Positions 1 through 64,000 of a DNA stretch of 64,000 bases are shown here, one piece after another. The position numbers and the translations under genes are program-made. How positions within the stretch are numbered: the stretch's first letter is position 1; each line of letters opens with the position of its first letter. Location: positions 1,178,001 to 1,242,000 of the forward strand of contig NZ_CP067112.1 in NCBI RefSeq assembly GCF_016615815.1. Reading direction: 5' to 3'. The stretch is from Luteimonas sp. MC1572. GTDB lineage: Bacteria > Pseudomonadota > Gammaproteobacteria > Xanthomonadales > Xanthomonadaceae. The notes beneath the pieces are model-generated. The model was not told the DNA's origin. It did not search any database and was given only the letters and a program-made list of their open reading frames with translations.

Positions 1-472
1 CGAACGCGAACAGGCCCAGCATCGCGAAAGCCAGCGCCAGCTTCAGCACGATCGCGAACACGATGCCCAGCCAGGTGCCGAAGCCGACCCGCGCCGCTTG
101 CCCGACGTCGCGTCCGTGCAGCAGCTCACCCGCCAGCGCGCCCAGGAAGGGACCGGCGAACAGCCCCACCGGGCCGAAGAACACACCGACGAAGGTGCCG
201 ATGATCGCGCCAACGATCGCCTTGCCGCTCGCACCCACGCGTTTCGCGCCGAGCGCGGTGGCCCAGAAGTCGATCAGGAGCGACAGCAGGGTCAGCACCC
301 CCAGTACCGCGAGCGTGACCACGCCGATCTGCTCGAATCCGCCGGCCCATGCCGCCAGCAGCATGCCGGCGAACACCAGCGGCAGGCCCGGAAGCGCGGG
401 GAGGATCGTGCCGATGACGCCGGCGACCACCAGGATCGCGGCGAGGACGTAATAGAGAACCTGTGCATCCAT
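1..472 (-). CDS. DUF456 family membrane protein (3' end cut by window edge)
   Basis: I translated this minus-strand frame by hand from the ATG at 472. It stays open for 157 codons and runs off the left edge, so the C-terminus is missing, probably by only a few residues given the usual family length of about 160. The protein is almost entirely hydrophobic with Gly-rich helices, starting MDAQVLYYVLAAILVVAGVI and containing DFWATALGAKRVGAS and a GPFLGALAGELL segment, the pattern of DUF456. These are small inner-membrane proteins of unknown function. The protein is visible only in this frame; competing antisense frames look like shadows. Family call is from sequence character. Confidence 0.8.
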   Translation of the reverse strand, partial: MDAQVLYYVLAAILVVAGVIGTILPALPGLPLVFAGMLLAAWAGGFEQIGVVTLAVLGVLTLLSLLIDFWATALGAKRVGASGKAIVGAIIGTFVGVFFGPVGLFAGPFLGALAGELLHGRDVGQAARVGFGTWLGIVFAIVLKLALAFAMLGLFAF

Positions 473-493
473 CTTGGCAGCCTGCCCATGTAA

Positions 494-518
494 TGACGGC
501 CCGCATGGCGGGCCGTCA
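494..518 (-). terminator. hairpin downstream of the glycine-zipper lipoprotein gene
   Basis: A perfect 11-bp stem (TGACGGCCCGC with its complement) closes a 3-nt ATG loop. It lies between the stop of the minus-strand lipoprotein gene and the start of the DUF456 gene. The following T-run is weak (TTACAT), so termination efficiency is uncertain. Confidence 0.5.
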
Positions 519-544
519 GGAGAACACGAAACGAGGAGGATGGA

Positions 545-1021
545 TCAGCGCAGCGAGGCGCGGCCACCCGCAACGCGCACATATGAGCCTTCGCGGATCC
601 CGCCCAGGTCAGTCTGGGTGACCACGGTCATGCGGCCGTTGTCGAGGCGCACGTGGACGTCGTAGACCGAGTCCCCCTGGACGCGGTTCTGGATGGCGTT
701 GCCCGCCACCGCGCCGCCGACCGCGCCGGCGACCGTCGCGGTGTTGCGGCGGCCCTCGCTGTCCGTGTTGCGGCCGGCAATTTCACGCGCAGCCACGGCG
801 CCCACTACGCCACCCAGCACGGCACCGGTGGCATTGGGCGTATTGCCACCGCGCGCGCGATGGTCGATGCGGGTGACCACGCCGCAGTCCTGGCAGGCGT
901 AGGCGGACGAACCGGTATTGCCGTAGCCGCTGCCGCTGGAATAGCCGGGCGATGTGCTCGCACAGCCGACCATGGTGAGCGCGGCAAGCGCGGCGGTGGC
1001 ACCGATCAGGCGGATCTTCAT
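545..1021 (-). CDS. glycine-zipper 2TM-domain outer-membrane lipoprotein (SlyB-like)
   Basis: This is a 158-residue predicted lipoprotein. The first 19 residues form a signal peptide ending in MVG before Cys20, a plausible lipobox. Residues about 66-110 form a Gly/Ala-rich double helix (ATGAVLGGVVGAVAAREIAG and later TVAGAVGGAVAGNAIQNR), the hallmark of the glycine-zipper 2TM domain of SlyB/PCP lipoproteins. A C-terminal beta region (VYDVHVRLDNGRMTVVTQ) follows, as in this family. Two extra cysteines (ACQDC) sit at about residues 42-45. It probably sits in the outer-membrane inner leaflet and stabilises the envelope. A second glycine-zipper protein lies at 3629-4447. Confidence 0.85.
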   Translation of the reverse strand: MKIRLIGATAALAALTMVGCASTSPGYSSGSGYGNTGSSAYACQDCGVVTRIDHRARGGNTPNATGAVLGGVVGAVAAREIAGRNTDSEGRRNTATVAGAVGGAVAGNAIQNRVQGDSVYDVHVRLDNGRMTVVTQTDLGGIREGSYVRVAGGRASLR

Positions 1022-1103
1022 TGCGTTGCTCCTGAGATCGCGGGGGGATGGGAAGGTGGACCTTCCACCCCGCGACCTTAGGAGCAGGGTCGTGAACAGC
1101 CGA

Positions 1104-1586
1104 TCAACCGCGGAAGTCGCGGTGGCAGGCCTTGCAGTCCGCGCCGATGGCCTCGGTGGTGGTCTTGAGTCCCGCGCAGTTCAGCGGCGGCGATGCCAGG
1201 GCGCTGTCGATGGCGCCGCGGAACTTGCCGGCGTGGGTGGCAAAGCGGGTGTCATCGCGCAGGTCGGCGAATGCGGGCTCGAGATCGTTGCCCAGCACGC
1301 GCAGCGCCTGCAGGTGCGGCAGCACGTCCGTCGCCGCGCAACGGTTGGCCTGCAGCGCGTCGCGCAGCTGTGCGCTGTGCGCGGACAGCAGGTGCATGGT
1401 GGCCTTGGGGTAGTGGTCCTGCCAGGTCTTGCGGGCCTCCAGCGCGCGCAACAGCATCACCACCGCCACCACGCCAAGCACCAGGCCCAGGACGAAGACG
1501 AACAGGTAGCGGACCGCAGCCGAGTGCGGCTTGCCCGCGTGGCTCGCGGGACCTGCGTGGGGCGTGGTATCGGGCGGCGTCGACAT
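1104..1586 (-). CDS. membrane-anchored class II (c'-type) cytochrome c
   Basis: The 160-residue protein has a single N-terminal membrane helix at about residues 26-46 (YLFVFVLGLVLGVVAVVMLL), then a helical periplasmic domain. It ends in CKACHRDFRG, a C-terminal CXXCH haem-binding site. A C-terminal CXXCH on a four-helix bundle is characteristic of the cytochrome c' / cytochrome c556 group. The uncleaved anchor suggests membrane-bound periplasmic electron transfer; the redox partner is unknown. It is divergent from tcdA with 65 bp between the start codons. Confidence 0.8.
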   Translation of the reverse strand: MSTPPDTTPHAGPASHAGKPHSAAVRYLFVFVLGLVLGVVAVVMLLRALEARKTWQDHYPKATMHLLSAHSAQLRDALQANRCAATDVLPHLQALRVLGNDLEPAFADLRDDTRFATHAGKFRGAIDSALASPPLNCAGLKTTTEAIGADCKACHRDFRG

Positions 1587-1651
1587 GCGTGCACTCCGGC
1601 TGGCGGTTGGACAGCGGCGATTGTATGCGGCGCACCCGCTAAAATGCGCGC

Positions 1652-2455
1652 ATGGACAAGCACTGGCAGGACAGGTTCGCGGGTATCGACCGCCTTTACG
1701 GGCGTGGCGCGGTGGCGCGTTTTGCCGACTGCCATGTCGCGGTGGTGGGCCTGGGTGGCGTGGGCTCGTGGGTGGCCGAGGCGCTCGCGCGCAGCGCCGT
1801 CGGTCGGCTGACGCTGATCGATGCCGATGACCTGTGCGTGTCCAACACCAACCGCCAGCTTCCGGCGCTCGAAGGCCACTACGGGCGCGCCAAGGTCGAG
1901 GCCATGGCGGAACGTTGCCGTGCGATCAACCCGGCGATGACGGTCGACGCCTTGCCGAGTTTCCTCACGCCGGCCAACCTCGACGAGCTGCTCGATCGCG
2001 GCTATGACCTGGTCATCGATGCCTGCGACAGCTTCCGCAGCAAGGTCGAGGCGATCGCATGGTGCCGGCGCCGCAAGCTGCCGCTGATCACCGTGGGCTC
2101 GGCGGGCGGGCGCGTGGACCCGACCCTGGTGCGCGTGCGCGACCTGTCCAAGACCGAGCACGACGCGATGCTGGCGCTGGTGCGGCGCAAGCTCCGCGGC
2201 GAGTTCAATTTCCCCAAGGGGCCGCGGCGCTATTTCAGCGTGCCTGCGGTGTACTCGCTGGAAAACGTGCGTTACCCGCAGCCCGATGGCAGCGTCTGCG
2301 GCCTGCGCCCGCAGGTCGGCGGTGCCGACGCGCTCAACCTCGACTGCGGTGGCGGCCTCGGCGCGGCCACGCATATCACCGGCGCATTCGCGTTCGCCGC
2401 GGCGGGCAAGGCGCTGGAGATGCTGCTTGCACGCGGCCAGGCGCGCGACGCCTAG
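1652..2455 (+). CDS. tcdA: tRNA threonylcarbamoyladenosine dehydratase
   Basis: A 267-residue ThiF/MoeB/E1-like protein. It carries the nucleotide-binding glycine loop VVGLGGVGSWVAEALARS at about residues 30-47, followed by LTLIDADDLCVSNTNRQLPA, and later the DACDSFRSKVEAI segment. This combination is typical of TcdA (CsdL), which uses ATP to cyclise t6A37 to ct6A37 in ANN-decoding tRNAs. It lacks the E1 zinc ligands, as expected for TcdA. It converges with the TatD gene; the two stop codons share the palindrome CTAG. Confidence 0.9.
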   Translation: MDKHWQDRFAGIDRLYGRGAVARFADCHVAVVGLGGVGSWVAEALARSAVGRLTLIDADDLCVSNTNRQLPALEGHYGRAKVEAMAERCRAINPAMTVDALPSFLTPANLDELLDRGYDLVIDACDSFRSKVEAIAWCRRRKLPLITVGSAGGRVDPTLVRVRDLSKTEHDAMLALVRRKLRGEFNFPKGPRRYFSVPAVYSLENVRYPQPDGSVCGLRPQVGGADALNLDCGGGLGAATHITGAFAFAAAGKALEMLLARGQARDA

Positions 2456-3213
2456 TCCAGCGCGAACAGCCGCCGCGCGTTGGCGCTGGTGGCTTCGGCC
2501 ACCACATGGTCATCCACGCCGCGCAGCGCGGCGATCGTCGCGCACACCACGGCAAGGCGCGCCGGTTCGTTGCGTTGGCCGCGGAGGCCGGCATCCGGCT
2601 GGTCGGGCGCGTCGGTTTCCAGCAGCAGGTGTTCTATCGGCATGTCGGCGGCCAGCCGGCGTAGCCGCTGCGCGCGTTCGTAGGTGACCGGACCACCGAG
2701 GCCGAGCAGGAAGCCCTCGCGCCACAGCACTTCCGCCTGCTGGCGGCTGCCGGAAAAACTGTGCACCACGCCGCGCAGGCCGCCAATGCGGCGGATGGCG
2801 GCGATCACCGCGTCCACCGCGCGCCGCGCGTGCACGATCACCGGCAAGTCGAACTCGCGCGCAAGTTGCAGCTGGCCGTCGAACCAGTGCGCCTGTTGCG
2901 CCGGGTCCAGGCCTTCCACGAAGTAATCGAGCCCGCATTCGCCGACCGCCACCGGGCGCTCGCGCGCCAGCCAGGTGCGCAGCTGCTCGAGGTGTCCCGG
3001 GCGGTGGTGGGCGAGGAAGGTTGGATGCAGGCCGTAGGCCGGGTACAGGCCATCGTCGAGAGCGGCCGCTTCGCGGAGACCCGGCCAGGCGCCAGCGTGC
3101 GTCGCGGGCAGGACCTGCATGCGCACACCCGCCGCACGCGCCCGGGCAATTACTGCTGCACGATCGGCGTCGAACTCGATTGCGTCGAGATGGCAATGGC
3201 TGTCGACCAGCAT
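2452..3213 (-). CDS. TatD family metal-dependent deoxyribonuclease
   Basis: This 253-residue TIM-barrel hydrolase carries all the family motifs. They are DSHCHLDAIEF at the N-terminus, VAVGECGLDYF (metal-bridging Glu), PVIVHARRA, VVHSFSG, and LLLETDAPDQPD near the C-terminus. TatD proteins are Mg-dependent 3'-5' exonucleases acting on single-stranded and damaged DNA. Length fits the family (about 255-265). TatD and the paralogues YcfH/YjjV cannot be told apart here, so no symbol is assigned. It overlaps tcdA convergently by 4 bp. Confidence 0.9.
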   Translation of the reverse strand: MLVDSHCHLDAIEFDADRAAVIARARAAGVRMQVLPATHAGAWPGLREAAALDDGLYPAYGLHPTFLAHHRPGHLEQLRTWLARERPVAVGECGLDYFVEGLDPAQQAHWFDGQLQLAREFDLPVIVHARRAVDAVIAAIRRIGGLRGVVHSFSGSRQQAEVLWREGFLLGLGGPVTYERAQRLRRLAADMPIEHLLLETDAPDQPDAGLRGQRNEPARLAVVCATIAALRGVDDHVVAEATSANARRLFALD

Positions 3214-3216
3214 GGT

Positions 3217-3447
3217 TCAACCGCGCCGGGCTTCACCGTCGATGGTGTCCTTCGCTGTCCCGCCTGCGGGCCGCTTGCGGCGCGCGAGCAGCAGGGCACC
3301 GAGGCCGAACAGGATCTCGTCGACGAACGGCAGCGGATCCGGGACCACGAGGGTGACCAGGAACAGGCCCGCCGCGGCCATGAACAGCTTCGGAAAGCTC
3401 AGGCGGCCCAGCCATCGCATCAGCGGGATCAGCAGGGGATTGGGCAT
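3217..3447 (-). CDS. small conserved membrane protein (DUF6116-like)
   Basis: A 76-residue protein with two short hydrophobic helices, about residues 19-37 (FPKLFMAAAGLFLVTLVVP) and 41-56 (FVDEILFGLGALLLARRKR), then a basic tail. Its stop lies 3 bp upstream of the tatD start on the same strand, so the two are probably co-transcribed. It resembles the small xanthomonad proteins grouped as DUF6116; that attribution is from memory and not certain. No function is known. Confidence 0.7.
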   Translation of the reverse strand: MPNPLLIPLMRWLGRLSFPKLFMAAAGLFLVTLVVPDPLPFVDEILFGLGALLLARRKRPAGGTAKDTIDGEARRG

Positions 3448-3628
3448 GGCGACACTCCACGGGCGTGCGATGCAGGCACGCTAGCACGCGGCAGGGTGTG
3501 GCCTGGTTCACGGATCCGTCAGTTTGCAGGCCGGGTGGCCGGCACCCGTTCAGGCGTGAAGTGTTCGAATCCCGTTATCCGCGGCACCGCCGCACGGTCC
3601 ACCGGTACCGCCCACGAGGAGGCGCTCC

Positions 3629-4447
3629 ATGAAGAACAACACGCTAGCCATTGCCCTCGCTTCGCTGCTTGTCGGTGGCGTTGCCGTCGCCGCCTTCCAG
3701 GGTGGTCGCACCGACCAGCCGCGCGCCGACATCGCCGCCGCCGGCACCTCGCTGGACGTCGCCGCCGACGCATCGGAAGGACGCCTCGACGATGGCGCGA
3801 TCCCGAGCGCGGGCCGCCTTGAATATGCCGACGTCGTCGCCGTCAAGCCGATCACCGAGCGCGAGGCGCTGTATGCGACCGTGATCGGCTCCGAGGCGAT
3901 CCGCGAAACCACCACGAGTTCCAGCCCGCGCCAGGTCTGCGAAGACGTGGTCGTGCAGGAGCGCCTCCCCGAGCGCGACGGCAACATCGGCGGCACTGTC
4001 GCAGGTGCGGTCATCGGTGGCCTGGTGGGCAACCAGGTCGGCAGCGGCAACGGCCGCAAGCTGGCCACCGTGGCCGGTGCCGTCGGCGGCGGCTATGCCG
4101 GCCGCGCTGTGGACCGTCGCCACGTCGGTGGCCAGGTCGTCGAGCGCGTCGACCGCCAGTGCCGCACCGTGCAGGACAGCGCGCAGTCGTCGCGCGTGGT
4201 CGCCTACAACGTGACCTACCGCAACCCGGATGGCACCACCGGCACCATGCGCACCGACAGCAAGCCCGGCAACCGCATCCCGCTGGGCAACCAGGACGTG
4301 ACCGTCGGCTACGACGTCACCTACCGCTACGACGGTGACGAGCGCAGCATCCGCATGGACGAGCGCCCCGGTGACCGCCTGCCGGTGATCGACGGCCAGG
4401 TGGTCACCCAGGTCGCCAGCGTCGACGGCGACACCGAGCGCGGCTGA
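3629..4447 (+). CDS. glycine-zipper 2TM-domain periplasmic protein
   Basis: A 272-residue exported protein preceded by a clear AGGAGG ribosome-binding site. Residues 1-22 form a signal peptide or anchor (LAIALASLLVGGVAVAAF). A proline-free linker leads to the glycine zipper at about 118-160 (GGTVAGAVIGGLVGNQVGSG and [16 protein letters not shown]). The C-terminal half holds two similar beta repeats (YNVTYRNPDGTTGTMRTDSK and YDVTYRYDGDERSIRMDERP), each followed by PGxRIP/PGDRLP. This is the common proteobacterial architecture annotated as glycine zipper 2TM domain. It is likely envelope-associated; exact function unknown. A strong terminator follows. Confidence 0.85.
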   Translation: MKNNTLAIALASLLVGGVAVAAFQGGRTDQPRADIAAAGTSLDVAADASEGRLDDGAIPSAGRLEYADVVAVKPITEREALYATVIGSEAIRETTTSSSPRQVCEDVVVQERLPERDGNIGGTVAGAVIGGLVGNQVGSGNGRKLATVAGAVGGGYAGRAVDRRHVGGQVVERVDRQCRTVQDSAQSSRVVAYNVTYRNPDGTTGTMRTDSKPGNRIPLGNQDVTVGYDVTYRYDGDERSIRMDERPGDRLPVIDGQVVTQVASVDGDTERG

Positions 4448-4471
4448 TCGCAGCGCCGCCAGGTGAACGCT

Positions 4472-4505
4472 GACGCGGGCCCGGATTTCCGGGCCCGCGT
4501 CGTTT
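4472..4505 (+). terminator. rho-independent terminator after the glycine-zipper gene
   Basis: A perfect 13-bp GC-rich stem (GACGCGGGCCCGG with its complement) closes an ATTT loop and is followed by GTTT. It lies 25 bp after the stop of the 272-residue protein. Confidence 0.75.
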
Positions 4506-4602
4506 CCGGGAACTGCCGGCCGGTAACGCCCCGCGCCATGGCCTGCCCGGCGCCGCCGGCCATCGCTACAATGCCGGGTTTCCGCCGACCGGTTGCGCTT
4601 CC

Positions 4603-5772
4603 ATGGCCCTGAATCCCTACGACCTCTACGACGTCCGCTCCCTGCTCAGCGATGAGGAGCGCGCCGTGCAGGACACGGTGGCGCGGTTCACCGACGAACG
4701 CGTGCTGCCGATCATCGGCGAGTGCTTCGACCAGGGCCGCTTTCCGAAGGAGCTCATCCCGGAGATCGCCGGGCTCGGCCTGCTGGGCGCGACGCTGCCC
4801 GCCGAATACGGCGGCTCGGAGCTCAACTACGTCAGCTACGGGCTGATCTGCCAGGAGCTGGAGCGCGGCGACAGCGGCATCCGCAGCTTCGCCAGCGTGC
4901 AGTCGTCGCTGTGCATGCATCCGATCTTCGCGTATGGCACCGAGGAGCAGAAGAAGCGCTGGCTGCCCGACATGGCCGCCGGCAAGGTGATCGGCTGCTT
5001 CGGCCTGACCGAGGCGCACGGCGGCTCCGACCCGGCCAACATGAAGACGCATGCCAAGAAGGACGGCGGCGACTGGATCATCAACGGCGCCAAGATGTGG
5101 ATCACGAACGGCAACATGGCCGACATCGCGATCGTCTGGGCGCAGACCGAAGACGGCATCCAGGGCTTCATCGTCGAGAAGGATTTCGCCGGCTTCAGTG
5201 CGCAGGAGATCAAGCACAAGATGAGCCTGCGCGCGTCGGTGACCAGCGGCCTGTTCTTCGACAACGTCCGCGTGCCGGAGGCCAACCGCCTGCCGAACGT
5301 GAAGGGCCTGAAGGGGCCGCTGGGCTGCCTGACCCAGGCGCGCTACGGCATCACCTGGGGTCCGATCGGCGCGGCGATCGCCTGCCTGGACGAGGCCTTG
5401 AACTACAGCAAGGAGCGCATCCTGTTCAACCGCCCGCTCGCGGCCACGCAGAGCGCGCAGCTGAAGATGGCCGACTGGTCGCGGCGCATCACCGGCGCGC
5501 AGCTGCTGAGCCTGCAGCTCGGTCGCCTGAAGGATGCCGGCAAGATGCAGCCCACCCAGGTGAGCGTGGCGAAGTGGAACAACTGCCGCATGGCCATCGA
5601 CATCGCGCGCGAAGCGCGTGACCTGCTCGGCGGCGCCGGCATCACCACCGAGCACTGCCCGATCCGCCACGCGCTGAACCTGGAATCGGTGATCACCTAC
5701 GAGGGCACCGAGACCGTGCACCAGCTGGTGGTGGGCCGCGAACTGACCGGCATCAACGCCTTCGCCGGCTGA
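4603..5772 (+). CDS. gcdH: glutaryl-CoA dehydrogenase
   Basis: A 389-residue acyl-CoA dehydrogenase matching the human and bacterial glutaryl-CoA dehydrogenase pattern nearly throughout. Recognisable blocks are IRSFASVQSSLCMHPI, GCFGLTEAHGGSDPANM (flavin contact), KMWITNG, LRASVTSG, GCLTQARYGITWG, ARDLLGGAGI and the catalytic glutamate in VITYEGTETVHQL. It oxidises and decarboxylates glutaryl-CoA to crotonyl-CoA in lysine and tryptophan breakdown, using FAD and passing electrons to ETF. The ATG at 4603 gives the expected N-terminus. No pathway partners are adjacent. Confidence 0.93.
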   Translation: MALNPYDLYDVRSLLSDEERAVQDTVARFTDERVLPIIGECFDQGRFPKELIPEIAGLGLLGATLPAEYGGSELNYVSYGLICQELERGDSGIRSFASVQSSLCMHPIFAYGTEEQKKRWLPDMAAGKVIGCFGLTEAHGGSDPANMKTHAKKDGGDWIINGAKMWITNGNMADIAIVWAQTEDGIQGFIVEKDFAGFSAQEIKHKMSLRASVTSGLFFDNVRVPEANRLPNVKGLKGPLGCLTQARYGITWGPIGAAIACLDEALNYSKERILFNRPLAATQSAQLKMADWSRRITGAQLLSLQLGRLKDAGKMQPTQVSVAKWNNCRMAIDIAREARDLLGGAGITTEHCPIRHALNLESVITYEGTETVHQLVVGRELTGINAFAG

Positions 5773-5781
5773 GCCCTGTCC

Positions 5782-5802
5782 GGGCGCCGCGCCGCGGCGC
5801 CC
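5782..5802 (+). terminator. GC hairpin after gcdH
   Basis: A 9-bp stem (GGGCGCCGC with its complement) with a GCC loop lies 10 bp after the gcdH stop. There is no T-run, so it may stabilise the mRNA end rather than terminate on its own. Confidence 0.4.
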
Positions 5803-5832
5803 ACCGGTCCACGCGATAGAGGTGCGTCCACC

Positions 5833-6387
5833 ATGGCCTTGCCCGAGCTCCGCCTTGAAACCGAACGCCTGGTCCTGCGCCCGCCGCAGCTGGGCGATTT
5901 CGAGCGCTATGCCGAACTGCTTGGCGACGAGCAGGCCGCGCGCCACATCGGCGGTCACCAGCCGCGTGCGCCGGCGTGGCGCAAGTTCCTGCAGATGCCC
6001 GGTGCCTGGGCCGTGCAGGGCTTCGGCATGTTTTCAGTCGTCGAGAAGGCCAGCGGCAGCTGGCTTGGCCAGGTCGGCCCGTGGAAGCCCGAGGGCTGGC
6101 CGGGCAACGAGATCGGCTACTCGTTCCACCCCGATGCGTGGGGCAGGGGCTATGCGACTGAAGCAGCGATCGCCACGATCGACTGGGCGCTGGCGAATCT
6201 CGGCTGGGACGAATTCATCCACTGCATCGCGCCCGAGAACGTCGCTTCGCAACAGCTCGCGAAGCGCCTGGGTTCCACGCTCCGCGGGCCGGGACGATTG
6301 CCGGCGCCTTACGAAGATGCAGCCGTCGACATCTGGGGGCAGACCCGCGCGCAATGGCGCGCGCGTGGCGCGGGCGGCGCGCCGTGA
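5833..6387 (+). CDS. GNAT family N-acetyltransferase (RimJ/RimL type)
   Basis: A 184-residue acetyltransferase of the Acetyltransf_3 group. It starts with the family signature LETERLVLRPPQLGDFERYAE. The acetyl-CoA-binding region is EIGYSFHPDAWGRGYATEAA (Gly-rich loop reads RGYAT), followed by CIAPENVASQQLAKRLGST, the usual NxxSxxxxxKxG helix. The substrate cannot be inferred; relatives acetylate ribosomal proteins, amino acids or drugs. It overlaps the downstream GST gene at a GTGA junction, which suggests translational coupling. Confidence 0.88.
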   Translation: MALPELRLETERLVLRPPQLGDFERYAELLGDEQAARHIGGHQPRAPAWRKFLQMPGAWAVQGFGMFSVVEKASGSWLGQVGPWKPEGWPGNEIGYSFHPDAWGRGYATEAAIATIDWALANLGWDEFIHCIAPENVASQQLAKRLGSTLRGPGRLPAPYEDAAVDIWGQTRAQWRARGAGGAP

Positions 6388-7025
6388 TCACCGTCCACGG
6401 CTTTTCGCCCTCGGGCAATTGCCACAAGGTGAAGCTGCTGCTGGAGCAGCTCGGTCGCCCCTATCGCTGGGTCGAAACCGACAGCAGCCGCGGCGAGACA
6501 CGCACGCCGGGATTCCTCGCGATCAACCCCAACGGCCGGGTGCCGGTGATCGAGCTCGACGACGGCCGCCGCATGGCGGAGTCGAATGCGATCCTGTGCT
6601 GGCTGGCCGAAGGCACGCCGTACTTCGCCGGCGATGCCTGGCAGCGCGCCCAGGCGCTGTCATGGATGTTCTTCGAGCAGTACAGCCATGAGCCCTACAT
6701 CGCCGTCGCGCGCTTCATCCGCGGCTGGACCCCGACCGATTCCCCACGCCGCGCCGCGGAACTGCCGCGCTGCCTCGAGCGCGGCCACCAGGCGCTGGCG
6801 GTGATGGAGCAGCACCTGGCCGCGCATCCCTGGTTCAGCGGTGACGGCTACGGTATCGCCGACATCGCGCTCTTCGCCTACACCGACGTTGCCGGCGACG
6901 GCGGCTTCGACCTGACGCCCTATCCGGCGATCGGCGGCTGGCTGGCGCGCGTGCGCGCAACGCCGGGCTTCCTTCCGATCCCGCCTCCCACGCCCGACGT
7001 CGCCGCCCTGCTGGCGACGCACTGA
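6384..7025 (+). CDS. glutathione S-transferase family protein
   Basis: A 213-residue protein if translation starts at the GTG at 6384, which overlaps the upstream TGA as GTGA. The frame is open further upstream, but this start gives the expected thioredoxin-fold N-terminus VITVHGFSPSGNCHKVKLLL. The N-terminal domain includes NPNGRVPVIELDDGRRMAES, the GSH-binding cis-Pro and Glu-Ser segment. The all-helical C-terminal domain follows, ending AIGGWLARVRATPGF. Substrate unknown. It is probably co-transcribed with the GNAT gene. Confidence 0.88.
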   Translation: MITVHGFSPSGNCHKVKLLLEQLGRPYRWVETDSSRGETRTPGFLAINPNGRVPVIELDDGRRMAESNAILCWLAEGTPYFAGDAWQRAQALSWMFFEQYSHEPYIAVARFIRGWTPTDSPRRAAELPRCLERGHQALAVMEQHLAAHPWFSGDGYGIADIALFAYTDVAGDGGFDLTPYPAIGGWLARVRATPGFLPIPPPTPDVAALLATH

Positions 7026-7044
7026 CCACGGAAATCGCCACGCC

Positions 7045-9327
7045 ATGTCGCAGGTCGTTCCCCAGCCCATCCCCGCGCGCATGCGCGGCCTCAACCGTGC
7101 CGAGATCTGCGACGTCAACTTCAGCGAGTTCGTGCGCGGCTGGAACGGCCACGTCGACGCGCGCCCGGCCGCCGACGAGGCGATCCTCGACGGCAGCGCG
7201 CTGGATGCGCGCGGCTTCCGCGAGCTGTTCGAGTCGCAGCTGATCAGCCGCCACCTGGATCTCATGGCGCGCGTGCTGCGCGTGCAAGACAAGGTCTTCT
7301 ACACGATCGGTTCCAGCGGCCACGAGGGCAATGCGATGGTCGCGCGGCTGACGCGGCACACCGATCCCGCGTTCCTGCACTACCGCTCCGGCGGCTTCAT
7401 GGCCGAGCGCTTCCGCAAGCTGCCGGGCATGGACCCGGTGATGGACTCGGCGCTGTCGTTCGCCGCCAGCAAGGACGACCCGGCGAGCGGCGGCCGGCAC
7501 AAGGTCTGGGGCAGCAAGGCGCTCTGGGTGCTGCCGCAGACGTCCACGATTGCTTCGCACCTGCCCAAGGCGTTCGGCACCGCGGTCGCGATCGAGCAGG
7601 GCCGGCGCATCGGCCATGCGCTGCCGATCCCGGACGACAGCATCGCCATCTGCTCGTTCGGCGATGCGTCCAGCAACCACGCCACCGCGCAGACCGCGTT
7701 CAACGCCGCGGCGTGGACGGCCTACCAGAAGCTGCCCGCGCCGGTGCTGTTCGTGTGCGAGGACAACGGCATCGGCATTTCGGTGAAGACGCCGGACGGC
7801 TGGGTGGCGCGCAACTTCGCGCAGCGCCCGGACCTGGATTACTTCGCCGCCGACGGCCTTGACCTGGCCGCCGGCTATGGCGACGTGCAGCGCGCGGTCG
7901 AACACTGCCGGCGCACGCGCCGCCCGACCTTCCTGCACCTGCGCACCACCCGGATCATGGGCCACGCCGGCACCGACTTCGAGATCGAATGGCGGCCGCT
8001 GGAGGAGCTGTGCGCGGTGGAAGCGAGCGATCCGCTGCTGCGTTCTGCGGCGATCGCGCTCGAGTCGGGGCTGATGTCGAAGGACGAGGTGCTGGCGCTG
8101 TACGAGGCCACGCGCGCCAGGTGCTTCGCCGCCGCAGAGGATGCCGACCGTCGCCCGCGCCTCGACTCGCTCGAAGACGTGATGGCGCCGCTCGCGCCGT
8201 ACACGCCGGCGGCGGTGCAGGCCGAAGCCACGCGCGCCGACTTCGACGCGCGCCGGCTGGAGGTGTTCGGCGGCGAGGCCAAGCTGCCGGAAAACCAGCC
8301 GCCGAAGCACCTCGCCATCCAGATCAACCAGGCGCTGCACGACCTGTTCTGCAAGTATCCCGAGACGCTGCTGTTCGGCGAGGACGTGGCGCAGAAGGGC
8401 GGCGTGTACACCGTCACCAAGGGCCTGCAGAAGGCGTTCGGCGCGCGACGCGTGTTCAACACCCTGCTCGACGAGACGGTGATCCTCGGCCTGGCGCAGG
8501 GCTACGCCAACATGGGGCTGTTGCCGCTGCCCGAGATCCAGTACCTGGCGTATTTCCACAACGCCTGCGACCAGATCCGCGGCGAGGCGGCCAGCCTGCA
8601 GTTCTTCTCCAACGGCCAGTACCGCAACCCGATGGTGGTGCGCATCGCATCGCTGGGCTACCAGCGCGGCTTCGGCGGGCACTTCCACAACGACAACTCG
8701 ATCACCGCGCTGCGCGACATCCCCGGCCTGGTGGTCGGCTGCCCGAGCCGCGGCGACGATGCCGCGACCATGCTGCGCACACTGGCCGCGCTGGCCAAGG
8801 TCGACGGCCGCGTGTGTGCGCTGCTCGAGCCGATCGCGCTGTACATGGCCAAGGACCTGCACGCGCCCGGCGACGGCGGCTGGCTGACCAGCTACCCGCC
8901 ACCCGGCGAGGCGATGACGCTCGGCGAAGGCCGGGTGTACGGCGAAGGCCACGATGACCTGGTGATCTTCACCTTCGGCAACGGCGTGCCGATGAGCCTG
9001 CGCGCCGCGCGCACGATCGAGGAAACGCACGGCTGGAAGGTGCGCGTGGTCGACCTGCGCTGGCTGGTACCGCTCAACGACGGCTTCATCCGCGAGCAGG
9101 CCGCAAGCGCGAAGCGCATCCTCGTGGTCGACGAAGGCCGGCGCAGCGCCGGCGTGGGCGAGGGCATCATCACCGCCGTGGTCGAGGGCGGATTCGGCGC
9201 GCGGCCGCTGCAGCGCGTGGTCGGTGCCGACACATTCACGCCGCTCGCCGGTGCGGCGTTCCTGGTGATTCCGTCGGACGCCGAGATCGTGGCGGCTGCC
9301 GATCGACTGGCTGTGGTCGCGCCGTAA
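7045..9327 (+). CDS. fused alpha-beta E1 component of a 2-oxoacid (branched-chain-type) dehydrogenase
   Basis: This 760-residue protein joins an E1-alpha-like and an E1-beta-like half. The N-terminal half contains the TPP motif from GDASSNHATAQ to CEDNGIGISV, about residues 211-250. The C-terminal half begins near residue 415 and holds LLFGEDVAQKGGVYTVTKGL, GLAQGYANMGLLPLPEIQY and a transketolase C-terminal domain ending HGWKVRVVDLRWLVPLNDGF. It resembles 2-oxoisovalerate dehydrogenase E1. No E2 or E3 gene is adjacent, so the partner complex and the true substrate are uncertain. Confidence 0.8.
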   Translation: MSQVVPQPIPARMRGLNRAEICDVNFSEFVRGWNGHVDARPAADEAILDGSALDARGFRELFESQLISRHLDLMARVLRVQDKVFYTIGSSGHEGNAMVARLTRHTDPAFLHYRSGGFMAERFRKLPGMDPVMDSALSFAASKDDPASGGRHKVWGSKALWVLPQTSTIASHLPKAFGTAVAIEQGRRIGHALPIPDDSIAICSFGDASSNHATAQTAFNAAAWTAYQKLPAPVLFVCEDNGIGISVKTPDGWVARNFAQRPDLDYFAADGLDLAAGYGDVQRAVEHCRRTRRPTFLHLRTTRIMGHAGTDFEIEWRPLEELCAVEASDPLLRSAAIALESGLMSKDEVLALYEATRARCFAAAEDADRRPRLDSLEDVMAPLAPYTPAAVQAEATRADFDARRLEVFGGEAKLPENQPPKHLAIQINQALHDLFCKYPETLLFGEDVAQKGGVYTVTKGLQKAFGARRVFNTLLDETVILGLAQGYANMGLLPLPEIQYLAYFHNACDQIRGEAASLQFFSNGQYRNPMVVRIASLGYQRGFGGHFHNDNSITALRDIPGLVVGCPSRGDDAATMLRTLAALAKVDGRVCALLEPIALYMAKDLHAPGDGGWLTSYPPPGEAMTLGEGRVYGEGHDDLVIFTFGNGVPMSLRAARTIEETHGWKVRVVDLRWLVPLNDGFIREQAASAKRILVVDEGRRSAGVGEGIITAVVEGGFGARPLQRVVGADTFTPLAGAAFLVIPSDAEIVAAADRLAVVAP

Positions 9328-9348
9328 CGCGTCCGCACGCGGCGCGCG

Positions 9349-10995
9349 CTAGGCCTGCGCGCGCAGCAGTGTCGCGAGCTGCGCTGCGCCCATGGGCCGC
9401 GCAATGCCGAAACCCTGGCCGATGTCGCAGCCCGCGGCGGCCAGCCAGTCGCGGGTGGCGTCGTCCTCGATGCCCTCGGCGGCCACTGTGGCGCCCAGTT
9501 CGTGCGCAAGGCCGATGATCGCGGTCACGATGGCCTGGTCCGAGCGCGAGTCGAGCAGCGAGGTCACGAACGAGCGGTCGATCTTGAGCTCGTCGGGGGC
9601 GAGGCGGCGCAGGTTGACCAGGGAGGAATGGCCGGCGCCGAAGTCGTCCACGGAAATGCGGATGCCATGCGCACGCAGCCGCGGCACCGCCTCGGCGACC
9701 AGTCCGGGCTCGCGCATGACGTCGGTCTCGGTGATCTCCAGCATCAGCCCCGGGCCGTCCTGGCCGTGCCGGGCGATGATGGCATCGACCAGCCGCGGGT
9801 CGGCCAGGTCGTTGGCCGAGATGTTCACCGAGACGTGCAGCGGCGGGTCTGCAGCGGGCCATTGTTGGCGCTGCCGCAGGCCGCAGCGCACCAGGTGCAG
9901 GCTCATGGCGCCGATCACGCGTGCCTGTTCGGCGATGGGCACGAACTCTTCCGGCGACATCGGGCCACGCTGCGGATGGTCCCAGCGCACCAGCAGCTCG
10001 GCGCCCAGCCAGCGGCCACTGCGCAGGTCCAGCTTGGGCTGGAACTGGTAACCGAGGCGGTCGTTGTCGATCGCGTCCTGGAGTTCGGCGAGCAAGGCCG
10101 CATGCTGGCCGGCGTACTGCACCACGGGGCTGTCCCGTCGGCGCCTGCGCCACGCCAGCGTGCTTCCGCCGATCACCAGCAGCGCCGCCACGCCGCCCGT
10201 GATCGCCGGCCAGGGCAGGGCCTTGCGTGCGCTCAGGTTGCCGATCCATTCCACGTACAGGTCGTTCTGCGTTCCGCTGGCGCGCAGGCGTTCGAGCGAG
10301 GCATCGATCCGCGCCACCAGGTCGGCGCGGCCGTGGCGCGCCGCGAACACATAGCGGCGTTCCAGCAGCGGCGGACTCAGTGCCACCATGTCGCGCAGGT
10401 CGTGCTGGTGGATGGCGTAGTAGCCGATGCCGGTGGGCGCGAGGGCATAGTCGGCGTCGCCGCGGGCCACCGCCGCCAGCGTGTCCGCCTCGTTGTCGAG
10501 TTCCACCAGCACCACGCCCGGACCGGCCTGCGCGCGCAGCGCTTCCCAGGCAAGGCCCGCATGCTGCACCGCCACGCGCACGTCGGCGAGTTCGTCGAGT
10601 GAATCCAGCACCGCCCGCGAGCGCGGGCCGAACAGGGCATGGTGGCGGATCAGGATCGGCTCGGTGAACAGGAAGCGCTGCTCGCGCTCGGCCGACCAGA
10701 ACATCGGCACGATATCGACCTCGTCGCGGGCGAGGCGCTCCAGGGCGTCGTCCCATGCGCCCAGCTCGAAGCGCGGCTCCATGCCCAGGTCACGCGCGAC
10801 CTCGCGCGCCAGCGCCACGTCGAAGCCGTCGGCCTGGCCGTCCTCGTCAAGGAAGTGGTACGGCGGATAATCGGCATCGCCGCCAATGCGCAGCGTTTCC
10901 GCCTCCCTGGCGCCTGCGAAGGCCGGGGCGAGCAGGGCGATGGCTGCAAGCAGCCAACCGGCCCCCCGCGCAACGGCCCTGCCGCGGCCGGTCAT
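9349..10995 (-). CDS. periplasmic-sensor c-di-GMP phosphodiesterase (SBP_bac_3 + EAL)
   Basis: Start chosen at the ATG at 10995, preceded by GGGGTGG; an ATG 30 bp upstream is also open. The 548-residue protein has a signal peptide (WLLAAIALLAPAFAGA) and a solute-binding-protein domain (LRIGGDADYPPYHFLDEDG, WSAEREQRFLFTEPIL). A membrane helix (AITGGVAALLVIGGSTLAW) and a C-terminal EAL domain follow. The EAL motif reads ELL, but the metal-binding Glu is kept, as are NISANDL, EITETDV, VDDFGAGHSSL, ELKIDRSFV and AAEGIED. I expect it to hydrolyse c-di-GMP in response to a periplasmic amino-acid-like ligand. There is no GGDEF domain. It converges with the E1 gene. Confidence 0.87.
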   Translation of the reverse strand: MTGRGRAVARGAGWLLAAIALLAPAFAGAREAETLRIGGDADYPPYHFLDEDGQADGFDVALAREVARDLGMEPRFELGAWDDALERLARDEVDIVPMFWSAEREQRFLFTEPILIRHHALFGPRSRAVLDSLDELADVRVAVQHAGLAWEALRAQAGPGVVLVELDNEADTLAAVARGDADYALAPTGIGYYAIHQHDLRDMVALSPPLLERRYVFAARHGRADLVARIDASLERLRASGTQNDLYVEWIGNLSARKALPWPAITGGVAALLVIGGSTLAWRRRRRDSPVVQYAGQHAALLAELQDAIDNDRLGYQFQPKLDLRSGRWLGAELLVRWDHPQRGPMSPEEFVPIAEQARVIGAMSLHLVRCGLRQRQQWPAADPPLHVSVNISANDLADPRLVDAIIARHGQDGPGLMLEITETDVMREPGLVAEAVPRLRAHGIRISVDDFGAGHSSLVNLRRLAPDELKIDRSFVTSLLDSRSDQAIVTAIIGLAHELGATVAAEGIEDDATRDWLAAAGCDIGQGFGIARPMGAAQLATLLRAQA

Positions 10996-11076
10996 CGCCA
11001 CCCCAAGGCTTCCATTGCGCGGCATCCGGTTTGACCGTGCGCCATGTGTAGCACAGCCGGGTGCGTCGTCGACGCG

Positions 11077-11094
11077 CCCCGGCTGTTGCCGGGG
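11077..11094 (-). terminator. hairpin directly after the OmpA-type lipoprotein stop
   Basis: A 7-bp perfect stem CCCCGGC with its complement and a 4-nt loop abuts the stop codon of the minus-strand OmpA-family gene. No T-run follows in the direction of transcription. Confidence 0.35.
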
Positions 11095-11580
11095 TTACGG
11101 CATCACCACCTTGATGTCCACGCGGCGGTTGGGCGCCAGGCAGGTGATCAGCGCCTGGCCCTTCTCGCCCACGCACGCGGCCACCGGCTCCACGCTGCCG
11201 CGCCCGACTGCGGTGATCCTGTCGGCGGGCACGCCCGCCGCGGCGAGGTAATCGCGCACCGCGGCCGCGCGCTTGCGCGACAGTTCCACGTTGCCCGCGG
11301 CAGTGCCGATGCGGTCGCTGTGGCCGATGACATGCACCACCTCCACAGCCGGCAGCGCGCGCACGCGCGCGGCGAGCAGGTCGAGCTCGGCGCGCCCTGC
11401 GGGGCTGATGTTGTCGATGCCGGACTTGCCGAATTCGAACAGCGCGTCCCCCGACAGCGTCTGGTCGAAGCTCGCCGGGGCCGGCTCGGGCGCGGGGTCG
11501 GGCGGTGGCGGGCTGGATGCACAGGCGGCCAGCAGGCAGGTGGCAAGCAACGCTGCCACGCGTGCGATCGAACGGGTCAT
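11095..11580 (-). CDS. OmpA-family peptidoglycan-binding lipoprotein
   Basis: Start is the ATG at 11580, preceded by AAGGGGAAA; the longer open frame upstream has no signal peptide at its head. The 161-residue product has a signal peptide ending LLAAC (lipidated Cys20) and a Pro-rich linker (SSPPPPDPAPEPAPA). It then has an OmpA-like domain: ALFEFGKSGIDN, VVHVIGHSDRIGTAAGNVELSRKRA and NRRVDIKV. The NxxLSxxRAxxV and HxDxxG motifs are those that bind meso-diaminopimelate. It should tether the outer membrane to peptidoglycan, like Pal or YiaD. Confidence 0.88.
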   Translation of the reverse strand: MTRSIARVAALLATCLLAACASSPPPPDPAPEPAPASFDQTLSGDALFEFGKSGIDNISPAGRAELDLLAARVRALPAVEVVHVIGHSDRIGTAAGNVELSRKRAAAVRDYLAAAGVPADRITAVGRGSVEPVAACVGEKGQALITCLAPNRRVDIKVVMP

Positions 11581-11704
11581 GCATTTCCCCTTTGCGTGAT
11601 TGTCCCGGGCCGGCCGGACGGCCGCCCGCACCGTGGATTCCCCCGGGGCCGAGGATAGCGTCAGGATGTAACCGCGATGCGACGCGCTTCGCGGTTCGGG
11701 ATCG

Positions 11705-12598
11705 TCAGCGCGAAAGGCCGTCGTGCAGTGGCAGCACGGCCAGCGACTGGCCGTCGGCCTCGAGCGTGGCGGAGTCGTCGCGCTCCAGCGGGAGTACCGC
11801 CAGGGCGAGCGCAGCAGCGGGAAGTCCGGTGCCGGCCGCGTCGCCGCTGCATGCCACCGTGCCCAGTGCCTTGCCGTCGGCCAGCACCTCGCTGCCCGCC
11901 GCGGGCGCAAGCGGCGCGCCGAACAGCACCAACCCACGCTTCGCCTTGCCCAGGAAGTGCGTGCGCGCCACGATTTCCTGGCCGGGATAGCAGCCCTTTT
12001 TCACGCTGTAGGCCTTCAGCCGGTCCAGCGACAGCTGTTGCGGCGTCCACTGTTCCGTCTGCGACGGCGGCAGCCGCGGCCAGCCGTGGGCGAGGTCGAA
12101 GGCGTGCCAGCGTGCCTGCGCCGCCGGGTCGGGTTCGACGGCGACGTTCGAGACGCGCAGGCAGCGGGGCAGGGTGCCATCACCCAGGTCGAGTTCAATG
12201 CCGCCGACCGCGTCGCCCGAGAGCGTCGCGTCGCGGGCCGCCGCCGGTGCCGCGAACGCCCCGGCCGCGAACAGGTCAGGGCGCGCCTCGACCTTGACCT
12301 TGCTGCGGAACACCAGGCCGCGCAGGCGTGCCGCCAGGGATTCGGTATCGCCGTCCGGTACCAGCAGCCAGGCGCTCTCGGCGCCCAGCCGCAGCACCGC
12401 GAACAGCGCGATCACCCGCCCCTTGGGCGTCAGCCAGCCGCTCCACTGCCAGCCGTGGTCGGCCAGCGCGGCCACGTCGCTCATGCACTGCGCCTGCGCG
12501 AACGCCAGCGCATCGCGGCCTTCGAGGGTGATGACGCCGTGGTCGGGAAGTGCGAAGAAACCCGTCCGCGGAACGTCCGGCTTGTCCAACATGGCCAT
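11705..12598 (-). CDS. ygfZ: folate-binding, tRNA-modifying GTPase-like protein YgfZ
   Basis: The protein has the GcvT-like aminomethyltransferase fold and the family signature KKGCYPGQEIVART (KGCYxGQE), whose Cys is essential in E. coli YgfZ. The N-terminal region DALAFAQAQCMSDV is also typical. YgfZ uses folate and supports Fe-S cluster and MiaB-type functions. Start is uncertain: ATGs lie at 12637, 12598 and 12592; 12598 gives MAMLDKPDVPRTGFF. It is divergent from the SDHAF4-like gene, with start regions overlapping. Closeness to the Fe-S enzyme succinate dehydrogenase fits its role. Confidence 0.85.
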   Translation of the reverse strand: MAMLDKPDVPRTGFFALPDHGVITLEGRDALAFAQAQCMSDVAALADHGWQWSGWLTPKGRVIALFAVLRLGAESAWLLVPDGDTESLAARLRGLVFRSKVKVEARPDLFAAGAFAAPAAARDATLSGDAVGGIELDLGDGTLPRCLRVSNVAVEPDPAAQARWHAFDLAHGWPRLPPSQTEQWTPQQLSLDRLKAYSVKKGCYPGQEIVARTHFLGKAKRGLVLFGAPLAPAAGSEVLADGKALGTVACSGDAAGTGLPAAALALAVLPLERDDSATLEADGQSLAVLPLHDGLSR

Positions 12599-12617
12599 GG
12601 GAACTAGACTTTCACTC

Positions 12618-12785
12618 GTGCCTGACCCCGCAATCATAGGCGAAACGCCGCCCCCAGCCGTCCCCGCACCTTCCGCGGACGCGGTGGCAACGCCGCCGCC
12701 CGCGCCGGAGTACGGGGGCCGCGACGGCCCCGATCCGACCCGCTACGGGGACTGGGAAAAGAACGGACGCTGCATCGACTTCTGA
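12618..12785 (+). CDS. DUF1674 / SDHAF4-like succinate dehydrogenase assembly factor
   Basis: A 55-residue protein with a Pro/Ala-rich N-terminus and the conserved C-terminal block GGRDGPDPTRYGDWEKNGRC followed by IDF. That block defines DUF1674, the family of mitochondrial SDHAF4. Those proteins bind flavinylated SdhA and guide SdhAB assembly. It lies about 85 bp upstream of sdhC, which supports the role. The start is uncertain: GTG 12618 is used here, with ATG 12597 and 12591 in the same frame. TTGTCC, a 17-bp gap and TAGACT lie just upstream of 12618, so a leaderless message is possible. Confidence 0.8.
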   Translation: MPDPAIIGETPPPAVPAPSADAVATPPPAPEYGGRDGPDPTRYGDWEKNGRCIDF

Positions 12786-12869
12786 TGCGTTCGCCGCCCA
12801 TGGCGGCTTGCCATACCCCCACCAGCCAACGCGGCAGACATCGCCGCCCAGCGAGAGATGCCCGCCGCG

Positions 12870-13259
12870 ATGACCCATCCAAACCGCCCACTGTCGCCGC
12901 ACCTCCAGGTGTACCGCTGGCAGATCACCATGTTGATGTCGATCCTGCATCGCGCCACGGGCATCGCGCTGGTGGTCGGCGCGTTCGGCCTGGCCTGGTG
13001 GCTGCTTGCCGTTGCCGCCGGCGGAGACGCCTACGCCTCGGCCAGCGCCTGCCTGGCGTCGCCCCTCGGCCGCATCGCGCTGTTCGGCTTCTCGCTGGCG
13101 CTGATGTACCACCTGCTCAACGGCGTCCGCCACATGCTGTGGGATGCCGGGTGGGGCTTCGAGCTGCCGGAGGTGTACCGCTCCGGTTACACCGTGTTCG
13201 TGTTGACCGTGGTGCTGACCGCGGCCATCTGGTTCTTCGCGCTGGGAGGTGCGGCATGA
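12870..13259 (+). CDS. sdhC: succinate dehydrogenase cytochrome b556 subunit
   Basis: A 129-residue membrane anchor with three helices. The start MTHPNRPLSPHLQVYRWQIT matches the family N-terminus (RPLSPHLxxY). The upstream in-frame ATG at 12858 directly abuts GAGAG and is less likely. LHRATGIAL (quinone site Ser/Arg region) and MYHLLNGVRHMLWD (haem b His) are present. With SdhD it anchors SdhAB in the inner membrane and delivers electrons to ubiquinone. It overlaps sdhD at ATGA. Confidence 0.93.
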   Translation: MTHPNRPLSPHLQVYRWQITMLMSILHRATGIALVVGAFGLAWWLLAVAAGGDAYASASACLASPLGRIALFGFSLALMYHLLNGVRHMLWDAGWGFELPEVYRSGYTVFVLTVVLTAAIWFFALGGAA

Positions 13260-13669
13260 GCGACGTGAAAGCAGGCGCCGCCGCGCGCCGCGACCTGCGC
13301 ACGCCACTGGCGCGCGCCCGTGGACTGGGCTCGGGCAAGACCGGCACCGGCCACTTCTGGTACCAGCGCCTGACCGCCATCGTGCTGGTGCTGCTGGTGC
13401 CGTGGCTGGTCGGCACGCTGGTGTCGCTGGTCGGTGCCGATCTCCCCACCGCCTATTCGGTGCTGTCGCGCCCCTATAACGCGATCCTCATGGCGGCGCT
13501 CGTGGTGGCGCTGTTCTGGCACGCGAAGCTCGGCCTCCAGGTGGTGATCGAGGACTACGTGCACGCCCGCGCGGTCGAACTGACCCTGCTGGTGCTCAAC
13601 TCACTGCTCTGCGCCCTCGGTGCCCTGGCTTCGCTGTACGCGATCGCCCGCATCGCGCTGCTTGCCTGA
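13256..13669 (+). CDS. sdhD: succinate dehydrogenase membrane anchor subunit
   Basis: A 137-residue protein with three membrane helices. Typical blocks are RARGLGSGKTGTGHFWYQRL near the N-terminus and ALFWHAKLGLQVVIEDYVH, with the haem and quinone-site His/Asp-Tyr positions. The ATG at 13256 overlaps the sdhC stop (ATGA), indicating coupled translation, and the stop lies 15 bp upstream of sdhA. Confidence 0.93.
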   Translation: MSDVKAGAAARRDLRTPLARARGLGSGKTGTGHFWYQRLTAIVLVLLVPWLVGTLVSLVGADLPTAYSVLSRPYNAILMAALVVALFWHAKLGLQVVIEDYVHARAVELTLLVLNSLLCALGALASLYAIARIALLA

Positions 13670-13684
13670 CCTGCGAAGCCCAAG

Positions 13685-15475
13685 ATGACCAACGCCTACA
13701 AGATCACCGAACACAAGTACGACATGATCGTGGTGGGGGCCGGCGGTGCCGGCCTGCGCGCCACGTTCGGCCTCGCCCACAAGGGCCTGAAGACCGCCTG
13801 CATCACCAAGGTGTTCCCGACCCGTTCGCACACCGTGGCCGCGCAGGGCGGCATTTCCGCCGCGCTCGGCAACATGGGCGAGGACGACTGGCGCTTCCAC
13901 TTCTACGACACCATCAAGGGCTCCGACTGGCTGGGCGACCAGGACGCCATCCAGTACATGTGCCGCGAGGCCATCCCGGCGATCATCGAGCTCGAGCACC
14001 AGGGCGTGCCGTTCTCGCGCACCGAGGAGGGCAAGATCTACCAGCGCCCCTTCGGCGGCATGACCACGCACTATGGCAAGGGCACCGCGCAGCGCACCTG
14101 CGCCGCCGCCGACCGCACCGGCCACGCCATCCTGCACACGCTGTACCAGCAGTCGCTGGCGCACCAGGCGGAGTTCTTCGTCGAGTACTTCGCGCTCGAT
14201 CTGATCATGGATGCCGACGGCGCCTGCCGCGGCGTGCTGGCCATCGACATGGCCGAAGGCACGCTGCACCTGTTCCGCGCCCAGGGCACGGTGCTGGCCA
14301 CCGGCGGCTACGGCCGCGCGTACTTCTCTGCCACGTCCGCGCACACCTGCACCGGCGACGGTGGTGGCATGGCGTTGCGCGCGGGCCTCGGCCTGCAGGA
14401 CATGGAGTTCGTGCAGTTCCATCCCACCGGCATCTACGGCGCCGGCTGCCTGATCACCGAGGGCGTGCGCGGCGAAGGCGGCATCCTGCGCAACGCCAAC
14501 GGCGAACGCTTCATGGAGCGCTACGCACCGAACGCCAAGGACCTGGCGTCGCGTGACGTCGTGAGCCGCTCGATGACCATCGAGATCCGCGAAGGCCGCG
14601 GCGTGGGCGAGCACAAGGACCACATCCACCTCGACCTGACGCACCTCGACCCGAAGGACATCCACGAGAAACTGCCCGGCATCGCCGAGAGCGCGCGGAT
14701 CTTCGCCGGCGTCGACGTCGAGAAGCAGCCGATCCCGGTCATTCCCACCGTCCACTACAACATGGGCGGCGTGCCGACCAACTACCACGGCGAAGTGGTG
14801 CAGCTGAAGGACGGCAACCCGGACGCGATCGTCCCGGGCCTGTACGCCATCGGCGAGGCCGCCTGCGTGTCGGTGCACGGCGCCAACCGCCTCGGCTCCA
14901 ACTCGCTGCTGGACCTGGTGGTGTTCGGGCGTGCGGTCGCCAACCGCTGCGCCGAGACCATCCGTCCGGGCGGGCCGCACAAGCCGCTGGCGGCCGATGC
15001 CTGCGACCGTTCGCTGGCCAACCTCGACAAGCTGCGCCACGCCAAGGGCGACACGCCCACGGCGGTGATCCGCGACCGCATGCAGCGCACCATGCAGGCC
15101 GACGCCGCGGTGTTCCGCACCGGCGAGACGCTGGCCGAGGGCGTGGCCAAGATCCGCGAGATCAACGATTCGTTCGCCGACGTCAAGGTCAGCGACCGTT
15201 CGCTGGTGTGGAACTCGGACCTGATCGAGACCTTCGAGCTGCAGAACCTGCTGGGCCAGTCGCTGGCGACCATCGTGGCCGCGGAGAACCGCACGGAATC
15301 GCGCGGCGCGCATGCCCGCGAGGATTTCCCGGACCGCAACGACGCCGAGTGGCAGAAGCACTCGCTGACCTGGGTGGACGATGCCGGCAACACGCGCATC
15401 GACTACCGCCCGGTGCACATGTACACCCTCGACGACGAAGTCGAAGTCGTGCCGCCCGTCGCGCGCGTCTACTAG
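13685..15475 (+). CDS. sdhA: succinate dehydrogenase flavoprotein subunit
   Basis: A 596-residue FAD-binding fumarate reductase/succinate dehydrogenase protein. It has the dinucleotide-binding motif [11 protein letters not shown], the covalent-FAD histidine H49 in [12 protein letters not shown], the active-site segment [21 protein letters not shown], and [14 protein letters not shown] with [18 protein letters not shown]. It oxidises succinate to fumarate in the TCA cycle and the respiratory chain. Length matches the family (588-600). It is flanked by the putative assembly factors DUF1674/SDHAF4 and SdhE, both of which act on SdhA flavinylation or assembly. Confidence 0.97.
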
Positions 15476-15487
15476 GATCAAAGGCAG

Positions 15488-16279
15488 ATGGCTGAATTTT
15501 CACTCCCGAAGAACTCGACGATCCACAAGGGCAAGCGCTTCGCGGCGCCCGCCGGGGCCTCGCGCGTGCGCGAATTCAAGGTCTACCGCTGGAGCCCCGA
15601 CGACAGCGAGAACCCGCGCACCGACACCTACGAGGTCGACCTCGACAAGTGCGGCCCGATGGTTCTCGACGCGCTGATCAAGATCAAGAACGAGATCGAC
15701 CCCACGCTGACGTTCCGCCGTTCGTGCCGCGAGGGCATCTGCGGTTCGTGCGCGATGAACATCGACGGCACCAACACGCTGGCCTGCACCAAGGCCATCG
15801 AGGACTGCGGCAAGGGCAAGGGCGAGGTGCCGATCTACCCGCTGCCGCACATGGAGGTGGTCAAGGACCTGATCCCCGACATGACGCACTTCTACGCGCA
15901 ATACGCGTCCATCCAGCCGTGGATCCGTACCCAGAGCCTGCCGCCGCCGGACCGCGAGCGCCTGCAGACCAAGGAAGACCGCGCCAAGCTCGACGGGCTG
16001 TACGAGTGCATCCTGTGCGCCTGCTGCAGCACCGCGTGCCCCAGCTACTGGTGGAACGGCGACCGCTACCTCGGCCCGGCGATCCTGCTGCAGGCCTACC
16101 GCTGGATCGTCGACTCGCGCGACGAGGACACCGGCGCGCGCCTCGACGACCTCGAGGATCCGTTCAAGCTCTACCGCTGCCACACCATCATGAACTGCAC
16201 GCGCACCTGCCCGAAGGGACTCAATCCCGCCAAGGCGATCGGCGAGATCAAGCAGTTGATGCTGGCACGCCAGGTCTGA
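15488..16279 (+). CDS. sdhB: succinate dehydrogenase iron-sulfur subunit
   Basis: A 263-residue protein with all three cluster motifs. The [2Fe-2S] ligands are in [20 protein letters not shown] followed by ACTK. The [4Fe-4S] cluster is in [16 protein letters not shown], and the [3Fe-4S] cluster in [17 protein letters not shown]. It carries electrons from SdhA FAD to quinone at SdhCD. It lies 12 bp after sdhA, and a strong GC hairpin follows. Confidence 0.97.
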
Positions 16280-16285
16280 TCCATC

Positions 16286-16309
16286 CCGCGCCGGCACCCG
16301 CCGGCGCGG
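16286..16309 (+). terminator. terminator-like hairpin after sdhB
   Basis: A perfect 10-bp stem CCGCGCCGGC with its complement and an ACCC loop is followed by TCGTTTC, 6 bp after the sdhB stop. It probably ends or attenuates the sdhCDAB transcript before the MAPEG gene. Confidence 0.6.
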
Positions 16310-16331
16310 TCGTTTCGGGGGAACGGAACAC

Positions 16332-16757
16332 ATGCTGGCAACCCATTCGATCCTGCTGCCCGCATTCGTGCTCGTGGCACTGACCTTCGTGGTCATGGTG
16401 CGCATGTACGTGACGCGCGTGGCGCAGATGAAGCGCGAGCGCATCCACCCGCAGGCCGTGGCCACCTCGGCGCAGGCCGCGCAGAAGCTCACCGACAGCG
16501 GCGCCGCGGACAACTTCCGCAACCTGTCCGAGTTGCCGGTGCTGTTCTATTTCGGCGTGGCGGTGATGCTGGCGCTCGGCCTGCATGACGGGTGGCTGCT
16601 CGGGCTGGCGTGGGGCTTCGTCGCCCTTCGCATCGTGCACAGCGCCATCCACTGCAGCTACAACAAGGTCATGCACCGCTTCAAGGCGTTCCTTGCCGGC
16701 AGCGCAGTGCTGATGCTGTTCTGGGTCCGCCTTGTCTGGTGCCTGCTGGCGGCATGA
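16332..16757 (+). CDS. MAPEG family integral membrane protein
   Basis: A 141-residue protein with four hydrophobic helices and the MAPEG core DNFRNLSELPVLFYFGV (family NxxExxPxFY), followed by WGFVALRIVHSAIHCSYN. MAPEG members include membrane glutathione transferases and eicosanoid enzymes, but most bacterial ones are uncharacterised. It starts after GGGGAACGG and overlaps sdhE at ATGA, so it is translated together with that assembly factor. Confidence 0.88.
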   Translation: MLATHSILLPAFVLVALTFVVMVRMYVTRVAQMKRERIHPQAVATSAQAAQKLTDSGAADNFRNLSELPVLFYFGVAVMLALGLHDGWLLGLAWGFVALRIVHSAIHCSYNKVMHRFKAFLAGSAVLMLFWVRLVWCLLAA

Positions 16758-17011
16758 GCACGCTGGACGACGACACCGAGATCCGCCGCCTGCGCTGGAA
16801 GTGCCGCCGCGGCATGCGCGAGCTCGACCGCCTGCTCGAACGCTGGCTGGAGCGCGAATGGCGGCAATCCCCGGCCGACGAGCGCGCGGTTTTCCTGCGG
16901 CTGCTGGACAGCGAGGACGATAGGCTCTGGAAATGGTTCCTTGGCCACGCCCAGCCCGATGACCCCGAACTCGCCGCACTGGTCAGGCGCATCGCCGACC
17001 TGCCGCATTGA
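16754..17011 (+). CDS. sdhE: FAD assembly factor SdhE
   Basis: An 85-residue protein with the diagnostic CRRGMRELDRLLERWLE motif (RGxxELD), then FLRLLDSEDDRLWKWFLGHA and a C-terminal acidic-hydrophobic stretch. SdhE (YgfY, SDHAF2 family) promotes covalent attachment of FAD to SdhA and FrdA. Its ATG at 16754 overlaps the MAPEG stop. Placement immediately after sdhCDAB fits the function. Confidence 0.92.
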   Translation: MSTLDDDTEIRRLRWKCRRGMRELDRLLERWLEREWRQSPADERAVFLRLLDSEDDRLWKWFLGHAQPDDPELAALVRRIADLPH

Positions 17012-17411
17012 GTGGCACCCATCGCGCTGGCTGCTGGCCGCGCTGATCCTGCTGTCGGCGCTGGCCGCAAGCGCGCTGCCGGCGAGCGGCCTGCCTGCGC
17101 CGCTGGCTTGGATGCTGGTCCCCGTCGTGCTGGCATGTGGGCTGGCATCGGCACGGCGCCACTGGCGCATGCCCTCCGGCATGGTCGCAATCGATGCGCA
17201 GCGGCGCGTGCTGGTCGATGGCGTGGCGGTCGCGCAGCCGCGGCTGCACTGGCGCGGACCGCTGGCGGTACTGTCCTGGCGGGATGTCCGCGGCCGCACC
17301 CGGCACCGCACCTGGTGGCCGGATACACTGCCGCCGGCGCGCCGCCGTGAACTGCGGCTGGCCGCCGACAACCTGATTCCCGCCCGCGCGACGCCGCAGA
17401 TGGCACCATAG
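16959..17411 (+). CDS. YgfX-like small membrane protein downstream of sdhE
   Basis: A protein of up to 150 residues with two hydrophobic helices (WLLAALILLSALAASALP and LAWMLVPVVLACGLASAR). A soluble C-terminal part follows (VDGVAVAQPRLHWRGPLAVL, ...RRRELRLAADNL). This layout resembles YgfX/CptA, encoded just after sdhE (ygfY) in E. coli. The start is unclear. ATG 16959 overlaps sdhE by 53 bp; an ATT codon at 17007 overlaps the sdhE stop and would place the start right before EWHPSRW. YgfX has been described as a membrane toxin; whether this one is, is unknown. Confidence 0.65.
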   Translation: MTPNSPHWSGASPTCRIEWHPSRWLLAALILLSALAASALPASGLPAPLAWMLVPVVLACGLASARRHWRMPSGMVAIDAQRRVLVDGVAVAQPRLHWRGPLAVLSWRDVRGRTRHRTWWPDTLPPARRRELRLAADNLIPARATPQMAP

Positions 17412-17437
17412 CGGCCTTCGAGCCCGCGCGAGACCCG

Positions 17438-18671
17438 ATGTTCAAGCCCATCCCCGTGGCCATCGGCCTGCGCTACCTGCGCGCCAAACGCCGCAACGCC
17501 TTCATCTCCTTCATTTCCCTGGCCTCCATCCTCGGCATCGCCGTGGGCGTCACCGCGCTGATCACCACACTGGCGGTGATGAGCGGTTTCCAGCGCGAGA
17601 TCCGTGACCGCATGCTCGAGATGACCCAGCACGCCACGGTGTCCGCCGACGGCGCGCGCATGGAGAACTGGCAGGAGGCGGTGGACGTCGCGCGTCGCGA
17701 CCCGCGCATCGCCGGCTCCGCGCCGTATATCTCCACCGAGGCGCTGCTCTCCGGCCAGCGCCGCCAGCCGGCCATCCTGCGCGGCATCGTCCCGGGTGAT
17801 GAAGCCCAGGTGTCGGTGCTCGGCGAGCGCATGGTCGAAGGCAGCCTCGATACGCTGGCCGCGCGCAGCTACAACATCGTGCTCGGGCGCGAGCTCGCCG
17901 CATGGCTGGGCGTGCGCGTCGGCGACAGCGTGATCGCCACCACCGACTACCAGGCCTCGCCCATGGGCGCGGTGCCGCAGCTCAAGCGCTTCACGGTGAG
18001 CGGCATTTTCGAAGCCGGCTACCAGGAGTTCGACAAGGGACTGGCTATCGTCAACCTGGAGGACGCCCAGCGCCTGCTGCGCATGGGCAATGCCGTCACC
18101 GGCGTGCGCCTTCAGATGCACGACATGGACCTGGCGTTCGACATCGCCCGCGACCTCGCGCTGAAGCTCGACGGACCGTACCGGGTCAGCGACTGGACCA
18201 GCGAGAACGCCAACATGTTCCGCGCGCTGAAGCTCGAGAAGACCATGATGGCGATCCTGCTGTCGCTGATCATCGCCATGGGTGCGTTCAACCTGGTGTC
18301 GTCGCAGGTGATGCTGGTGACCGACAAGCAGGCCGACATCGCCATCCTGCGCACGCTCGGCCTCACGCCGCGCGGGGTGATGCAGGTGTTCATGGTGCAG
18401 GGCACGCTGATCGGCGTGATCGGCACGGTGCTGGGCGTGGTCGGCGGCATCGTGCTCACCCTCAACCTGGAGCACATCCTGCGCGCCATCGAGGCAGTGT
18501 TCGGCGTGGTACTGATGCCGGCCGACGTCTACTACATCACCGGCCTGCCGACCGAGCTCAACCCGCACGACGTGGCGTGGATCGCCGCGGTGGCGCTGGC
18601 GATGGCGTTCGTGGCCACCATCTATCCGGCCTGGCGCGCGGCGCGCACGGCCCCGGCGGAGGCGCTGCGCT

Positions 18672-18679
<8 letters not shown>
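17438..18679 (+). CDS. lipoprotein-releasing ABC transporter permease (LolC/E family)
   Basis: A 413-residue permease. The N-terminal helix follows [20 protein letters not shown] (the LolCE signature). A large periplasmic MacB-like domain spans about 50-260. Three C-terminal helices include [20 protein letters not shown] with [15 protein letters not shown], ending [18 protein letters not shown]. It extracts mature lipoproteins from the inner membrane for LolA. Only one permease gene is present beside lolD, so it either works as a homodimer (LolF type) or pairs with a permease elsewhere. It overlaps lolD by 8 bp. Confidence 0.9.
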
Positions 18680-19412
<733 letters not shown>

Positions 19413-19814
19413 CCACGCGCTGATTTGACGCGGGGCGCGGGGTGCGGGGCACCCGGTACGCCGTACCTCGCGGTGCTTTGAGGAGCAAAGCCACAGCCCG
19501 CAAGCTCGCGCTTGGTCGCGGCACTGGCAGCCGGCGGAACGCCCCAAAGTGGCCGGGAGGCCTTCGCGGGGAAGTAAAGGAGGAGGCATCCGCCGCAGGC
19601 GGATCCGGGGGACATGAGCCGCGAAGGCCTCCCGGCCACCACAGGGCTCGCGGGGCTCCGGCCACCACGGGGCCCGCCAAGTCACCGCGCCCGGAACGGG
19701 GAAGGAACGCAGAGGAAAGGCGGGATCCCTGACAGCTCAGAAGGCTTGCAGGCGATCGGCACTCCCGCGTCCACACGGCACGCTGGGCCTCTTTTGCGGC
19801 CCGGGCAGTCGGCA
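19413..19814. other. 402-bp gene-free gap between lolD and comEC holding a repeat element
   Basis: There is no convincing coding sequence. The region holds several short inverted repeats: GGGTGC/GCACCC near 19440-19456, GGTAC/GTACC near 19457-19469, and GCTTTG/CAAAGC near 19476-19493. The large hairpin repeat copy A (19549-19639) follows. Part of the segment before copy A resembles the spacer between copies C and B near 32 kb. Open frames crossing the region are artefacts of the repeat, including an apparent 67-residue N-terminal extension of ComEC. Confidence 0.7.
19549..19639 (+). repeat. hairpin repeat family, copy A
   Basis: A 91-bp element. The outer arms are 21-nt perfect inverted repeats at 19549-19569 and 19619-19639 (left arm begins GTGGCCGGGAGG). 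The 48-nt core at 19571-19618 contains GGAGGAGGC and an inner 7-bp hairpin ATCCGCC / GGCGGAT with a GCA loop (19588-19604), then ends GGGGGACATGAG. The core differs from copies B and C by one substitution and one missing C. Confidence 0.85.
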
Positions 19815-22193
19815 ATGACAGGATTGATCGCGGCACCGCCGCTTGGAGTCGGGGCAGCAGGGGCTCTGGTGGCCGGCGCGCTGGCCTGCCTGCTGCTCCC
19901 CGCGCTGCCACCGGTGGCGGTGCTCGCGGTGCTCCTGCCCGTCGGCCTGATCGTCTGGTGGCATCGCCGCGATCGTTGGCGGTGGGCGGCGGCCGCGCTG
20001 TTCGGCTTCGGACTGTGCGGGCTGCACGCGGCGGCGTCGCTTGGCGCGCAGCTACCGCCGGCCCATGAGCGCGACGATTTCCAGGTCGGCGGGCGCGTCA
20101 TCGGCCTGCCGGTGCACGAGGCGCGGCGCACGCGCTTCGACCTGCGCGTGCATGACGATCCGGCGCTGCCCGCGTTCCTGCGAGGCGCGCGCCTGCGCCT
20201 GTCCTGGTACGACAACGAATGGTCCGATGCGCCATCGCGGCGCGGCGAAATCGTCGCAGGTGGCGAGTGGGAGCTGCGCGTGCGCCTGCGCGCCCCGCGC
20301 GGCCTGCGCAACCCGGGCAGCTTCGACAGCGAGAAGCACGCCATGGCGCAGCGCGTGGTGGCCACCGGCTACGTGCGCGCCCCGGAAGATGCCGTGCAGC
20401 GCGGGCGGCCGCGCGGCATCGACGCCTGGCGCGACGGCATGGCCGCGCGGATCGATGTGGTGGTCACCAGCGCCTCGTCGCGCTACGTGCGTGCGCTGGC
20501 GCTCGGCGACACCCGCGCGCTCGCCGACCACGACTGGGAGATCCTGCGCGCCACCGGGCTTACCCATCTGATCGCGATTTCCGGCTTCCACGTCGGCATG
20601 GTCGCGGGCTTCTTCGCGCTGCTGGGTGCGGGGCTGTGGCGGCTGCTGTCGGGGCTCGGGCGCATCGTGCCGCGGCCGCAGGCGTCGGCGGCGGTGGCGC
20701 TGGCCGGGGCGGTCGGCTATGCCGCGGTCGCCGGCTTCGCGCTGCCCACGGTGCGCACGGTGCTGATGCTCGCGGTGGTGGTGGCCGCGCGCCTGTGGCG
20801 TCGCCCGCTGCGCATCGCCGACGCGCTGGCGCTGGCGGCGATCGCGGTGCTGCTGGTAGATCCGCTCGCGGTGCTGTCGGCGGGCTTCTGGCTCAGCTTC
20901 GCCGGCGTGGCGTGGCTGGTGTGGTGCCTTCCGCAGGCGCGCGGCGGCAACATCGCGCGCGAGTTCCTGTCGGCGCAGTGGGTCGCCACGCTGGGCCTGC
21001 TGCCGCTGACCGTGATCCTGTTCGGCCAGGCCTCGCTGGCCGGACCGTTCGCCAACCTGGTGGCCATTCCGTGGTGGAGCCTGGTGGTGGTGCCGCTGTC
21101 GCTCGTCGGCACCGCGCTCGAAGGCCTGCAGGCAGGCTGGGGCAGCGGTGCGTGGCGGCTTGCGGCCTGGGCCTTCGACCTGTCGTGGCCCGCATTCGAG
21201 CGCCTTGGCGCCAGCCCGCTGGCGCTGTGGTGGTTGCCTGAGCCGCGCTGGTTCGCCCTGCCCATGGCGCTCGCCGCGGCGTTCTGGCTGCTGCTGCCGC
21301 GCGGCATTCCGGGCAAGCCGCTGGCGGCCCTGCTGTGGTTGCCGCTGCTGTGGCCCGATCGCCAGCTGCCGCGCCATGGCGAAGTCGAGCTGGTGGTCAT
21401 CGATGTCGGCCAGGGCCTGGCGCTGCTGGTGCGCACCGCGCGCCACGCGCTGCTGTACGACATGGGCCCGGCGATCCCCGAGGGCTACGACGCCGGCGAG
21501 CGCACCGTGGTCCCGGCGCTGCATGCGCTGGGCGTGCGCCGGCTGGACACGATGGTGGTCAGCCACGGTGATGCCGACCACGCCGGCGGGCTGGCCGCCG
21601 TGCGCCGGCGCTTCCCGGCGCCCCGGTTGCTGGCGCCGGAAGGTGCGGGCATCGACGGTGCAGCGCCGTGCCTGGCCGGCACGCAGTGGCGTCGCGACGG
21701 CGTGGCGTTCCGCATCCTGCATCCGCCGCGGCATTTCCCCTACCTGCGCAACGAGGCCAGCTGCGTGCTGCGCATCGAGACGGCGCACGGCGCCATGCTG
21801 CTGGTCGGCGACATCGGCGTACCGGTGGAGGAGCGGCTGGTGGGGCGCGTGCCGGGCGACCTCCCGGCTGACGTCGTCGTGGTCGGCCACCACGGCTCCC
21901 GGCATTCGTCCACGCCGGGCTTCGTCAGCGCCACCGGCGCGCGCCTGGCGCTGGTCTCGGCCGGCCACGGCAACCGCTTCGGGCACCCGGATGGCGGGGT
22001 GGTGGCGCGCTGGCAGGCCGCCGGCGCGACCGTACTGGAGACCGCCACGGGCGGCGGGCTGCGCATCCGCCTCGGCGCCGATGGCTTGGAGGCGGGCACC
22101 GAGCGGCAGCGGCGCCCGCGGTTGTGGGACGCGGTGCGCAGGCTCGAACGGGCGGCGCATTCGCCCGCCGCGCTATCCTATCCGCCGGATTGA
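19815..22193 (+). CDS. comEC: DNA internalization-related competence protein ComEC/Rec2
   Basis: A 792-residue protein from ATG 19815; the open frame extends upstream only through repeat DNA. After N-terminal helices comes the OB-fold DUF4131 region. The ComEC competence core follows: YVRALALGDTRAL, ATGLTHLIAISGFHVGMVAG and the helix bundle. The C-terminal metallo-beta-lactamase-like domain has VIDVGQGLALLVR, MVVSHGDADHAGGLAAV (the HxDxDH-type motif) and VVVGHHGSRHSSTPGF. It forms the inner-membrane channel for DNA uptake in natural transformation. Confidence 0.93.
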   Translation: MTGLIAAPPLGVGAAGALVAGALACLLLPALPPVAVLAVLLPVGLIVWWHRRDRWRWAAAALFGFGLCGLHAAASLGAQLPPAHERDDFQVGGRVIGLPVHEARRTRFDLRVHDDPALPAFLRGARLRLSWYDNEWSDAPSRRGEIVAGGEWELRVRLRAPRGLRNPGSFDSEKHAMAQRVVATGYVRAPEDAVQRGRPRGIDAWRDGMAARIDVVVTSASSRYVRALALGDTRALADHDWEILRATGLTHLIAISGFHVGMVAGFFALLGAGLWRLLSGLGRIVPRPQASAAVALAGAVGYAAVAGFALPTVRTVLMLAVVVAARLWRRPLRIADALALAAIAVLLVDPLAVLSAGFWLSFAGVAWLVWCLPQARGGNIAREFLSAQWVATLGLLPLTVILFGQASLAGPFANLVAIPWWSLVVVPLSLVGTALEGLQAGWGSGAWRLAAWAFDLSWPAFERLGASPLALWWLPEPRWFALPMALAAAFWLLLPRGIPGKPLAALLWLPLLWPDRQLPRHGEVELVVIDVGQGLALLVRTARHALLYDMGPAIPEGYDAGERTVVPALHALGVRRLDTMVVSHGDADHAGGLAAVRRRFPAPRLLAPEGAGIDGAAPCLAGTQWRRDGVAFRILHPPRHFPYLRNEASCVLRIETAHGAMLLVGDIGVPVEERLVGRVPGDLPADVVVVGHHGSRHSSTPGFVSATGARLALVSAGHGNRFGHPDGGVVARWQAAGATVLETATGGGLRIRLGADGLEAGTERQRRPRLWDAVRRLERAAHSPAALSYPPD

Positions 22194-22224
22194 ACGGCGG
22201 GCCCCCCGGCCCGGGGAGCAAGGC

Positions 22225-22905
22225 GTGCTGGAACTGGTCAAGGCAGGCGGATGGCCGATGCTGCCGCTGCTGCTGCTGTCGGCGGTGGCGCTGGCGATCA
22301 TCGTCGAGCGGTACTGGACGCTGCGCCGCAGCGTGGTGGTGCCCTCCGGCCTCGGCCGCGAAGTGCGCGACTGGGCCGGCCGCGGTGGCCATCTCGACCC
22401 CGCGCACATCGAGTCGCTGCGCGGCAATTCGCCGCTGGGCGCGCTGCTGGCCGCGGTGCTGGACATGCGCAACCGCCCGCGCGAGGAGATGCGCGAGCGC
22501 GTCGAGGACGTGGGCCGCCACCTGGTGCACCGCATGGAGCGCTACCTCAACGCGCTCGGCACCATCGCCGCCGCCGGCCCGCTGCTCGGGCTGTTCGGCA
22601 CCGTGGTCGGCATGATCCAGATGTTCCTCGGCATCATGGACGTCGGCATGGGCGAGATGAACGAGCTCGCCGGCGGCATCGGCAAGGCGCTGGTGTGCGC
22701 CGCGGCGGGCATGATCGTCGCGGTGCCGGCGCTGATGTTCCACCGCTATTTCCGCGCGCGCATCGACGGCTACATCATCGACATGGAGCACGAGGCGATC
22801 CAGCTGATGGACGCCATCGACCACCGTGCCAGTCGCGCCGCCGAACCGGCCGTGGACGCCCACGCCGGCTACGCGGGACACGTCGCCGCCCCGGCGCGGG
22901 CCTGA
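22225..22905 (+). CDS. ExbB/TolQ-type proton channel protein
   Basis: A 226-residue protein starting at GTG 22225, preceded by GGGGAGCAAGG; the start gives VLELVKAGGWPMLPLLLLS. It has three membrane helices: residues about 10-30, then AAAGPLLGLFGTVVGMIQMF and GIGKALVCAAAGMIVAVPAL, the conserved MotA/TolQ/ExbB motor core. With the ExbD-like product downstream it should use the proton-motive force to drive a TonB- or TolA-like partner. No tonB or tolA is adjacent. Confidence 0.9.
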   Translation: MLELVKAGGWPMLPLLLLSAVALAIIVERYWTLRRSVVVPSGLGREVRDWAGRGGHLDPAHIESLRGNSPLGALLAAVLDMRNRPREEMRERVEDVGRHLVHRMERYLNALGTIAAAGPLLGLFGTVVGMIQMFLGIMDVGMGEMNELAGGIGKALVCAAAGMIVAVPALMFHRYFRARIDGYIIDMEHEAIQLMDAIDHRASRAAEPAVDAHAGYAGHVAAPARA

Positions 22906-22912
22906 GCGCCGC

Positions 22913-23359
22913 ATGCGCATCCGTGACCGACGCGCCGAGGACGTGCCCGAGATCAACCTCGTGCCGCTGATCGACGTGATCCTGGTGCTGATCATCTTCT
23001 TCGTGGTCACCACCACCTTCGACACCCGTTCCATGCTGAAGCTCGAGCTGCCGAGCGCCGAGGCGCGGCCGGCCGACAACGACCCGCAGGCGCTGAGCGT
23101 GCTGGTCAACGCCGACGGCCGCTACTTCATCGACGACCGCGAGGCGCTGCGCACCGACGTCGACTCGCTGAAGGCCACCATCCTCGAAGTCGCCGGCGAC
23201 GACCGCGAGCGCGCGGTGCTGCTGCGCGCCGACGCGCGCACGCCCCACCAGGCAGTGGTGACCGCGATGGACGCGCTCGGCCAGCTCGGCTTCAAGCGCG
23301 TGGCCATCGCCACGGCGCCCGAAGCCGGCGCCCGCGCCGCGCCGGCCGCGGCGCAATGA
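22913..23359 (+). CDS. ExbD/TolR-type transport protein
   Basis: A 148-residue protein with a short cytoplasmic N-terminus ([20 protein letters not shown]) and a single helix [16 protein letters not shown] containing the essential membrane Asp. A periplasmic domain ends [14 protein letters not shown]. It is the stator partner of the ExbB-like protein 7 bp upstream. The ATG at 22913 is the first start consistent with the family N-terminus. It overlaps msbA at ATGA. Confidence 0.9.
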
Positions 23360-25176
23360 GCGACACCACCGGCAAGACCGCCGCTGCCGGCACGCCCGCG
23401 GCAGGCGCGGCCGGGTCCGCGGCCGAAGACGCCGCGCCCAGCGCCTGGGTCACCTACCGCCGCCTGCTCGGCTTCGCCGCGCGCTACTGGCCGCTGCTCA
23501 CCGTGGCCACCATCGGCATGGTGATCGAGGCCGGCGCCGGCGCGGCGTTCGTGTGGCTGATGAAGCCGCTGACCAACGACGGTTTCGTCAACCCCAAGCC
23601 GGAAATGGCGGTGCTGCTGCCGCTGGCGATCATCTTCCTGTTCCTGCTCCGCGGCGTGGCGACCTTCTGCACCGACTACGGCATGGCGCGCTCCGGGCGC
23701 AGCGTGGTGCGCGACCTGCGCGAACTGGTGCTGGGCAAGTACCTGCGCCTGCCGAGCAGCCGCTTCGACACCGAAGCCGTGCCCAATATGGTCAGCCGCC
23801 TGAACTTCGATACCGAACAGGTCACCCAGGCCAGCGCCGATGCGTTGAAGATCATCATCGCCGACGGCCTGACCATCGTGTTCCTGTTCGGCCTGATGCT
23901 CTACACCAGCGTCAAGGTGACCATGGCGATGATCCTGATCGCGCCCCTGATCGGGGTGCTGGTCTGGTACGTGGGCGGCCGCTACCGGCGCATCAGCCGC
24001 GGCATCCAGAGCAGCATGGGCGACCTGGCGCACAGCGCCGAGCAGTCATTGGCCGCGCAGCAGGACGTCAAGGTGCACGGCGCGCAGGCGTTCGAGCAGG
24101 CGCGCTACTCGTCGCTCGCCAACCGCGTGCTGCGCCTCAACATGAAGGTCGAGACCACCCGCGCGCTGTCGTCAGGGCTCGTGCAGATCCTCGCCGCGCT
24201 GGCGCTGGCGGCGATCGTGTGGGTGGCGATCGGCGAGGCGCTCGCCAAGCGCCTGGATCCGGGCGAGTTCATGCAGCTGATGACCGCGATGATGGGCATC
24301 ATTCCGTCGCTGCGCCGCATCACCAACGTGCAGAGCGTGATCGGGCGCGGCGTGGCCGCGGCCGAGCGGTTGTTCTCGATCCTCGACGATGTCGAAGAAG
24401 ACGACCGCGGCCGCAAGGCGGTCGATCGCGCCCGCGGCGAACTGGTGTTCGACGACGTCAGCCTGAGCTATGCGCGCGGCGAGGGCAGGGTGGCGCTGGA
24501 CCACGTCAGCTTCACCGCGCGCCCTGGCACGGTCACCGCGATCGTCGGGCGTTCGGGCAGCGGCAAGACCAGCCTGATCCGCCTGGTGCCCCGCTTCTAC
24601 GAGCCCGATTCCGGCCGCATCACCCTCGACGGCACGCCGCTCGCGGACTACGCACTCGCCGACCTGCGCCGCCAGGTTGCCCTGGTCGGCCAGCGCGTGG
24701 CGCTGTTCGACGACACCGTGGCGGCCAACATCGCCTACGGCATCGAGGCGCCGCGCGAGTCGATCCGCGCCGCCGCCGAAGCCGCGAATGCCTGGGAATT
24801 CATCGAGCGCCTCCCGCAGGGCCTGGACACGCCGATCGGCGAGAACGGCGCGCTGCTGTCCGGCGGCCAGCGCCAGCGCCTGGCCATCGCGCGCGCGATC
24901 CTGCGCGACGCGCCGATCCTGATCCTCGACGAAGCGACCGCCGCGCTCGACACCGAATCCGAACGCCTGGTGCAGGACGCGCTGCAGCGGCTGATGCCCG
25001 ACCGCACCACCCTGGTCGTCGCGCACCGGCTGTCGACCATCGAGCACGCCGACCAGGTGCTGGTGTTCGACCAGGGCCGGCTGCTGGAGCAGGGCACGCA
25101 CACCGAGCTTCTGGCCCAGGGCGGGCTGTACGCGCACCTGCACGGCATGCAGTTCCGCGAAGGTGGCCCGGCATGA
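23356..25176 (+). CDS. msbA: lipid A export ABC transporter ATP-binding/permease protein MsbA
   Basis: A 606-residue half-transporter. Six membrane helices lie in residues about 35-330. The ATPase domain has Walker [21 protein letters not shown], signature [17 protein letters not shown], Walker [17 protein letters not shown] and H-loop [13 protein letters not shown]. It flips lipid A-core across the inner membrane. The order exbD-msbA-lpxK-kdsB supports msbA over other lipid exporters. It overlaps both neighbours by 4 bp. Confidence 0.93.
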
Positions 25177-26174
25177 GCCGCGTGCGCCAGGCGCCGCGCT
25201 GGTGGTTCGACGGCAGCACGCCGCCGCTGCATGCGCGCGCGCTGTCGAAGCTCTACGCCGCGGCGGTTGCCGCGCGCGTCGCGCTGTACCGCAAGGGCCT
25301 CTTGCGCCGCAAGAAGGCGGGCGCGCCGGTGATCGTGGTCGGCAACCTGATCGCCGGCGGCAGCGGCAAGACGCCGCTCACGCTGGCGATCGTCGAGCGC
25401 CTCAAGGCCGCGGGCTTTACCCCGGGCGTTGCCAGCCGCGGCTACGGCCGCAAGGATGCGCGCGCCGCCGCCTGGGTCGATGCGGGCACGGCGCCGGCCA
25501 TCGGTGGCGACGAGCCCGTGCTGATCGCGCGCCAGACCGGCGTGCGCGTGCGCGTCGATGCCGACCGCGCCGCCGCCGCGCGCGCGCTGGTTGCCGCCGG
25601 CTGCAACGTGGTGGTCTGCGACGACGGCCTGCAGCATTACGCGCTGGCGCGCGACATCGAGATCGAAGTCATCGACGGCCGCCGCCGCCACGGCAACGGC
25701 CTGCCGCTGCCCGCCGGGCCGATGCGCGAGCCCGCCGAACGCGCGGCGAGTTGCGATTTCCGCGTGCTCAACGTCGGCAGCGATCCGGACCTCGTGGCCG
25801 GCTTCGGCGAATGGCCGATGTGGCTGGCGCCGGGCGACGCCATGCCGCTCGCCGGCGGCCGCCCGCGGCCACTCGCGGCGTTCATCGGCCAGCGCGTGCA
25901 TGCCGTGGCCGGCATCGGCGACCCGGAGCGCTTCTTCACCATGCTGCGCAGCCTCGGCATCGCCGTGGTGCCGCATGCGTTCGCGGATCATCACACCTAC
26001 AGCGAGGACGACCTGCGCTTCGGCAGCGACCTGCCGGTGCTGATGACAGCGAAGGACGCGGTGAAGTGCGCGGCGTTCGTCACCGAGCGCCACTACATGG
26101 TGCCGGTGCGGGCCGATCTTCCCGAAGCGTTCTGGATCGCGCTGCTCGCACGGCTGCGCGAACCGGCGGCCTGA
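25173..26174 (+). CDS. lpxK: tetraacyldisaccharide 4'-kinase
   Basis: A 333-residue kinase with the LpxK N-terminus ([19 protein letters not shown]) and P-loop [20 protein letters not shown]. It also has [29 protein letters not shown] (the DDGxQ signature) and [14 protein letters not shown]. It phosphorylates the 4' position of the lipid A disaccharide, using ATP at the inner membrane. The ATG at 25173 overlaps the msbA stop. Confidence 0.95.
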
Positions 26175-26176
26175 CC

Positions 26177-26956
26177 ATGGACGCGCTCGACTTCATCGTC
26201 GCCATTCCCGCGCGCTTCGCCGCGTCGCGGCTGCCGGGCAAGCCGCTGCAGCTGCTCGGCGGCGAGCCGCTGGTGCTGCACGTGGCGCGCCGCGCGCTCG
26301 CCGCCGGCGCCCGCGAGGTCTGGGTGGCCGCGGACGATGACCGCATCGCGCGCGCGCTGGAGGGCTGCGGCGCACGCGTGGCGATGACTTCGACGGAGCA
26401 CCTCTCCGGCAGCGACCGCCTGGCCGAATGCGCCGACATCGCCGGCTGGGCCGATGACGCCGTGGTCGTGAACCTGCAGGGCGACGAGCCGTTCGCGCCC
26501 GCGGCGGGGATCCGCGCCGTGGCCGCGGCACTGGTGGCGTCCGGCGCCGAGATGTCGACGCTGGCCACCCCGGTGGACGATGTCGCCACGCTGTTCGATC
26601 CCAACGCCGTCAAGCTGGTGCGCGCGGCCAACGGCGACGCCCTGTACTTCAGCCGCGCGCCGCTGCCGTGGCCGCGCGACGCGTTCGCAGCTGAAGGCGG
26701 GCGCGAGCGCATGCCCGCCGGCGGCCACTGGCTGCGCCACATCGGCATCTACGGCTACCGCGCAGGCTTCCTGCGGCGCTTCGCGGCGCTGCCGCCGACG
26801 CCGCTGGAGCGCACCGAATCCCTGGAGCAGCTGCGCGCCCTGGAACACGGCCACCGTATCGCCGTGGCGCTGACGCCCGAGCCCTTCCCGCCGGGAGTGG
26901 ATACACCGGACGACCTGCTGCGGGCCGAGCGGCGCATGGCCGGGATTGACAGCTGA
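26177..26956 (+). CDS. kdsB: 3-deoxy-manno-octulosonate cytidylyltransferase
   Basis: A 259-residue nucleotidyltransferase. It has the start [19 protein letters not shown], then [57 protein letters not shown] and [13 protein letters not shown], all typical of KdsB. It makes CMP-Kdo for the inner core of LPS. It begins 2 bp after lpxK ends, completing an exbB-exbD-msbA-lpxK-kdsB run. Confidence 0.95.
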
Positions 26957-26970
26957 TCGGTCGATCTGCG

Positions 26971-26988
26971 AAAAACGGGTGCGTTTTT
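26971..26988 (+). terminator. small A/T-flanked hairpin after kdsB
   Basis: AAAAACG and CGTTTTT pair around a GGTG loop, giving a 7-bp stem whose 3' half ends in five Ts. It could terminate weakly in either direction and separates kdsB from the next gene. Confidence 0.45.
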
Positions 26989-27010
26989 GGACACCCCCTC
27001 CAGGAAAAAG

Positions 27011-27457
27011 ATGAACAGGATTCTGTTGCTGTGCGTTTTGCTTTTCGCTGTTCCCGCGTTGGCATGGGCGAACGAAAACAAGCTGGACGTCGCCTCCGCC
27101 AAGCCGTTCGTGGAGCAGCGCGCCAGGATCGAGGCCGATCTTGCACGCGGCGAGATCTACTCGGAGCTTTCCGCCGCCAACGCCACCAGGGTCAAGGCGT
27201 CGCTGGATGTCATTTCCAGCCAGCTGGAGACCGCCGGCACCGTGGCGTCGCTGTCCGAAGAGTCACGGCGCGAGGTCGCCAGCGCGCAGCAGCTGGTCAA
27301 TACGCTGCTGCAGGACGCCGAGGCGGACAGCCGCGTGGTCTGCAAGCGCGAGCTCAAGACCGGGTCGCGCATGCCCACGACCCAGTGCTCGACCGCGGGG
27401 CAGCAGCGCCGCCAGCGCGAGAGCCTGCTCAAGCCGGCGCAGCACGCCAACCAGTAA
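27011..27457 (+). CDS. small secreted protein with two conserved cysteines
   Basis: A 148-residue product from ATG 27011, preceded by CCAGGAAAAAG; upstream codons are open but unlikely. It has a signal peptide (MNRILLLCVLLFAVPALAWA) followed by a helical charged middle (VEQRARIEADLARGEIYSEL). The C-terminal motif is CKRELKTGSRMPTTQCSTAG, with two Cys that could form a disulfide. Similar Cys-x-TGSR-x-Cys tails occur in small periplasmic proteins of xanthomonads. Function not recognised. Confidence 0.75.
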   Translation: MNRILLLCVLLFAVPALAWANENKLDVASAKPFVEQRARIEADLARGEIYSELSAANATRVKASLDVISSQLETAGTVASLSEESRREVASAQQLVNTLLQDAEADSRVVCKRELKTGSRMPTTQCSTAGQQRRQRESLLKPAQHANQ

Positions 27458-27484
27458 CGGGCACGCCGTAGCGGATGCGTCAGG

Positions 27485-27503
27485 TCGGGCGCGGTGCGCC
27501 CGA
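27485..27503 (+). terminator. GC hairpin after the small secreted protein gene
   Basis: An 8-bp perfect stem TCGGGCGC with its complement and a GGT loop, 27 bp after the stop. No T-run follows. Confidence 0.35.
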
Positions 27504-27529
27504 TCCTGGAAGACAGGCATAATCGAGCG

Positions 27530-28954
27530 ATGGATGCAGTCCTCGCCCCGGAATTCCCGCCCAGCCTGGAATGGCTCAACACCACCGCGCCGGTGCGCAT
27601 GGCGCAGCTGCGCGGTCGTGTCTGCGCGCTGGCGTTCGTCAACGCGGGCTCGGCGTGGTCGATGCAGCGCATGGTCGACCTCGCGCACCTGCGCGGACGC
27701 CATGGCGAACGGCTCAACGTCGTGGCCGTGCACGTGCCGCGCTTCGACCATGAACGCGACCCGCGCCGCGTCGCCAAGCGCCTGAACCGCCAGACCTTCG
27801 AATTCCCGATCGTCCACGACGCCGACTGGACGCTGTGGCAGCACTACGGCATCGAAGCCTGGCCCACGGTGGTGCTGATCGACGCCGATGGCCGCATCCG
27901 CGAACGCTTCACCGGCGACGGCCAGCTGCGCGAGCTGGACTCGGCGGTCGCGGCGCTGAGTGCCGAGGCCAAGCCGCGCTCGCGCAACGTCGAGCCCATC
28001 GAGATGCGCCGCGTTGGCGAGCCGGTGCTGCCGCTGCGCTTCCCGGTCGGGATCGCGCTGTCCGGCAACTACCTCTACGTGGCCGACAGCGGCCACCACC
28101 GCGTGCTGGAGTGCGACCACTCCGGCCGCGTGCTGCGCCAGTTCGGCTCCGGCGGCCCGGGCTTCATCGACGGCCCGATGGAGCTGTCCGCGCTCAACCG
28201 ACCGCAGGGCCTGTGCATCGAGCGCGACATGCTCTACGTCGCCGATGCCGGCAACCACGCCGTGCGCCGCATCCAGCTGCGCAGCGGCGATATCGACACC
28301 GTGCTCGGCGCGGGCCGCCCGGGCACGCCCACCGAAGGCCCGGTTGTCGATCCGCGCATGGTGGCGCTGGACCAGCCGCGCGCGGTGTCGCTGGCCGCGG
28401 GCGCCATGTTCATCGCCACCGCCGGCGACAACCGCGTGTGGCGCTACGACCTCGGCACGCCGGGCATCACGCTGCTGGCCGGTTCGGGCGAGCTGGACGT
28501 GGTTGATGGCACGGGCGGCACGGCGGCGTTCGCCGAGCCGGTCGCGCTGGCATCGGTGCAACAGGTCGTCTACGTCTGCGATGCCGCCGGCTCGGCGATC
28601 CGTTCGCTCAATGCGCGCAGCGGCCAGGTCACCACCCTGGTGGGCCGCGACGCCTGGAACCACGGCGACGCCGATGGCGCGCGCACCGAAGCCGCGCTGC
28701 AGCAGCCGCAGGCGATCGCGCTCGATCCCAAATCGCCGGTGCTGTGGATCGCCGACAGCGGCAACGATTGCCTGCGCTCGCTGCGCCTTGGCGGCGGCGA
28801 ACTCAGCACCTGGCCGCTGCCGCAGCGCCTGCACGCGCCCTGCGGCCTGGCCGTCGCCGACGGCGTGGTCTGGATTGCCGATACCGATGCGCACGCCGTG
28901 CTGCGCCTCGACACCCGGGATGGCGCGCTGCGCCACGTCCCCATCGGCGAATGA
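27530..28954 (+). CDS. NHL-repeat protein with a thioredoxin-like domain lacking active-site cysteines
   Basis: A 474-residue protein from ATG 27530. Residues about 10-145 form a thioredoxin-like fold (VCALAFVNAGSAWSMQRMVD, ADWTLWQHYGIEAWPTVVLI). Residues about 160-470 form a beta-propeller of NHL repeats with YVADSGHHRVLE, YVADAGNHAVRRIQL and WIADSGNDCLRSL. The layout matches NHLRC2 from animals and bacteria without its C-terminal sandwich domain. NHLRC2-type proteins carry a Cys pair where this one has AGSAWS, so redox chemistry is unlikely. It is likely cytoplasmic, as no signal peptide is seen. It overlaps uvrC at ATGA. Confidence 0.85.
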   Translation: MDAVLAPEFPPSLEWLNTTAPVRMAQLRGRVCALAFVNAGSAWSMQRMVDLAHLRGRHGERLNVVAVHVPRFDHERDPRRVAKRLNRQTFEFPIVHDADWTLWQHYGIEAWPTVVLIDADGRIRERFTGDGQLRELDSAVAALSAEAKPRSRNVEPIEMRRVGEPVLPLRFPVGIALSGNYLYVADSGHHRVLECDHSGRVLRQFGSGGPGFIDGPMELSALNRPQGLCIERDMLYVADAGNHAVRRIQLRSGDIDTVLGAGRPGTPTEGPVVDPRMVALDQPRAVSLAAGAMFIATAGDNRVWRYDLGTPGITLLAGSGELDVVDGTGGTAAFAEPVALASVQQVVYVCDAAGSAIRSLNARSGQVTTLVGRDAWNHGDADGARTEAALQQPQAIALDPKSPVLWIADSGNDCLRSLRLGGGELSTWPLPQRLHAPCGLAVADGVVWIADTDAHAVLRLDTRDGALRHVPIGE

Positions 28955-30834
28955 CCGCGGCCGGCAGCGGCAACGTGTTCGACGGCAAGGCCTTCGTCCG
29001 TGGCTTGAGCACCGCACCGGGCGTGTACCGGATGCACGCCGCCGATGACAGCGTGCTGTATGTCGGCAAGGCCGGCGCGCTTCGCAAGCGCGTCGCCAGC
29101 TACTTCAGCGCCAGCCCCAAGAGCCCGCGCACCATGGCCATGCTGGCGCAGGTCGCGCGCATGGAGGTCACGGTCACGCGCACCGAGGCCGAGGCGCTGC
29201 TGCTCGAAAACCAGCTGATCAAGTCGCTCAAGCCGCGCTACAACGTGCTGCTGCGCGACGACAAGAGCTATCCCTACATCCTGCTCACGCGCGAGGATTC
29301 GCCGCGCATCACCATGCACCGCGGCCCGCAGGCCGTGCCCGGCAATTACTACGGCCCGTACCCCAGCGTGATGGCGGTGCGCGAGACGCTCAACCTGCTG
29401 CACAAGCTGTTCAAGCTGCGCAGCTGCGAGGACAGCGTGTTCCGCAACCGCACGCGGCCCTGCCTGCAGTACCAGATCGGCCGCTGCAGCGCGCCGTGCG
29501 TGGGCTTCGTGGAGCGGGCGGAATACGACGACGCCGTGCGCCGCGTGCGCCTGTTCCTCGAAGGCCGCAGCGACCAGCTGGTCGACGAGCTCGCCGCCGG
29601 CATGGAGGCCGCCAGTGCCGCGCTCGCGTTCGAGCGCGCCGCGCGCCTGCGCGACACGCTGGCCAGCCTGCGCAGCATGCAGGCGCGGCAGTATGTCGAC
29701 GGCCGCGCCGCGGATCTCGACGTGCTGGCCATCGCCATGGAAGGCACGCACGCCTGCGTGCTGCTGCTCGCGTTCCGCGACGGCCGCAACTTCGGCACCC
29801 GCGCGTTCTTCCCGAAAACCAACGGCGTCGAGGAGCCGGCCGAAGTGCTGGCGGCGTTCGTGTCGCAGTACTACACCGGCCAGGTGCCGCCGCAGGAGAT
29901 CGTGCTCGACCGCGTCATCGAGGACATCGACCTGCTGCAGGACGCGTTTTCGCTGCAGGCCGGGCGCAAGGTGGTCATCAAGCCCAGCGTGCGCGGCGAG
30001 CGCGCCGGGTACCTGGACATGGCGCGGCGCAACGCCGAGCAACAGCTGGCCACCATGCTCGGCAGCCAGGCGGCGCAGGCCGCACGCGCGGAATCGCTGC
30101 GTGAACTGCTGGGCCTGGCGGCGCCGGCCAGGCGCATCGAATGCTTCGACATCAGCCACACCATGGGCGAGGCCACGGTGGCTTCGTGCGTGGTGTTCGA
30201 TGGCGAGGGTCCGGTGCGCGGCCAGTACCGGCGTTACAACATCGCCGGCATCGAGCCGGGCGACGACTACGCCGCCATGCACCAGGCGCTGTCGCGGCGT
30301 TTCCGCCGCGCGGCCGACAGCGCGGCGGGCGAGGGCGACGGCCCGGTGCTGCCCGACGTGCTGCTGATCGACGGCGGCGCGGGGCAGGTGGCGCAGGCGA
30401 ACGCGGTGCTCGGCGAACTCGGCATCCAGGGCGTCACCGTGGTCGGCGTGGCCAAGGGCGAAGCGCGCAAGGCCGGGCATGAAACGCTGCTGCTCCCGGA
30501 CGGCCGCGAGCTGCAGCCGGGCGCCGCATCCCCCGGCCTGCAGCTGGTGCAGCAGGTGCGCGACGAGGCGCACCGCTTCGCCATCACCGGCCATCGCGGC
30601 CGACGGCAGAAGGCGCGCAGCACCAGTCGGCTCGAAGACATCCCCGGCATCGGCCCGCGCCGGCGCGCCAGCCTGCTCAAGCATTTCGGCGGGCTGGGTG
30701 GCCTGCGCGCGGCCGGCATCGAAGAAATCGCGCGCGTCGAAGGCGTCAACCAGGCGCTCGCGGAACGGATTTACGCCACACTGCACGGCCTGGACGCCCC
30801 CGCGTCGGGCGCCAAGGCCACGCGAGACCAATGA
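28951..30834 (+). CDS. uvrC: excinuclease ABC subunit C
   Basis: A 627-residue protein with the GIY-YIG nuclease domain (PGVYRMHAADDSVLYVGKAG) for the 3' incision. It has a Cys-rich region TRPCLQYQIGRCSAPCVGFV, a UvrB-binding helix (ALAFERAARLRDTLASL), and the RNase H-like 5' nuclease domain (IECFDISHTMGEATVASCVV, LPDVLLIDGGAGQV). C-terminal helix-hairpin-helix motifs follow (LEDIPGIGPRRRASLLKHFG). It cuts both sides of DNA lesions in nucleotide excision repair. It overlaps pgsA by 4 bp, an order shared with E. coli. Confidence 0.96.
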   Translation: MTAAGSGNVFDGKAFVRGLSTAPGVYRMHAADDSVLYVGKAGALRKRVASYFSASPKSPRTMAMLAQVARMEVTVTRTEAEALLLENQLIKSLKPRYNVLLRDDKSYPYILLTREDSPRITMHRGPQAVPGNYYGPYPSVMAVRETLNLLHKLFKLRSCEDSVFRNRTRPCLQYQIGRCSAPCVGFVERAEYDDAVRRVRLFLEGRSDQLVDELAAGMEAASAALAFERAARLRDTLASLRSMQARQYVDGRAADLDVLAIAMEGTHACVLLLAFRDGRNFGTRAFFPKTNGVEEPAEVLAAFVSQYYTGQVPPQEIVLDRVIEDIDLLQDAFSLQAGRKVVIKPSVRGERAGYLDMARRNAEQQLATMLGSQAAQAARAESLRELLGLAAPARRIECFDISHTMGEATVASCVVFDGEGPVRGQYRRYNIAGIEPGDDYAAMHQALSRRFRRAADSAAGEGDGPVLPDVLLIDGGAGQVAQANAVLGELGIQGVTVVGVAKGEARKAGHETLLLPDGRELQPGAASPGLQLVQQVRDEAHRFAITGHRGRRQKARSTSRLEDIPGIGPRRRASLLKHFGGLGGLRAAGIEEIARVEGVNQALAERIYATLHGLDAPASGAKATRDQ

Positions 30835-31468
30835 AGCTCACCATTCCTACCTGGCTCACCCTGCTGCGCATCATCCTCATTCCGGTGATGGTGCTGATGT
30901 TCTACCTGCCCTGGCAGTGGAGCAATTTCCTGACCGCCGCGATCTTCGGTTTCGCCGCCATCACCGACTGGCTGGATGGCTGGATCGCGCGCCGCTACAA
31001 CCAGTACTCGGCGTTCGGCGCCTTCCTCGACCCCGTAGCCGACAAGCTGATGGTCGCCACCGCGCTGTTCCTGATCGTGCAGGGCCATCCCACGCCGTGG
31101 ATGGCGTTCTGGGCGGCGGTGATCGTGGGCCGCGAGATCGCGGTGTCGGCGCTGCGCGAGTGGATGGCGGAGCTGGGGCAGAGCGCCACGGTCAAGGTGG
31201 CCACCATCGGCAAGATCAAGACTGTGGTGCAGATGGTGGCGCTGCTCGCGCTGCTGTACGCGGTGACGCCCGACAAGAATCCGCCGCGGCCGTCGGCGTG
31301 GCTCGGCGAGCCGATTTTCCACATCGGCGACTGGCTGCTGGCGGTGGCCGCGCTGCTCACGCTGTGGTCCGGATTCGAGTACCTGCGCGCGGCCTGGCCG
31401 ATACTTCGCGCAAGTGAGGGCGCACCTGTTGACAACGTATCCGCGACACGTAAAATGCCTGGCTCAAC

Positions 31469-31478
<10 letters not shown>
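30831..31478 (+). CDS. pgsA: CDP-diacylglycerol-glycerol-3-phosphate 3-phosphatidyltransferase
   Basis: A 215-residue integral membrane enzyme with the CDP-alcohol phosphatidyltransferase motif: DWLDGWIARRYNQYSAFGAF continuing LDPVADK (DGxxARx8Gx3Dx3D). It makes phosphatidylglycerophosphate, the precursor of phosphatidylglycerol and cardiolipin. Its TAG stop lies inside the tRNA-Gly gene, so the last 10 bp of the reading frame overlap the tRNA. The tRNA promoter also lies inside its 3' end. Confidence 0.94.
31429..31456 (+). promoter_or_regulatory. sigma-70 promoter for tRNA-Gly inside the pgsA 3' end
   Basis: A perfect -35 TTGACA (31429-31434), a 16-bp spacer and a -10 TAAAAT (31451-31456). 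Transcription would begin around 31463, a few bases before the mature tRNA-Gly. This is the best sigma-70 match noticed in the window. Confidence 0.8.
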
Positions 31479-31544
<66 letters not shown>

Positions 31545-31552
31545 GTTTTGAG

Positions 31553-31578
31553 ACAAGACCCCGGCAACGGGGTCTTGT
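31553..31578 (+). terminator. hairpin between tRNA-Gly and tRNA-Cys
   Basis: An 11-bp perfect stem ACAAGACCCCG with its complement and a GCAA tetraloop, followed by the T/G-rich TGTGTC. It may be a leaky terminator or a processing signal. A second 6-bp hairpin with a GCAA loop lies at 31586-31601. Confidence 0.5.
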
Positions 31579-31621
31579 TGTGTCAGGCGCAGCAATGCGC
31601 CGCGTTGAACAGTTTTACGTG

Positions 31622-31695
31622 GGCCTCATGGCAGAGTGGTCATGCAGCGGACTGCAAATCCGCGTACGCCGGTTCGATTCCGACTGAGGCCTCCA
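31622..31695 (+). tRNA. tRNA-Cys (anticodon GCA)
   Basis: A 74-nt cloverleaf with encoded CCA. The acceptor arm GGCCTCA pairs with TGAGGCC, the anticodon stem-loop GGACTGCAAATCC reads GCA, and the T-loop is TTCGATT. The T-stem GCCGG/CCGAC has one C-A mismatch, slightly unusual for tRNA-Cys. It is the second gene of the conserved uvrC-pgsA-glyW-cysT order. Confidence 0.95.
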
Positions 31696-31708
31696 AAGAA
31701 CGAAAAGG

Positions 31709-31754
31709 GTCAGGTGCATTTGCCGACGGGCGAATGGACCTGGCTCTTTTTTTT
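31709..31754 (+). terminator. rho-independent terminator after tRNA-Cys
   Basis: A 16-bp stem with one mismatch and two G-T wobbles (left arm GTCAGGTGCATTTGCC) closes a GACG loop at 31725-31728. It is followed by TC and eight Ts. This is the strongest terminator in the window and ends the tRNA transcript. Confidence 0.9.
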
Positions 31755-31763
31755 GTTCAATGC

Positions 31764-31798
31764 GGGTGCCGGGTGCCGGGTGCCGGGTGCCGGGTGCC
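31764..31798 (+). repeat. tandem array of GGGTGCC, five perfect units
   Basis: Five exact head-to-tail copies of the 7-mer GGGTGCC. The last unit forms the outer end of the left arm of hairpin repeat copy C. Confidence 0.95.
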
Positions 31799-31885
31799 AA
31801 GGGCCTTGAGGACTCATGTCCCCCGGATCCGCCTGGCGGCGGATGCCTCCTCCTTGACTTCGCCCTCAAGGCCCTTGGCACCCGG
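31790..31885 (-). repeat. hairpin repeat family, copy C (opposite orientation, different arms)
   Basis: The 49-nt core at 31813-31861 is the exact reverse complement of the copy B core. The arms at 31790-31811 and 31864-31885 are 22-nt perfect inverted repeats (inner end CCTTGAGG / CCTCAAGG). They share no clear sequence with the arms of copies A and B. Confidence 0.85.
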
Positions 31886-32004
31886 TGCGCCGCATTGCGC
31901 GGTGGCTCAAAGGCACACCCCGCGATCCTGGGCATTGCGCTCCGGCTTGGCCTTTGCTCTTCGCCTTCGCTCTCCGGTACCCACAGCCGCCACCCAGCCC
32001 CGAA

Positions 32005-32096
32005 GTGGCCGTGAGGCCTTCGCGGGGAAGTCAAGGAGGAGGCATCCGCCGCCAGGCGGATCCGGGGGACATGAGCCGCGAAGGCCTCACGGCCAC
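32005..32096 (+). repeat. hairpin repeat family, copy B
   Basis: A 92-bp element. The 21-nt perfect inverted arms are at 32005-32025 and 32076-32096 (left arm begins GTGGCCGTGAGG), and the 49-nt core is at 32027-32075. Compared with copy A, one arm position has changed from G to T and the partner in the other arm from C to A, so pairing is kept. Confidence 0.85.
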
Positions 32097-32136
32097 CACA
32101 GGGCACTCGGGGCGGCCACCACAGGGCACTCGGGGC
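32091..32136 (+). repeat. tandem duplication of a 23-bp unit
   Basis: Two perfect copies at 32091-32113 and 32114-32136, each starting GGCCACCACAGGGCACTCGG. The first overlaps the right arm of repeat copy B. A similar partial motif, GGCCACCACAGGGC, follows copy A at 19634. Confidence 0.9.
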
Positions 32137-32237
32137 TTCATGCCACACGGGCGGCGCCCCAGTGTGAGGAGGGGTAAAGGTTGGGGTGGTAAAGTGCCCG
32201 GCTGCGCCCCCTGCGCGCTGCCACACGGATCCGCGGC

Positions 32238-33029
32238 ATGTTCGACCTCCATTGCCACCTGCTCCCCGCGATCGATGACGGGGCGGTTGACCTTGCCATG
32301 TCGCTGGAGATGGCGCGCATCGCGGTGGCCGATGGCATCACGGTGACGGCGTGTACGCCGCATATCTACCCCGGCATGTACGAGAACAAGGGCCCGGACA
32401 TCCGCGCCGCGATCGTGGCGCTGCAGGCCGAGCTGGACCGCGAGGGCATCGCCCTGAAGCTGGTGGAAGGCGCCGACGTGCACCTCGACCAGGGCCTCGC
32501 CGCGGGCATCCGCGACGGCCGCATTCCAACGCTCGCCGGCTCGCGCTACCTGCTGTTCGAGCCGCCGCACCACGTGGCGCCGCCGCGGCTGGAAGACACC
32601 ATGTTCGAACTCATGGCCGCGGGTTATGTGCCCGTGGTCACACATCCCGAGCGGCTCACCTGGGTGGAGCAGCACTACGACACCTTCGTGCGCCTCGCCG
32701 GGCGCGGGGTGTTCATGCAGGTCACCGCCGGCGCGCTGACCGGCCGCTTCGGTCGTCGCGCGCAGTACTGGGGCGAGCGGTTCGTGGGCGAAGGCCACTG
32801 CCACATCCTCGCCACGGATGCCCACCATCCCTCCCGCCGCCCGCCGCTGCTGGCCGAAGGCCGCGAAGCCGCGGCCCGACTGGTGGGCGCCGAAGAAGCC
32901 GGGCACATGGTTGTCACCCGCCCAGCCGCCATGATCCTGAATTCCGCAGCAGATACACTGCCGCCCCTTCCCGCACCACCTGCCAGGGCGCGCAAGCCGT
33001 TCTGGTCGCGCCTGCTCCGTTCCGCATGA
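32238..33029 (+). CDS. CpsB/CapC-type (PHP superfamily) tyrosine-protein phosphatase
   Basis: A 263-residue metal-dependent phosphatase. Conserved metal-site motifs are DLHCHLLPAIDDG at the N-terminus, CTPHIYPGMYENKG, VVTHPERLTWVEQ and LATDAHHPSRRPP. The family (CpsB of streptococci, YwqE of Bacillus) dephosphorylates the tyrosine autokinase controlling capsule or EPS export. Here it opens the locus, just upstream of the Wza-like and Wzc-like genes, its expected partners. The C-terminal 35 residues are Pro/Ala-rich and probably disordered. Confidence 0.88.
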   Translation: MFDLHCHLLPAIDDGAVDLAMSLEMARIAVADGITVTACTPHIYPGMYENKGPDIRAAIVALQAELDREGIALKLVEGADVHLDQGLAAGIRDGRIPTLAGSRYLLFEPPHHVAPPRLEDTMFELMAAGYVPVVTHPERLTWVEQHYDTFVRLAGRGVFMQVTAGALTGRFGRRAQYWGERFVGEGHCHILATDAHHPSRRPPLLAEGREAAARLVGAEEAGHMVVTRPAAMILNSAADTLPPLPAPPARARKPFWSRLLRSA

Positions 33030-33062
33030 CGGCGACGGCGCTTCTGTCACGAGGCTATATAT

Positions 33063-33767
33063 ATGCGTAAGTCCTGGATCGTCCTGTTCGCGGTGTTGCT
33101 GGCCTTGGTGCTGGGCGCCTGCGCCTCGCCCAACCGCAGCGCACACCGCGCCAACATGGGCGTGGTGCTGCCGCCGCCGGATACCACCACCGCGTCCGGC
33201 GCCTACGAAGGCGCCACCGATTACCGGGTTGGCGCCCAGGACCTGCTGGACATCAGCGTGTTCGGCGTGGATGAACTGAAGCACCAGGCGCGCGTCAATT
33301 CCAACGGGCTGATCAACGTGCCGCTGGTCGGCAGCGTGATGGCCGGCGGCAAGACCGTGCCGGAGCTCGAGTCCGAGCTCGCCGCCAAGTACGCCCAAGG
33401 CTACCTGCAGAACCCCCAGGTCAGCATCTTCGTCAAGGAGTACACCAGCCAGCGCGTCACCCTGGAAGGCGCGGTCAAGAAGCCGGGCATCTATCCGCTG
33501 ACCGGCAAGACCACGCTCCTGCAGGCAGTGGCGATGGCCGAGGGGCTGGACGAGTTCGCGGACCTCGAAGGCGTGGTGCTGTTCCGCCAGGTCGAGGGCA
33601 AGCGCATGGCCGCCGCGTTTGATCTGGCCGCGGTGCGCCGCGGCGACATGCCGGATGCGCAGGTGTACGGCGACGACATCATCGTGATCGAACGTTCCGG
33701 CAGCAAGTCGGCGTTCCGCGAATTCCTGCGCACGGTGCCTGCGCTGGGCCTGTTCTTCGCGCTCTGA
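33063..33767 (+). CDS. polysaccharide export outer-membrane lipoprotein (Wza/GumB-like)
   Basis: A 234-residue lipoprotein with a signal peptide ending VLGAC (Cys20). The Poly_export domain (DYRVGAQDLLDISVFGVDEL, NSNGLINVPLVGSVMAGGKT) is followed by an SLBB-like domain (VTLEGAVKKPGIYPLTGKTT). It lacks the long C-terminal part of E. coli Wza and is close to GumB in length. It should form the outer-membrane or periplasmic export channel for the polysaccharide. An AT-rich stretch (TATATAT) immediately precedes the ATG. Confidence 0.9.
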   Translation: MRKSWIVLFAVLLALVLGACASPNRSAHRANMGVVLPPPDTTTASGAYEGATDYRVGAQDLLDISVFGVDELKHQARVNSNGLINVPLVGSVMAGGKTVPELESELAAKYAQGYLQNPQVSIFVKEYTSQRVTLEGAVKKPGIYPLTGKTTLLQAVAMAEGLDEFADLEGVVLFRQVEGKRMAAAFDLAAVRRGDMPDAQVYGDDIIVIERSGSKSAFREFLRTVPALGLFFAL

Positions 33768-33797
33768 GCGCCACAACGGTTACGGACAACAACACGC

Positions 33798-36101
33798 ATG
33801 CAAGACGACAAGCTGCCGGGCCATCCGGCGGACGATTCCAGGAGCAACCTTCCGGTGCGCCGCGAAGGCGCGCAGCTGCCCGCCACCACTGACGGGCGCA
33901 CGCTGGCGCTGGACCTCTTCGACGACAAGCGCGGCGACGACGACGAGATCGACCTGCTCGCCTACTGGCGCATCCTGGTCAAGCGCCGCTGGCTGGTGCT
34001 CGGCGTGCTGGGCGCGGTGGTCGCGCTGGCGCTGATCGCCACGCTGATGATGCCGCCGGTGTACCGCGCCTCGGCCACGCTGCAGATCGACCGCGAGTCG
34101 GTGCAGGTCATGAACATCGAGGGCGTGGGCAACGCCGAAGGCTCCGCGCCGGACTTCCTGCAGACCCAGTACGAACTGCTCAAGAGCCGCAGCCTGGCCG
34201 AGCGCGTCGCCAACGAGTTGCAGATCGATGCCGCAACCGTCGACCACCTCGGTTCCACCACCTGGTGGAAGCGTGCCACCGGTGCGCTGCGCCCGGAATC
34301 GAAGGCCGATGCCGCCGCCGATGCCGACACGCTGCCCGAGCCCATCGACGAAAGCGGCGAGCCCGATGCCATGGCCAACCTCGGCCAGGCGGTCGGCATC
34401 GTCCGTGGCGGCCTGACGGTCGAACCGGTGCGCAACTCGCGCCTGGTGCGCGTGCACTACGACTCCACGCTGCCCGCGTTCTCCGCGCGCGTGGTCAACG
34501 CGGTGGCCGACGGCTTCATCGCGTCGGCGATCGAGCGCAAGTTCGACGCGTCGTCATACGCCAGCAAGTACCTGGAAGAGCAGCTCGCGCTCGCCAAGGG
34601 CCGGTTGGAAGAATCCGAGCGCGCGCTGGTGGCGTTCGCCACCAAGGAGAACATCGTCGCCAGCGGCGAGGGCAGCCAGTCGCTGGAAAGCCAGAACCTC
34701 GGCGCGCTCAACGCGGCCTTGGCCAGTGCCCAGGACGACCGCATCCGCGCCCAGGCGGCATGGAGCCAGGTCAGCGGCGGCGGCGCGCTGCCGGCCGCGG
34801 CCATCGGCAACTCGATCCTCAACACCCTGCAGCAGCAGCGCGCCACGCTCAACGCGCAGTACCAGCAGCAGCTGCAGACCTACAAGCCCGAATACCCGAG
34901 CATGCAGGCGCTGAAGGGCCAGATCGACGAAGTCGACCGTCAGATCGGGCAGGAGCGCGCGTCCGTGCGTGGCTCCATCAAGGCCGAGTACGACGCCGCC
35001 CAGGCGCGCGAGACCATGCTGGTCGCGCAGCTCAACAGCCTGCGCACCAAGACCCTGGACGTCGACAGCCGCTCCATCGACTACAACATCCTGCGCCGCG
35101 AGGTGGACACCAACCGCCAGCTCTATGACGGCCTGCTGCAGCGCTACAAGGAGATCGGCGTCGCCGGCGGCGCGGGCGTGGGCGCCAACAACATCTCCAT
35201 CGTCGACCGCGCCATCGTGCCGACCGGCCGCTTCAAGCCCAGCCTGTCGAAGAATCTCGCCATCGGGCTTCTGCTCGGCCTGATGCTGGGCGTGCTGCTG
35301 GCGTTCGTGCTCGAGTTCCTCGACGACACGCTGAAGAGCCCGGAAGACGTCGAGCAACACCTGCGCCTCGCCGTGCTCGGCATCATCCCCAACCTGCGCA
35401 AGCAGAGCGTGGCCGCCGCCATGGGCGACCCGCGCTCGGCGTTCTCCGAAGCCTACCGCTCGGTGCGCACCGCGCTGCAGTTCTCCACCGACCGCGGCGT
35501 GCCCAAGGTGCTGCTGGTCACCAGCCCCAGCGCGTCGGAAGGCAAGTCCACCACCGCGCACACGCTGGCGCGCAACTTCACCCAGCTCGGCAAGCGCGTG
35601 CTGCTGATCGAAGCCGACCTGCGCAACCCGTCGCTGCACAAGGTACTCGGCGTGCGTTCGGAAACCGGGCTGTCCAGCCTGCTCGCCGGCGCCGCCAGCG
35701 CCAGCGAAGTGGTGATGGATACCGACGACGAGCGCCTGAAGGTGATCCTCGCCGGCCCGCTGCCGCCGAATCCGGCAGAGCTGCTGTCCGGCAGCCGCCT
35801 GCTGTCGATGCTGACCGTCGCCGCGGAAACCTACGACCAGGTGATCATCGACGGCCCGCCGGTGCTCGGCATCGCCGACGCACCGATTCTGTCGAACGTC
35901 GTCTCCGGCACGCTGCTGGTGGTGCAGGCCGGCGAGACGCGCATCAAGACCGCGCAGGCCGCGCTCAAGCGCCTGGCCGCGGCGCGAGCACGCGTCATCG
36001 GCGGCCTGCTCACGCATTACGACGCCAAGGTCGCCGGTTACGGCTACGACTACGCCTCGTACTACTCCTACGGCACCACGCCGAAGCTCGCTGGCAAGTA
36101 A
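33798..36101 (+). CDS. polysaccharide chain-length regulator and tyrosine autokinase (Wzc/GumC-like)
   Basis: A 767-residue protein. The Wzz domain starts with YWRILVKRRWLVLGVLGAVV (TM1 about 65-88). The periplasmic coiled-coil region spans about 250-430 (ALAKGRLEESERALVAFATK). TM2 lies at about 487-508. The C-terminal BY-kinase has Walker A SPSASEGKSTTAH (about 572), A' LLIEADLRNPSLH and B YDQVIIDGPP. The tail has a Tyr-rich cluster YGYDYASYYSYG for autophosphorylation. It controls chain length and export with the Wza-like protein and would be reversed by the CpsB-like phosphatase. Confidence 0.92.
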   Translation: MQDDKLPGHPADDSRSNLPVRREGAQLPATTDGRTLALDLFDDKRGDDDEIDLLAYWRILVKRRWLVLGVLGAVVALALIATLMMPPVYRASATLQIDRESVQVMNIEGVGNAEGSAPDFLQTQYELLKSRSLAERVANELQIDAATVDHLGSTTWWKRATGALRPESKADAAADADTLPEPIDESGEPDAMANLGQAVGIVRGGLTVEPVRNSRLVRVHYDSTLPAFSARVVNAVADGFIASAIERKFDASSYASKYLEEQLALAKGRLEESERALVAFATKENIVASGEGSQSLESQNLGALNAALASAQDDRIRAQAAWSQVSGGGALPAAAIGNSILNTLQQQRATLNAQYQQQLQTYKPEYPSMQALKGQIDEVDRQIGQERASVRGSIKAEYDAAQARETMLVAQLNSLRTKTLDVDSRSIDYNILRREVDTNRQLYDGLLQRYKEIGVAGGAGVGANNISIVDRAIVPTGRFKPSLSKNLAIGLLLGLMLGVLLAFVLEFLDDTLKSPEDVEQHLRLAVLGIIPNLRKQSVAAAMGDPRSAFSEAYRSVRTALQFSTDRGVPKVLLVTSPSASEGKSTTAHTLARNFTQLGKRVLLIEADLRNPSLHKVLGVRSETGLSSLLAGAASASEVVMDTDDERLKVILAGPLPPNPAELLSGSRLLSMLTVAAETYDQVIIDGPPVLGIADAPILSNVVSGTLLVVQAGETRIKTAQAALKRLAAARARVIGGLLTHYDAKVAGYGYDYASYYSYGTTPKLAGK

Positions 36102-36113
36102 CGGGGCGCGGGG

Positions 36114-37457
36114 ATGACCACGGGGAGCGACGACGCGCTGGATGTGGCGCTCGGCCTGCTGCGTGCCCCCGCGCTTCGCGGCACGCTGCGCGCGCGGCCG
36201 CTCCCGGACGGCATGGGCGAACTGCTGGCCATCGCCTCCGGCTCGCCCGAGCGCGCACGCGCCGCCGCCGACCGCACCGGGCATGCGCAGGGCGAGCTGC
36301 TCGAAGCCACGCGCTTCTACGTGCAGCAGGTGCTGCTGGCCGAGGATGCCGACGCCTATCGCGTGCTCGGCGTGCAGCGCGATGCGGCGCACGCCGAGAT
36401 CCGCGACCACCACCGCCACCTGCTGCGCTGGCTGCATCCCGACCGCAGCGAAGGCGCGCACTGGGAATCGGCGTTCGCCACCCGCGTCAACCAGGCCTGG
36501 AACCAGCTCCGCCTGCAGTCCGCGCGCAGCGACTACGACGCCAGCCTCGGTGCACCGGATGGCCCCGGCGCAACAGCTGCGGCGGTGCGTCCACGGCGGG
36601 ACGCTGCGATGGTCGCGCGCCCGCGCAACCAGATCGCCGGCCCGCTCACCGTGCTGCTGTTGACGCTGCTGTGTGTCGTGCTGGCCTGGTTTGCGGTGCA
36701 CCGCGAAGACAACTTCGAAGACCCGTTCGGCACCGCACCGGCCGCGCCACGTCGCGCCGCGCCGGACATCGCAACGCAGATGATCACGTCGCTCCCGCAC
36801 CGGCTCGATGAGGTCGAAGTGATCGCGGCGGAGCAGCGGCCCGCGGCGGCGCCCGCGACCAGTGCGGCGACCGCATCCGCGGCGACATCCATGGCGGTGC
36901 CCGCGCACATGTCATCGTCCGCGCCGGCTGCGCCCGCAGCAGCCACGGCGATGGCCGCCACCACGTACGCGCCGACGCCCGAGGCTTCAAGCAGGCATCC
37001 GGCCACACGCGAACGCCAGGCCGCCTCGATCGACGCCAGCCGCGAGAAGCCGACACCCACGGAAGCACGCGCGCTCGCGGCGATGGATGTGACTCAAGCG
37101 GCGTCGCAGGAAGATCCGCTGCGCCTGTTCTCCGAAGCCGAAGACGCGGTGCGCGGTATCCGCATCTACCTGGCCGGGCAGGGTGATGCGCATCCCGCGT
37201 GGCTCGACATGAACACCGGCCTCGAGGGTGCCGGCATCCGCGCGCAGCTGCGCGCGCGCCATGCCGGCGACGCACGGCTGCGGATGGCCGTCGACGCGCC
37301 TGGCTGGACCCTCGATACCCACGTCGCCACCATGCTCGGCGCCTACCGCGTCAGCGATCGCCGCGGCACCGTCGAAACCGGCCTGCTGCGCGTCGAGCTC
37401 GCGCGCCACGATGATGTCTGGCGCGTGGCGCGTCTGCACCTGGAGCCCGCGCGATGA
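36114..37457 (+). CDS. membrane-anchored J-domain protein of the polysaccharide locus
   Basis: A 447-residue protein with a central J domain at about residues 78-145. It has AYRVLGVQRDAAHAEIRDHH and the diagnostic HPD at 108-110, then FATRVNQAWNQLRLQSARSD. One membrane helix follows at 174-194 (AGPLTVLLLTLLCVVLAWFA). Then come an Ala/Pro/Thr-rich linker (about 240-320) and a C-terminal folded domain (AEDAVRGIRIYLAGQGDAHP). The J domain should recruit cytoplasmic DnaK. It lies 12 bp after the Wzc-like gene and overlaps the TPR gene, so it belongs to the EPS operon. Its client is unknown. Confidence 0.8.
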   Translation: MTTGSDDALDVALGLLRAPALRGTLRARPLPDGMGELLAIASGSPERARAAADRTGHAQGELLEATRFYVQQVLLAEDADAYRVLGVQRDAAHAEIRDHHRHLLRWLHPDRSEGAHWESAFATRVNQAWNQLRLQSARSDYDASLGAPDGPGATAAAVRPRRDAAMVARPRNQIAGPLTVLLLTLLCVVLAWFAVHREDNFEDPFGTAPAAPRRAAPDIATQMITSLPHRLDEVEVIAAEQRPAAAPATSAATASAATSMAVPAHMSSSAPAAPAAATAMAATTYAPTPEASSRHPATRERQAASIDASREKPTPTEARALAAMDVTQAASQEDPLRLFSEAEDAVRGIRIYLAGQGDAHPAWLDMNTGLEGAGIRAQLRARHAGDARLRMAVDAPGWTLDTHVATMLGAYRVSDRRGTVETGLLRVELARHDDVWRVARLHLEPAR

Positions 37458-38620
37458 GCGTCGCGCGCTGGCTGCTGTTCGCCGCATTGCTCGCGGCGCT
37501 CGCGTTCACCGGCGTGCGCCTGGTCGCGAGCCGCGGCGACACGGCGGCGATCACGGCCGACCTCGCCGAAGCCCGGGCGCAACTGCGCGCCGGTGACAAC
37601 CAGTCCGCCGCCGCCATCGCCCGCGGCGTGCTCGCGCGCGAACCCGCGCAGGGCCGCGCCTTCGGCATCCTTGCCGCCGCGCTGGCGGGCGAGGGCAGTG
37701 CGGACGACGTGCGCCAGCGCTACCAGACCGCCGTGCGCCGCGCGCCACGCGACCTGCACATGCGCGGCTGGCTCGCCACCCGCGCGCTCGAGGTGGGCGA
37801 ATACGCCACCGCCATCGATCACCTGGACGCCATGCTCAGCGTCGCCAGCAGCAGCCACAGCGAGTTGCTGCCCATGCTGGCGCAGCTGTCGCAGGATCCC
37901 GCCTTTGCCGAAGCGCTCGCCGCGCATCTCGCGCTTCACCCGCGCTGGCGCCCGGCCATCCTTCGCGCGGCGGCCAGTTCCGGCCTGCCGGATGCCGCCG
38001 ACAACCTGCACGGCGCCCTGCGCGCACAAGGCCGCCTGGCGCCGGACGAGGTGGCGCGCTGGATCGACGGCATGCTCAAGGACGGGCGCTGGGGCAGTGC
38101 CTATGCGCGCTGGGTGAGTGGCCTTGACGTGGTGCCGGAACGCCTGCCGGTGCCGTGGAACGGCGACTTCGCACGCATGCCCACGTCCAGCGGCTTCGAC
38201 TGGCGCCTGCGCCGCACCAACGGCGTGGTCTTCGACCGCATGGCGTTGCCCGGCGGCGCGCACGCCGCGCGCTTCGCATTCCTCGGCCGGCCGGTGGCCA
38301 GTGTCGGGCTGGAACATCCGCTGCTGCTGGCCCCGGGGCGTCACCTGCTGACCCTTCGCGCGCGCACCCGCGGCCTGCACTCGGACCAGGGCCTCGAATG
38401 GACCCTTACCTGCGGCGACGGCCGCACCCGCATCGCGCAGGGTGCGCGCGTGCGCGAAGCGCACGACTGGACCGCGTTTGAACTGGCGCTCGAAGTGCCG
38501 GCCAACGACAGCTGCGAAGGCCAGTGGCTGCGCCTGGTCAACCCGGCCCCGCGCGGCGTGGCCCAGGTGCTGCGCGGCGAACTGCATGTGACCGACGTCA
38601 CCATCAGGCGCGCGGACTGA
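37454..38620 (+). CDS. membrane-anchored TPR-like protein with C-terminal beta domain
   Basis: A 388-residue protein with an N-terminal helix (WLLFAALLAALAFTGVRLVA) and helical repeats resembling TPRs at about 30-150 (AQLRAGDNQSAAAIARGVLA, MRGWLATRALEVGEYATAID). The C-terminal half, from about 230, is a beta-rich domain (FDWRLRRTNGVVFDRMALPG ... FELALEVPANDSC) like the jelly-roll domains that bind sugars. Its ATG overlaps the J-domain gene stop. I infer a scaffold in polysaccharide assembly on the periplasmic side. No specific family recognised. Confidence 0.7.
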   Translation: MSVARWLLFAALLAALAFTGVRLVASRGDTAAITADLAEARAQLRAGDNQSAAAIARGVLAREPAQGRAFGILAAALAGEGSADDVRQRYQTAVRRAPRDLHMRGWLATRALEVGEYATAIDHLDAMLSVASSSHSELLPMLAQLSQDPAFAEALAAHLALHPRWRPAILRAAASSGLPDAADNLHGALRAQGRLAPDEVARWIDGMLKDGRWGSAYARWVSGLDVVPERLPVPWNGDFARMPTSSGFDWRLRRTNGVVFDRMALPGGAHAARFAFLGRPVASVGLEHPLLLAPGRHLLTLRARTRGLHSDQGLEWTLTCGDGRTRIAQGARVREAHDWTAFELALEVPANDSCEGQWLRLVNPAPRGVAQVLRGELHVTDVTIRRAD

Positions 38621-38675
38621 CGCCATCCCGCAGGCTCGGGCCGCCAACGGCAAGGCGCCGCGCGGCTGGACCGGC

Positions 38676-38691
38676 TGGCACGATTCCTGCA
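38676..38691 (+). promoter_or_regulatory. sigma-54 (RpoN) promoter
   Basis: TGGCACGATTCCTGCA matches the RpoN consensus TGGCACG-N4-TTGCA in all but one position. It has the invariant GG (38677-38678) and GC (38689-38690) separated by exactly 10 bp. The predicted start near 38701 gives a leader of about 35 nt before the secreted-protein gene at 38736. An RpoN promoter also implies an enhancer-binding activator, but I see no clear upstream binding site. Confidence 0.75.
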
Positions 38692-38735
38692 TGATGTTGC
38701 GCTGTTGCAAGCACCAACCCACGGACGGACTACAC

Positions 38736-39155
38736 ATGTCACGCATCACCCTTCATATCGCCAGCCTCGTTTTAGCCAGCGGGCTTGCCGCCAGCGCCCA
38801 TGCGCAGGACGCAGCACCCGCGATCGCGCTGAACGTCGACAACGGCTCCGTGCTGGTCAGCACCGGCGGTGAGTTCGCCCAGGCCACCAGCGGCCAGGCC
38901 ATCGCGCCGGGCCATCGCGTGCTGGTGCCGGAAGGCGGCAGCGCGTCGCTCAAGTACGGCAACGGCTGCGCCAAGTCGCTGGCCACCGCCGGCGTCTATA
39001 CCGTCACTGCCGATTGCGACCTCGCCAGCACCTCGCGCAGTGTCAGCACCGGCACGGTGCTCGGCATCGTCGGCGGCGTGGCGGTGATCGCCGCCGTCGC
39101 CGGCGGCGGTGGCAGCGACGACGACAACAACAACAAGCCGCCCATCAGCCGCTGA
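38736..39155 (+). CDS. small secreted FecR-like protein, tandem paralogue 1
   Basis: A 139-residue product from ATG 38736. An upstream in-frame ATG at 38691 lies at the sigma-54 -12 element and would start before the mRNA does. It has a signal peptide (LHIASLVLASGLAASAHA) and a short beta domain (VDNGSVLVSTGGEFAQATSG, RVLVPEGGSASLKYGNGCAK) like FecR. A C-terminal helix (VLGIVGGVAVIAAVAGGGG) is followed by SDDDNNNKPPISR. Two Cys flank the beta turn. Function unknown. The next gene encodes a paralogue with the same layout. Confidence 0.75.
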   Translation: MSRITLHIASLVLASGLAASAHAQDAAPAIALNVDNGSVLVSTGGEFAQATSGQAIAPGHRVLVPEGGSASLKYGNGCAKSLATAGVYTVTADCDLASTSRSVSTGTVLGIVGGVAVIAAVAGGGGSDDDNNNKPPISR

Positions 39156-39303
39156 GCTGTCACGCAGCCGTCATTGCGCTGAACCATCCTGTTGAAAATG
39201 CAGGGAATTCAGCGGCATTCGCGGTTGCGCGCCCAGGCTTGATTGCACTACCCTGTGTTGCGGCGCGTCATGCCGCTCCCCTCGCAATATCTGGAAGGAT
39301 TCC

Positions 39304-39732
39304 ATGAAGACCTCGTTGCTGCTCACCATCGCACTCGCCACCGCTTTCTCCGCGCCTGTCCTGGCGCAGGGTGCCGGTGCCACGCTCCGCATCGACAGCG
39401 GCAGCGCCATGGTGAGCACGGGCGGTGAGTTCGCCACGGCGGCGTCCGGTACCCAGGTGCGCAGCGGCGCGCGCATCATGCTTGCCGAAGGCAGCAGCGC
39501 CACCCTCGTGTATCCCAACGGCTGCACCCAGCCGATGCGCAGCGCTGGCGTGTACGGCGTGCCGGCGACCTGCGTTGCGGCCGGTGGCGCGGGCGGCTCC
39601 AACGCCGCTGCCACTGCCGGCGTGGACCTGGGCGGCGCCGCCATCATCTCCGGCGTAGCCGTGCTGGGCGCGGCCGGCCTGGCCAGCATGGATGACGTCG
39701 ACTACGTCGCACCGCCGCCGGTCAGCCGCTGA
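39304..39732 (+). CDS. small secreted FecR-like protein, tandem paralogue 2
   Basis: A 142-residue protein with the same order of parts as its upstream neighbour: signal peptide (LLLTIALATAFSAPVLA), beta domain (IDSGSAMVSTGGEFATAASG ... LVYPNGCTQPM with two Cys), C-terminal hydrophobic helix (GAAIISGVAVLGAAGLA), and an acidic tail ending PPPVSR. The shared VSTGGEFA block and PP[IV]SR terminus show duplication. A strong terminator follows, so the pair may form its own sigma-54 unit. Function unknown. Confidence 0.75.
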   Translation: MKTSLLLTIALATAFSAPVLAQGAGATLRIDSGSAMVSTGGEFATAASGTQVRSGARIMLAEGSSATLVYPNGCTQPMRSAGVYGVPATCVAAGGAGGSNAAATAGVDLGGAAIISGVAVLGAAGLASMDDVDYVAPPPVSR

Positions 39733-39764
39733 ACAAAGCCCCTGAGGGGGCTGGCAGACATCCG

Positions 39765-39796
39765 ACGGGACGGGCTTGCCCCGTCCCGTTTTTATT
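39765..39796 (+). terminator. rho-independent terminator after the tandem secreted paralogues
   Basis: A 10-bp stem ACGGGACGGG with its complement and a CTTGC loop is followed by TTTTATT. A smaller 6-bp hairpin AGCCCC/GGGGCT lies just upstream at 39737-39752. Together they separate the sigma-54 pair from the ligase gene. Confidence 0.85.
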
Positions 39797-39813
39797 GGGG
39801 AATCGATCAACGC

Positions 39814-41205
39814 ATGGACGGCGCATCAGCCACCGCAGGTTTACGCGGGCGTGACACGGCGGCATTGGCTGCCGTCGTCGCGCTGCTGGTGTTGTCGCTG
39901 GTCGCCGGCGGCAGTTCGCAGGAATCCGGCGGCGGTGTATTCGCCGCGCGCCTGCTGGCGCTGCCGCTGATCGCCTGGGGTGGATACCTGTTGCTGCAAA
40001 ACCGCGCTGACAGCGCGGTACACCGCGTAGGCCTCGTGCCGTGGGCGTGGCTCGCCTTCATCGCCGCGGTCGTGGCCATCCCGCTGCTGCAGCTGTGGCT
40101 GCCCGGCGCCATGGCGGGCGGCGAGGGCAGGGCGGCACTGGGACAGGACCTGCAGCGCTTCGGCGCGGATGCCCCCACACACTGGTCACTGGCGCCCGCC
40201 GCCACGCGCGATGCCGGCTTCGCCCTGCTGCCCGCAGTCGCCGTGTTCGCACTCACGCTCGCGCTGCCCACGCAGGCACAGCGCAGGTTGGCGGTGGTCG
40301 TGGTGCTGATGGCCGTGGCCAGCCTGCTGCTCGGCATCGCCCAGCTCGGCGCGCCGCAGGAAAGCGCGCTCAACCCATACCCGCAGTGGCAGCCGGCCAT
40401 GAACGGCTTCTTTGCCAACCCCAACCACCAGGCCACGCTGCTGGTGGTCGCCGCCACGCTGGCCTGTGCGCGGCTGGCCACGGCCGTGGGCCGCTGGCCC
40501 ACCGGGCGTCCACACCGTGCGGCGACCATGGCGGTCTCGGCGCTGGTGATGCTGCTGGCGGCCGTGGCCCTGCCGCTCACCGGGTCGCGCGCCGGCGTGG
40601 TGCTTTTCATCCTCGCCTGCGGCGTGGTGGTGGCGGCGCACTGGCCGGCGTGGCGTGGCAGCCGCCGCGGCCGCGTCATGTTGGCCGCAAGCCTGACGCT
40701 GGCTGGCGTCGGCCTGCTCGCGGCACTGCGCTGGATGCAGGTGGACACCGTGGACGAGCTGCGCGCCCCGCTGCGCGCCGTCACCGGGGACATCGCCGCG
40801 CGCTTCGCGCCCGCGGGCACAGGCCTGGGCAGCTACGTGCCGGTGTTCGAGCAGGAAGCCCCGCGCGAGATGCTCATGGGCAACTACATCAACCACGCCC
40901 ACAACGAGTACGCGCAGTGGTGGCTGGAGGCCGGCGTGCCGGCGCTCATCGCCATGGTGCTGGGCGCCGCGGCGCTGGGGCTGACCGTGCGCGGCCTGTG
41001 GCGGCTGCCGGCGGACGCGCGCGGCCTGGGCGTGACCGCGCTGGTGGCGCTGGCCGCCATCCTGGCGCACTCCATCGTCGACTACCCGCTGCGCACGCCG
41101 GCCATGCTGGCGGTGGCCGCCGCGCTGGCCGGGATTGCCGCGGCACAGGCCATGCGCGCAAGCCATGGCCGCGACCCGCATCGATTGCCCGTCAAGACGG
41201 GATAA
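39814..41205 (+). CDS. O-antigen ligase / polymerase family protein (Wzy_C)
   Basis: A 463-residue polytopic membrane protein of about twelve helices. It has the Wzy_C features NGFFANPNHQATLLVVAATL, LPLTGSRAGVVLFILACGVV, and a periplasmic loop with GTGLGSYVPVFEQEAPREML and NHAHNEYAQWWLEAGVPALI (catalytic-loop HNEY region). These proteins join undecaprenyl-linked glycans to acceptors or polymerise repeat units. A second polymerase candidate (EpsG-like) lies at 54837, so this one is more likely a ligase or terminal transferase. The assignment is tentative. Confidence 0.82.
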   Translation: MDGASATAGLRGRDTAALAAVVALLVLSLVAGGSSQESGGGVFAARLLALPLIAWGGYLLLQNRADSAVHRVGLVPWAWLAFIAAVVAIPLLQLWLPGAMAGGEGRAALGQDLQRFGADAPTHWSLAPAATRDAGFALLPAVAVFALTLALPTQAQRRLAVVVVLMAVASLLLGIAQLGAPQESALNPYPQWQPAMNGFFANPNHQATLLVVAATLACARLATAVGRWPTGRPHRAATMAVSALVMLLAAVALPLTGSRAGVVLFILACGVVVAAHWPAWRGSRRGRVMLAASLTLAGVGLLAALRWMQVDTVDELRAPLRAVTGDIAARFAPAGTGLGSYVPVFEQEAPREMLMGNYINHAHNEYAQWWLEAGVPALIAMVLGAAALGLTVRGLWRLPADARGLGVTALVALAAILAHSIVDYPLRTPAMLAVAAALAGIAAAQAMRASHGRDPHRLPVKTG

Positions 41206-41233
41206 TCGCCATCAACTTGTCAGGGGTTACCGC

Positions 41234-42513
<1,280 letters not shown>

Positions 42514-42517
<4 letters not shown>

Positions 42518-44460
42518 CCAACGCCGAGATGAAGTACCGGCCCGATATCGACGGGCTGCGCGCGGTCGCCGTCATGGCGGTTGTGTTGCATCACCTGTCA
42601 TCGCGCTTCGTGCCTGGCGGGTACGTCGGCGTCGATGTGTTCTTCGTCATCTCCGGATACCTGATCACCAAGATCATCAGTCGTGAGATGGTAGACGGCA
42701 CGTTTACGTTCGCCCGCTTCTACGAACGCAGGATCAGGCGCATCTTTCCGGCTTTGTTCGCAGTGCTTGTCGCGGTATTGATTGCGGGCTACTTCATCTT
42801 GTTGCCATCGGATTACCTTGCCACATTCCGCGGAGCATTGGGCACGGTGCTGTTCTCAGCCAACATCGTGTTCTGGCGCGACCTGATGGAAGGGTACTTC
42901 GCAGCTGATGCCAAGCTCAATCCGCTCCTGCATATGTGGTCATTGGGAGTGGAGGAGCAGTTCTACCTAATCTTTCCGTTGCTCTTACTCCTGTGCTTCA
43001 AGTATCTGAAAGGACGGGTGCTGCCCGTATTGCTGCTGGCGTCAGTCGCTTCGTTGCTGGCGGCGCAGTTCCTACTCTCGGACAAATCTGTCGCCGTGTT
43101 CTTTCTGCTGCCGTTCCGCGCATGGGAACTCATGGCCGGCGCGATACTTGCAGTCGTTGCAGTGCCGCAACTGCGGGCGCGTTGGTTAATGGAGGCTTTG
43201 ACCTTTGCTGGACTGATGGCAATCCTGGTTCCGGTGTTCGCTTACGACGCCGACACCGCGTTTCCAGCCATGGCGGCAGTGCCGCCGGTACTTGGTGCTG
43301 CCATCCTTATTTACGTGGGAGCGTGTGGATCCACCTGGGTGGGCCGCCTGCTGCAATTACGCCCCGTAGTCTATCTTGGGCTCATTTCCTATTCGCTGTA
43401 TCTCTGGCATTGGCCCCTGATCGTGTTCACCCGTTTCGGGACGAGTCTGGAGCCTTTGACGCCCTGGATCCCCGCTCTGCTGGTCGCGTCGTTGCTGGTG
43501 GCCAGTGCTTCGTATCATTTTATCGAACAGCCGTTCCGTCGAATGGGAAGGGGCTCCAGCCGGCGGCTTGTGATAGGAGTTGGAGCCGCGGCGACGGTAG
43601 TGATTGCTGCGGTCTCGCTGACAGGTGTGGTCAATCGGGGAGCCGAAAGCAGGTTCTCCCCTTCAGTGGTGGCGATAGATCGTGTGCGGACAGCGCCCAT
43701 CCCCTTCAAAGCGTGTGGCTCAAGGATTGGAGGCCATCCGGTTGACCTGTGCGTTATAGGAAAAACGTCAAAACAGCCTGATCTCCTGCTTTGGGGAGAT
43801 AGCCACATGCTCGCTTGGTTGCCTGCGTTTGATGAGGCTCTGCGCCGCTCAGGTCGCGCTGCGCTGGTGGCGGCGAATTCAACATGTCCGCCTCTCCTGG
43901 AGGTGGCGAACGCAGTTAATCCAGCGTGCATTGGTCAGAACCTGGAGGTTCTTGCTGCACTTAAGGCGCAGACGGAGGTCAGAACCGTCGTGATGGCAGG
44001 ATTCTGGTCAGAGTACTTCTCTGAAAGCGTACCTCGACTTTCGCTCAATGGCGAAGGCAGGAACGAGGAGGTCGCGCCACTAGCGCTGAGCAACACGTTG
44101 ATGACAATGAAGTCGCTCGGCAAGCAAGTGCTGGTGCTCGGGCCCGTGCCGACTTATGCAAAGAACATGGCCATTGCCTTAGCGCAGAATCACATGATGG
44201 GTCGCGACTCAATGAAAGAGCTGTCTCTTCGGCAGGTCCAGGCAGCCAATGGAAATTTCTATCGCACTGTTGAAAGCGAAATTTCACCACACGTCAAATT
44301 TGTCGATGTGGCTGCCTGGTTCTGTCGGCCGGATTGTGTCATTTACCGGGACGGCATATCGGTATATAGAGATTCCAATCACCTAAGTGAAGGGGGGCCA
44401 TGTTGTTTATTCCCCAGCTTACAAGCGTCCTTGGCTCCGCGTTCGAACATGGTGATGTAG
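42514..44460 (+). CDS. OafA-type acyltransferase with SGNH domain, C-terminus apparently frameshifted
   Basis: As read, 648 residues from GTG 42514. The N-terminal acyltransferase_3 domain has KYRPDIDGLRAVAVMAVVLH, DVFFVISGYLITKIISREM, HMWSLGVEEQFYLIFPL and YHFIEQPFRR. The C-terminal SGNH esterase-like domain has LLLWGDSHMLAWLP and DSNHLSEGG. It should O-acylate the polysaccharide. After SEGG the frame turns into CCLFPSLQAS..., unlike the family. Adding one G to the G6 tract at 44392-44397 restores AMLFIPQLTSVLGSAFEHGD and extends the protein to TGA 44501, which overlaps the next start as ATGA. Either a real frameshift or a base-calling error. Confidence 0.85.
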
Positions 44461-44497
44461 CACCTTCGGCATCGAATAACTGGATAAAGGCTGCTGA

Positions 44498-44659
44498 ATG
44501 AAACTGTTGGCGACAAGAACGGCGTTCTTTATTGGTTCGAGCGATGCGCATTCTTCGGAATTGATGAGGATGGTGAGGTATCGACCGAAGGTGTCGATAG
44601 GAGTAGGTGTGGCGGGTTTCGTCGAGTGGGATCGGGCTTATCACGGAGCGCAGGCGTGA
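44498..44659 (+). CDS. 53-residue ORF of unknown function in the sugar-modification operon
   Basis: ATG 44498 overlaps the frame-corrected acyltransferase stop (ATGA), and its own TGA overlaps the GTG start of the next gene (GTGA). AAAGG lies 8 bp upstream of the ATG. The product begins [20 protein letters not shown] and ends [17 protein letters not shown] do not recognise it. It may be a genuine small protein or the remnant of a larger gene. The double 4-bp overlaps argue that it is translated. Confidence 0.5.
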
Positions 44660-45600
44660 GCAGTGCGAACAACGCTTACGTGCATCCACTCGCGGATGTG
44701 CTGACGACGCGGATCGGGTTTGGCACAAAGTTATGGCAATACGTTGTTGCACTGCCTGGCGCAGCCATCGGTGCCGACTGCAACATCTGCTCGCATTGCT
44801 TTATCGAGAACGACGTCGTCATTGGCGATCGCGTGACGATCAAGAACGGCGTGCAACTATGGGACGGCCTTCGGGTTGGCGATGATGTTTTTGTTGGTCC
44901 GAACGTGACCTTCACCAACGACAAGCTGCCTCGCAGCAAACAGCATCCCGCCGAGTACCTGACTACCCAGATCGAGGCAGGCGCTTCGATAGGTGGCGGA
45001 GCCACCATTCTCCCGGGGCTCAAGATCGGCAGGTCGGCGATGGTGGGCTCCGGGGCGGTGGTCACGCGATCCGTGCCGCCCAATGCAATCGTAGTGGGCA
45101 ATCCAGCGAGGATCATCGGATACGTGGATGCTCGCGGCGCCGAGCGGGGTGCCAGGACCTCAGAGCAAGCCAACAGCGTCACTGATGCCGACGATTGGAA
45201 CGTAAAACTTCATCAGCTGCCACGAGTGATAGATATCCGTGGCAGCCTGACAGTAGGTGAGTTCGAACGGTCGATACCCTTCGCCGCCAAGCGCTACTTC
45301 ATGGTGTTTGACGTGCCGAGCGTCGAAACACGTGGCGAGCATGCCCACCTGGAATGCCATCAGTTCCTGGTCTGCGTCCGCGGAAGCGTCAGTGTCGTTG
45401 CTGATGACGGTCATAAGCGTCGGGAATTCACGCTCGACCGTCCTGACCTGGGGCTGCACCTCCCGCCTATGGTCTGGGGGATCCAGTACAAGTACTCGTC
45501 CGACGCGCTGTTGCTTGTGTTTGCATCGCACTACTACGATTCGAACGATTACATCCGGGATTACGACGAATTCATGGCCTTGGCAGGAGCGGCGAAATGA
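44656..45600 (+). CDS. bifunctional dTDP-sugar N-acetyltransferase / 3,4-ketoisomerase (WxcM-like)
   Basis: A 314-residue fusion starting at GTG 44656, with GGAG 7 bp upstream. Residues 1-165 form a left-handed beta-helix acetyltransferase with hexapeptide repeats ([50 protein letters not shown]). Residues about 175-310 form a cupin ketoisomerase (FdtA type: [51 protein letters not shown]). This is the WxcM/FdtD architecture. It isomerises dTDP-4-keto-6-deoxyglucose and later acetylates the 3-amino sugar, with the aminotransferase encoded next door. Confidence 0.9.
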
Positions 45601-46700
45601 TCCCGTTCCTGGACCTGAAGGCGCCGCACGTCGAGTTGCGCGAAGAAATCGCTGAGGCTATTGAGCGCGTCGTTTCATCGGGCTGGTACATCATGGGCCC
45701 AGAGCTGGACGCATTCGAGGCCGAATACGCCGCTTATTGCGAGGCTGCGCATTGCGTCGGCCTGGCTAACGGCTTGGATGCTCTACATCTGGCACTGCTG
45801 GCCATGGACGTGGGTCCCGGCGATGAAGTCATCGTGCCGTCCAATACCTACATCGCCACATGGTTAGCTGTCAGCCAGTGCGGGGCGACACCGGTGCCGG
45901 TCGAACCGCTGGAAGCGACCTATAACCTGGATCCGGCCCTGATCGAAGCTGCCATCACTCCGCGAACCAAGGTGATCCTGCCGGTACACCTGTACGGCCA
46001 GCCCGCCGACATGGACTCTGTTCTGGCCATTGCCCGCAAGCACGGCTTGCGTGTTCTGGAAGACGGCGCGCAGGCTCATGGCGCGCGCTACAAGGGAAGA
46101 CGCATCGGTGCCCATGGCGACGTGGTGGCATGGAGCTTTTATCCCGGCAAGAATCTCGGTGCGCTGGGTGACGGCGGCGCGATCACCACTGCTGATCCAG
46201 ACATTGCCGACCGCATCCGCGTCTTGCGCAACTACGGCTCACGGGTGAAATACGTTAACGAGGTGCAGGGCTACAACAGTCGCCTCGATCCGATTCACGC
46301 TGCGGTACTGCGCGTGAAGCTCAAACACCTAGATGCATGGAACGCACGCCGCTCCGCGTTGGCACGGCAGTACCTGGATGGCCTGAAGGACAGTCGCCTG
46401 ATCCTGCCGCAGGTGCCGAAGTGGGCCGAACCTGCATGGCACTTGTTCGTCGTGCGCCACCCGCAGCGCGATGCTTTGCAACAACGCTTGGCCGACACCG
46501 GCGTCGGCAGCTTGATCCATTACCCGATTCCGCCGCACAAGCAGGACGCATATGCCGCGACGAACTTTGCAGATGAAGCATTCCCGCTCGCGACGCGCAT
46601 GGCGGATGAAGTGCTGAGCTTGCCGATCGGTCCGCACCAGACGACTGAGCAGGCGGAGGCAGTGATCGCTGCCATTCGCGGGGCAGTAGAACCAGCGTGA
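45597..46700 (+). CDS. dTDP-3-keto-6-deoxyhexose 3-aminotransferase (FdtB/QdtB-like)
   Basis: A 367-residue DegT/DnrJ/EryC1/StrS aminotransferase. It has [40 protein letters not shown], the pocket [20 protein letters not shown] and the PLP-lysine motif [20 protein letters not shown]. It transaminates the 3-keto sugar made by the ketoisomerase to give a dTDP-3-amino-3,6-dideoxyhexose. It overlaps both neighbours by 4 bp. Whether the product is the galacto (Fuc3N) or gluco (Qui3N) sugar cannot be read from sequence alone. Confidence 0.9.
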
Positions 46701-48208
46701 CCGAGGGCAGTTCTTACCGTCAGATCCTGCGCTCGTCGTCGATCATCGGTGGGGCGTCGGTGATCAATATCCTGATTGGCCTGTTGCGCACGAAAGTAGC
46801 TGCGGTGGTGCTCGGTCCAGCCGGCATAGGTCTCATCGGGTTTCTAAGCAACCTGATGGCCACGGCGGCAACGGTCGCTGCCATGGGATCCGGTGTCGTG
46901 GGAACACGGCAAATCGCGGCGGCAAACGCGACTACCGATGCAGTAACGCTTGCAACTTCACGCCGCGCATTGTTCTGGGGAACATTGGCATTGGCTGTGC
47001 TGGGCTCTTCCCTGTTCTGGCTGATGAGGGATGAGCTGGCGACGCAGGTCCTGGATGACGCATCGCTAACGGGAGCTGTCGGATGGCTCGCGCTGGGCGT
47101 TGGCTTCTCGGTAGCCGCAGGCTCTCAGTCTGCTTTACTCAATGGCATGCGCCGCATCGGCGACCTGGCGCGGACAAGCGTGCTGTCGGCCCTGCTGGCA
47201 ACAATTGTTGGCGTGCCTGTCCTGTTGCACTGGCGGGAACAGGGGCTCCTTGCTTACTTGCTGCTCACGCCCATCTCGACCTTTTTGGTCGGTTATTGGT
47301 ACACCTCACGCTTGCCTGGGATTGGTCGCGCGCCGCTCGTATGGAGTGACTTGCGCCGGGAATGGAGTTTCCTGGCTCGATTGGGCATGCCCGTCATGCT
47401 TGCGGGGTTGGTTGTGCTCGCAGGGCAATTGCTTGTCCGCACTATGGTCCAGCATGAGTTAGGCGTAGACGCACTCGGTTATTTCGAGGCGGCTTGGGTC
47501 ATCTCGATGACCTATGCCGGTTTTGTCCTGCGCGCGATGGGTACCGACTTTTACCCCAGGCTGACGGCAGTGATCCACGACCCTGCAGCCGTCAATCGCC
47601 TCGTCAATGAGCAATCCGAAGCAGCCCTGATGCTGGCCGGCCCCGTGTTGCTGGGAGTGCTGGCGTTGGCGCCGTGGGTTGTCCAACTGCTCTATTCAAA
47701 CGAATTCGCGGAAGCGGCGGGCGTTTTGCGTTGGCAGATAATGGGCGATATTCTCAAAGTGGCCTGCTTCCCATTGGGATACATCATTCTTGCCGCGGGA
47801 GAGGGGCGAACTTTCCTGTTCAGTGACACACTGTCGATGGGTGTGTTCGTCCTGACCGTGTGGATCGGAGTACCAACCTTTGGCTTGCCGGCGACGGGCA
47901 TCGCCTTCCTGTTGATGTACATGGTGAACCTGCCGATCGTCTTCTGGCTCGCACACAAGAGATCGGGTTTTCGATGGGAAGCGATTGTCTGGAAGCTGTT
48001 GCTGGGGTTGCTGGCGTCGGCCATGTTTATCTCGACAGTGGCCGCAGAGTATCCCGTGACCGGCGCCATCTTCGGAATATTGCTCTCTGGCGTGTTCGCG
48101 GCAATTGCGTTGTTTCGATTCAGCCACAAGGCAACCACTTCTGAATCTACCGGCATTTGGGGATTGATCCACCGAATCGTCGGGCACTTCCCGCGGAGCG
48201 GCAAGTGA
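46697..48208 (+). CDS. wzx: O-antigen translocase (Wzx flippase)
   Basis: A 503-residue protein with about twelve membrane helices. It begins [20 protein letters not shown] and [20 protein letters not shown], the start pattern of WzxE-type flippases. It should move undecaprenyl-linked repeat units across the inner membrane. Base composition is more AT-rich than in housekeeping genes nearby. It overlaps the aminotransferase (4 bp) and the first glycosyltransferase (GTGA). Confidence 0.88.
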
Positions 48209-49449
48209 AGCAAACGAATCCTGGAAACGATATTGCGGCCAAGGCAAAGACCCTCTTTATCCTGGTCTATGGAAGCTTGCGCACTGGCGGCATTGAAACC
48301 CTCATAGTGCGCATGGCCAATTATTTGGCCAAGAATGGGTTTGGGGTGATGGTGTGCTGCGGAGACGGTGGCCTATTGCACGCCCTGCCGAGCTCGGCGC
48401 ATGTGGTCACCTACAACGACACCGGCGATCTGCGCCGGAAGTTGCGCGCTGAAGGTGGGTCGATTCTTAGCGAAGCGATGGACGTGATTATCATCAGCTT
48501 CGATCCCATTTCAGCCCCTCGGGCGCTCCAGGTCGAACTCCAGTGCGCATCGCGCGGACGGATCACCCATCTGTCCGGCGTGTTCCATCCGCGTGCCTAC
48601 TTCATGACCGGCGAGAGGCAGGATCGGATCGTCCTAAATCATTGGGTCGCACGGGCGGTCGGCTATCCCCATCTGTTCTTCATGAATGAAGAATGCAGGA
48701 GCTCGCATGCCAAGCGCTGGAATGTTGATCTAGGCCGATCCCCGATCGCTACGTTGCCCATTGATGCCGCCGAAAATGCCTGGGCCGCCAACGCAGGTTC
48801 GCAACTGCGCATCGTGTCGGTGGGAAGGCTGGTGGACTTCAAGGCTTACAATCTTGGCGCCCCCTGGATAGTCGCAACCTTGCGCGAACGTGGGGTGCAT
48901 GTGTCGTGGGACATCTATGGAGATGGCCCTCTCCAAGGAAAAATGGAGAAAGAGATCGCAGAATGCAATGTCCGAGATCTGGTGCGACTGAAGGGCGAGC
49001 TTCCTTACTGTGATTTCCAGAGGACTGTCGCGTCGTACGACATCTTTGTAGGCATGGGGACCGCGGCGCTTGAAGCTGCAATGCTGGGCGTCCCCACGAT
49101 CTGTGCAACGGACAGCCAACGCGAACGTTGCTACGGCTTCCTGCATGAGCTGCCGTATGGAAACGTGGGCGAGCTGCAGTCCAATCTGCCTGCCGTAGAG
49201 ATGCCCACTTTGATTGCGGATTTCGCCCACGCAGACCTGTCGGTTCGCACCAAAGAATCCGAGATGTGCCGTGCGGCAGCCATCAGGTATGAGATGGGTG
49301 GGTTCATCGACCAGCTTGCTGTCATTCACAAGGCGCAGACGGCCAAGCCTCGCCGGGTCCTGAAGCGGCTCGTTGCTTGGCTTTATTGCCTGGCGACGGA
49401 AAGCGCCGCGGTCGGTCTGCTGAGGCGCACCGTGCGGGGGGGCTCATGA
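48205..49449 (+). CDS. glycosyltransferase (GT-B fold, group 1-like)
   Basis: A 414-residue protein starting at GTG 48205 inside the wzx stop. The N-terminal Rossmann half begins KTLFILVYGSLRTGGIETLI. The C-terminal half has LRIVSVGRLVDFKAYNLGAP, WDIYGDGPLQGKMEKEIAEC and the donor site VGMGTAALEAAMLGVPTICA. Donor and acceptor unknown. It lies in the relatively AT-rich part of the locus and overlaps the next GT by 4 bp. Confidence 0.85.
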   Translation: MKQTNPGNDIAAKAKTLFILVYGSLRTGGIETLIVRMANYLAKNGFGVMVCCGDGGLLHALPSSAHVVTYNDTGDLRRKLRAEGGSILSEAMDVIIISFDPISAPRALQVELQCASRGRITHLSGVFHPRAYFMTGERQDRIVLNHWVARAVGYPHLFFMNEECRSSHAKRWNVDLGRSPIATLPIDAAENAWAANAGSQLRIVSVGRLVDFKAYNLGAPWIVATLRERGVHVSWDIYGDGPLQGKMEKEIAECNVRDLVRLKGELPYCDFQRTVASYDIFVGMGTAALEAAMLGVPTICATDSQRERCYGFLHELPYGNVGELQSNLPAVEMPTLIADFAHADLSVRTKESEMCRAAAIRYEMGGFIDQLAVIHKAQTAKPRRVLKRLVAWLYCLATESAAVGLLRRTVRGGS

Positions 49450-50621
49450 GTGGCACCGAAGTAATCCACGCAGCGATGAGCAACCGCCAGCCTCATGTGG
49501 CTTTGCTATTGCCCGACCTTCGTGCTGGCGGTGCGGAACGCGTCAACATTAATCTGGCCAATGAGTTCGTGGCCCGGGGCTACTCGGTAGACCTGCTGCT
49601 GATGCGCGTCGCCGGGGGTTTGAGGCCGCTGCTGGACCCGAGGATCCGGGTGATCGACCTGGGCGTGAAGCGCATGCGCGGCGTTCTCTGGCCGCTGAAC
49701 CGTTACTTGCAAGAGACACGCCCGCAGTCCCTGCTTGCCTGTATGTGGCCGCTGACCGTCCTCGCCATCGCTGCACGCGCAGCCTCAAACAGCAAGACAC
49801 GTCTCGTAGTGGCTGAACATACGACCTGGTCGGCTGCGGAGCGCAGTCGCGACAGGCTCCACAGTCTCAACCTCAAGACCACCATGCGGCTATCGTTTCC
49901 CCGCGCAGATGGCGTGGTGACCGTATCGCAGGGTGCGGCTGACGACTTGGCGGGCATCGCCGGATTGGCGCGTGATCGCGTCGTGGCGATCTATAATCCG
50001 ATTGTCGGTGGGGCGAAGGCCGCCGTTACCGAAGAAACACCCGAATTGCTCGACTGGGCGACCGGACCGCACCGCAAGGTCCTGGCTGTTGGCACGCTGA
50101 AGGCCATCAAGGATTACGCCACGCTGCTGCGAGCATTCGCCATCTTGCGCAGAAGCGTGGATGCAAAACTGCTGATCCTCGGGGAGGGTGAAGAGCGCGG
50201 CGCGCTGGAACGACTCATCGTCGATCTGGGTATCAGCGCTGACGTCTGCCTGCCCGGATTCGTCACCAGTACCGAAGCCTATTACCGGAAGGCGGACCTG
50301 CATGTGCTGTCTTCGGTAGGAGAGGGCCTTCCCACGGTGATCGTTGAAGCCCTGGAGCAGGGCGTCCCAGTGGTGAGCACGGATTGTCCCTCCGGGCCTC
50401 GCGAGATTCTCGACAACGGCCGTTACGGGGCCTTGGTACCCGTTGCCGATCCGGATGCCCTGGCTTGGGCGATGCAGGAAGCGCTCACGCGTACACACGA
50501 CAGGGCCGCTCTGAAAGCCAGGGCTGCCGACTTCAGCGTGGACCAGGCAGCCGATGCCTATCTTGACCTGCTGTTGCCCGACTGGCGCCACGTACCCGGG
50601 CTGTCGGAGGCCAAAAGGTAA
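49446..50621 (+). CDS. glycosyltransferase family 4 protein
   Basis: A 391-residue GT4 enzyme from ATG 49446 (ATGA overlap). It has HVALLLPDLRAGGAERVNIN at the N-terminus, then VLAVGTLKAIKDYATLLRAF and LLILGEGEERGALERLIVDL. The nucleotide-sugar EX7E motif is in SVGEGLPTVIVEALEQGVPV followed by VSTDCPSGPREIL, a typical retaining GT4 C-terminus. It adds one residue of the repeat unit; sugar unknown. Confidence 0.88.
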   Translation: MSGTEVIHAAMSNRQPHVALLLPDLRAGGAERVNINLANEFVARGYSVDLLLMRVAGGLRPLLDPRIRVIDLGVKRMRGVLWPLNRYLQETRPQSLLACMWPLTVLAIAARAASNSKTRLVVAEHTTWSAAERSRDRLHSLNLKTTMRLSFPRADGVVTVSQGAADDLAGIAGLARDRVVAIYNPIVGGAKAAVTEETPELLDWATGPHRKVLAVGTLKAIKDYATLLRAFAILRRSVDAKLLILGEGEERGALERLIVDLGISADVCLPGFVTSTEAYYRKADLHVLSSVGEGLPTVIVEALEQGVPVVSTDCPSGPREILDNGRYGALVPVADPDALAWAMQEALTRTHDRAALKARAADFSVDQAADAYLDLLLPDWRHVPGLSEAKR

Positions 50622-51811
50622 TGGCCAACGGCGTTCTCTATATTGCCTACGACGGCATGCTGGAGCCTTTGGGTCAGTCGCAGGTGCTGGCCTACCTGGA
50701 GCGACTGGCCAGCGGGCGACCGATCCACCTGCTCAGCTTTGAGAAGCCCGAAGATTGGGCCGATGCTGACGCCCGTGGTCGCGTGCAGGCGCGCATGGAT
50801 GTGGCCGGCATCCACTGGCATCCCCGCCGCTACCACAAGCGCCCCTCCGCGGTGGCCACCAGCTGGGATATCGGCATCGGCATTCTCAGTGGTCTGTGGC
50901 TGCTGTTGCGCCATCGCTTGCGCATCGTTCATGCCCGCAGCTACGTCGCCGCCGTCATGGCGTTGGCGCTAAAGCGGCTGACTGGCGCCCGCTTCGTGTT
51001 CGACATGCGCGGATTCTGGGCGGACGAGCGCGTCGACGGCGGCCTGTGGCTGCGCGAAGGCCGCATGTATCGCGTCGCCAAGTGGTTTGAGCGGCGCTTC
51101 CTGCAGCGCGCCGACCACGTGGTTTCGTTGACTTATGCCGGTGTGCGCGAGATGGAGGGCTTTGACTACCTGCATGGCAGGCTGCCCCCGTTCAGCGTGA
51201 TCCCCACTTGCGCCGACCTGTCGCGCTTTGTGCCCGCTGCAACGCCGCGCGAAGGCTTCGTTCTGGGCTATGTCGGCTCTGCTGGAACCTGGTACCTGTT
51301 CGATGCCGCCGTGGCTTGCTTCGCCAAGCTGCTGGAGTTGCGGCCTGACGCGCGCTGGCTGATCGTCAACCGCAACGAGCACGACTACATTCGCGAGCGA
51401 CTGGTCGCGGGAGGCGTGTCGATGCATGCGATTGAACTGCGCACGGCGGATCACTCCGAAGTGCCGGCACAGATGGCCCGCATGCACGCGGGGGTTTTCT
51501 TCATCAAGCCGGTGTTCTCCAAGCAGGCCTCCGCCCCGACCAAGCTGGCCGAGTTCCTCGGTTGTGGAATTCCATGTCTGGGAAATGCGGGCGTCGGCGA
51601 TATGGCCGGCATCCTGGAAAGCGAGCGAGTGGGTGTTGCACTCGACACCTTCGACAGTGCTTCGTTGCACCAGGGACTGGAAAGTCTGATGGCGCTGACT
51701 GCGGAACCCGACATCCAGGCGCGTTGCGTCGCAGCGGCCCACCGAAATTTCTCTCTTGACGAAGGCGTTGCCCAGTACCGGGCCGTGTATTCCAGTCTGG
51801 ACCGCGCTTGA
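50621..51811 (+). CDS. glycosyltransferase (GT4-like)
   Basis: A 396-residue GT-B enzyme. Its ATG overlaps the previous stop (TAATG). Recognisable parts are LYIAYDGMLEPLGQSQVLAY, IVHARSYVAAVMALALKRLT, FVFDMRGFWADERVDGG, LGYVGSAGTWYLFDAAVACF and the donor-site region SAPTKLAEFLGCGIPCLGN. Donor and acceptor unknown. GC content returns toward the genome norm from here on. Confidence 0.85.
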   Translation: MANGVLYIAYDGMLEPLGQSQVLAYLERLASGRPIHLLSFEKPEDWADADARGRVQARMDVAGIHWHPRRYHKRPSAVATSWDIGIGILSGLWLLLRHRLRIVHARSYVAAVMALALKRLTGARFVFDMRGFWADERVDGGLWLREGRMYRVAKWFERRFLQRADHVVSLTYAGVREMEGFDYLHGRLPPFSVIPTCADLSRFVPAATPREGFVLGYVGSAGTWYLFDAAVACFAKLLELRPDARWLIVNRNEHDYIRERLVAGGVSMHAIELRTADHSEVPAQMARMHAGVFFIKPVFSKQASAPTKLAEFLGCGIPCLGNAGVGDMAGILESERVGVALDTFDSASLHQGLESLMALTAEPDIQARCVAAAHRNFSLDEGVAQYRAVYSSLDRA

Positions 51812-51813
51812 GC

Positions 51814-52887
51814 ATGCGTCTTCTCATGTTTCCCCGCTATGGTCCGTTGGGGGCTAGCAGCCGCCTTCGGATGATGCAGTACGTGCCTGCACTCCGCGAT
51901 GCAGGTATCGAGGTGGAGGTGTCGCCGTTGCTCGGCGATTCCTACGTGGAGGCCTTGTACGGCGGTTCGGTGGCGGTAGGGTCGGTCGCTCGCGCGTACG
52001 CGAGCCGGGTCAGGCGCACGCGTACGCTGGCGAACTTCGACGTGGTCTGGCTCGAAAAGGAGGCTTGGCCGTGGCTTCCGCACTGTGTCGAGCTTCCCCT
52101 GCTTGGTCGCAAGACCCGGCTCGCGGTCGACTACGACGATGCGGTCTTTCACCGCTACGATATGCATCGCCTTCCGCCTGTCCGCGCACTGCTGCGTAGC
52201 AAGATTGACGCGATCATGCGCCGCGCTCAGTTGGTGACCGCTGGCAACGCCTATCTGGGCGACCGCGCCCGCGCCGCCGGCTGTGCCCGGGTGGAACAGG
52301 TGCCGACTGTGATCGACCTCGAGCGCTATCTGCCGTCTTCGCCGCGGCCCACAACAGGGCCCGTGGTGGTCGGCTGGATCGGCTCACCATCGACGGCAGG
52401 CTATCTGCAGGCGGTTTCCGCTGCGCTCCTGCCGCTGCAGGAGGAGGGGCTGGTCCGCTGTGTTGCCATCGGCGCGCGGCCTGACCAGGTGGTGGGTACG
52501 CCGTTCGAAGCGCGTGCTTGGCGCGAGGACACCGAGGTGGCCGAGCTGCACGACATCGACATCGGCATCATGCCGCTGGCCGATGGCCCGTGGGAGCGCG
52601 GCAAGTGTGGCTACAAGCTCATCCAGTACATGGCCTGCGGGCTGCCGGTGGTGGCATCGCCGGTCGGCGTCAACCTCGACATCGTGCAGGCAGGGGAAAA
52701 CGGCGAGCTGGCCGGCACGACCGCGGAATGGGAACAGGTGCTGCGGCGACTGGTCGCGGACCCCGCGCTCAGACAGGCCATGGGTGCGAACGGAAGGCGG
52801 TGCGTGGAAGGGGTCTATTCGGTGCAGGCGCAAGCCCCGCGCTTGGTCGACATGTTTCAGTCATTGACGGCAGGGGGCGGTCAGTAA
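51814..52887 (+). CDS. glycosyltransferase (GT4-like)
   Basis: A 357-residue protein from ATG 51814; a TTG at 51808 overlapping the upstream stop is an alternative start. It has MRLLMFPRYGPLGASSRLRM, a DYDDAVFHRYD segment, VVVGWIGSPSTAGYLQAVSA, and the C-terminal DIGIMPLADGPWERGKCGYK followed by LIQYMACGLPVVASPVGVN. Fourth GT of a continuous run; sugar specificity unknown. It abuts the asparagine-synthase-like gene with no gap. Confidence 0.85.
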   Translation: MRLLMFPRYGPLGASSRLRMMQYVPALRDAGIEVEVSPLLGDSYVEALYGGSVAVGSVARAYASRVRRTRTLANFDVVWLEKEAWPWLPHCVELPLLGRKTRLAVDYDDAVFHRYDMHRLPPVRALLRSKIDAIMRRAQLVTAGNAYLGDRARAAGCARVEQVPTVIDLERYLPSSPRPTTGPVVVGWIGSPSTAGYLQAVSAALLPLQEEGLVRCVAIGARPDQVVGTPFEARAWREDTEVAELHDIDIGIMPLADGPWERGKCGYKLIQYMACGLPVVASPVGVNLDIVQAGENGELAGTTAEWEQVLRRLVADPALRQAMGANGRRCVEGVYSVQAQAPRLVDMFQSLTAGGGQ

Positions 52888-54837
52888 ATGTGTGGATTCA
52901 CGGGGTTCTGGGCACGAAGTTCTGCGGGAGGCGACATCGCGGCGATCGCTACAACGATGGCCGATCACATCCGCCACCGCGGGCCGGATGACGGCGGCGC
53001 GTGGGCTGACACCGAAACAGGCATCGCCATCGCGCACCGTCGCCTGTCGATCCTCGACCTGTCGCCTGCCGGGCACCAGCCGATGGCCTCGGCGAGTGGC
53101 CGCTGGGTGCTCGCCTACAATGGCGAGGTCTACAACCACCTCGAACTGCGCAAGCGCCTCGAAGCCGAAGGGGCCGCGCCGGCGTGGCGCGGCCATTCCG
53201 ACACCGAAACCCTGCTGGCCGCGATCGAGGCTTGGGGCGTCGATGACACCATCAAGCGCAGCGTCGGCATGTTCGCGCTCGCCCTCTGGGATCGGCAGGA
53301 CCGCACGCTGTGGCTGGCGCGCGACCGCATTGGCGAGAAGCCGCTGTACTACGGCTGGCAGGGCGACACCTTCCTGTTTGGATCCGAGCTGAAGGCTCTG
53401 CGTGCGCATCCCGTGTTCAATGCCGCGATCGATCGCGGAGCCGTGGCCATGTTGCTGCGCCACAACTACATCCCCGCGCCGTACTCGATCTACCAGGGCA
53501 TCCACAAGTTGCCGCCGGGGACCTGGCTGCGGCTGGGTTCGGGCGAGCGCGACGTGGAACCAGTGGCTTACTGGTCGCTGGCGGCGGTCGCAGAGCGCGG
53601 CATGGCCCATCCGTTTGAAGGTTCCGAAGCAGACGCGCTCGACGCGCTGGAACGGCATCTTGGCAACGCAGTGCGCGGACAGATGGTGGCGGACGTGCCG
53701 CTGGGGGCGTTGCTGTCCGGCGGTATTGATTCCACCGTGATCGCTGCACTGATGCAGGCCAGCAGCTCGCGGCCGGTGCGCACCTTCACCATTGGCTTTG
53801 ACGAGAAGCAGTACGACGAAGCGACCCACGCACGCGCAGTGGCTGCGCATCTCGGCACCGATCACACCGAGCTGCGCCTGAGCGGCGATGACGCGCTGGC
53901 ACTGGTCCCACGGATGCCCGCGATGTACGACGAGCCTTTTGCCGACTCATCGCAGCTGCCCACCCACCTAGTGATGAAGCTGGCGCGACAGCACGTGACC
54001 GTGGCGCTATCCGGCGATGCGGGTGATGAAATGTTTGGCGGCTACAACCGCTATTTCCTTGGACCGAAGACGTGGGATCGGATCCGCTGGATGCCGCCAG
54101 TGCTGCGCCGCGCGTTTGGCGCAGCTCTGACCGCGCTGCCTGCGACCACGGTGAACAGGATGTTCGGCCCAGTTGCGGGCCGCGCCGGCATTGCGTTGCC
54201 GGGCGACAAGGCACACAAGCTGGGCGCGCGCCTGACAGGCGTGCGCAGCCTCGACGACCTGTATGTCTCGCTGGTGTCGGAATGGCCCGATCCGGCCGGC
54301 ACGGCGGTGGGCGGCCACATGCCGCCCAACCTGCTCGACGACCGCTTGCGCTGGCCGAAACTTGGAGACCCGGTGGCGCGGATGATGGCGCTCGACGGCC
54401 TGACTTACTTGCCCGACGACATCCTGGTGAAGGTCGACCGAGCCTCGATGGCGGTGTCACTGGAAACGCGCGCGCCGTTCCTCGACCGCGACGTGATGGA
54501 GTTCGCATGGTCGCTGCCGATGCACATGAAGCTGCGCAATGGCAAGGGAAAGTGGCTGCTGCGTCAGCTGGTAGACCGACATGTGCCGCGCGCGTTGATG
54601 GAGCGGCCGAAGATGGGCTTCGGCATTCCTTTGGACCAGTGGTTGCGTGGACCCTTGCGTGAGTGGGGCGAAACCTTGCTGGCCGAAGACCGGCTCAAGC
54701 GCGAAGGCTACTTTGATCCGGCGCCGATCCGTGCGACTTGGCTGCGGCACCAGCGGGGCGAGGGGTCGTTCGGTTACCGGTTGTGGGCCGTGCTGATGTT
54801 CCAGGCGTGGCTGGAACAAGAAGGCGGCAACGCCTGA
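52888..54837 (+). CDS. asparagine synthase-like glutamine amidotransferase
   Basis: A 649-residue protein. The N-terminal class II glutaminase starts at catalytic Cys2 (MCGFTGFW, HRGPDDGGAW, SPAGHQPM, YNGEVYNH). The C-terminal synthetase domain has the PP-loop LGALLSGGIDSTVIAALM, the DAGDEMFGGYNRY motif and LVKVDRASMAVSLETRAPFL. Inside EPS loci such enzymes often amidate uronic acids rather than make asparagine (for example WbpS). A UDP-sugar dehydrogenase in the same locus fits that role, which is an inference. It overlaps the EpsG-like gene by 1 bp (TGATG). Confidence 0.88.
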   Translation: MCGFTGFWARSSAGGDIAAIATTMADHIRHRGPDDGGAWADTETGIAIAHRRLSILDLSPAGHQPMASASGRWVLAYNGEVYNHLELRKRLEAEGAAPAWRGHSDTETLLAAIEAWGVDDTIKRSVGMFALALWDRQDRTLWLARDRIGEKPLYYGWQGDTFLFGSELKALRAHPVFNAAIDRGAVAMLLRHNYIPAPYSIYQGIHKLPPGTWLRLGSGERDVEPVAYWSLAAVAERGMAHPFEGSEADALDALERHLGNAVRGQMVADVPLGALLSGGIDSTVIAALMQASSSRPVRTFTIGFDEKQYDEATHARAVAAHLGTDHTELRLSGDDALALVPRMPAMYDEPFADSSQLPTHLVMKLARQHVTVALSGDAGDEMFGGYNRYFLGPKTWDRIRWMPPVLRRAFGAALTALPATTVNRMFGPVAGRAGIALPGDKAHKLGARLTGVRSLDDLYVSLVSEWPDPAGTAVGGHMPPNLLDDRLRWPKLGDPVARMMALDGLTYLPDDILVKVDRASMAVSLETRAPFLDRDVMEFAWSLPMHMKLRNGKGKWLLRQLVDRHVPRALMERPKMGFGIPLDQWLRGPLREWGETLLAEDRLKREGYFDPAPIRATWLRHQRGEGSFGYRLWAVLMFQAWLEQEGGNA

Positions 54838-55877
54838 TGTGGCCGTTCTGGCTGATGTTCCTGATTCCGGCCTTCGGCGTGCTGGTGCCGCGCAGCTTGC
54901 CCGCCAGGCAGGCGCGCGTGATGTGGTGGATCGTCGGCCTGCTGTTCGCACTGATGATCGGGCTGCGCCATGAAGTTGGCGGAGACTGGTTTAACTACCT
55001 GCCGCACTTCCAGCACGCTGCGGACCTCAGCTTTGCGGAAGCGGCCGCCATGGGCGACCCGGGCCACTATGTGTTGAATCGCTTTGTCGCCGGACTCGGC
55101 GGCAGCATCTATACCGTGAACCTGATCTACGGAGCGGTGTTGATGGTCGGTACGGTGGTTTTCTGTCGGCGACAGCCCAATCCCTGGCTCGCGCTGCTGG
55201 TCGCGGTACCGTACATGTTGATCGTGGTGGGCATGGGATACACGCGGCAATCGGTCGCGCTCGGTTTCGCGTTGATCGGTTTGGTTGCGCTGGGCGAGCA
55301 TCGAGTCAGGACTTTCGTAGTCCTCGTTGCCCTGGGCGCGCTGTTCCATAAGTCTGCTGTGCTGCTATTGCCCATCGCCGCTCTTGCATCCAGCCGTAAC
55401 CGCTGGTTGACGGCCGCGATGATGTTGGTGTCCACCGGCTTGATGTACTACCTGTTGCTGGCCGATAGCGCCGAGACGCTTTGGGCAAACTACGTCGAAG
55501 CCGACATGCAATCGCAGGGCGGCGCGATCCGTGTGGTCATGAACGCGCTGCCGGCAGCCTTGATGATCGTATTCCGGAAACAGCTTGCCCCCGAACTCGG
55601 CGAGCGCAAACTTTGGGTTTGGGTCGCGATATTCGCATTGCTCTGCGTGCCGCTTGTGGGGATCGCCTCGACCGCGGTGGACCGCGTGGCGCTGTACTTG
55701 ATTCCATTGCAACTGTACGTATTCGCAAGGCTGCCACGCTTGGCCACGACCACCCGCGCCCGCACCGCGATCGTTGTTGGAATTCTTGGCTATTACGGGG
55801 TTGTGCAGTTCGTCTGGCTGAATTTTGCTACGCATGCGCCGTACTGGGTGCCGTACCAGTTCATGCCGCTGACATAG
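54837..55877 (+). CDS. EpsG family polysaccharide polymerase (Wzy-like)
   Basis: A 346-residue polytopic membrane protein with about ten helices. The EpsG pattern is visible in FALMIGLRHEVGGDWFNYLP (RxxVGxDxxxY), MLIVVGMGYTRQSVALGFAL (R-Q pair), and LGALFHKSAVLLLPIAALAS (FHxSA). It should polymerise repeat units in the periplasm. Together with wzx and the Wzc/Wza-like pair it completes a Wzy-dependent route. Confidence 0.85.
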   Translation: MWPFWLMFLIPAFGVLVPRSLPARQARVMWWIVGLLFALMIGLRHEVGGDWFNYLPHFQHAADLSFAEAAAMGDPGHYVLNRFVAGLGGSIYTVNLIYGAVLMVGTVVFCRRQPNPWLALLVAVPYMLIVVGMGYTRQSVALGFALIGLVALGEHRVRTFVVLVALGALFHKSAVLLLPIAALASSRNRWLTAAMMLVSTGLMYYLLLADSAETLWANYVEADMQSQGGAIRVVMNALPAALMIVFRKQLAPELGERKLWVWVAIFALLCVPLVGIASTAVDRVALYLIPLQLYVFARLPRLATTTRARTAIVVGILGYYGVVQFVWLNFATHAPYWVPYQFMPLT

Positions 55878-55928
55878 ACGAGCCGGATGCTGGTCCGACT
55901 CATGGAGAACACGAATCATGGAGAACAT

Positions 55929-56984
55929 ATGACTACCTGGCTTGTCACCGGCGGCGCCGGTTTCATTGGCGGAAATTTCGTGCTCGAGGCCGTCGCGGCC
56001 GGCGTGCGCGTCGTCAACCTCGACGTCCTCACCTATGCCGGCAACCTCGACACGCTGGCGTCGCTCGACGACAACCCCGCACACACCTTCGTCCAGGGTG
56101 ACATCGGCGACGGCGCGCTGGTCGCGCGCCTGCTCGCCGAGCACCGGCCCGACGCGGTGGTCAATTTCGCCGCGGAAAGCCACGTCGACCGCTCGATCGA
56201 CGGCCCGGCCGCCTTCGTGCAGACGAATGTCGTCGGCACGCTGGCGCTGCTGGAAGCGGTGCGTGATTACTGGAAGGCGCTCGACGGCCCGGCGAAGGAC
56301 GCGTTCCGCTTCCTGCACGTCTCCACCGACGAGGTCTACGGCACGCTGGGCGACACGGGGCTCTTCACCGAAACCACGCCGTACGCGCCCAACTCGCCGT
56401 ACTCGGCGTCCAAGGCCGCGTCCGACCACCTGGTGCGCGCCTTCCACCACACCTACGGGCTGCCAGTGCTGACCACCAACTGCAGCAACAACTACGGGCC
56501 GTACCACTTCCCCGAGAAGCTGATCCCGCTGGTGATCGCCAAGGCGCTGGCCGGCGAACCGCTGCCGGTGTACGGCGATGGCAAGCAGGTGCGCGACTGG
56601 CTGTTCGTGACCGACCACTGCGAGGCGATCCGCACGGTGCTGGCCAAGGGCCGCGTGGGGGAGACGTACAACGTCGGCGGCAATGCCGAGAAGCAGAACA
56701 TCGAGGTGGTGAAGACCATCTGCGCGCTGCTCGACCAGCGCCGCCCGCGCGCGGACGGCGAGCCGCGTGAATCGCAGATCGCCTATGTCGCCGACCGCCC
56801 CGGGCACGACCGCCGCTATGCGATCGATGCTTCCAAGCTGCGGGACGAACTGGGCTGGACGCCTGCCTACAGCTTCGAGCGCGGCATCGCCGAAACGGTC
56901 GACTGGTACCTCGACAACCAGCCTTGGGTGCAGCGCGTGCTCGACGGCAGCTACCGCCTCGAGCGCATCGGGGCCGCGGCATGA
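55929..56984 (+). CDS. rfbB: dTDP-glucose 4,6-dehydratase
   Basis: A 351-residue short-chain dehydrogenase-type protein. ATG 55929 is chosen because it gives [20 protein letters not shown]; two in-frame ATGs further upstream are not needed. It has the active-site [10 protein letters not shown], YxxxK as [27 protein letters not shown] and [18 protein letters not shown]. It converts dTDP-glucose to dTDP-4-keto-6-deoxyglucose. The leader contains a direct repeat, CATGGAGAACA twice. It overlaps rfbA at ATGA. Confidence 0.96.
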
Positions 56985-57868
56985 CGTCGCGCCGCGGCAT
57001 CATCCTGGCCGGCGGTTCCGGCACCCGGCTGTATCCGATCACCCAGGCGATCAGCAAGCAGCTGCTGCCGGTGTACGACAAGCCGATGATCTACTACCCG
57101 CTGAGCGCGCTGATGCTCGCCGGGATCCGCGAGGTGCTGATCATCAACACCCCGCACGAGCAGGCGCTGTTCCAGCAGTTGCTCGGTGACGGCTCGCAGT
57201 GGGGCATGGACATCCACTACGCGGTGCAGCCGAGCCCGGACGGGCTGGCGCAGGCCTACCTGATCGGCCGCGACTTCGTCGGCGGCAAGCCGAGCTGCCT
57301 GGTGCTGGGCGACAACATCTTCCATGGCCACGGCTTCACCGAGGTCCTGAAGCGCGCCGACGCGCGCCAGCACGGCGCCACGGTGTTCGGTTACTGGGTG
57401 AGCGATCCGGAGCGCTACGGCGTGGCCGATTTCGACGCCGACGGCAAGGTCGTGGGACTGGAGGAGAAGCCGGCCAAGCCGCGTTCCAACTACGCAGTCA
57501 CCGGGCTGTACTTCTACGACGGCCGCGCGAGCGATTTCGCGGCGTCGCTCACGCCGTCTGCGCGTGGCGAGCTGGAGATCACCGACCTCAACCGCTGCTA
57601 CCTCGACGAGGGCGCCCTGCACATGGAGCAGCTGGGGCGCGGCTATGCCTGGCTCGACACCGGCACCCACCAGTCGCTGATCGAGGCCTCGAACTTCATC
57701 GAGACCGTCGAGGCGCGCCAGGGCCTGCGCGTGTGCTGCCCCGAGGAGATCTCCTGGTCCAACGGCTGGATCGACGATGCCGACCTCGAGCGCCTCGCCG
57801 CGCCGCTGGCCAAGAACGGCTATGGCCAGTACCTGCTGTCGCTGGCCAAGCGCGGAGTGGTGTCGTGA
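56981..57868 (+). CDS. rfbA: glucose-1-phosphate thymidylyltransferase
   Basis: A 295-residue nucleotidyltransferase with [60 protein letters not shown] and the C-terminal [20 protein letters not shown]. It makes dTDP-glucose. Neither rmlC nor rmlD follows, so the product of RmlB is directed to the 3-amino sugar rather than rhamnose within this locus. Confidence 0.96.
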
Positions 57869-57886
57869 CGATGGAGCGTGTCTGAC

Positions 57887-59047
57887 ATGGCGCACGCGAT
57901 GCCGCGTGCGTCACACAAGATCGTGCTGTTCGCGAACACCGACTGGTACCTCTACAACTTCCGCCGCTCGCTGGCGCTGGCGTTGCAGGCGCACGGCTAC
58001 GAGCTGCTGCTGATCTCGCCCCCCGGCCCGTACGGCGAGAAGCTGCGCGCCCTCGGCCTGCGCTGGGAACCTGTGCCGATGGACCGCCGCAGCCTCAACC
58101 CGCTGCGCGAGGCGAAGTTGCTGGCGTGGCTGGTATCGCTGTTCCGCCGGGAGCGCCCGGCGGTGGTGCACGGCTTCACCATCAAGTGCGCGGTGTACGG
58201 GTCGCTGGCCGCGCGCCTGGCCGGCGTGCCGGCGCGGGTCAACGCCGTGGCCGGCATGGGCTACGTGTTCACCAGCAACGACACCAAGGCCCGCGTGCTG
58301 CGCCCGCTGGTGCGTGCGTTGCTGCGTACCGCGCTGGATGGCGGCAATGCGCGGCTGGTGCTGCAGAACCCGGATGACGTAGCGCTGTTTGAAGCCGCGC
58401 GGCTCGTGGATCGCGAGCATGTCCGCCTCATTCCTGGTTCCGGTGTGGACTGCTCGCGCTTTGTGGCACGCCAAGGCCAGCGCGATTCAACGCGTCCGCT
58501 GCGCGTGCTGCTGGCCGCGCGCCTGCTGTGGGACAAGGGTCTGGCGGAATTCGTGGAGGCCGCGCGGCGACTACAGGGCGAAGGCAGGGCGATCGAATTC
58601 CTGCTGGCCGGCGACCCCGACCCGGGAAATCCCGCCGCGGTGCCGGAAGCCACCGTGCGCGCGTGGGCGGACGAGGGCGTGGTGCAGTGGCTGGGTCACG
58701 TCGATGACATGGCGGCGCTGTTCGCGTCGGTCGATGTGGTGGTGCTGCCCAGCTATCGCGAAGGCCTGCCGAAGGGATTGATCGAGGCCGCCGCCTGCGC
58801 GCTGCCGCTGGTCACCACCGACGTGCCCGGCTGCCGGGAAGTGGTGAGCGACGGTGTCGACGGCCTGCTGGTGCCGGTGCGCGATGCCGCGGCGCTGGCT
58901 GCGGCCATCGCGCGGCTGCACGATGATCCCGAGCTGGCCGCACGCTTCGGAAAGGCCGCGCGTGCCAAGGCGCTGGCGGAGTTCGACGAGAAGATCGTCA
59001 TCGACCGCACCCTGGCCGTGTATCGCGAATTGCTGCCCACGCCATGA
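57887..59047 (+). CDS. glycosyltransferase family 4 protein (PglA-like)
   Basis: A 386-residue GT4 enzyme. ATG 57887 is preferred, with GGAG 10 bp upstream; GTG 57878 is too close to it. It has KIVLFANTDWYLYNFRRSLA, HGFTIKCAVYGSLAARLAGV, NAVAGMGYVFTS, VLLAARLLWDKGLAEFVEAA and EGLPKGLIEAAACALPLVTT followed by DVPGCREVV. These features resemble the GT4 enzymes that extend undecaprenyl-linked N-acetylated sugars. Specificity unknown. It overlaps the VanZ-like gene by 4 bp. Confidence 0.86.
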   Translation: MAHAMPRASHKIVLFANTDWYLYNFRRSLALALQAHGYELLLISPPGPYGEKLRALGLRWEPVPMDRRSLNPLREAKLLAWLVSLFRRERPAVVHGFTIKCAVYGSLAARLAGVPARVNAVAGMGYVFTSNDTKARVLRPLVRALLRTALDGGNARLVLQNPDDVALFEAARLVDREHVRLIPGSGVDCSRFVARQGQRDSTRPLRVLLAARLLWDKGLAEFVEAARRLQGEGRAIEFLLAGDPDPGNPAAVPEATVRAWADEGVVQWLGHVDDMAALFASVDVVVLPSYREGLPKGLIEAAACALPLVTTDVPGCREVVSDGVDGLLVPVRDAAALAAAIARLHDDPELAARFGKAARAKALAEFDEKIVIDRTLAVYRELLPTP

Positions 59048-59520
59048 CCGGCGCCGATGTGCTGCTGGCGGTCCTGGCGCTGGGCGTGGCGATGCTGCTC
59101 GCCCGCGGCAGCCATCCGGTGGTGGCGGCGTTGCTGGTCGCGTCCGCGCTGGCGGTGTCGGCGATGTTGTTCCTCCCCACCGCGATGCTGGGAGACTGGC
59201 TCGGCATGGACCGAGTGCATCGCTTGTACGGCCTGACACGCGACACGCCGCTGGACCCGCCGGAGTGGATCCACCTCTTCGCATTCGCCTGGCTGGGCCT
59301 GCTGGTCTGGCTGGCGCGCAAGGACGTGCGCAACGGGTGGGGCGTGCTGCTGGTCGCGGCCTTCGGCGTGGCCGCGGAGCTGTCGCAATGGCTGACGGAT
59401 GGGCGGCAGCCGAAGCTTGAAGATGCGGCGTTGAATGTTCTTGGCGGGTTGGCCGGGGTTCTGCTCGCGTGGATCGGCTGCTCGCTGATGGCAGCCTGGG
59501 GCCGTCGAAGCGGTCGCTGA
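59044..59520 (+). CDS. VanZ-like family membrane protein
   Basis: A 158-residue protein with about four helices and the VanZ-like pattern EWIHLFAFAWLGLLVWLA, AFGVAAELSQWLTDGRQPKL and EDAALNVLGGLAGVLLAW (conserved H, E, Q, R, D, N). VanZ relatives are widespread in polysaccharide loci, with poorly defined roles. It overlaps the upstream GT gene. A degraded second copy of its last 20 codons appears after xanA. Confidence 0.85.
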   Translation: MTGADVLLAVLALGVAMLLARGSHPVVAALLVASALAVSAMLFLPTAMLGDWLGMDRVHRLYGLTRDTPLDPPEWIHLFAFAWLGLLVWLARKDVRNGWGVLLVAAFGVAAELSQWLTDGRQPKLEDAALNVLGGLAGVLLAWIGCSLMAAWGRRSGR

Positions 59521-59573
59521 TGCGACAGCATCCACCGGTATGATCCGTGTCCCCGCACCGCTGGAGCACGCCC

Positions 59574-60920
59574 GTGTCATCGAAAGCATTCAAGGCCTAC
59601 GACATCCGCGGCCGCGTGCCCGACGAACTCGATGAAGCCCTGGCCATGCGCATCGGCGCGGCCACTTCGGAACTGCTTGGCCCTGGTGCGGTCGTTGTGG
59701 GGCACGACATCCGCCTGAGCAGCCCGTCGCTGCAGGCGTCCCTGGCGCAGGGTCTGCGCGAAGCTGGCCGCGAGGTCATCGACATCGGCCTCTGCGGCAC
59801 CGAGGAGGTCTATTTCCAGACCGATCACCTGGGTGCGGCCGGTGGCGTGATGGTGACCGCCAGCCACAATCCCATGGACTACAACGGCCTGAAGCTGGTG
59901 CGCGAGAACGCGCGGCCGATCAGCGCCGACACCGGCCTGTTCACCATCCGCGACCGTGCGCTGTCCGATGACTTCACCCCGGGGCAGGGCACCGGCGGCA
60001 GTCGCGCGATGACCGACAAGTCGGCGTACATCGCGCACCTGCTGACCTACGTGGCGGGCGTTGCGCTGAAGCCGCTGAAGATCGTCAGCAATCCGGGCAA
60101 CGGCGGCGCCGGCACGGTCATCGACCTGCTGGCGCCGCACCTGCCGTTCGAGTTCGTGCGCGTGCAGCACGAGCCGGATGGCACCTTTCCCAACGGCATC
60201 CCGAACCCGCTGCTGCCCGACGCGCGTGCCGCCACCGCCGACGCGGTGAAGGCGCATGGCGCCGACTTCGGCATCGCCTGGGACGGCGACTTCGACCGCT
60301 GCTTCTTCTTCGACCACACCGGCCGCTTCATCGAGGGCTATTACCTGGTCGGGCTGCTGGCCAAGGCGCTGCTGGCGCGCAGCCCGGGCGGCAAGGTGGT
60401 GCACGACCCGCGGCTGCTGTGGAACACGGTGGAGATGGTGCGCGAGGCCGGCGGCACGCCGGTGCTGTGCAAGAGCGGCCACGCCTTCATCAAGGAGAAG
60501 ATGCGCGCCGAAGACGCGCTCTACGGCGGCGAGATGAGCGCGCACCATTATTTCCGCGAGTTCGCGTACGCCGACTCCGGGATGATCCCTTGGCTGCTGA
60601 TCGCGGCGCTGGTGTCGACGAGCGGCCTGTCGCTGGCGGAGCTGGTGGAAGACCGGATGGCGAAGTTCCCGTGCAGCGGCGAGATCAACTTCACCGTGGC
60701 GGATGCAGCGGCCTCGATCGCGGCGGTGCTGGCGCATTTCAGTGCGTTGCAGCCGGAGCTGGATTACACGGATGGGTTGTCGGCGGATTTCGGGGATTGG
60801 CGTTTCAATCTGCGCAGCTCGAATACGGAGCCGTTGATCCGGTTGAACATCGAGACGCGAGGGGATGAGGAGTTGCTGCGGGAGAAGGTGGGGGAGATCA
60901 GTGGGTTGTTGATGGCGTGA
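59574..60920 (+). CDS. xanA: phosphomannomutase/phosphoglucomutase (XanA/AlgC type)
   Basis: A 448-residue phosphohexomutase from GTG 59574 (GGAG 9 bp upstream), which matches the Xanthomonas XanA length. It has FKAYDIRGRVPDELDE, the phosphoserine loop VMVTASHNPMDYNGLKLV, the metal loop WDGDFDRCFFFD, the sugar-binding CKSGHAFIKEKMRAEDALYG plus GEMSAHHYF, and FNLRSSNTEPLIRLN. It interconverts hexose 6- and 1-phosphates, feeding glucose-1-phosphate to RfbA and mannose-1-phosphate to GDP-mannose. Codon use drifts to G-rich near the 3' end. Confidence 0.94.
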   Translation: MSSKAFKAYDIRGRVPDELDEALAMRIGAATSELLGPGAVVVGHDIRLSSPSLQASLAQGLREAGREVIDIGLCGTEEVYFQTDHLGAAGGVMVTASHNPMDYNGLKLVRENARPISADTGLFTIRDRALSDDFTPGQGTGGSRAMTDKSAYIAHLLTYVAGVALKPLKIVSNPGNGGAGTVIDLLAPHLPFEFVRVQHEPDGTFPNGIPNPLLPDARAATADAVKAHGADFGIAWDGDFDRCFFFDHTGRFIEGYYLVGLLAKALLARSPGGKVVHDPRLLWNTVEMVREAGGTPVLCKSGHAFIKEKMRAEDALYGGEMSAHHYFREFAYADSGMIPWLLIAALVSTSGLSLAELVEDRMAKFPCSGEINFTVADAAASIAAVLAHFSALQPELDYTDGLSADFGDWRFNLRSSNTEPLIRLNIETRGDEELLREKVGEISGLLMA

Positions 60921-60938
60921 GGGTGGGAGGGTAGGTGT

Positions 60939-60995
60939 CAGCTTGAGGGTGCGGCGTTGAACGTCGTGGGTGGATTGGCAGGTGGCGAACCTTGG
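60939..60995 (+). pseudogene. remnant of a second VanZ-like gene (C-terminal fragment)
   Basis: In one frame this segment reads QLEGAALNVVGGLAGGEPW, compared with KLEDAALNVLGGLAGVLLAW in the intact VanZ-like gene. Most nucleotide differences fall at third codon positions, which suggests descent from a once-coding paralogue rather than a recent copy. There is no start and no upstream part, so it is a fragment. Confidence 0.5.
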
Positions 60996-61003
60996 GGGAG
61001 GGA

Positions 61004-61357
61004 ATGCCTGTGTTGAAACAGATGATGCTTTGCACGCTGCTGCTGGCCGCAGGCCCCGTTGCCGCGCATAGCGGTGGCCTCAACAGCGAGGGCTGCCACA
61101 CCAATCGCAGCACTGGCGAGTACCACTGCCATCGCGGCCCGGCGCGTACGGCCGCGCCTGCACCGCCTGCGGCGCAACGTTTTGCGCCCGCCAACTCGGC
61201 GCCCGCTGGCGCTGCGGCTGGAACACGACCCTTTGTGAACTGCGACGCGGCCCGGGCAGCCGGGGCTGCGCCGGTGCGGCGTGGTGATCCTGGTTATGGG
61301 ACGCATCTGGATCGTGACAGCGATGGGGTTGGGTGCGAGCCGTACCGAGGAAGGTAG
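61004..61357 (+). CDS. secreted YHYH/excalibur calcium-binding domain protein
   Basis: A 117-residue product from ATG 61004 (strong GGGGGAGG upstream; the TTG at 60992 is less likely). It has a signal peptide (QMMLCTLLLAAGPVAAHS) and the YHYH-type block GGLNSEGCHTNRSTGEYHCH. A Pro/Ala linker is followed by an excalibur domain, FVNCDAARAAGAAPVRRGDP then GYGTHLDRDSDGVGCEP, with the DxDxDGxxCE calcium loop. It is a small extracellular protein of unknown role and not obviously part of the polysaccharide pathway. Confidence 0.88.
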   Translation: MPVLKQMMLCTLLLAAGPVAAHSGGLNSEGCHTNRSTGEYHCHRGPARTAAPAPPAAQRFAPANSAPAGAAAGTRPFVNCDAARAAGAAPVRRGDPGYGTHLDRDSDGVGCEPYRGR

Positions 61358-61375
61358 TCGTGGTGGCTTTTTCAG

Positions 61376-61396
61376 CCGTCTCGGGTTTTGAGACGG
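61376..61396. other. inverted repeat upstream of the nuclease module
   Basis: CCGTCTC and GAGACGG pair around a 7-nt GGGTTTT loop. It lies 19 bp after the excalibur gene and 40 bp before the PD-(D/E)XK-like gene. It could be an operator for the three-gene module or a weak terminator. Confidence 0.35.
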
Positions 61397-61436
61397 ATAT
61401 CGGAGACTCTGGCGAAATGGGGAAGGGGAGAGTTGA

Positions 61437-62276
61437 ATGAGCAGGACGATGGCCGACGCGTTGATCCGCAACCTGAAGTTGCTCAATGCGAAGGAGCGGG
61501 ATCATTTGATGCGCTTTGCGTACCTGGGGGAGGACGCCGACTACGCGAGTGCTTCGACCTTCCTGTCAGCGCACTGCAACTCGCTCCTGCGGGAGCACGC
61601 GCTGGACATGGGGCTGTCGGCGTCGGCACGGTGCGTCTTTGCCGGCATGGACTACCACCTGGACTGGCTGTTCGCCGCCTTGTGGACTGCAAAGACTTCG
61701 ACCGCCTGGATGCCACAGGGCGAGCATCCCGCCCCGGTGCCGATGGCACCGCACGAGGGGGTGGAGGGTGTCGATCCGCTGTACACGGACTTTCGGCCGG
61801 TTACCGGCTCGCAGGAGGACGTGGACCTGTTGGTGGTCTACGACGATGGCGAGAAGCTGGCCATGCTGTTCATCGAGGCCAAGGGCATCGCCGAGTTCAA
61901 TGAGGTGCAGTTGGCGCGCAAGTTGATCCGCCTGGACCGCATTCTCGACGCGTCTGGAGTGAAGGCTGCCGAAGAGCGCTCAGTGGAATTCCGACTCATC
62001 CTGGCATCGCCGAAGCGGCCGAGATTCTCCTGTTGCTTCACCGAGATGATGGAGCGTTTCGAGGGAGACACTGGCAAGCCCGACCGCTTGGCCATGCGCA
62101 ATGCCCTTGAAATCCATCGCGGCGGCATCGGTATGGGTATGCACTACCTGAGGCTTTCCGGCTTTCCCCAGGGGACGTATGCGGTCAAACGCATGCGCGA
62201 CAAGGGCGCAGGCGGCGCGGCGCCGGCCACCGCAACTTCGCCGTACACGCACTGGGAACTGAAGGTGCGGGCTTGA
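61437..62276 (+). CDS. hypothetical protein with a PD-(D/E)XK-like motif
   Basis: A 279-residue protein from ATG 61437 (GGGGAGAG upstream). The N-terminal half is helical (LIRNLKLLNAKERDHLMRFA). The middle contains EDVDLLVVYDDGEKLAMLFI then EAKGIAEF, an Asp (128 or 130) followed by E147-A-K149. This fits the D-x(n)-E-x-K core of the restriction-endonuclease superfamily. VEFRLILASPKRPRF follows. I recognise no named family. Its last codons overlap the DUF2779 start (TTGA), so the two are translationally coupled. Confidence 0.65.
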   Translation: MSRTMADALIRNLKLLNAKERDHLMRFAYLGEDADYASASTFLSAHCNSLLREHALDMGLSASARCVFAGMDYHLDWLFAALWTAKTSTAWMPQGEHPAPVPMAPHEGVEGVDPLYTDFRPVTGSQEDVDLLVVYDDGEKLAMLFIEAKGIAEFNEVQLARKLIRLDRILDASGVKAAEERSVEFRLILASPKRPRFSCCFTEMMERFEGDTGKPDRLAMRNALEIHRGGIGMGMHYLRLSGFPQGTYAVKRMRDKGAGGAAPATATSPYTHWELKVRA

Positions 62277-63796
62277 TCGGCCGCCACCTCTCTAAATCGC
62301 GCATCCAGTCCGGTCGCCAATGCCACAAGCGGCTGTGGCTCGAGCTGCATGAACCCGAGGCCTCGCAGTGGACGCCAGCGGCACAGGCGCGACTGGACGA
62401 GGGCACCCGCTTCGGTGACCTTGCGCGCGACCTGCTTGGCGGCGGGGTGTTGATCGCCGCCGACCATCGGCACGTGAACGAGGCCCTGGCCGAGACGGTC
62501 GCGCTGTTGGCGCTGCCACGCGAGCAGGCGCCGATGCTGTTCGAGCCGGCGTTCTCGCACGAGGGCGTGCGCGTCCGCGTCGACGCCTTCCAGCGTCACG
62601 ATGACGGCGACACCCTGATCGAGGTCAAGTCCACGACGTCGGTGAAGCCGGAGCACCTGTGGGACTGCGCCATCCAGACCTGGGTCGCCCGAGGCACGGG
62701 GCGCAATGTCTCGCGCATTGTTCATGGGCACGTGGACAGGGCGTTCGTGTACGAGACGGAAGGCGACTATCGCGGCCTGCTGAAGCTGGTCGATGTGACC
62801 AGCGAGGTCGAGGCCCTGGTGCCGCGGATCCCGGACATCGTTGAAGCGCTCAAGCAAGTTGCGGCCGGCCCGCTGCCGCTGTTGCAGACCGGCGGCCATT
62901 GCTCCGAGCCCTACGAATGTCCGTTCCTGGCGCACTGCCGCGCGGCAGAGCCGCCCGGCCCCGCGTTTCCGGTTGACCTGCTCCCTCGCTCGCGCGACCT
63001 GGCAGGCCGGCTGGTCGAGGCGGGTTATGTCGATCTGTGTGACGTCCCGGACGATGCGCTGGGCAACCCGGTGCATCGCCGTGTGGCTGCGGCCACGCGA
63101 AGCGGGGAGGCGTTTGTCTCCGGCGAACTGCAGGGCCTTCTGGCCGATATCGCGTATCCGCGCGCCTATCTGGACTTCGAGACGATCAGCTTCGTGGTGC
63201 CGCGTTGGCTGGGGACACGCCCGTTCCAGCAATTGCCGTTCCAGTTCTCGTGCCACACGGAGTCATCCGACGGCAGCTTCCGGCACGATGCCTTCCTCGA
63301 CGTGTCCGGGCGATCACCCCTGCGCGATCTCGTCGACGCGATCGTGAAAGTCACCGCAGGTGCGCAGGCGGTGCTCGTCTGGAACAAGGGCTTCGAGGGC
63401 GCCCGCCTGCGTGAACTGGCTGGCATGTTCCCCGCGCACGCGGCGGACCTGCGGGGCATCGTGGACCGGATGGTCGATCTCTTGCCGATCTATCGCCGGC
63501 ACTACTATCACCGCGACATGCGCGGATCCTGGTCGATCAAGGCGGTGCTGCCGACGATCGCCCCGGACCTCGACTACGCGGACCTGGGCGTTGCAGATGG
63601 CGGCGCCGCACAGAGCGCCTACCTGGAGGCCTGCGCCCCGGGCACACACGAGGACGATCGCGAGCGGCTGCGTACGCAGTTGCTGGCCTACTGCGCGCGC
63701 GACACCTGGGCCATGGTGCGACTGGAGCACGCGTTCGACATGGTCAGCGCGGCTCCGGACTTTCCCCGCGAGCACCAGCCCGTGCCGACTCCGTAA
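62273..63796 (+). CDS. DUF2779 protein: Cas4-like Fe-S nuclease fused to a DEDD exonuclease
   Basis: A 507-residue protein starting at TTG 62273; no ATG precedes the conserved SKSRIQSGRQCHKRLWLEL. The N-terminal half is RecB/Cas4-like: D104 (VRVDAF) and E117-V-K119 (LIEVKSTT), then AIQTW. Cys17 with C210, C216 and C222 (CSEPYECPFLAHC) is suited to a 4Fe-4S cluster. The C-terminal half is DUF2779, an RNase H-fold exonuclease: YLDFETI (D301, E303), FQFSCHTESSDGSFRHDAFL, LVWNKGFEGARLRELA and YCARDTWAMVRL. Substrate unknown; likely DNA. Confidence 0.87.
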   Translation: MIGRHLSKSRIQSGRQCHKRLWLELHEPEASQWTPAAQARLDEGTRFGDLARDLLGGGVLIAADHRHVNEALAETVALLALPREQAPMLFEPAFSHEGVRVRVDAFQRHDDGDTLIEVKSTTSVKPEHLWDCAIQTWVARGTGRNVSRIVHGHVDRAFVYETEGDYRGLLKLVDVTSEVEALVPRIPDIVEALKQVAAGPLPLLQTGGHCSEPYECPFLAHCRAAEPPGPAFPVDLLPRSRDLAGRLVEAGYVDLCDVPDDALGNPVHRRVAAATRSGEAFVSGELQGLLADIAYPRAYLDFETISFVVPRWLGTRPFQQLPFQFSCHTESSDGSFRHDAFLDVSGRSPLRDLVDAIVKVTAGAQAVLVWNKGFEGARLRELAGMFPAHAADLRGIVDRMVDLLPIYRRHYYHRDMRGSWSIKAVLPTIAPDLDYADLGVADGGAAQSAYLEACAPGTHEDDRERLRTQLLAYCARDTWAMVRLEHAFDMVSAAPDFPREHQPVPTP

Positions 63797-63802
63797 GGCG
63801 CC

Positions 63803-64000
63803 ATGCAGCCCGTTCTCTACTTTGAAGCGGCGGCCGCGACCGATCCCGGCTGGCGGTTCAATGAAAACCAGGATGCCGTGCTGCTGGGCGCGCAGCTGCT
63901 GTTGGGGGCCACGACCCGGTCGCTGCCCGCATGCGAAGCACTGCTGGTGGCCGTGGCCGACGGTCTGGCGCACGCACCGTGTGCGTCACGTGCGAGCTGC
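63803..64000 (+). CDS. PP2C-family protein phosphatase (5' part only)
   Basis: ATG 63803 follows the DUF2779 stop by 6 bp, and the frame is open for 66 codons to the window edge. It reads MQPVLYFEAAAATDPGWRFN, ENQDAVLLG and LLVAVADGLAHAPCASRAS. That is the PP2C start pattern: D-x-G-x-R-x-N-E at the N-terminus, then the metal-binding Asp-Gly in V-A-D-G. It would be a Mn/Mg-dependent Ser/Thr phosphatase encoded in the nuclease operon. The catalytic C-terminal motifs are outside the window. Confidence 0.65.
   Translation, partial: MQPVLYFEAAAATDPGWRFNENQDAVLLGAQLLLGATTRSLPACEALLVAVADGLAHAPCASRASC

Follow-up and report, generated by a model that had tools for sequence, protein, structure and literature searches.

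A repeated unit of two mirror-image hairpins in Luteimonas and Betaproteobacteria, with selection for folding of the core-bearing strand

Introduction

What keeps the arms of a repeated hairpin complementary while their sequence changes, and the loop that they enclose almost constant? The question is raised by a stretch of 64,000 nucleotides from Luteimonas sp. MC1572 (contig NZ_CP067112.1, positions 1,178,001 to 1,242,000; here called the window). In a sequence-only reading of this stretch, three hairpins had been picked out, A (19549-19639), C (31790-31885, inverted) and B (32005-32096), sharing a core of 48-49 nt with a nested 7-bp hairpin. These features are present in the sequence at those coordinates and in those orientations; the cores of B and C are indeed identical (49 identical nucleotides from 32027), and a compensatory G-to-T/C-to-A pair separates the arms of A and B. 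From this the reading had proposed selection for an RNA or cruciform structure, or else a mobile element that copies or builds its arms. The analysis reported here confirms the observation and supports part of the interpretation.

Results and Discussion

The element and its copies

Copies B and C are a single element (31786-32105), made of two hairpins of opposite orientation and a linker (Table 1). Hairpin C has perfect 22-bp arms, the invariant core and an inner 7-bp hairpin, and hairpin B combines perfect 21-bp arms with the same 49-nt core. Among other hosts, 40 of 61 pairs have a gap of 37-48 nt between their hairpins, and the linker here is longer. Copy A seems, from its flanking sequence, to be part of another element whose C-type partner has collapsed to a short stem base. 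The covariance model finds three hairpins in the window, and folding of the three copies, on either strand, gave z-scores of -7.4 to -8.9 against shuffled sequences, with none of 200 shuffles reaching the same value.

Table 1. Positions of the hairpins, linkers and remnant in the window.
Feature	Position	Strand	Remarks
Hairpin 1 (copy C)	31786..31887	(-)	core on minus strand; covariance model 74.7 bits
Linker, hairpin 1 to hairpin 2	31888..31997	(.)	110 nt
Hairpin 2 (copy B)	31998..32105	(+)	core on plus strand; covariance model 76.9 bits
Copy A, hairpin of second element	19542..19648	(+)	covariance model 80.2 bits
Linker of copy A's element	19455..19541	(.)	resembles linkers of complete elements, by eye
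Probable collapsed remnant, C-type partner of copy A	19440..19454	(.)	GGGTGC/GCACCC stem base only, by eye

Several further details surround the B/C element. A 23-nt direct repeat (CGGCCACCACAGGGCACTCGGGG, twice) at 32090-32135 duplicates the outer foot of hairpin B. At 31764-31798 there are five successive GGGTGCC 7-mers. The final one lies within the arm of hairpin C, a pattern like that of an arm foot lengthened by slippage. Genes for tRNA-Gly and tRNA-Cys lie just upstream (31469-31695); in two relatives (G061 and G068) the next gene follows tRNA-Cys within ~80 nt, with no element between.

Further copies in the genome were sought in two ways. With copy B as a DNA query, 22 full-length (92 nt) matches were found in the 3.02 Mb genome, itself included, and the inverted partner matched ~155-225 nt away, start to start. 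In 29 fetched loci the covariance model scored 43 hairpins, consisting of 17 complete pairs and 9 lone hairpins, and whole-genome searches with the model likewise yielded 43. They are of two types, one with the arms of A and B and the other with those of C, and each recurs across the genome; copy C is thus not an odd copy. Its arms pair perfectly over 22 bp, as the sequence-only reading had it, but they are one of two genome-wide arm families and not a peculiarity of that copy. An element that makes new arms for each copy is likewise not supported, since the copies of the genome share these two families and arms change compensatorily at a fixed site (see below).

In a related genome (G071), at the site orthologous to the B/C element, the inner stem of the C-type hairpin is of the usual C type, but that of the window copy is of the B type; a second site (L008) shows the same difference. 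These comparisons suggest exchange between the two cores of an element, which would explain why the B and C cores are identical. Across 19 orthologous hairpins compared with G071, from which hairpins of differing register were left out, 18 pairs have changed: 7 are double Watson-Crick changes, 3 are one-sided losses of pairing, 3 went to G.U and 5 back to Watson-Crick. Some of the double changes are the G-C/T-A switch that also separates paralogues, and may therefore be conversions.

Covariation of the arms

Each hairpin, of ~106 nt, is built from variable arms, a near-invariant internal loop (GAAGTMAAGGAGGAGG / CCGGGGGACATGAG) and a variable inner stem. Where adjacent cores lay less than 600 nt apart in 120 loci, 61 of 64 were divergent, a single arrangement that corresponds to the pairing of a REP with an inverted REP. 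The data thus show a repeated, apparently non-coding chromosomal unit composed of two mirror-image hairpins with divergent cores and a linker.

The sequence-only reading had three copies from which to argue for structural selection. In an alignment of 45 hairpins that represent different arm families (one of the 46 chosen was omitted), 93.1% of the cells pair, and at 34 of 38 pairs both partners have changed; such two-sided changes number 501 cells, against 146 after shuffling. The covariation score is 0.780, compared with 0.182 for shuffled alignments and at most 0.141 for slid structures, the latter comparison being flattered because the structure was taken from members of the alignment, although the alignment was not fitted to it. 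Selection for structure is therefore upheld well beyond the three copies of the window. Of the two outcomes that the sequence-only reading had named as contrary to it, a scarcity of further copies and a lack of covariation outside its three, neither was found.

Which strand folds

A G.U mismatch on one strand is an A.C mismatch on the other, so the kinds of mismatch tolerated in the arms tell which strand is selected to fold. Hairpins were gathered by the core motif alone (298 found, 290 with scorable arms), and mismatches beyond the sixth aligned position were counted over 81 arm families. On the core strand there were 142 G.U, 21 A.C and 70 other mismatches (binomial p 3e-23), which shows that the core-bearing strand is under selection to fold. 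The symmetric cruciform that had been considered is not supported, given this strand-specific wobble tolerance. In the genus set, where related copies were kept, the bias is weak (91 G.U to 81 A.C), so that the strand claim rests on the wider set. Within the genus set, 68 of the 81 A.C cells fall at positions 21-26, the arm foot, while positions 6-20 give 75:2; these positional counts draw on a small number of arm families and are not independent.

The same asymmetry bears on a reading without selection, by which the arms would be kept complementary through template-switch correction of quasi-palindromes in replication. The perfect arms of the window copies would fit, as would the deletions ending in arms that are described below, which suggest that these palindromes provoke replication errors. 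Such correction should also erase the unpaired core, however, and should not leave wobble pairs mainly on one strand; the strand bias makes this explanation highly improbable.

Position relative to genes, and a possible role in RNA

Gene context in the 120 loci was determined with a home-made gene finder. In all, 89 elements have genes on both sides; those excluded were 34 at the edges of loci and 2 within predicted genes. The flanking genes are convergent for 30, tandem for 57 and divergent for 2, compared with 27, 131 and 85 among 243 background gaps of at least 60 nt. Divergent gaps are thus depleted (2/89 vs 85/243, p 1.4e-11) and convergent ones enriched (30/89 vs 27/243, p 5e-6), which shows that the element is positioned downstream of genes. 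The 26 elements of the window's own genome follow suit, with 14 convergent, 12 tandem and no divergent contexts. The median distance after stop codons is ~44 nt (tandem) to 66 nt (convergent), assuming 33-nt arms. In 14 of the 26 own-genome elements, a figure that stands without a background rate, a run of at least five T, of the kind that follows an intrinsic terminator, lies between the end of the flanking gene and the element.

These positions are what would be expected if the core hairpin were a structured RNA, carried by transcripts that read through from one side or the other. An RNA-binding protein or a ribosome would bind it, with effects on 3'-end stability, processing or termination. 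The strong preference for G.U and the covariation agree with this, and structured RNAs, too, typically have invariant internal loops between variable stems. The AAGGAGG in the core presumably resembles a Shine-Dalgarno sequence. In tandem contexts the sense hairpins have a small advantage over the antisense ones (95.1 vs 89.8 bits, 21/34, p 0.08), and core mismatches number 22 in sense and 32 in antisense. On the other hand, the 14 own-genome elements beyond a T-run argue against an RNA role, and lone hairpins in tandem contexts, of which 5 are sense and 14 antisense, do not have the sense orientation of a 3'-UTR structure. This antisense lean is predicted by no model in our analysis.

The wobble bias is, moreover, much the same whichever way the genes point: G.U to A.C is 30:2 for sense, 30:5 for antisense and 36:4 for convergent hairpins, and among hairpins found with the model, related copies not removed, the corresponding ratios are 77:3, 72:6 and 62:3. 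One antisense hairpin can be followed at a fixed site, between hpaE and hpaD in four Hydrogenophaga genomes whose flanks are 85-92% identical over 3.1 kb (the two genes were named in one genome, by NCBIfam above cut-off). The hairpin is antisense to both genes. Relative to the reference, 10 of 24 arm pairs are changed in one genome, 6 of these on both sides, whereas in the other two genomes 2 pairs differ on one side; no A.C cell occurs in the arms in any of the four. A further locus, L152, whose flanks were not compared over their length, likewise differs from the same reference on both sides at 6 of 24 pairs. The arms at the hpaE-hpaD site thus change compensatorily in place.

Since antisense hairpins keep the wobble bias and one of them compensates in place, a 3'-UTR role is less likely than recognition of folded single-stranded DNA. 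Rfam 15 also has little to offer for the RNA reading: at gathering scores the window holds two tRNAs only, and below them the matches are weak, the best over a hairpin being mir-4776 with 33.2 of 97 bits. We regard a structured RNA as possible, at a probability clearly short of even. RF02278, a toxic small RNA of Betaproteobacteria (PMC4603805) considered for its relation to the Shine-Dalgarno-like core, was absent from permissive Rfam searches.

Distribution

A pattern scan of reference genomes returned at least 120 stretches. The 80 with titles include Betaproteobacteria (Hydrogenophaga, Rhodoferax, Rubrivivax, Variovorax, Ideonella, Aquabacterium, Sulfurisoma and others) and Lysobacterales (Luteimonas, Pseudoxanthomonas and Lysobacter), the remainder being less precisely named Pseudomonadota; the core is thus present in other Lysobacterales and in Betaproteobacteria. 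In the genus of the window, 18 of 52 genomes are positive under stricter filters, with 2 to 75 hairpins each, and of eleven chosen genomes ten are positive, among them four Hydrogenophaga with 16-21 hairpins. The strict pattern is found in 2 of 369 genomes of a class sample and 2 of 398 of a phylum sample, both times the window's own genome and G087, a rarity that makes the family patchy.

Viral contigs gave no match to the exact pattern. Against plasmids, the window copy gave weak partial matches in 69 records, none covering 80%. With a Rubrivivax element as query, four plasmid records were found, namely three Variovorax replicons of 1.2-1.3 Mb and one 271-kb Burkholderia plasmid. The plasmid searches lose power because the arms vary. 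On the Burkholderia anthina plasmid NZ_CP071828.1 (L268 3957-4226) a hairpin of the family lies between genes for an alpha/beta hydrolase and a 2-hydroxymuconic semialdehyde dehydrogenase, and the Hydrogenophaga element likewise abuts a semialdehyde dehydrogenase gene, hpaE. Two loci have a distinct layout: G021:C13:109198-109628 holds three hairpins in direct tandem with a 162-nt period, unlike the usual inverted pairs, and in L072 complete elements at 70-343 and 5101-5359 enclose a segment of 4.7 kb.

Movement and the question of a mobiliser

An inverted pair of hairpins brings to mind a REP/REPIN-like element mobilised by a Y1 transposase (RAYT, TnpA-REP). REPs are 20-50 nt long, and their palindrome is preceded by a tetranucleotide, GTAG in most cases; in E. 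coli the stem has an irregular zone needed for activity, and the single-stranded REP is recognised while the iREP is not (all from PMC8266576). The paired arrangement of BIMEs and the recognition of one strand by E. coli TnpA-REP in that account would suit the present element, and a Y1 gene occurs in 17 of 24 chosen hosts. It is absent from the other 7. Y1_Tnp is also missing from G000, G013 and G030, the genomes of the genus with the most copies of the element (75, 52 and 43) and the window's genome among them, and from G070 (73% complete) and G071. Carriage of Y1 shows no association with that of the element (13 of the 18 positive vs 20 of the 34 negative genomes of the genus, p 0.38), and no hairpin lies within ~1.5 kb on either side of the 22 Y1 genes tested. 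In 81 non-redundant hairpins there is no consensus for a GTAG-type foot, no position exceeding 0.36 bit in the 20 nt outside either end. Mobilisation by Y1 is thus very unlikely.

The sequence-only reading had also proposed to look for a linked RAYT or other transposase, and none was found in the regions and genomes searched. By eye, the 60 most recurrent ORFs of the 120 loci contain no recurrent transposase; they look like translated copies of the repeat and like common proteins, ABC-type ATPases among them. Among 98 loci no minus-then-plus hairpin pair has a gene-sized gap, and the searches made found no binding protein, nuclease or autonomous version. Six sites were displayed against G071: three have deletions ending in the arms and three have unrelated sequence, with no clean junction. 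As these sites gave no target-site duplication or clean empty site, movement is read from copy number. A lone C-type hairpin at genome position 2698573 adjoins one surviving B-type arm, which is another arm-ended loss.

Relation to known systems

The element is REP/BIME-like in its paired hairpins, yet it fails the defining tests of REPs. In common with REP/iREP pairs (BIMEs and REPINs of Escherichia and Pseudomonas), as these are described in the texts consulted, it is intergenic and multi-copy and consists of inverted hairpin pairs with a linker. In contrast to the REPs of those texts, it has ~106 nt per hairpin instead of 20-50 nt and its invariant part at the apex; no conserved foot is seen, and several rich hosts are without a Y1 transposase.

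MITEs, too, are short, apparently non-coding, repeated and of inverted symmetry, but here neither a parent transposon nor a target duplication or a shared terminal repeat was identified, and the two ends are complete hairpins whose arms differ. Integron attC sites are sequence-variable, structure-conserved hairpins that are recognised as one folded DNA strand, with conserved boxes at their base, and they come with an integrase and cassettes. The present element may be compared with them in its variable sequence and conserved hairpin structure and, on the reading proposed below, in recognition of one folded DNA strand. The MRSC-65-2 motif, according to PMC11109978, has a long covarying stem, often occurs in dozens of copies per genome and is undecided between RNA and DNA. 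The present element shares these three traits, whereas in the published description that motif, from diverse phyla, has one long stem only and a conserved UYCCGG repeat, so that the two may differ.

As in the sequence-only reading, no known repeat or RNA class matched among those tested. Exact core strings retrieved no literature match concerning bacterial repeats, by title, and the element is not named in the titles and abstract openings searched. Term look-ups in PMC3733652, PMC11109978, PMC8632094, PMC2267715 and PMC8266576 turned up no description of it, and the searched terms do not occur in PMC6006769.

A proposed mechanism

Given the selection for folding of the core strand, we put at about an even chance that this strand, folded as single DNA, is recognised at the invariant loop by a putative host factor. 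Recognition as single-stranded DNA is favoured over a role in RNA mainly because gene orientation does not matter; the count of G.T against A.C is uncalibrated on a family known to be recognised as single-stranded DNA, and thus does not prove DNA over RNA. The core strand would be met, folded, as single-stranded DNA, for example in replication or repair, or while the element is being copied, and a host-encoded factor would land at the invariant loop. The arms and the inner stem might need only to keep the loop open with the correct geometry, and their sequence would then drift while pairing is kept. With the two hairpins inverted, each DNA strand would have one functional hairpin, whichever way the neighbours are transcribed. 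The unit would spread within a genome as a whole, could persist at fixed sites between species, and would be lost through deletions that end in the arms. The putative factor may act in copying, strand processing or chromosome organisation.

Conclusions

More tentatively, at somewhat below even probability, we suggest that Betaproteobacteria and Lysobacterales have in common a recognition system that we did not find described in the literature searched, with an invariant internal loop at the apex that freely evolving stems keep open, a host factor that reads it on a folded single DNA strand, and a fixed mirror-image pair serving both strands. The strong covariation and the near-unchanging loop, on both strands and with no known partner, make the 106-nt hairpin a bait for a conserved binding factor, for which the complementary strand would be a ready control. 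The element may equally serve as a test case in which wobble asymmetry is used to separate DNA-level from RNA-level structural selection.
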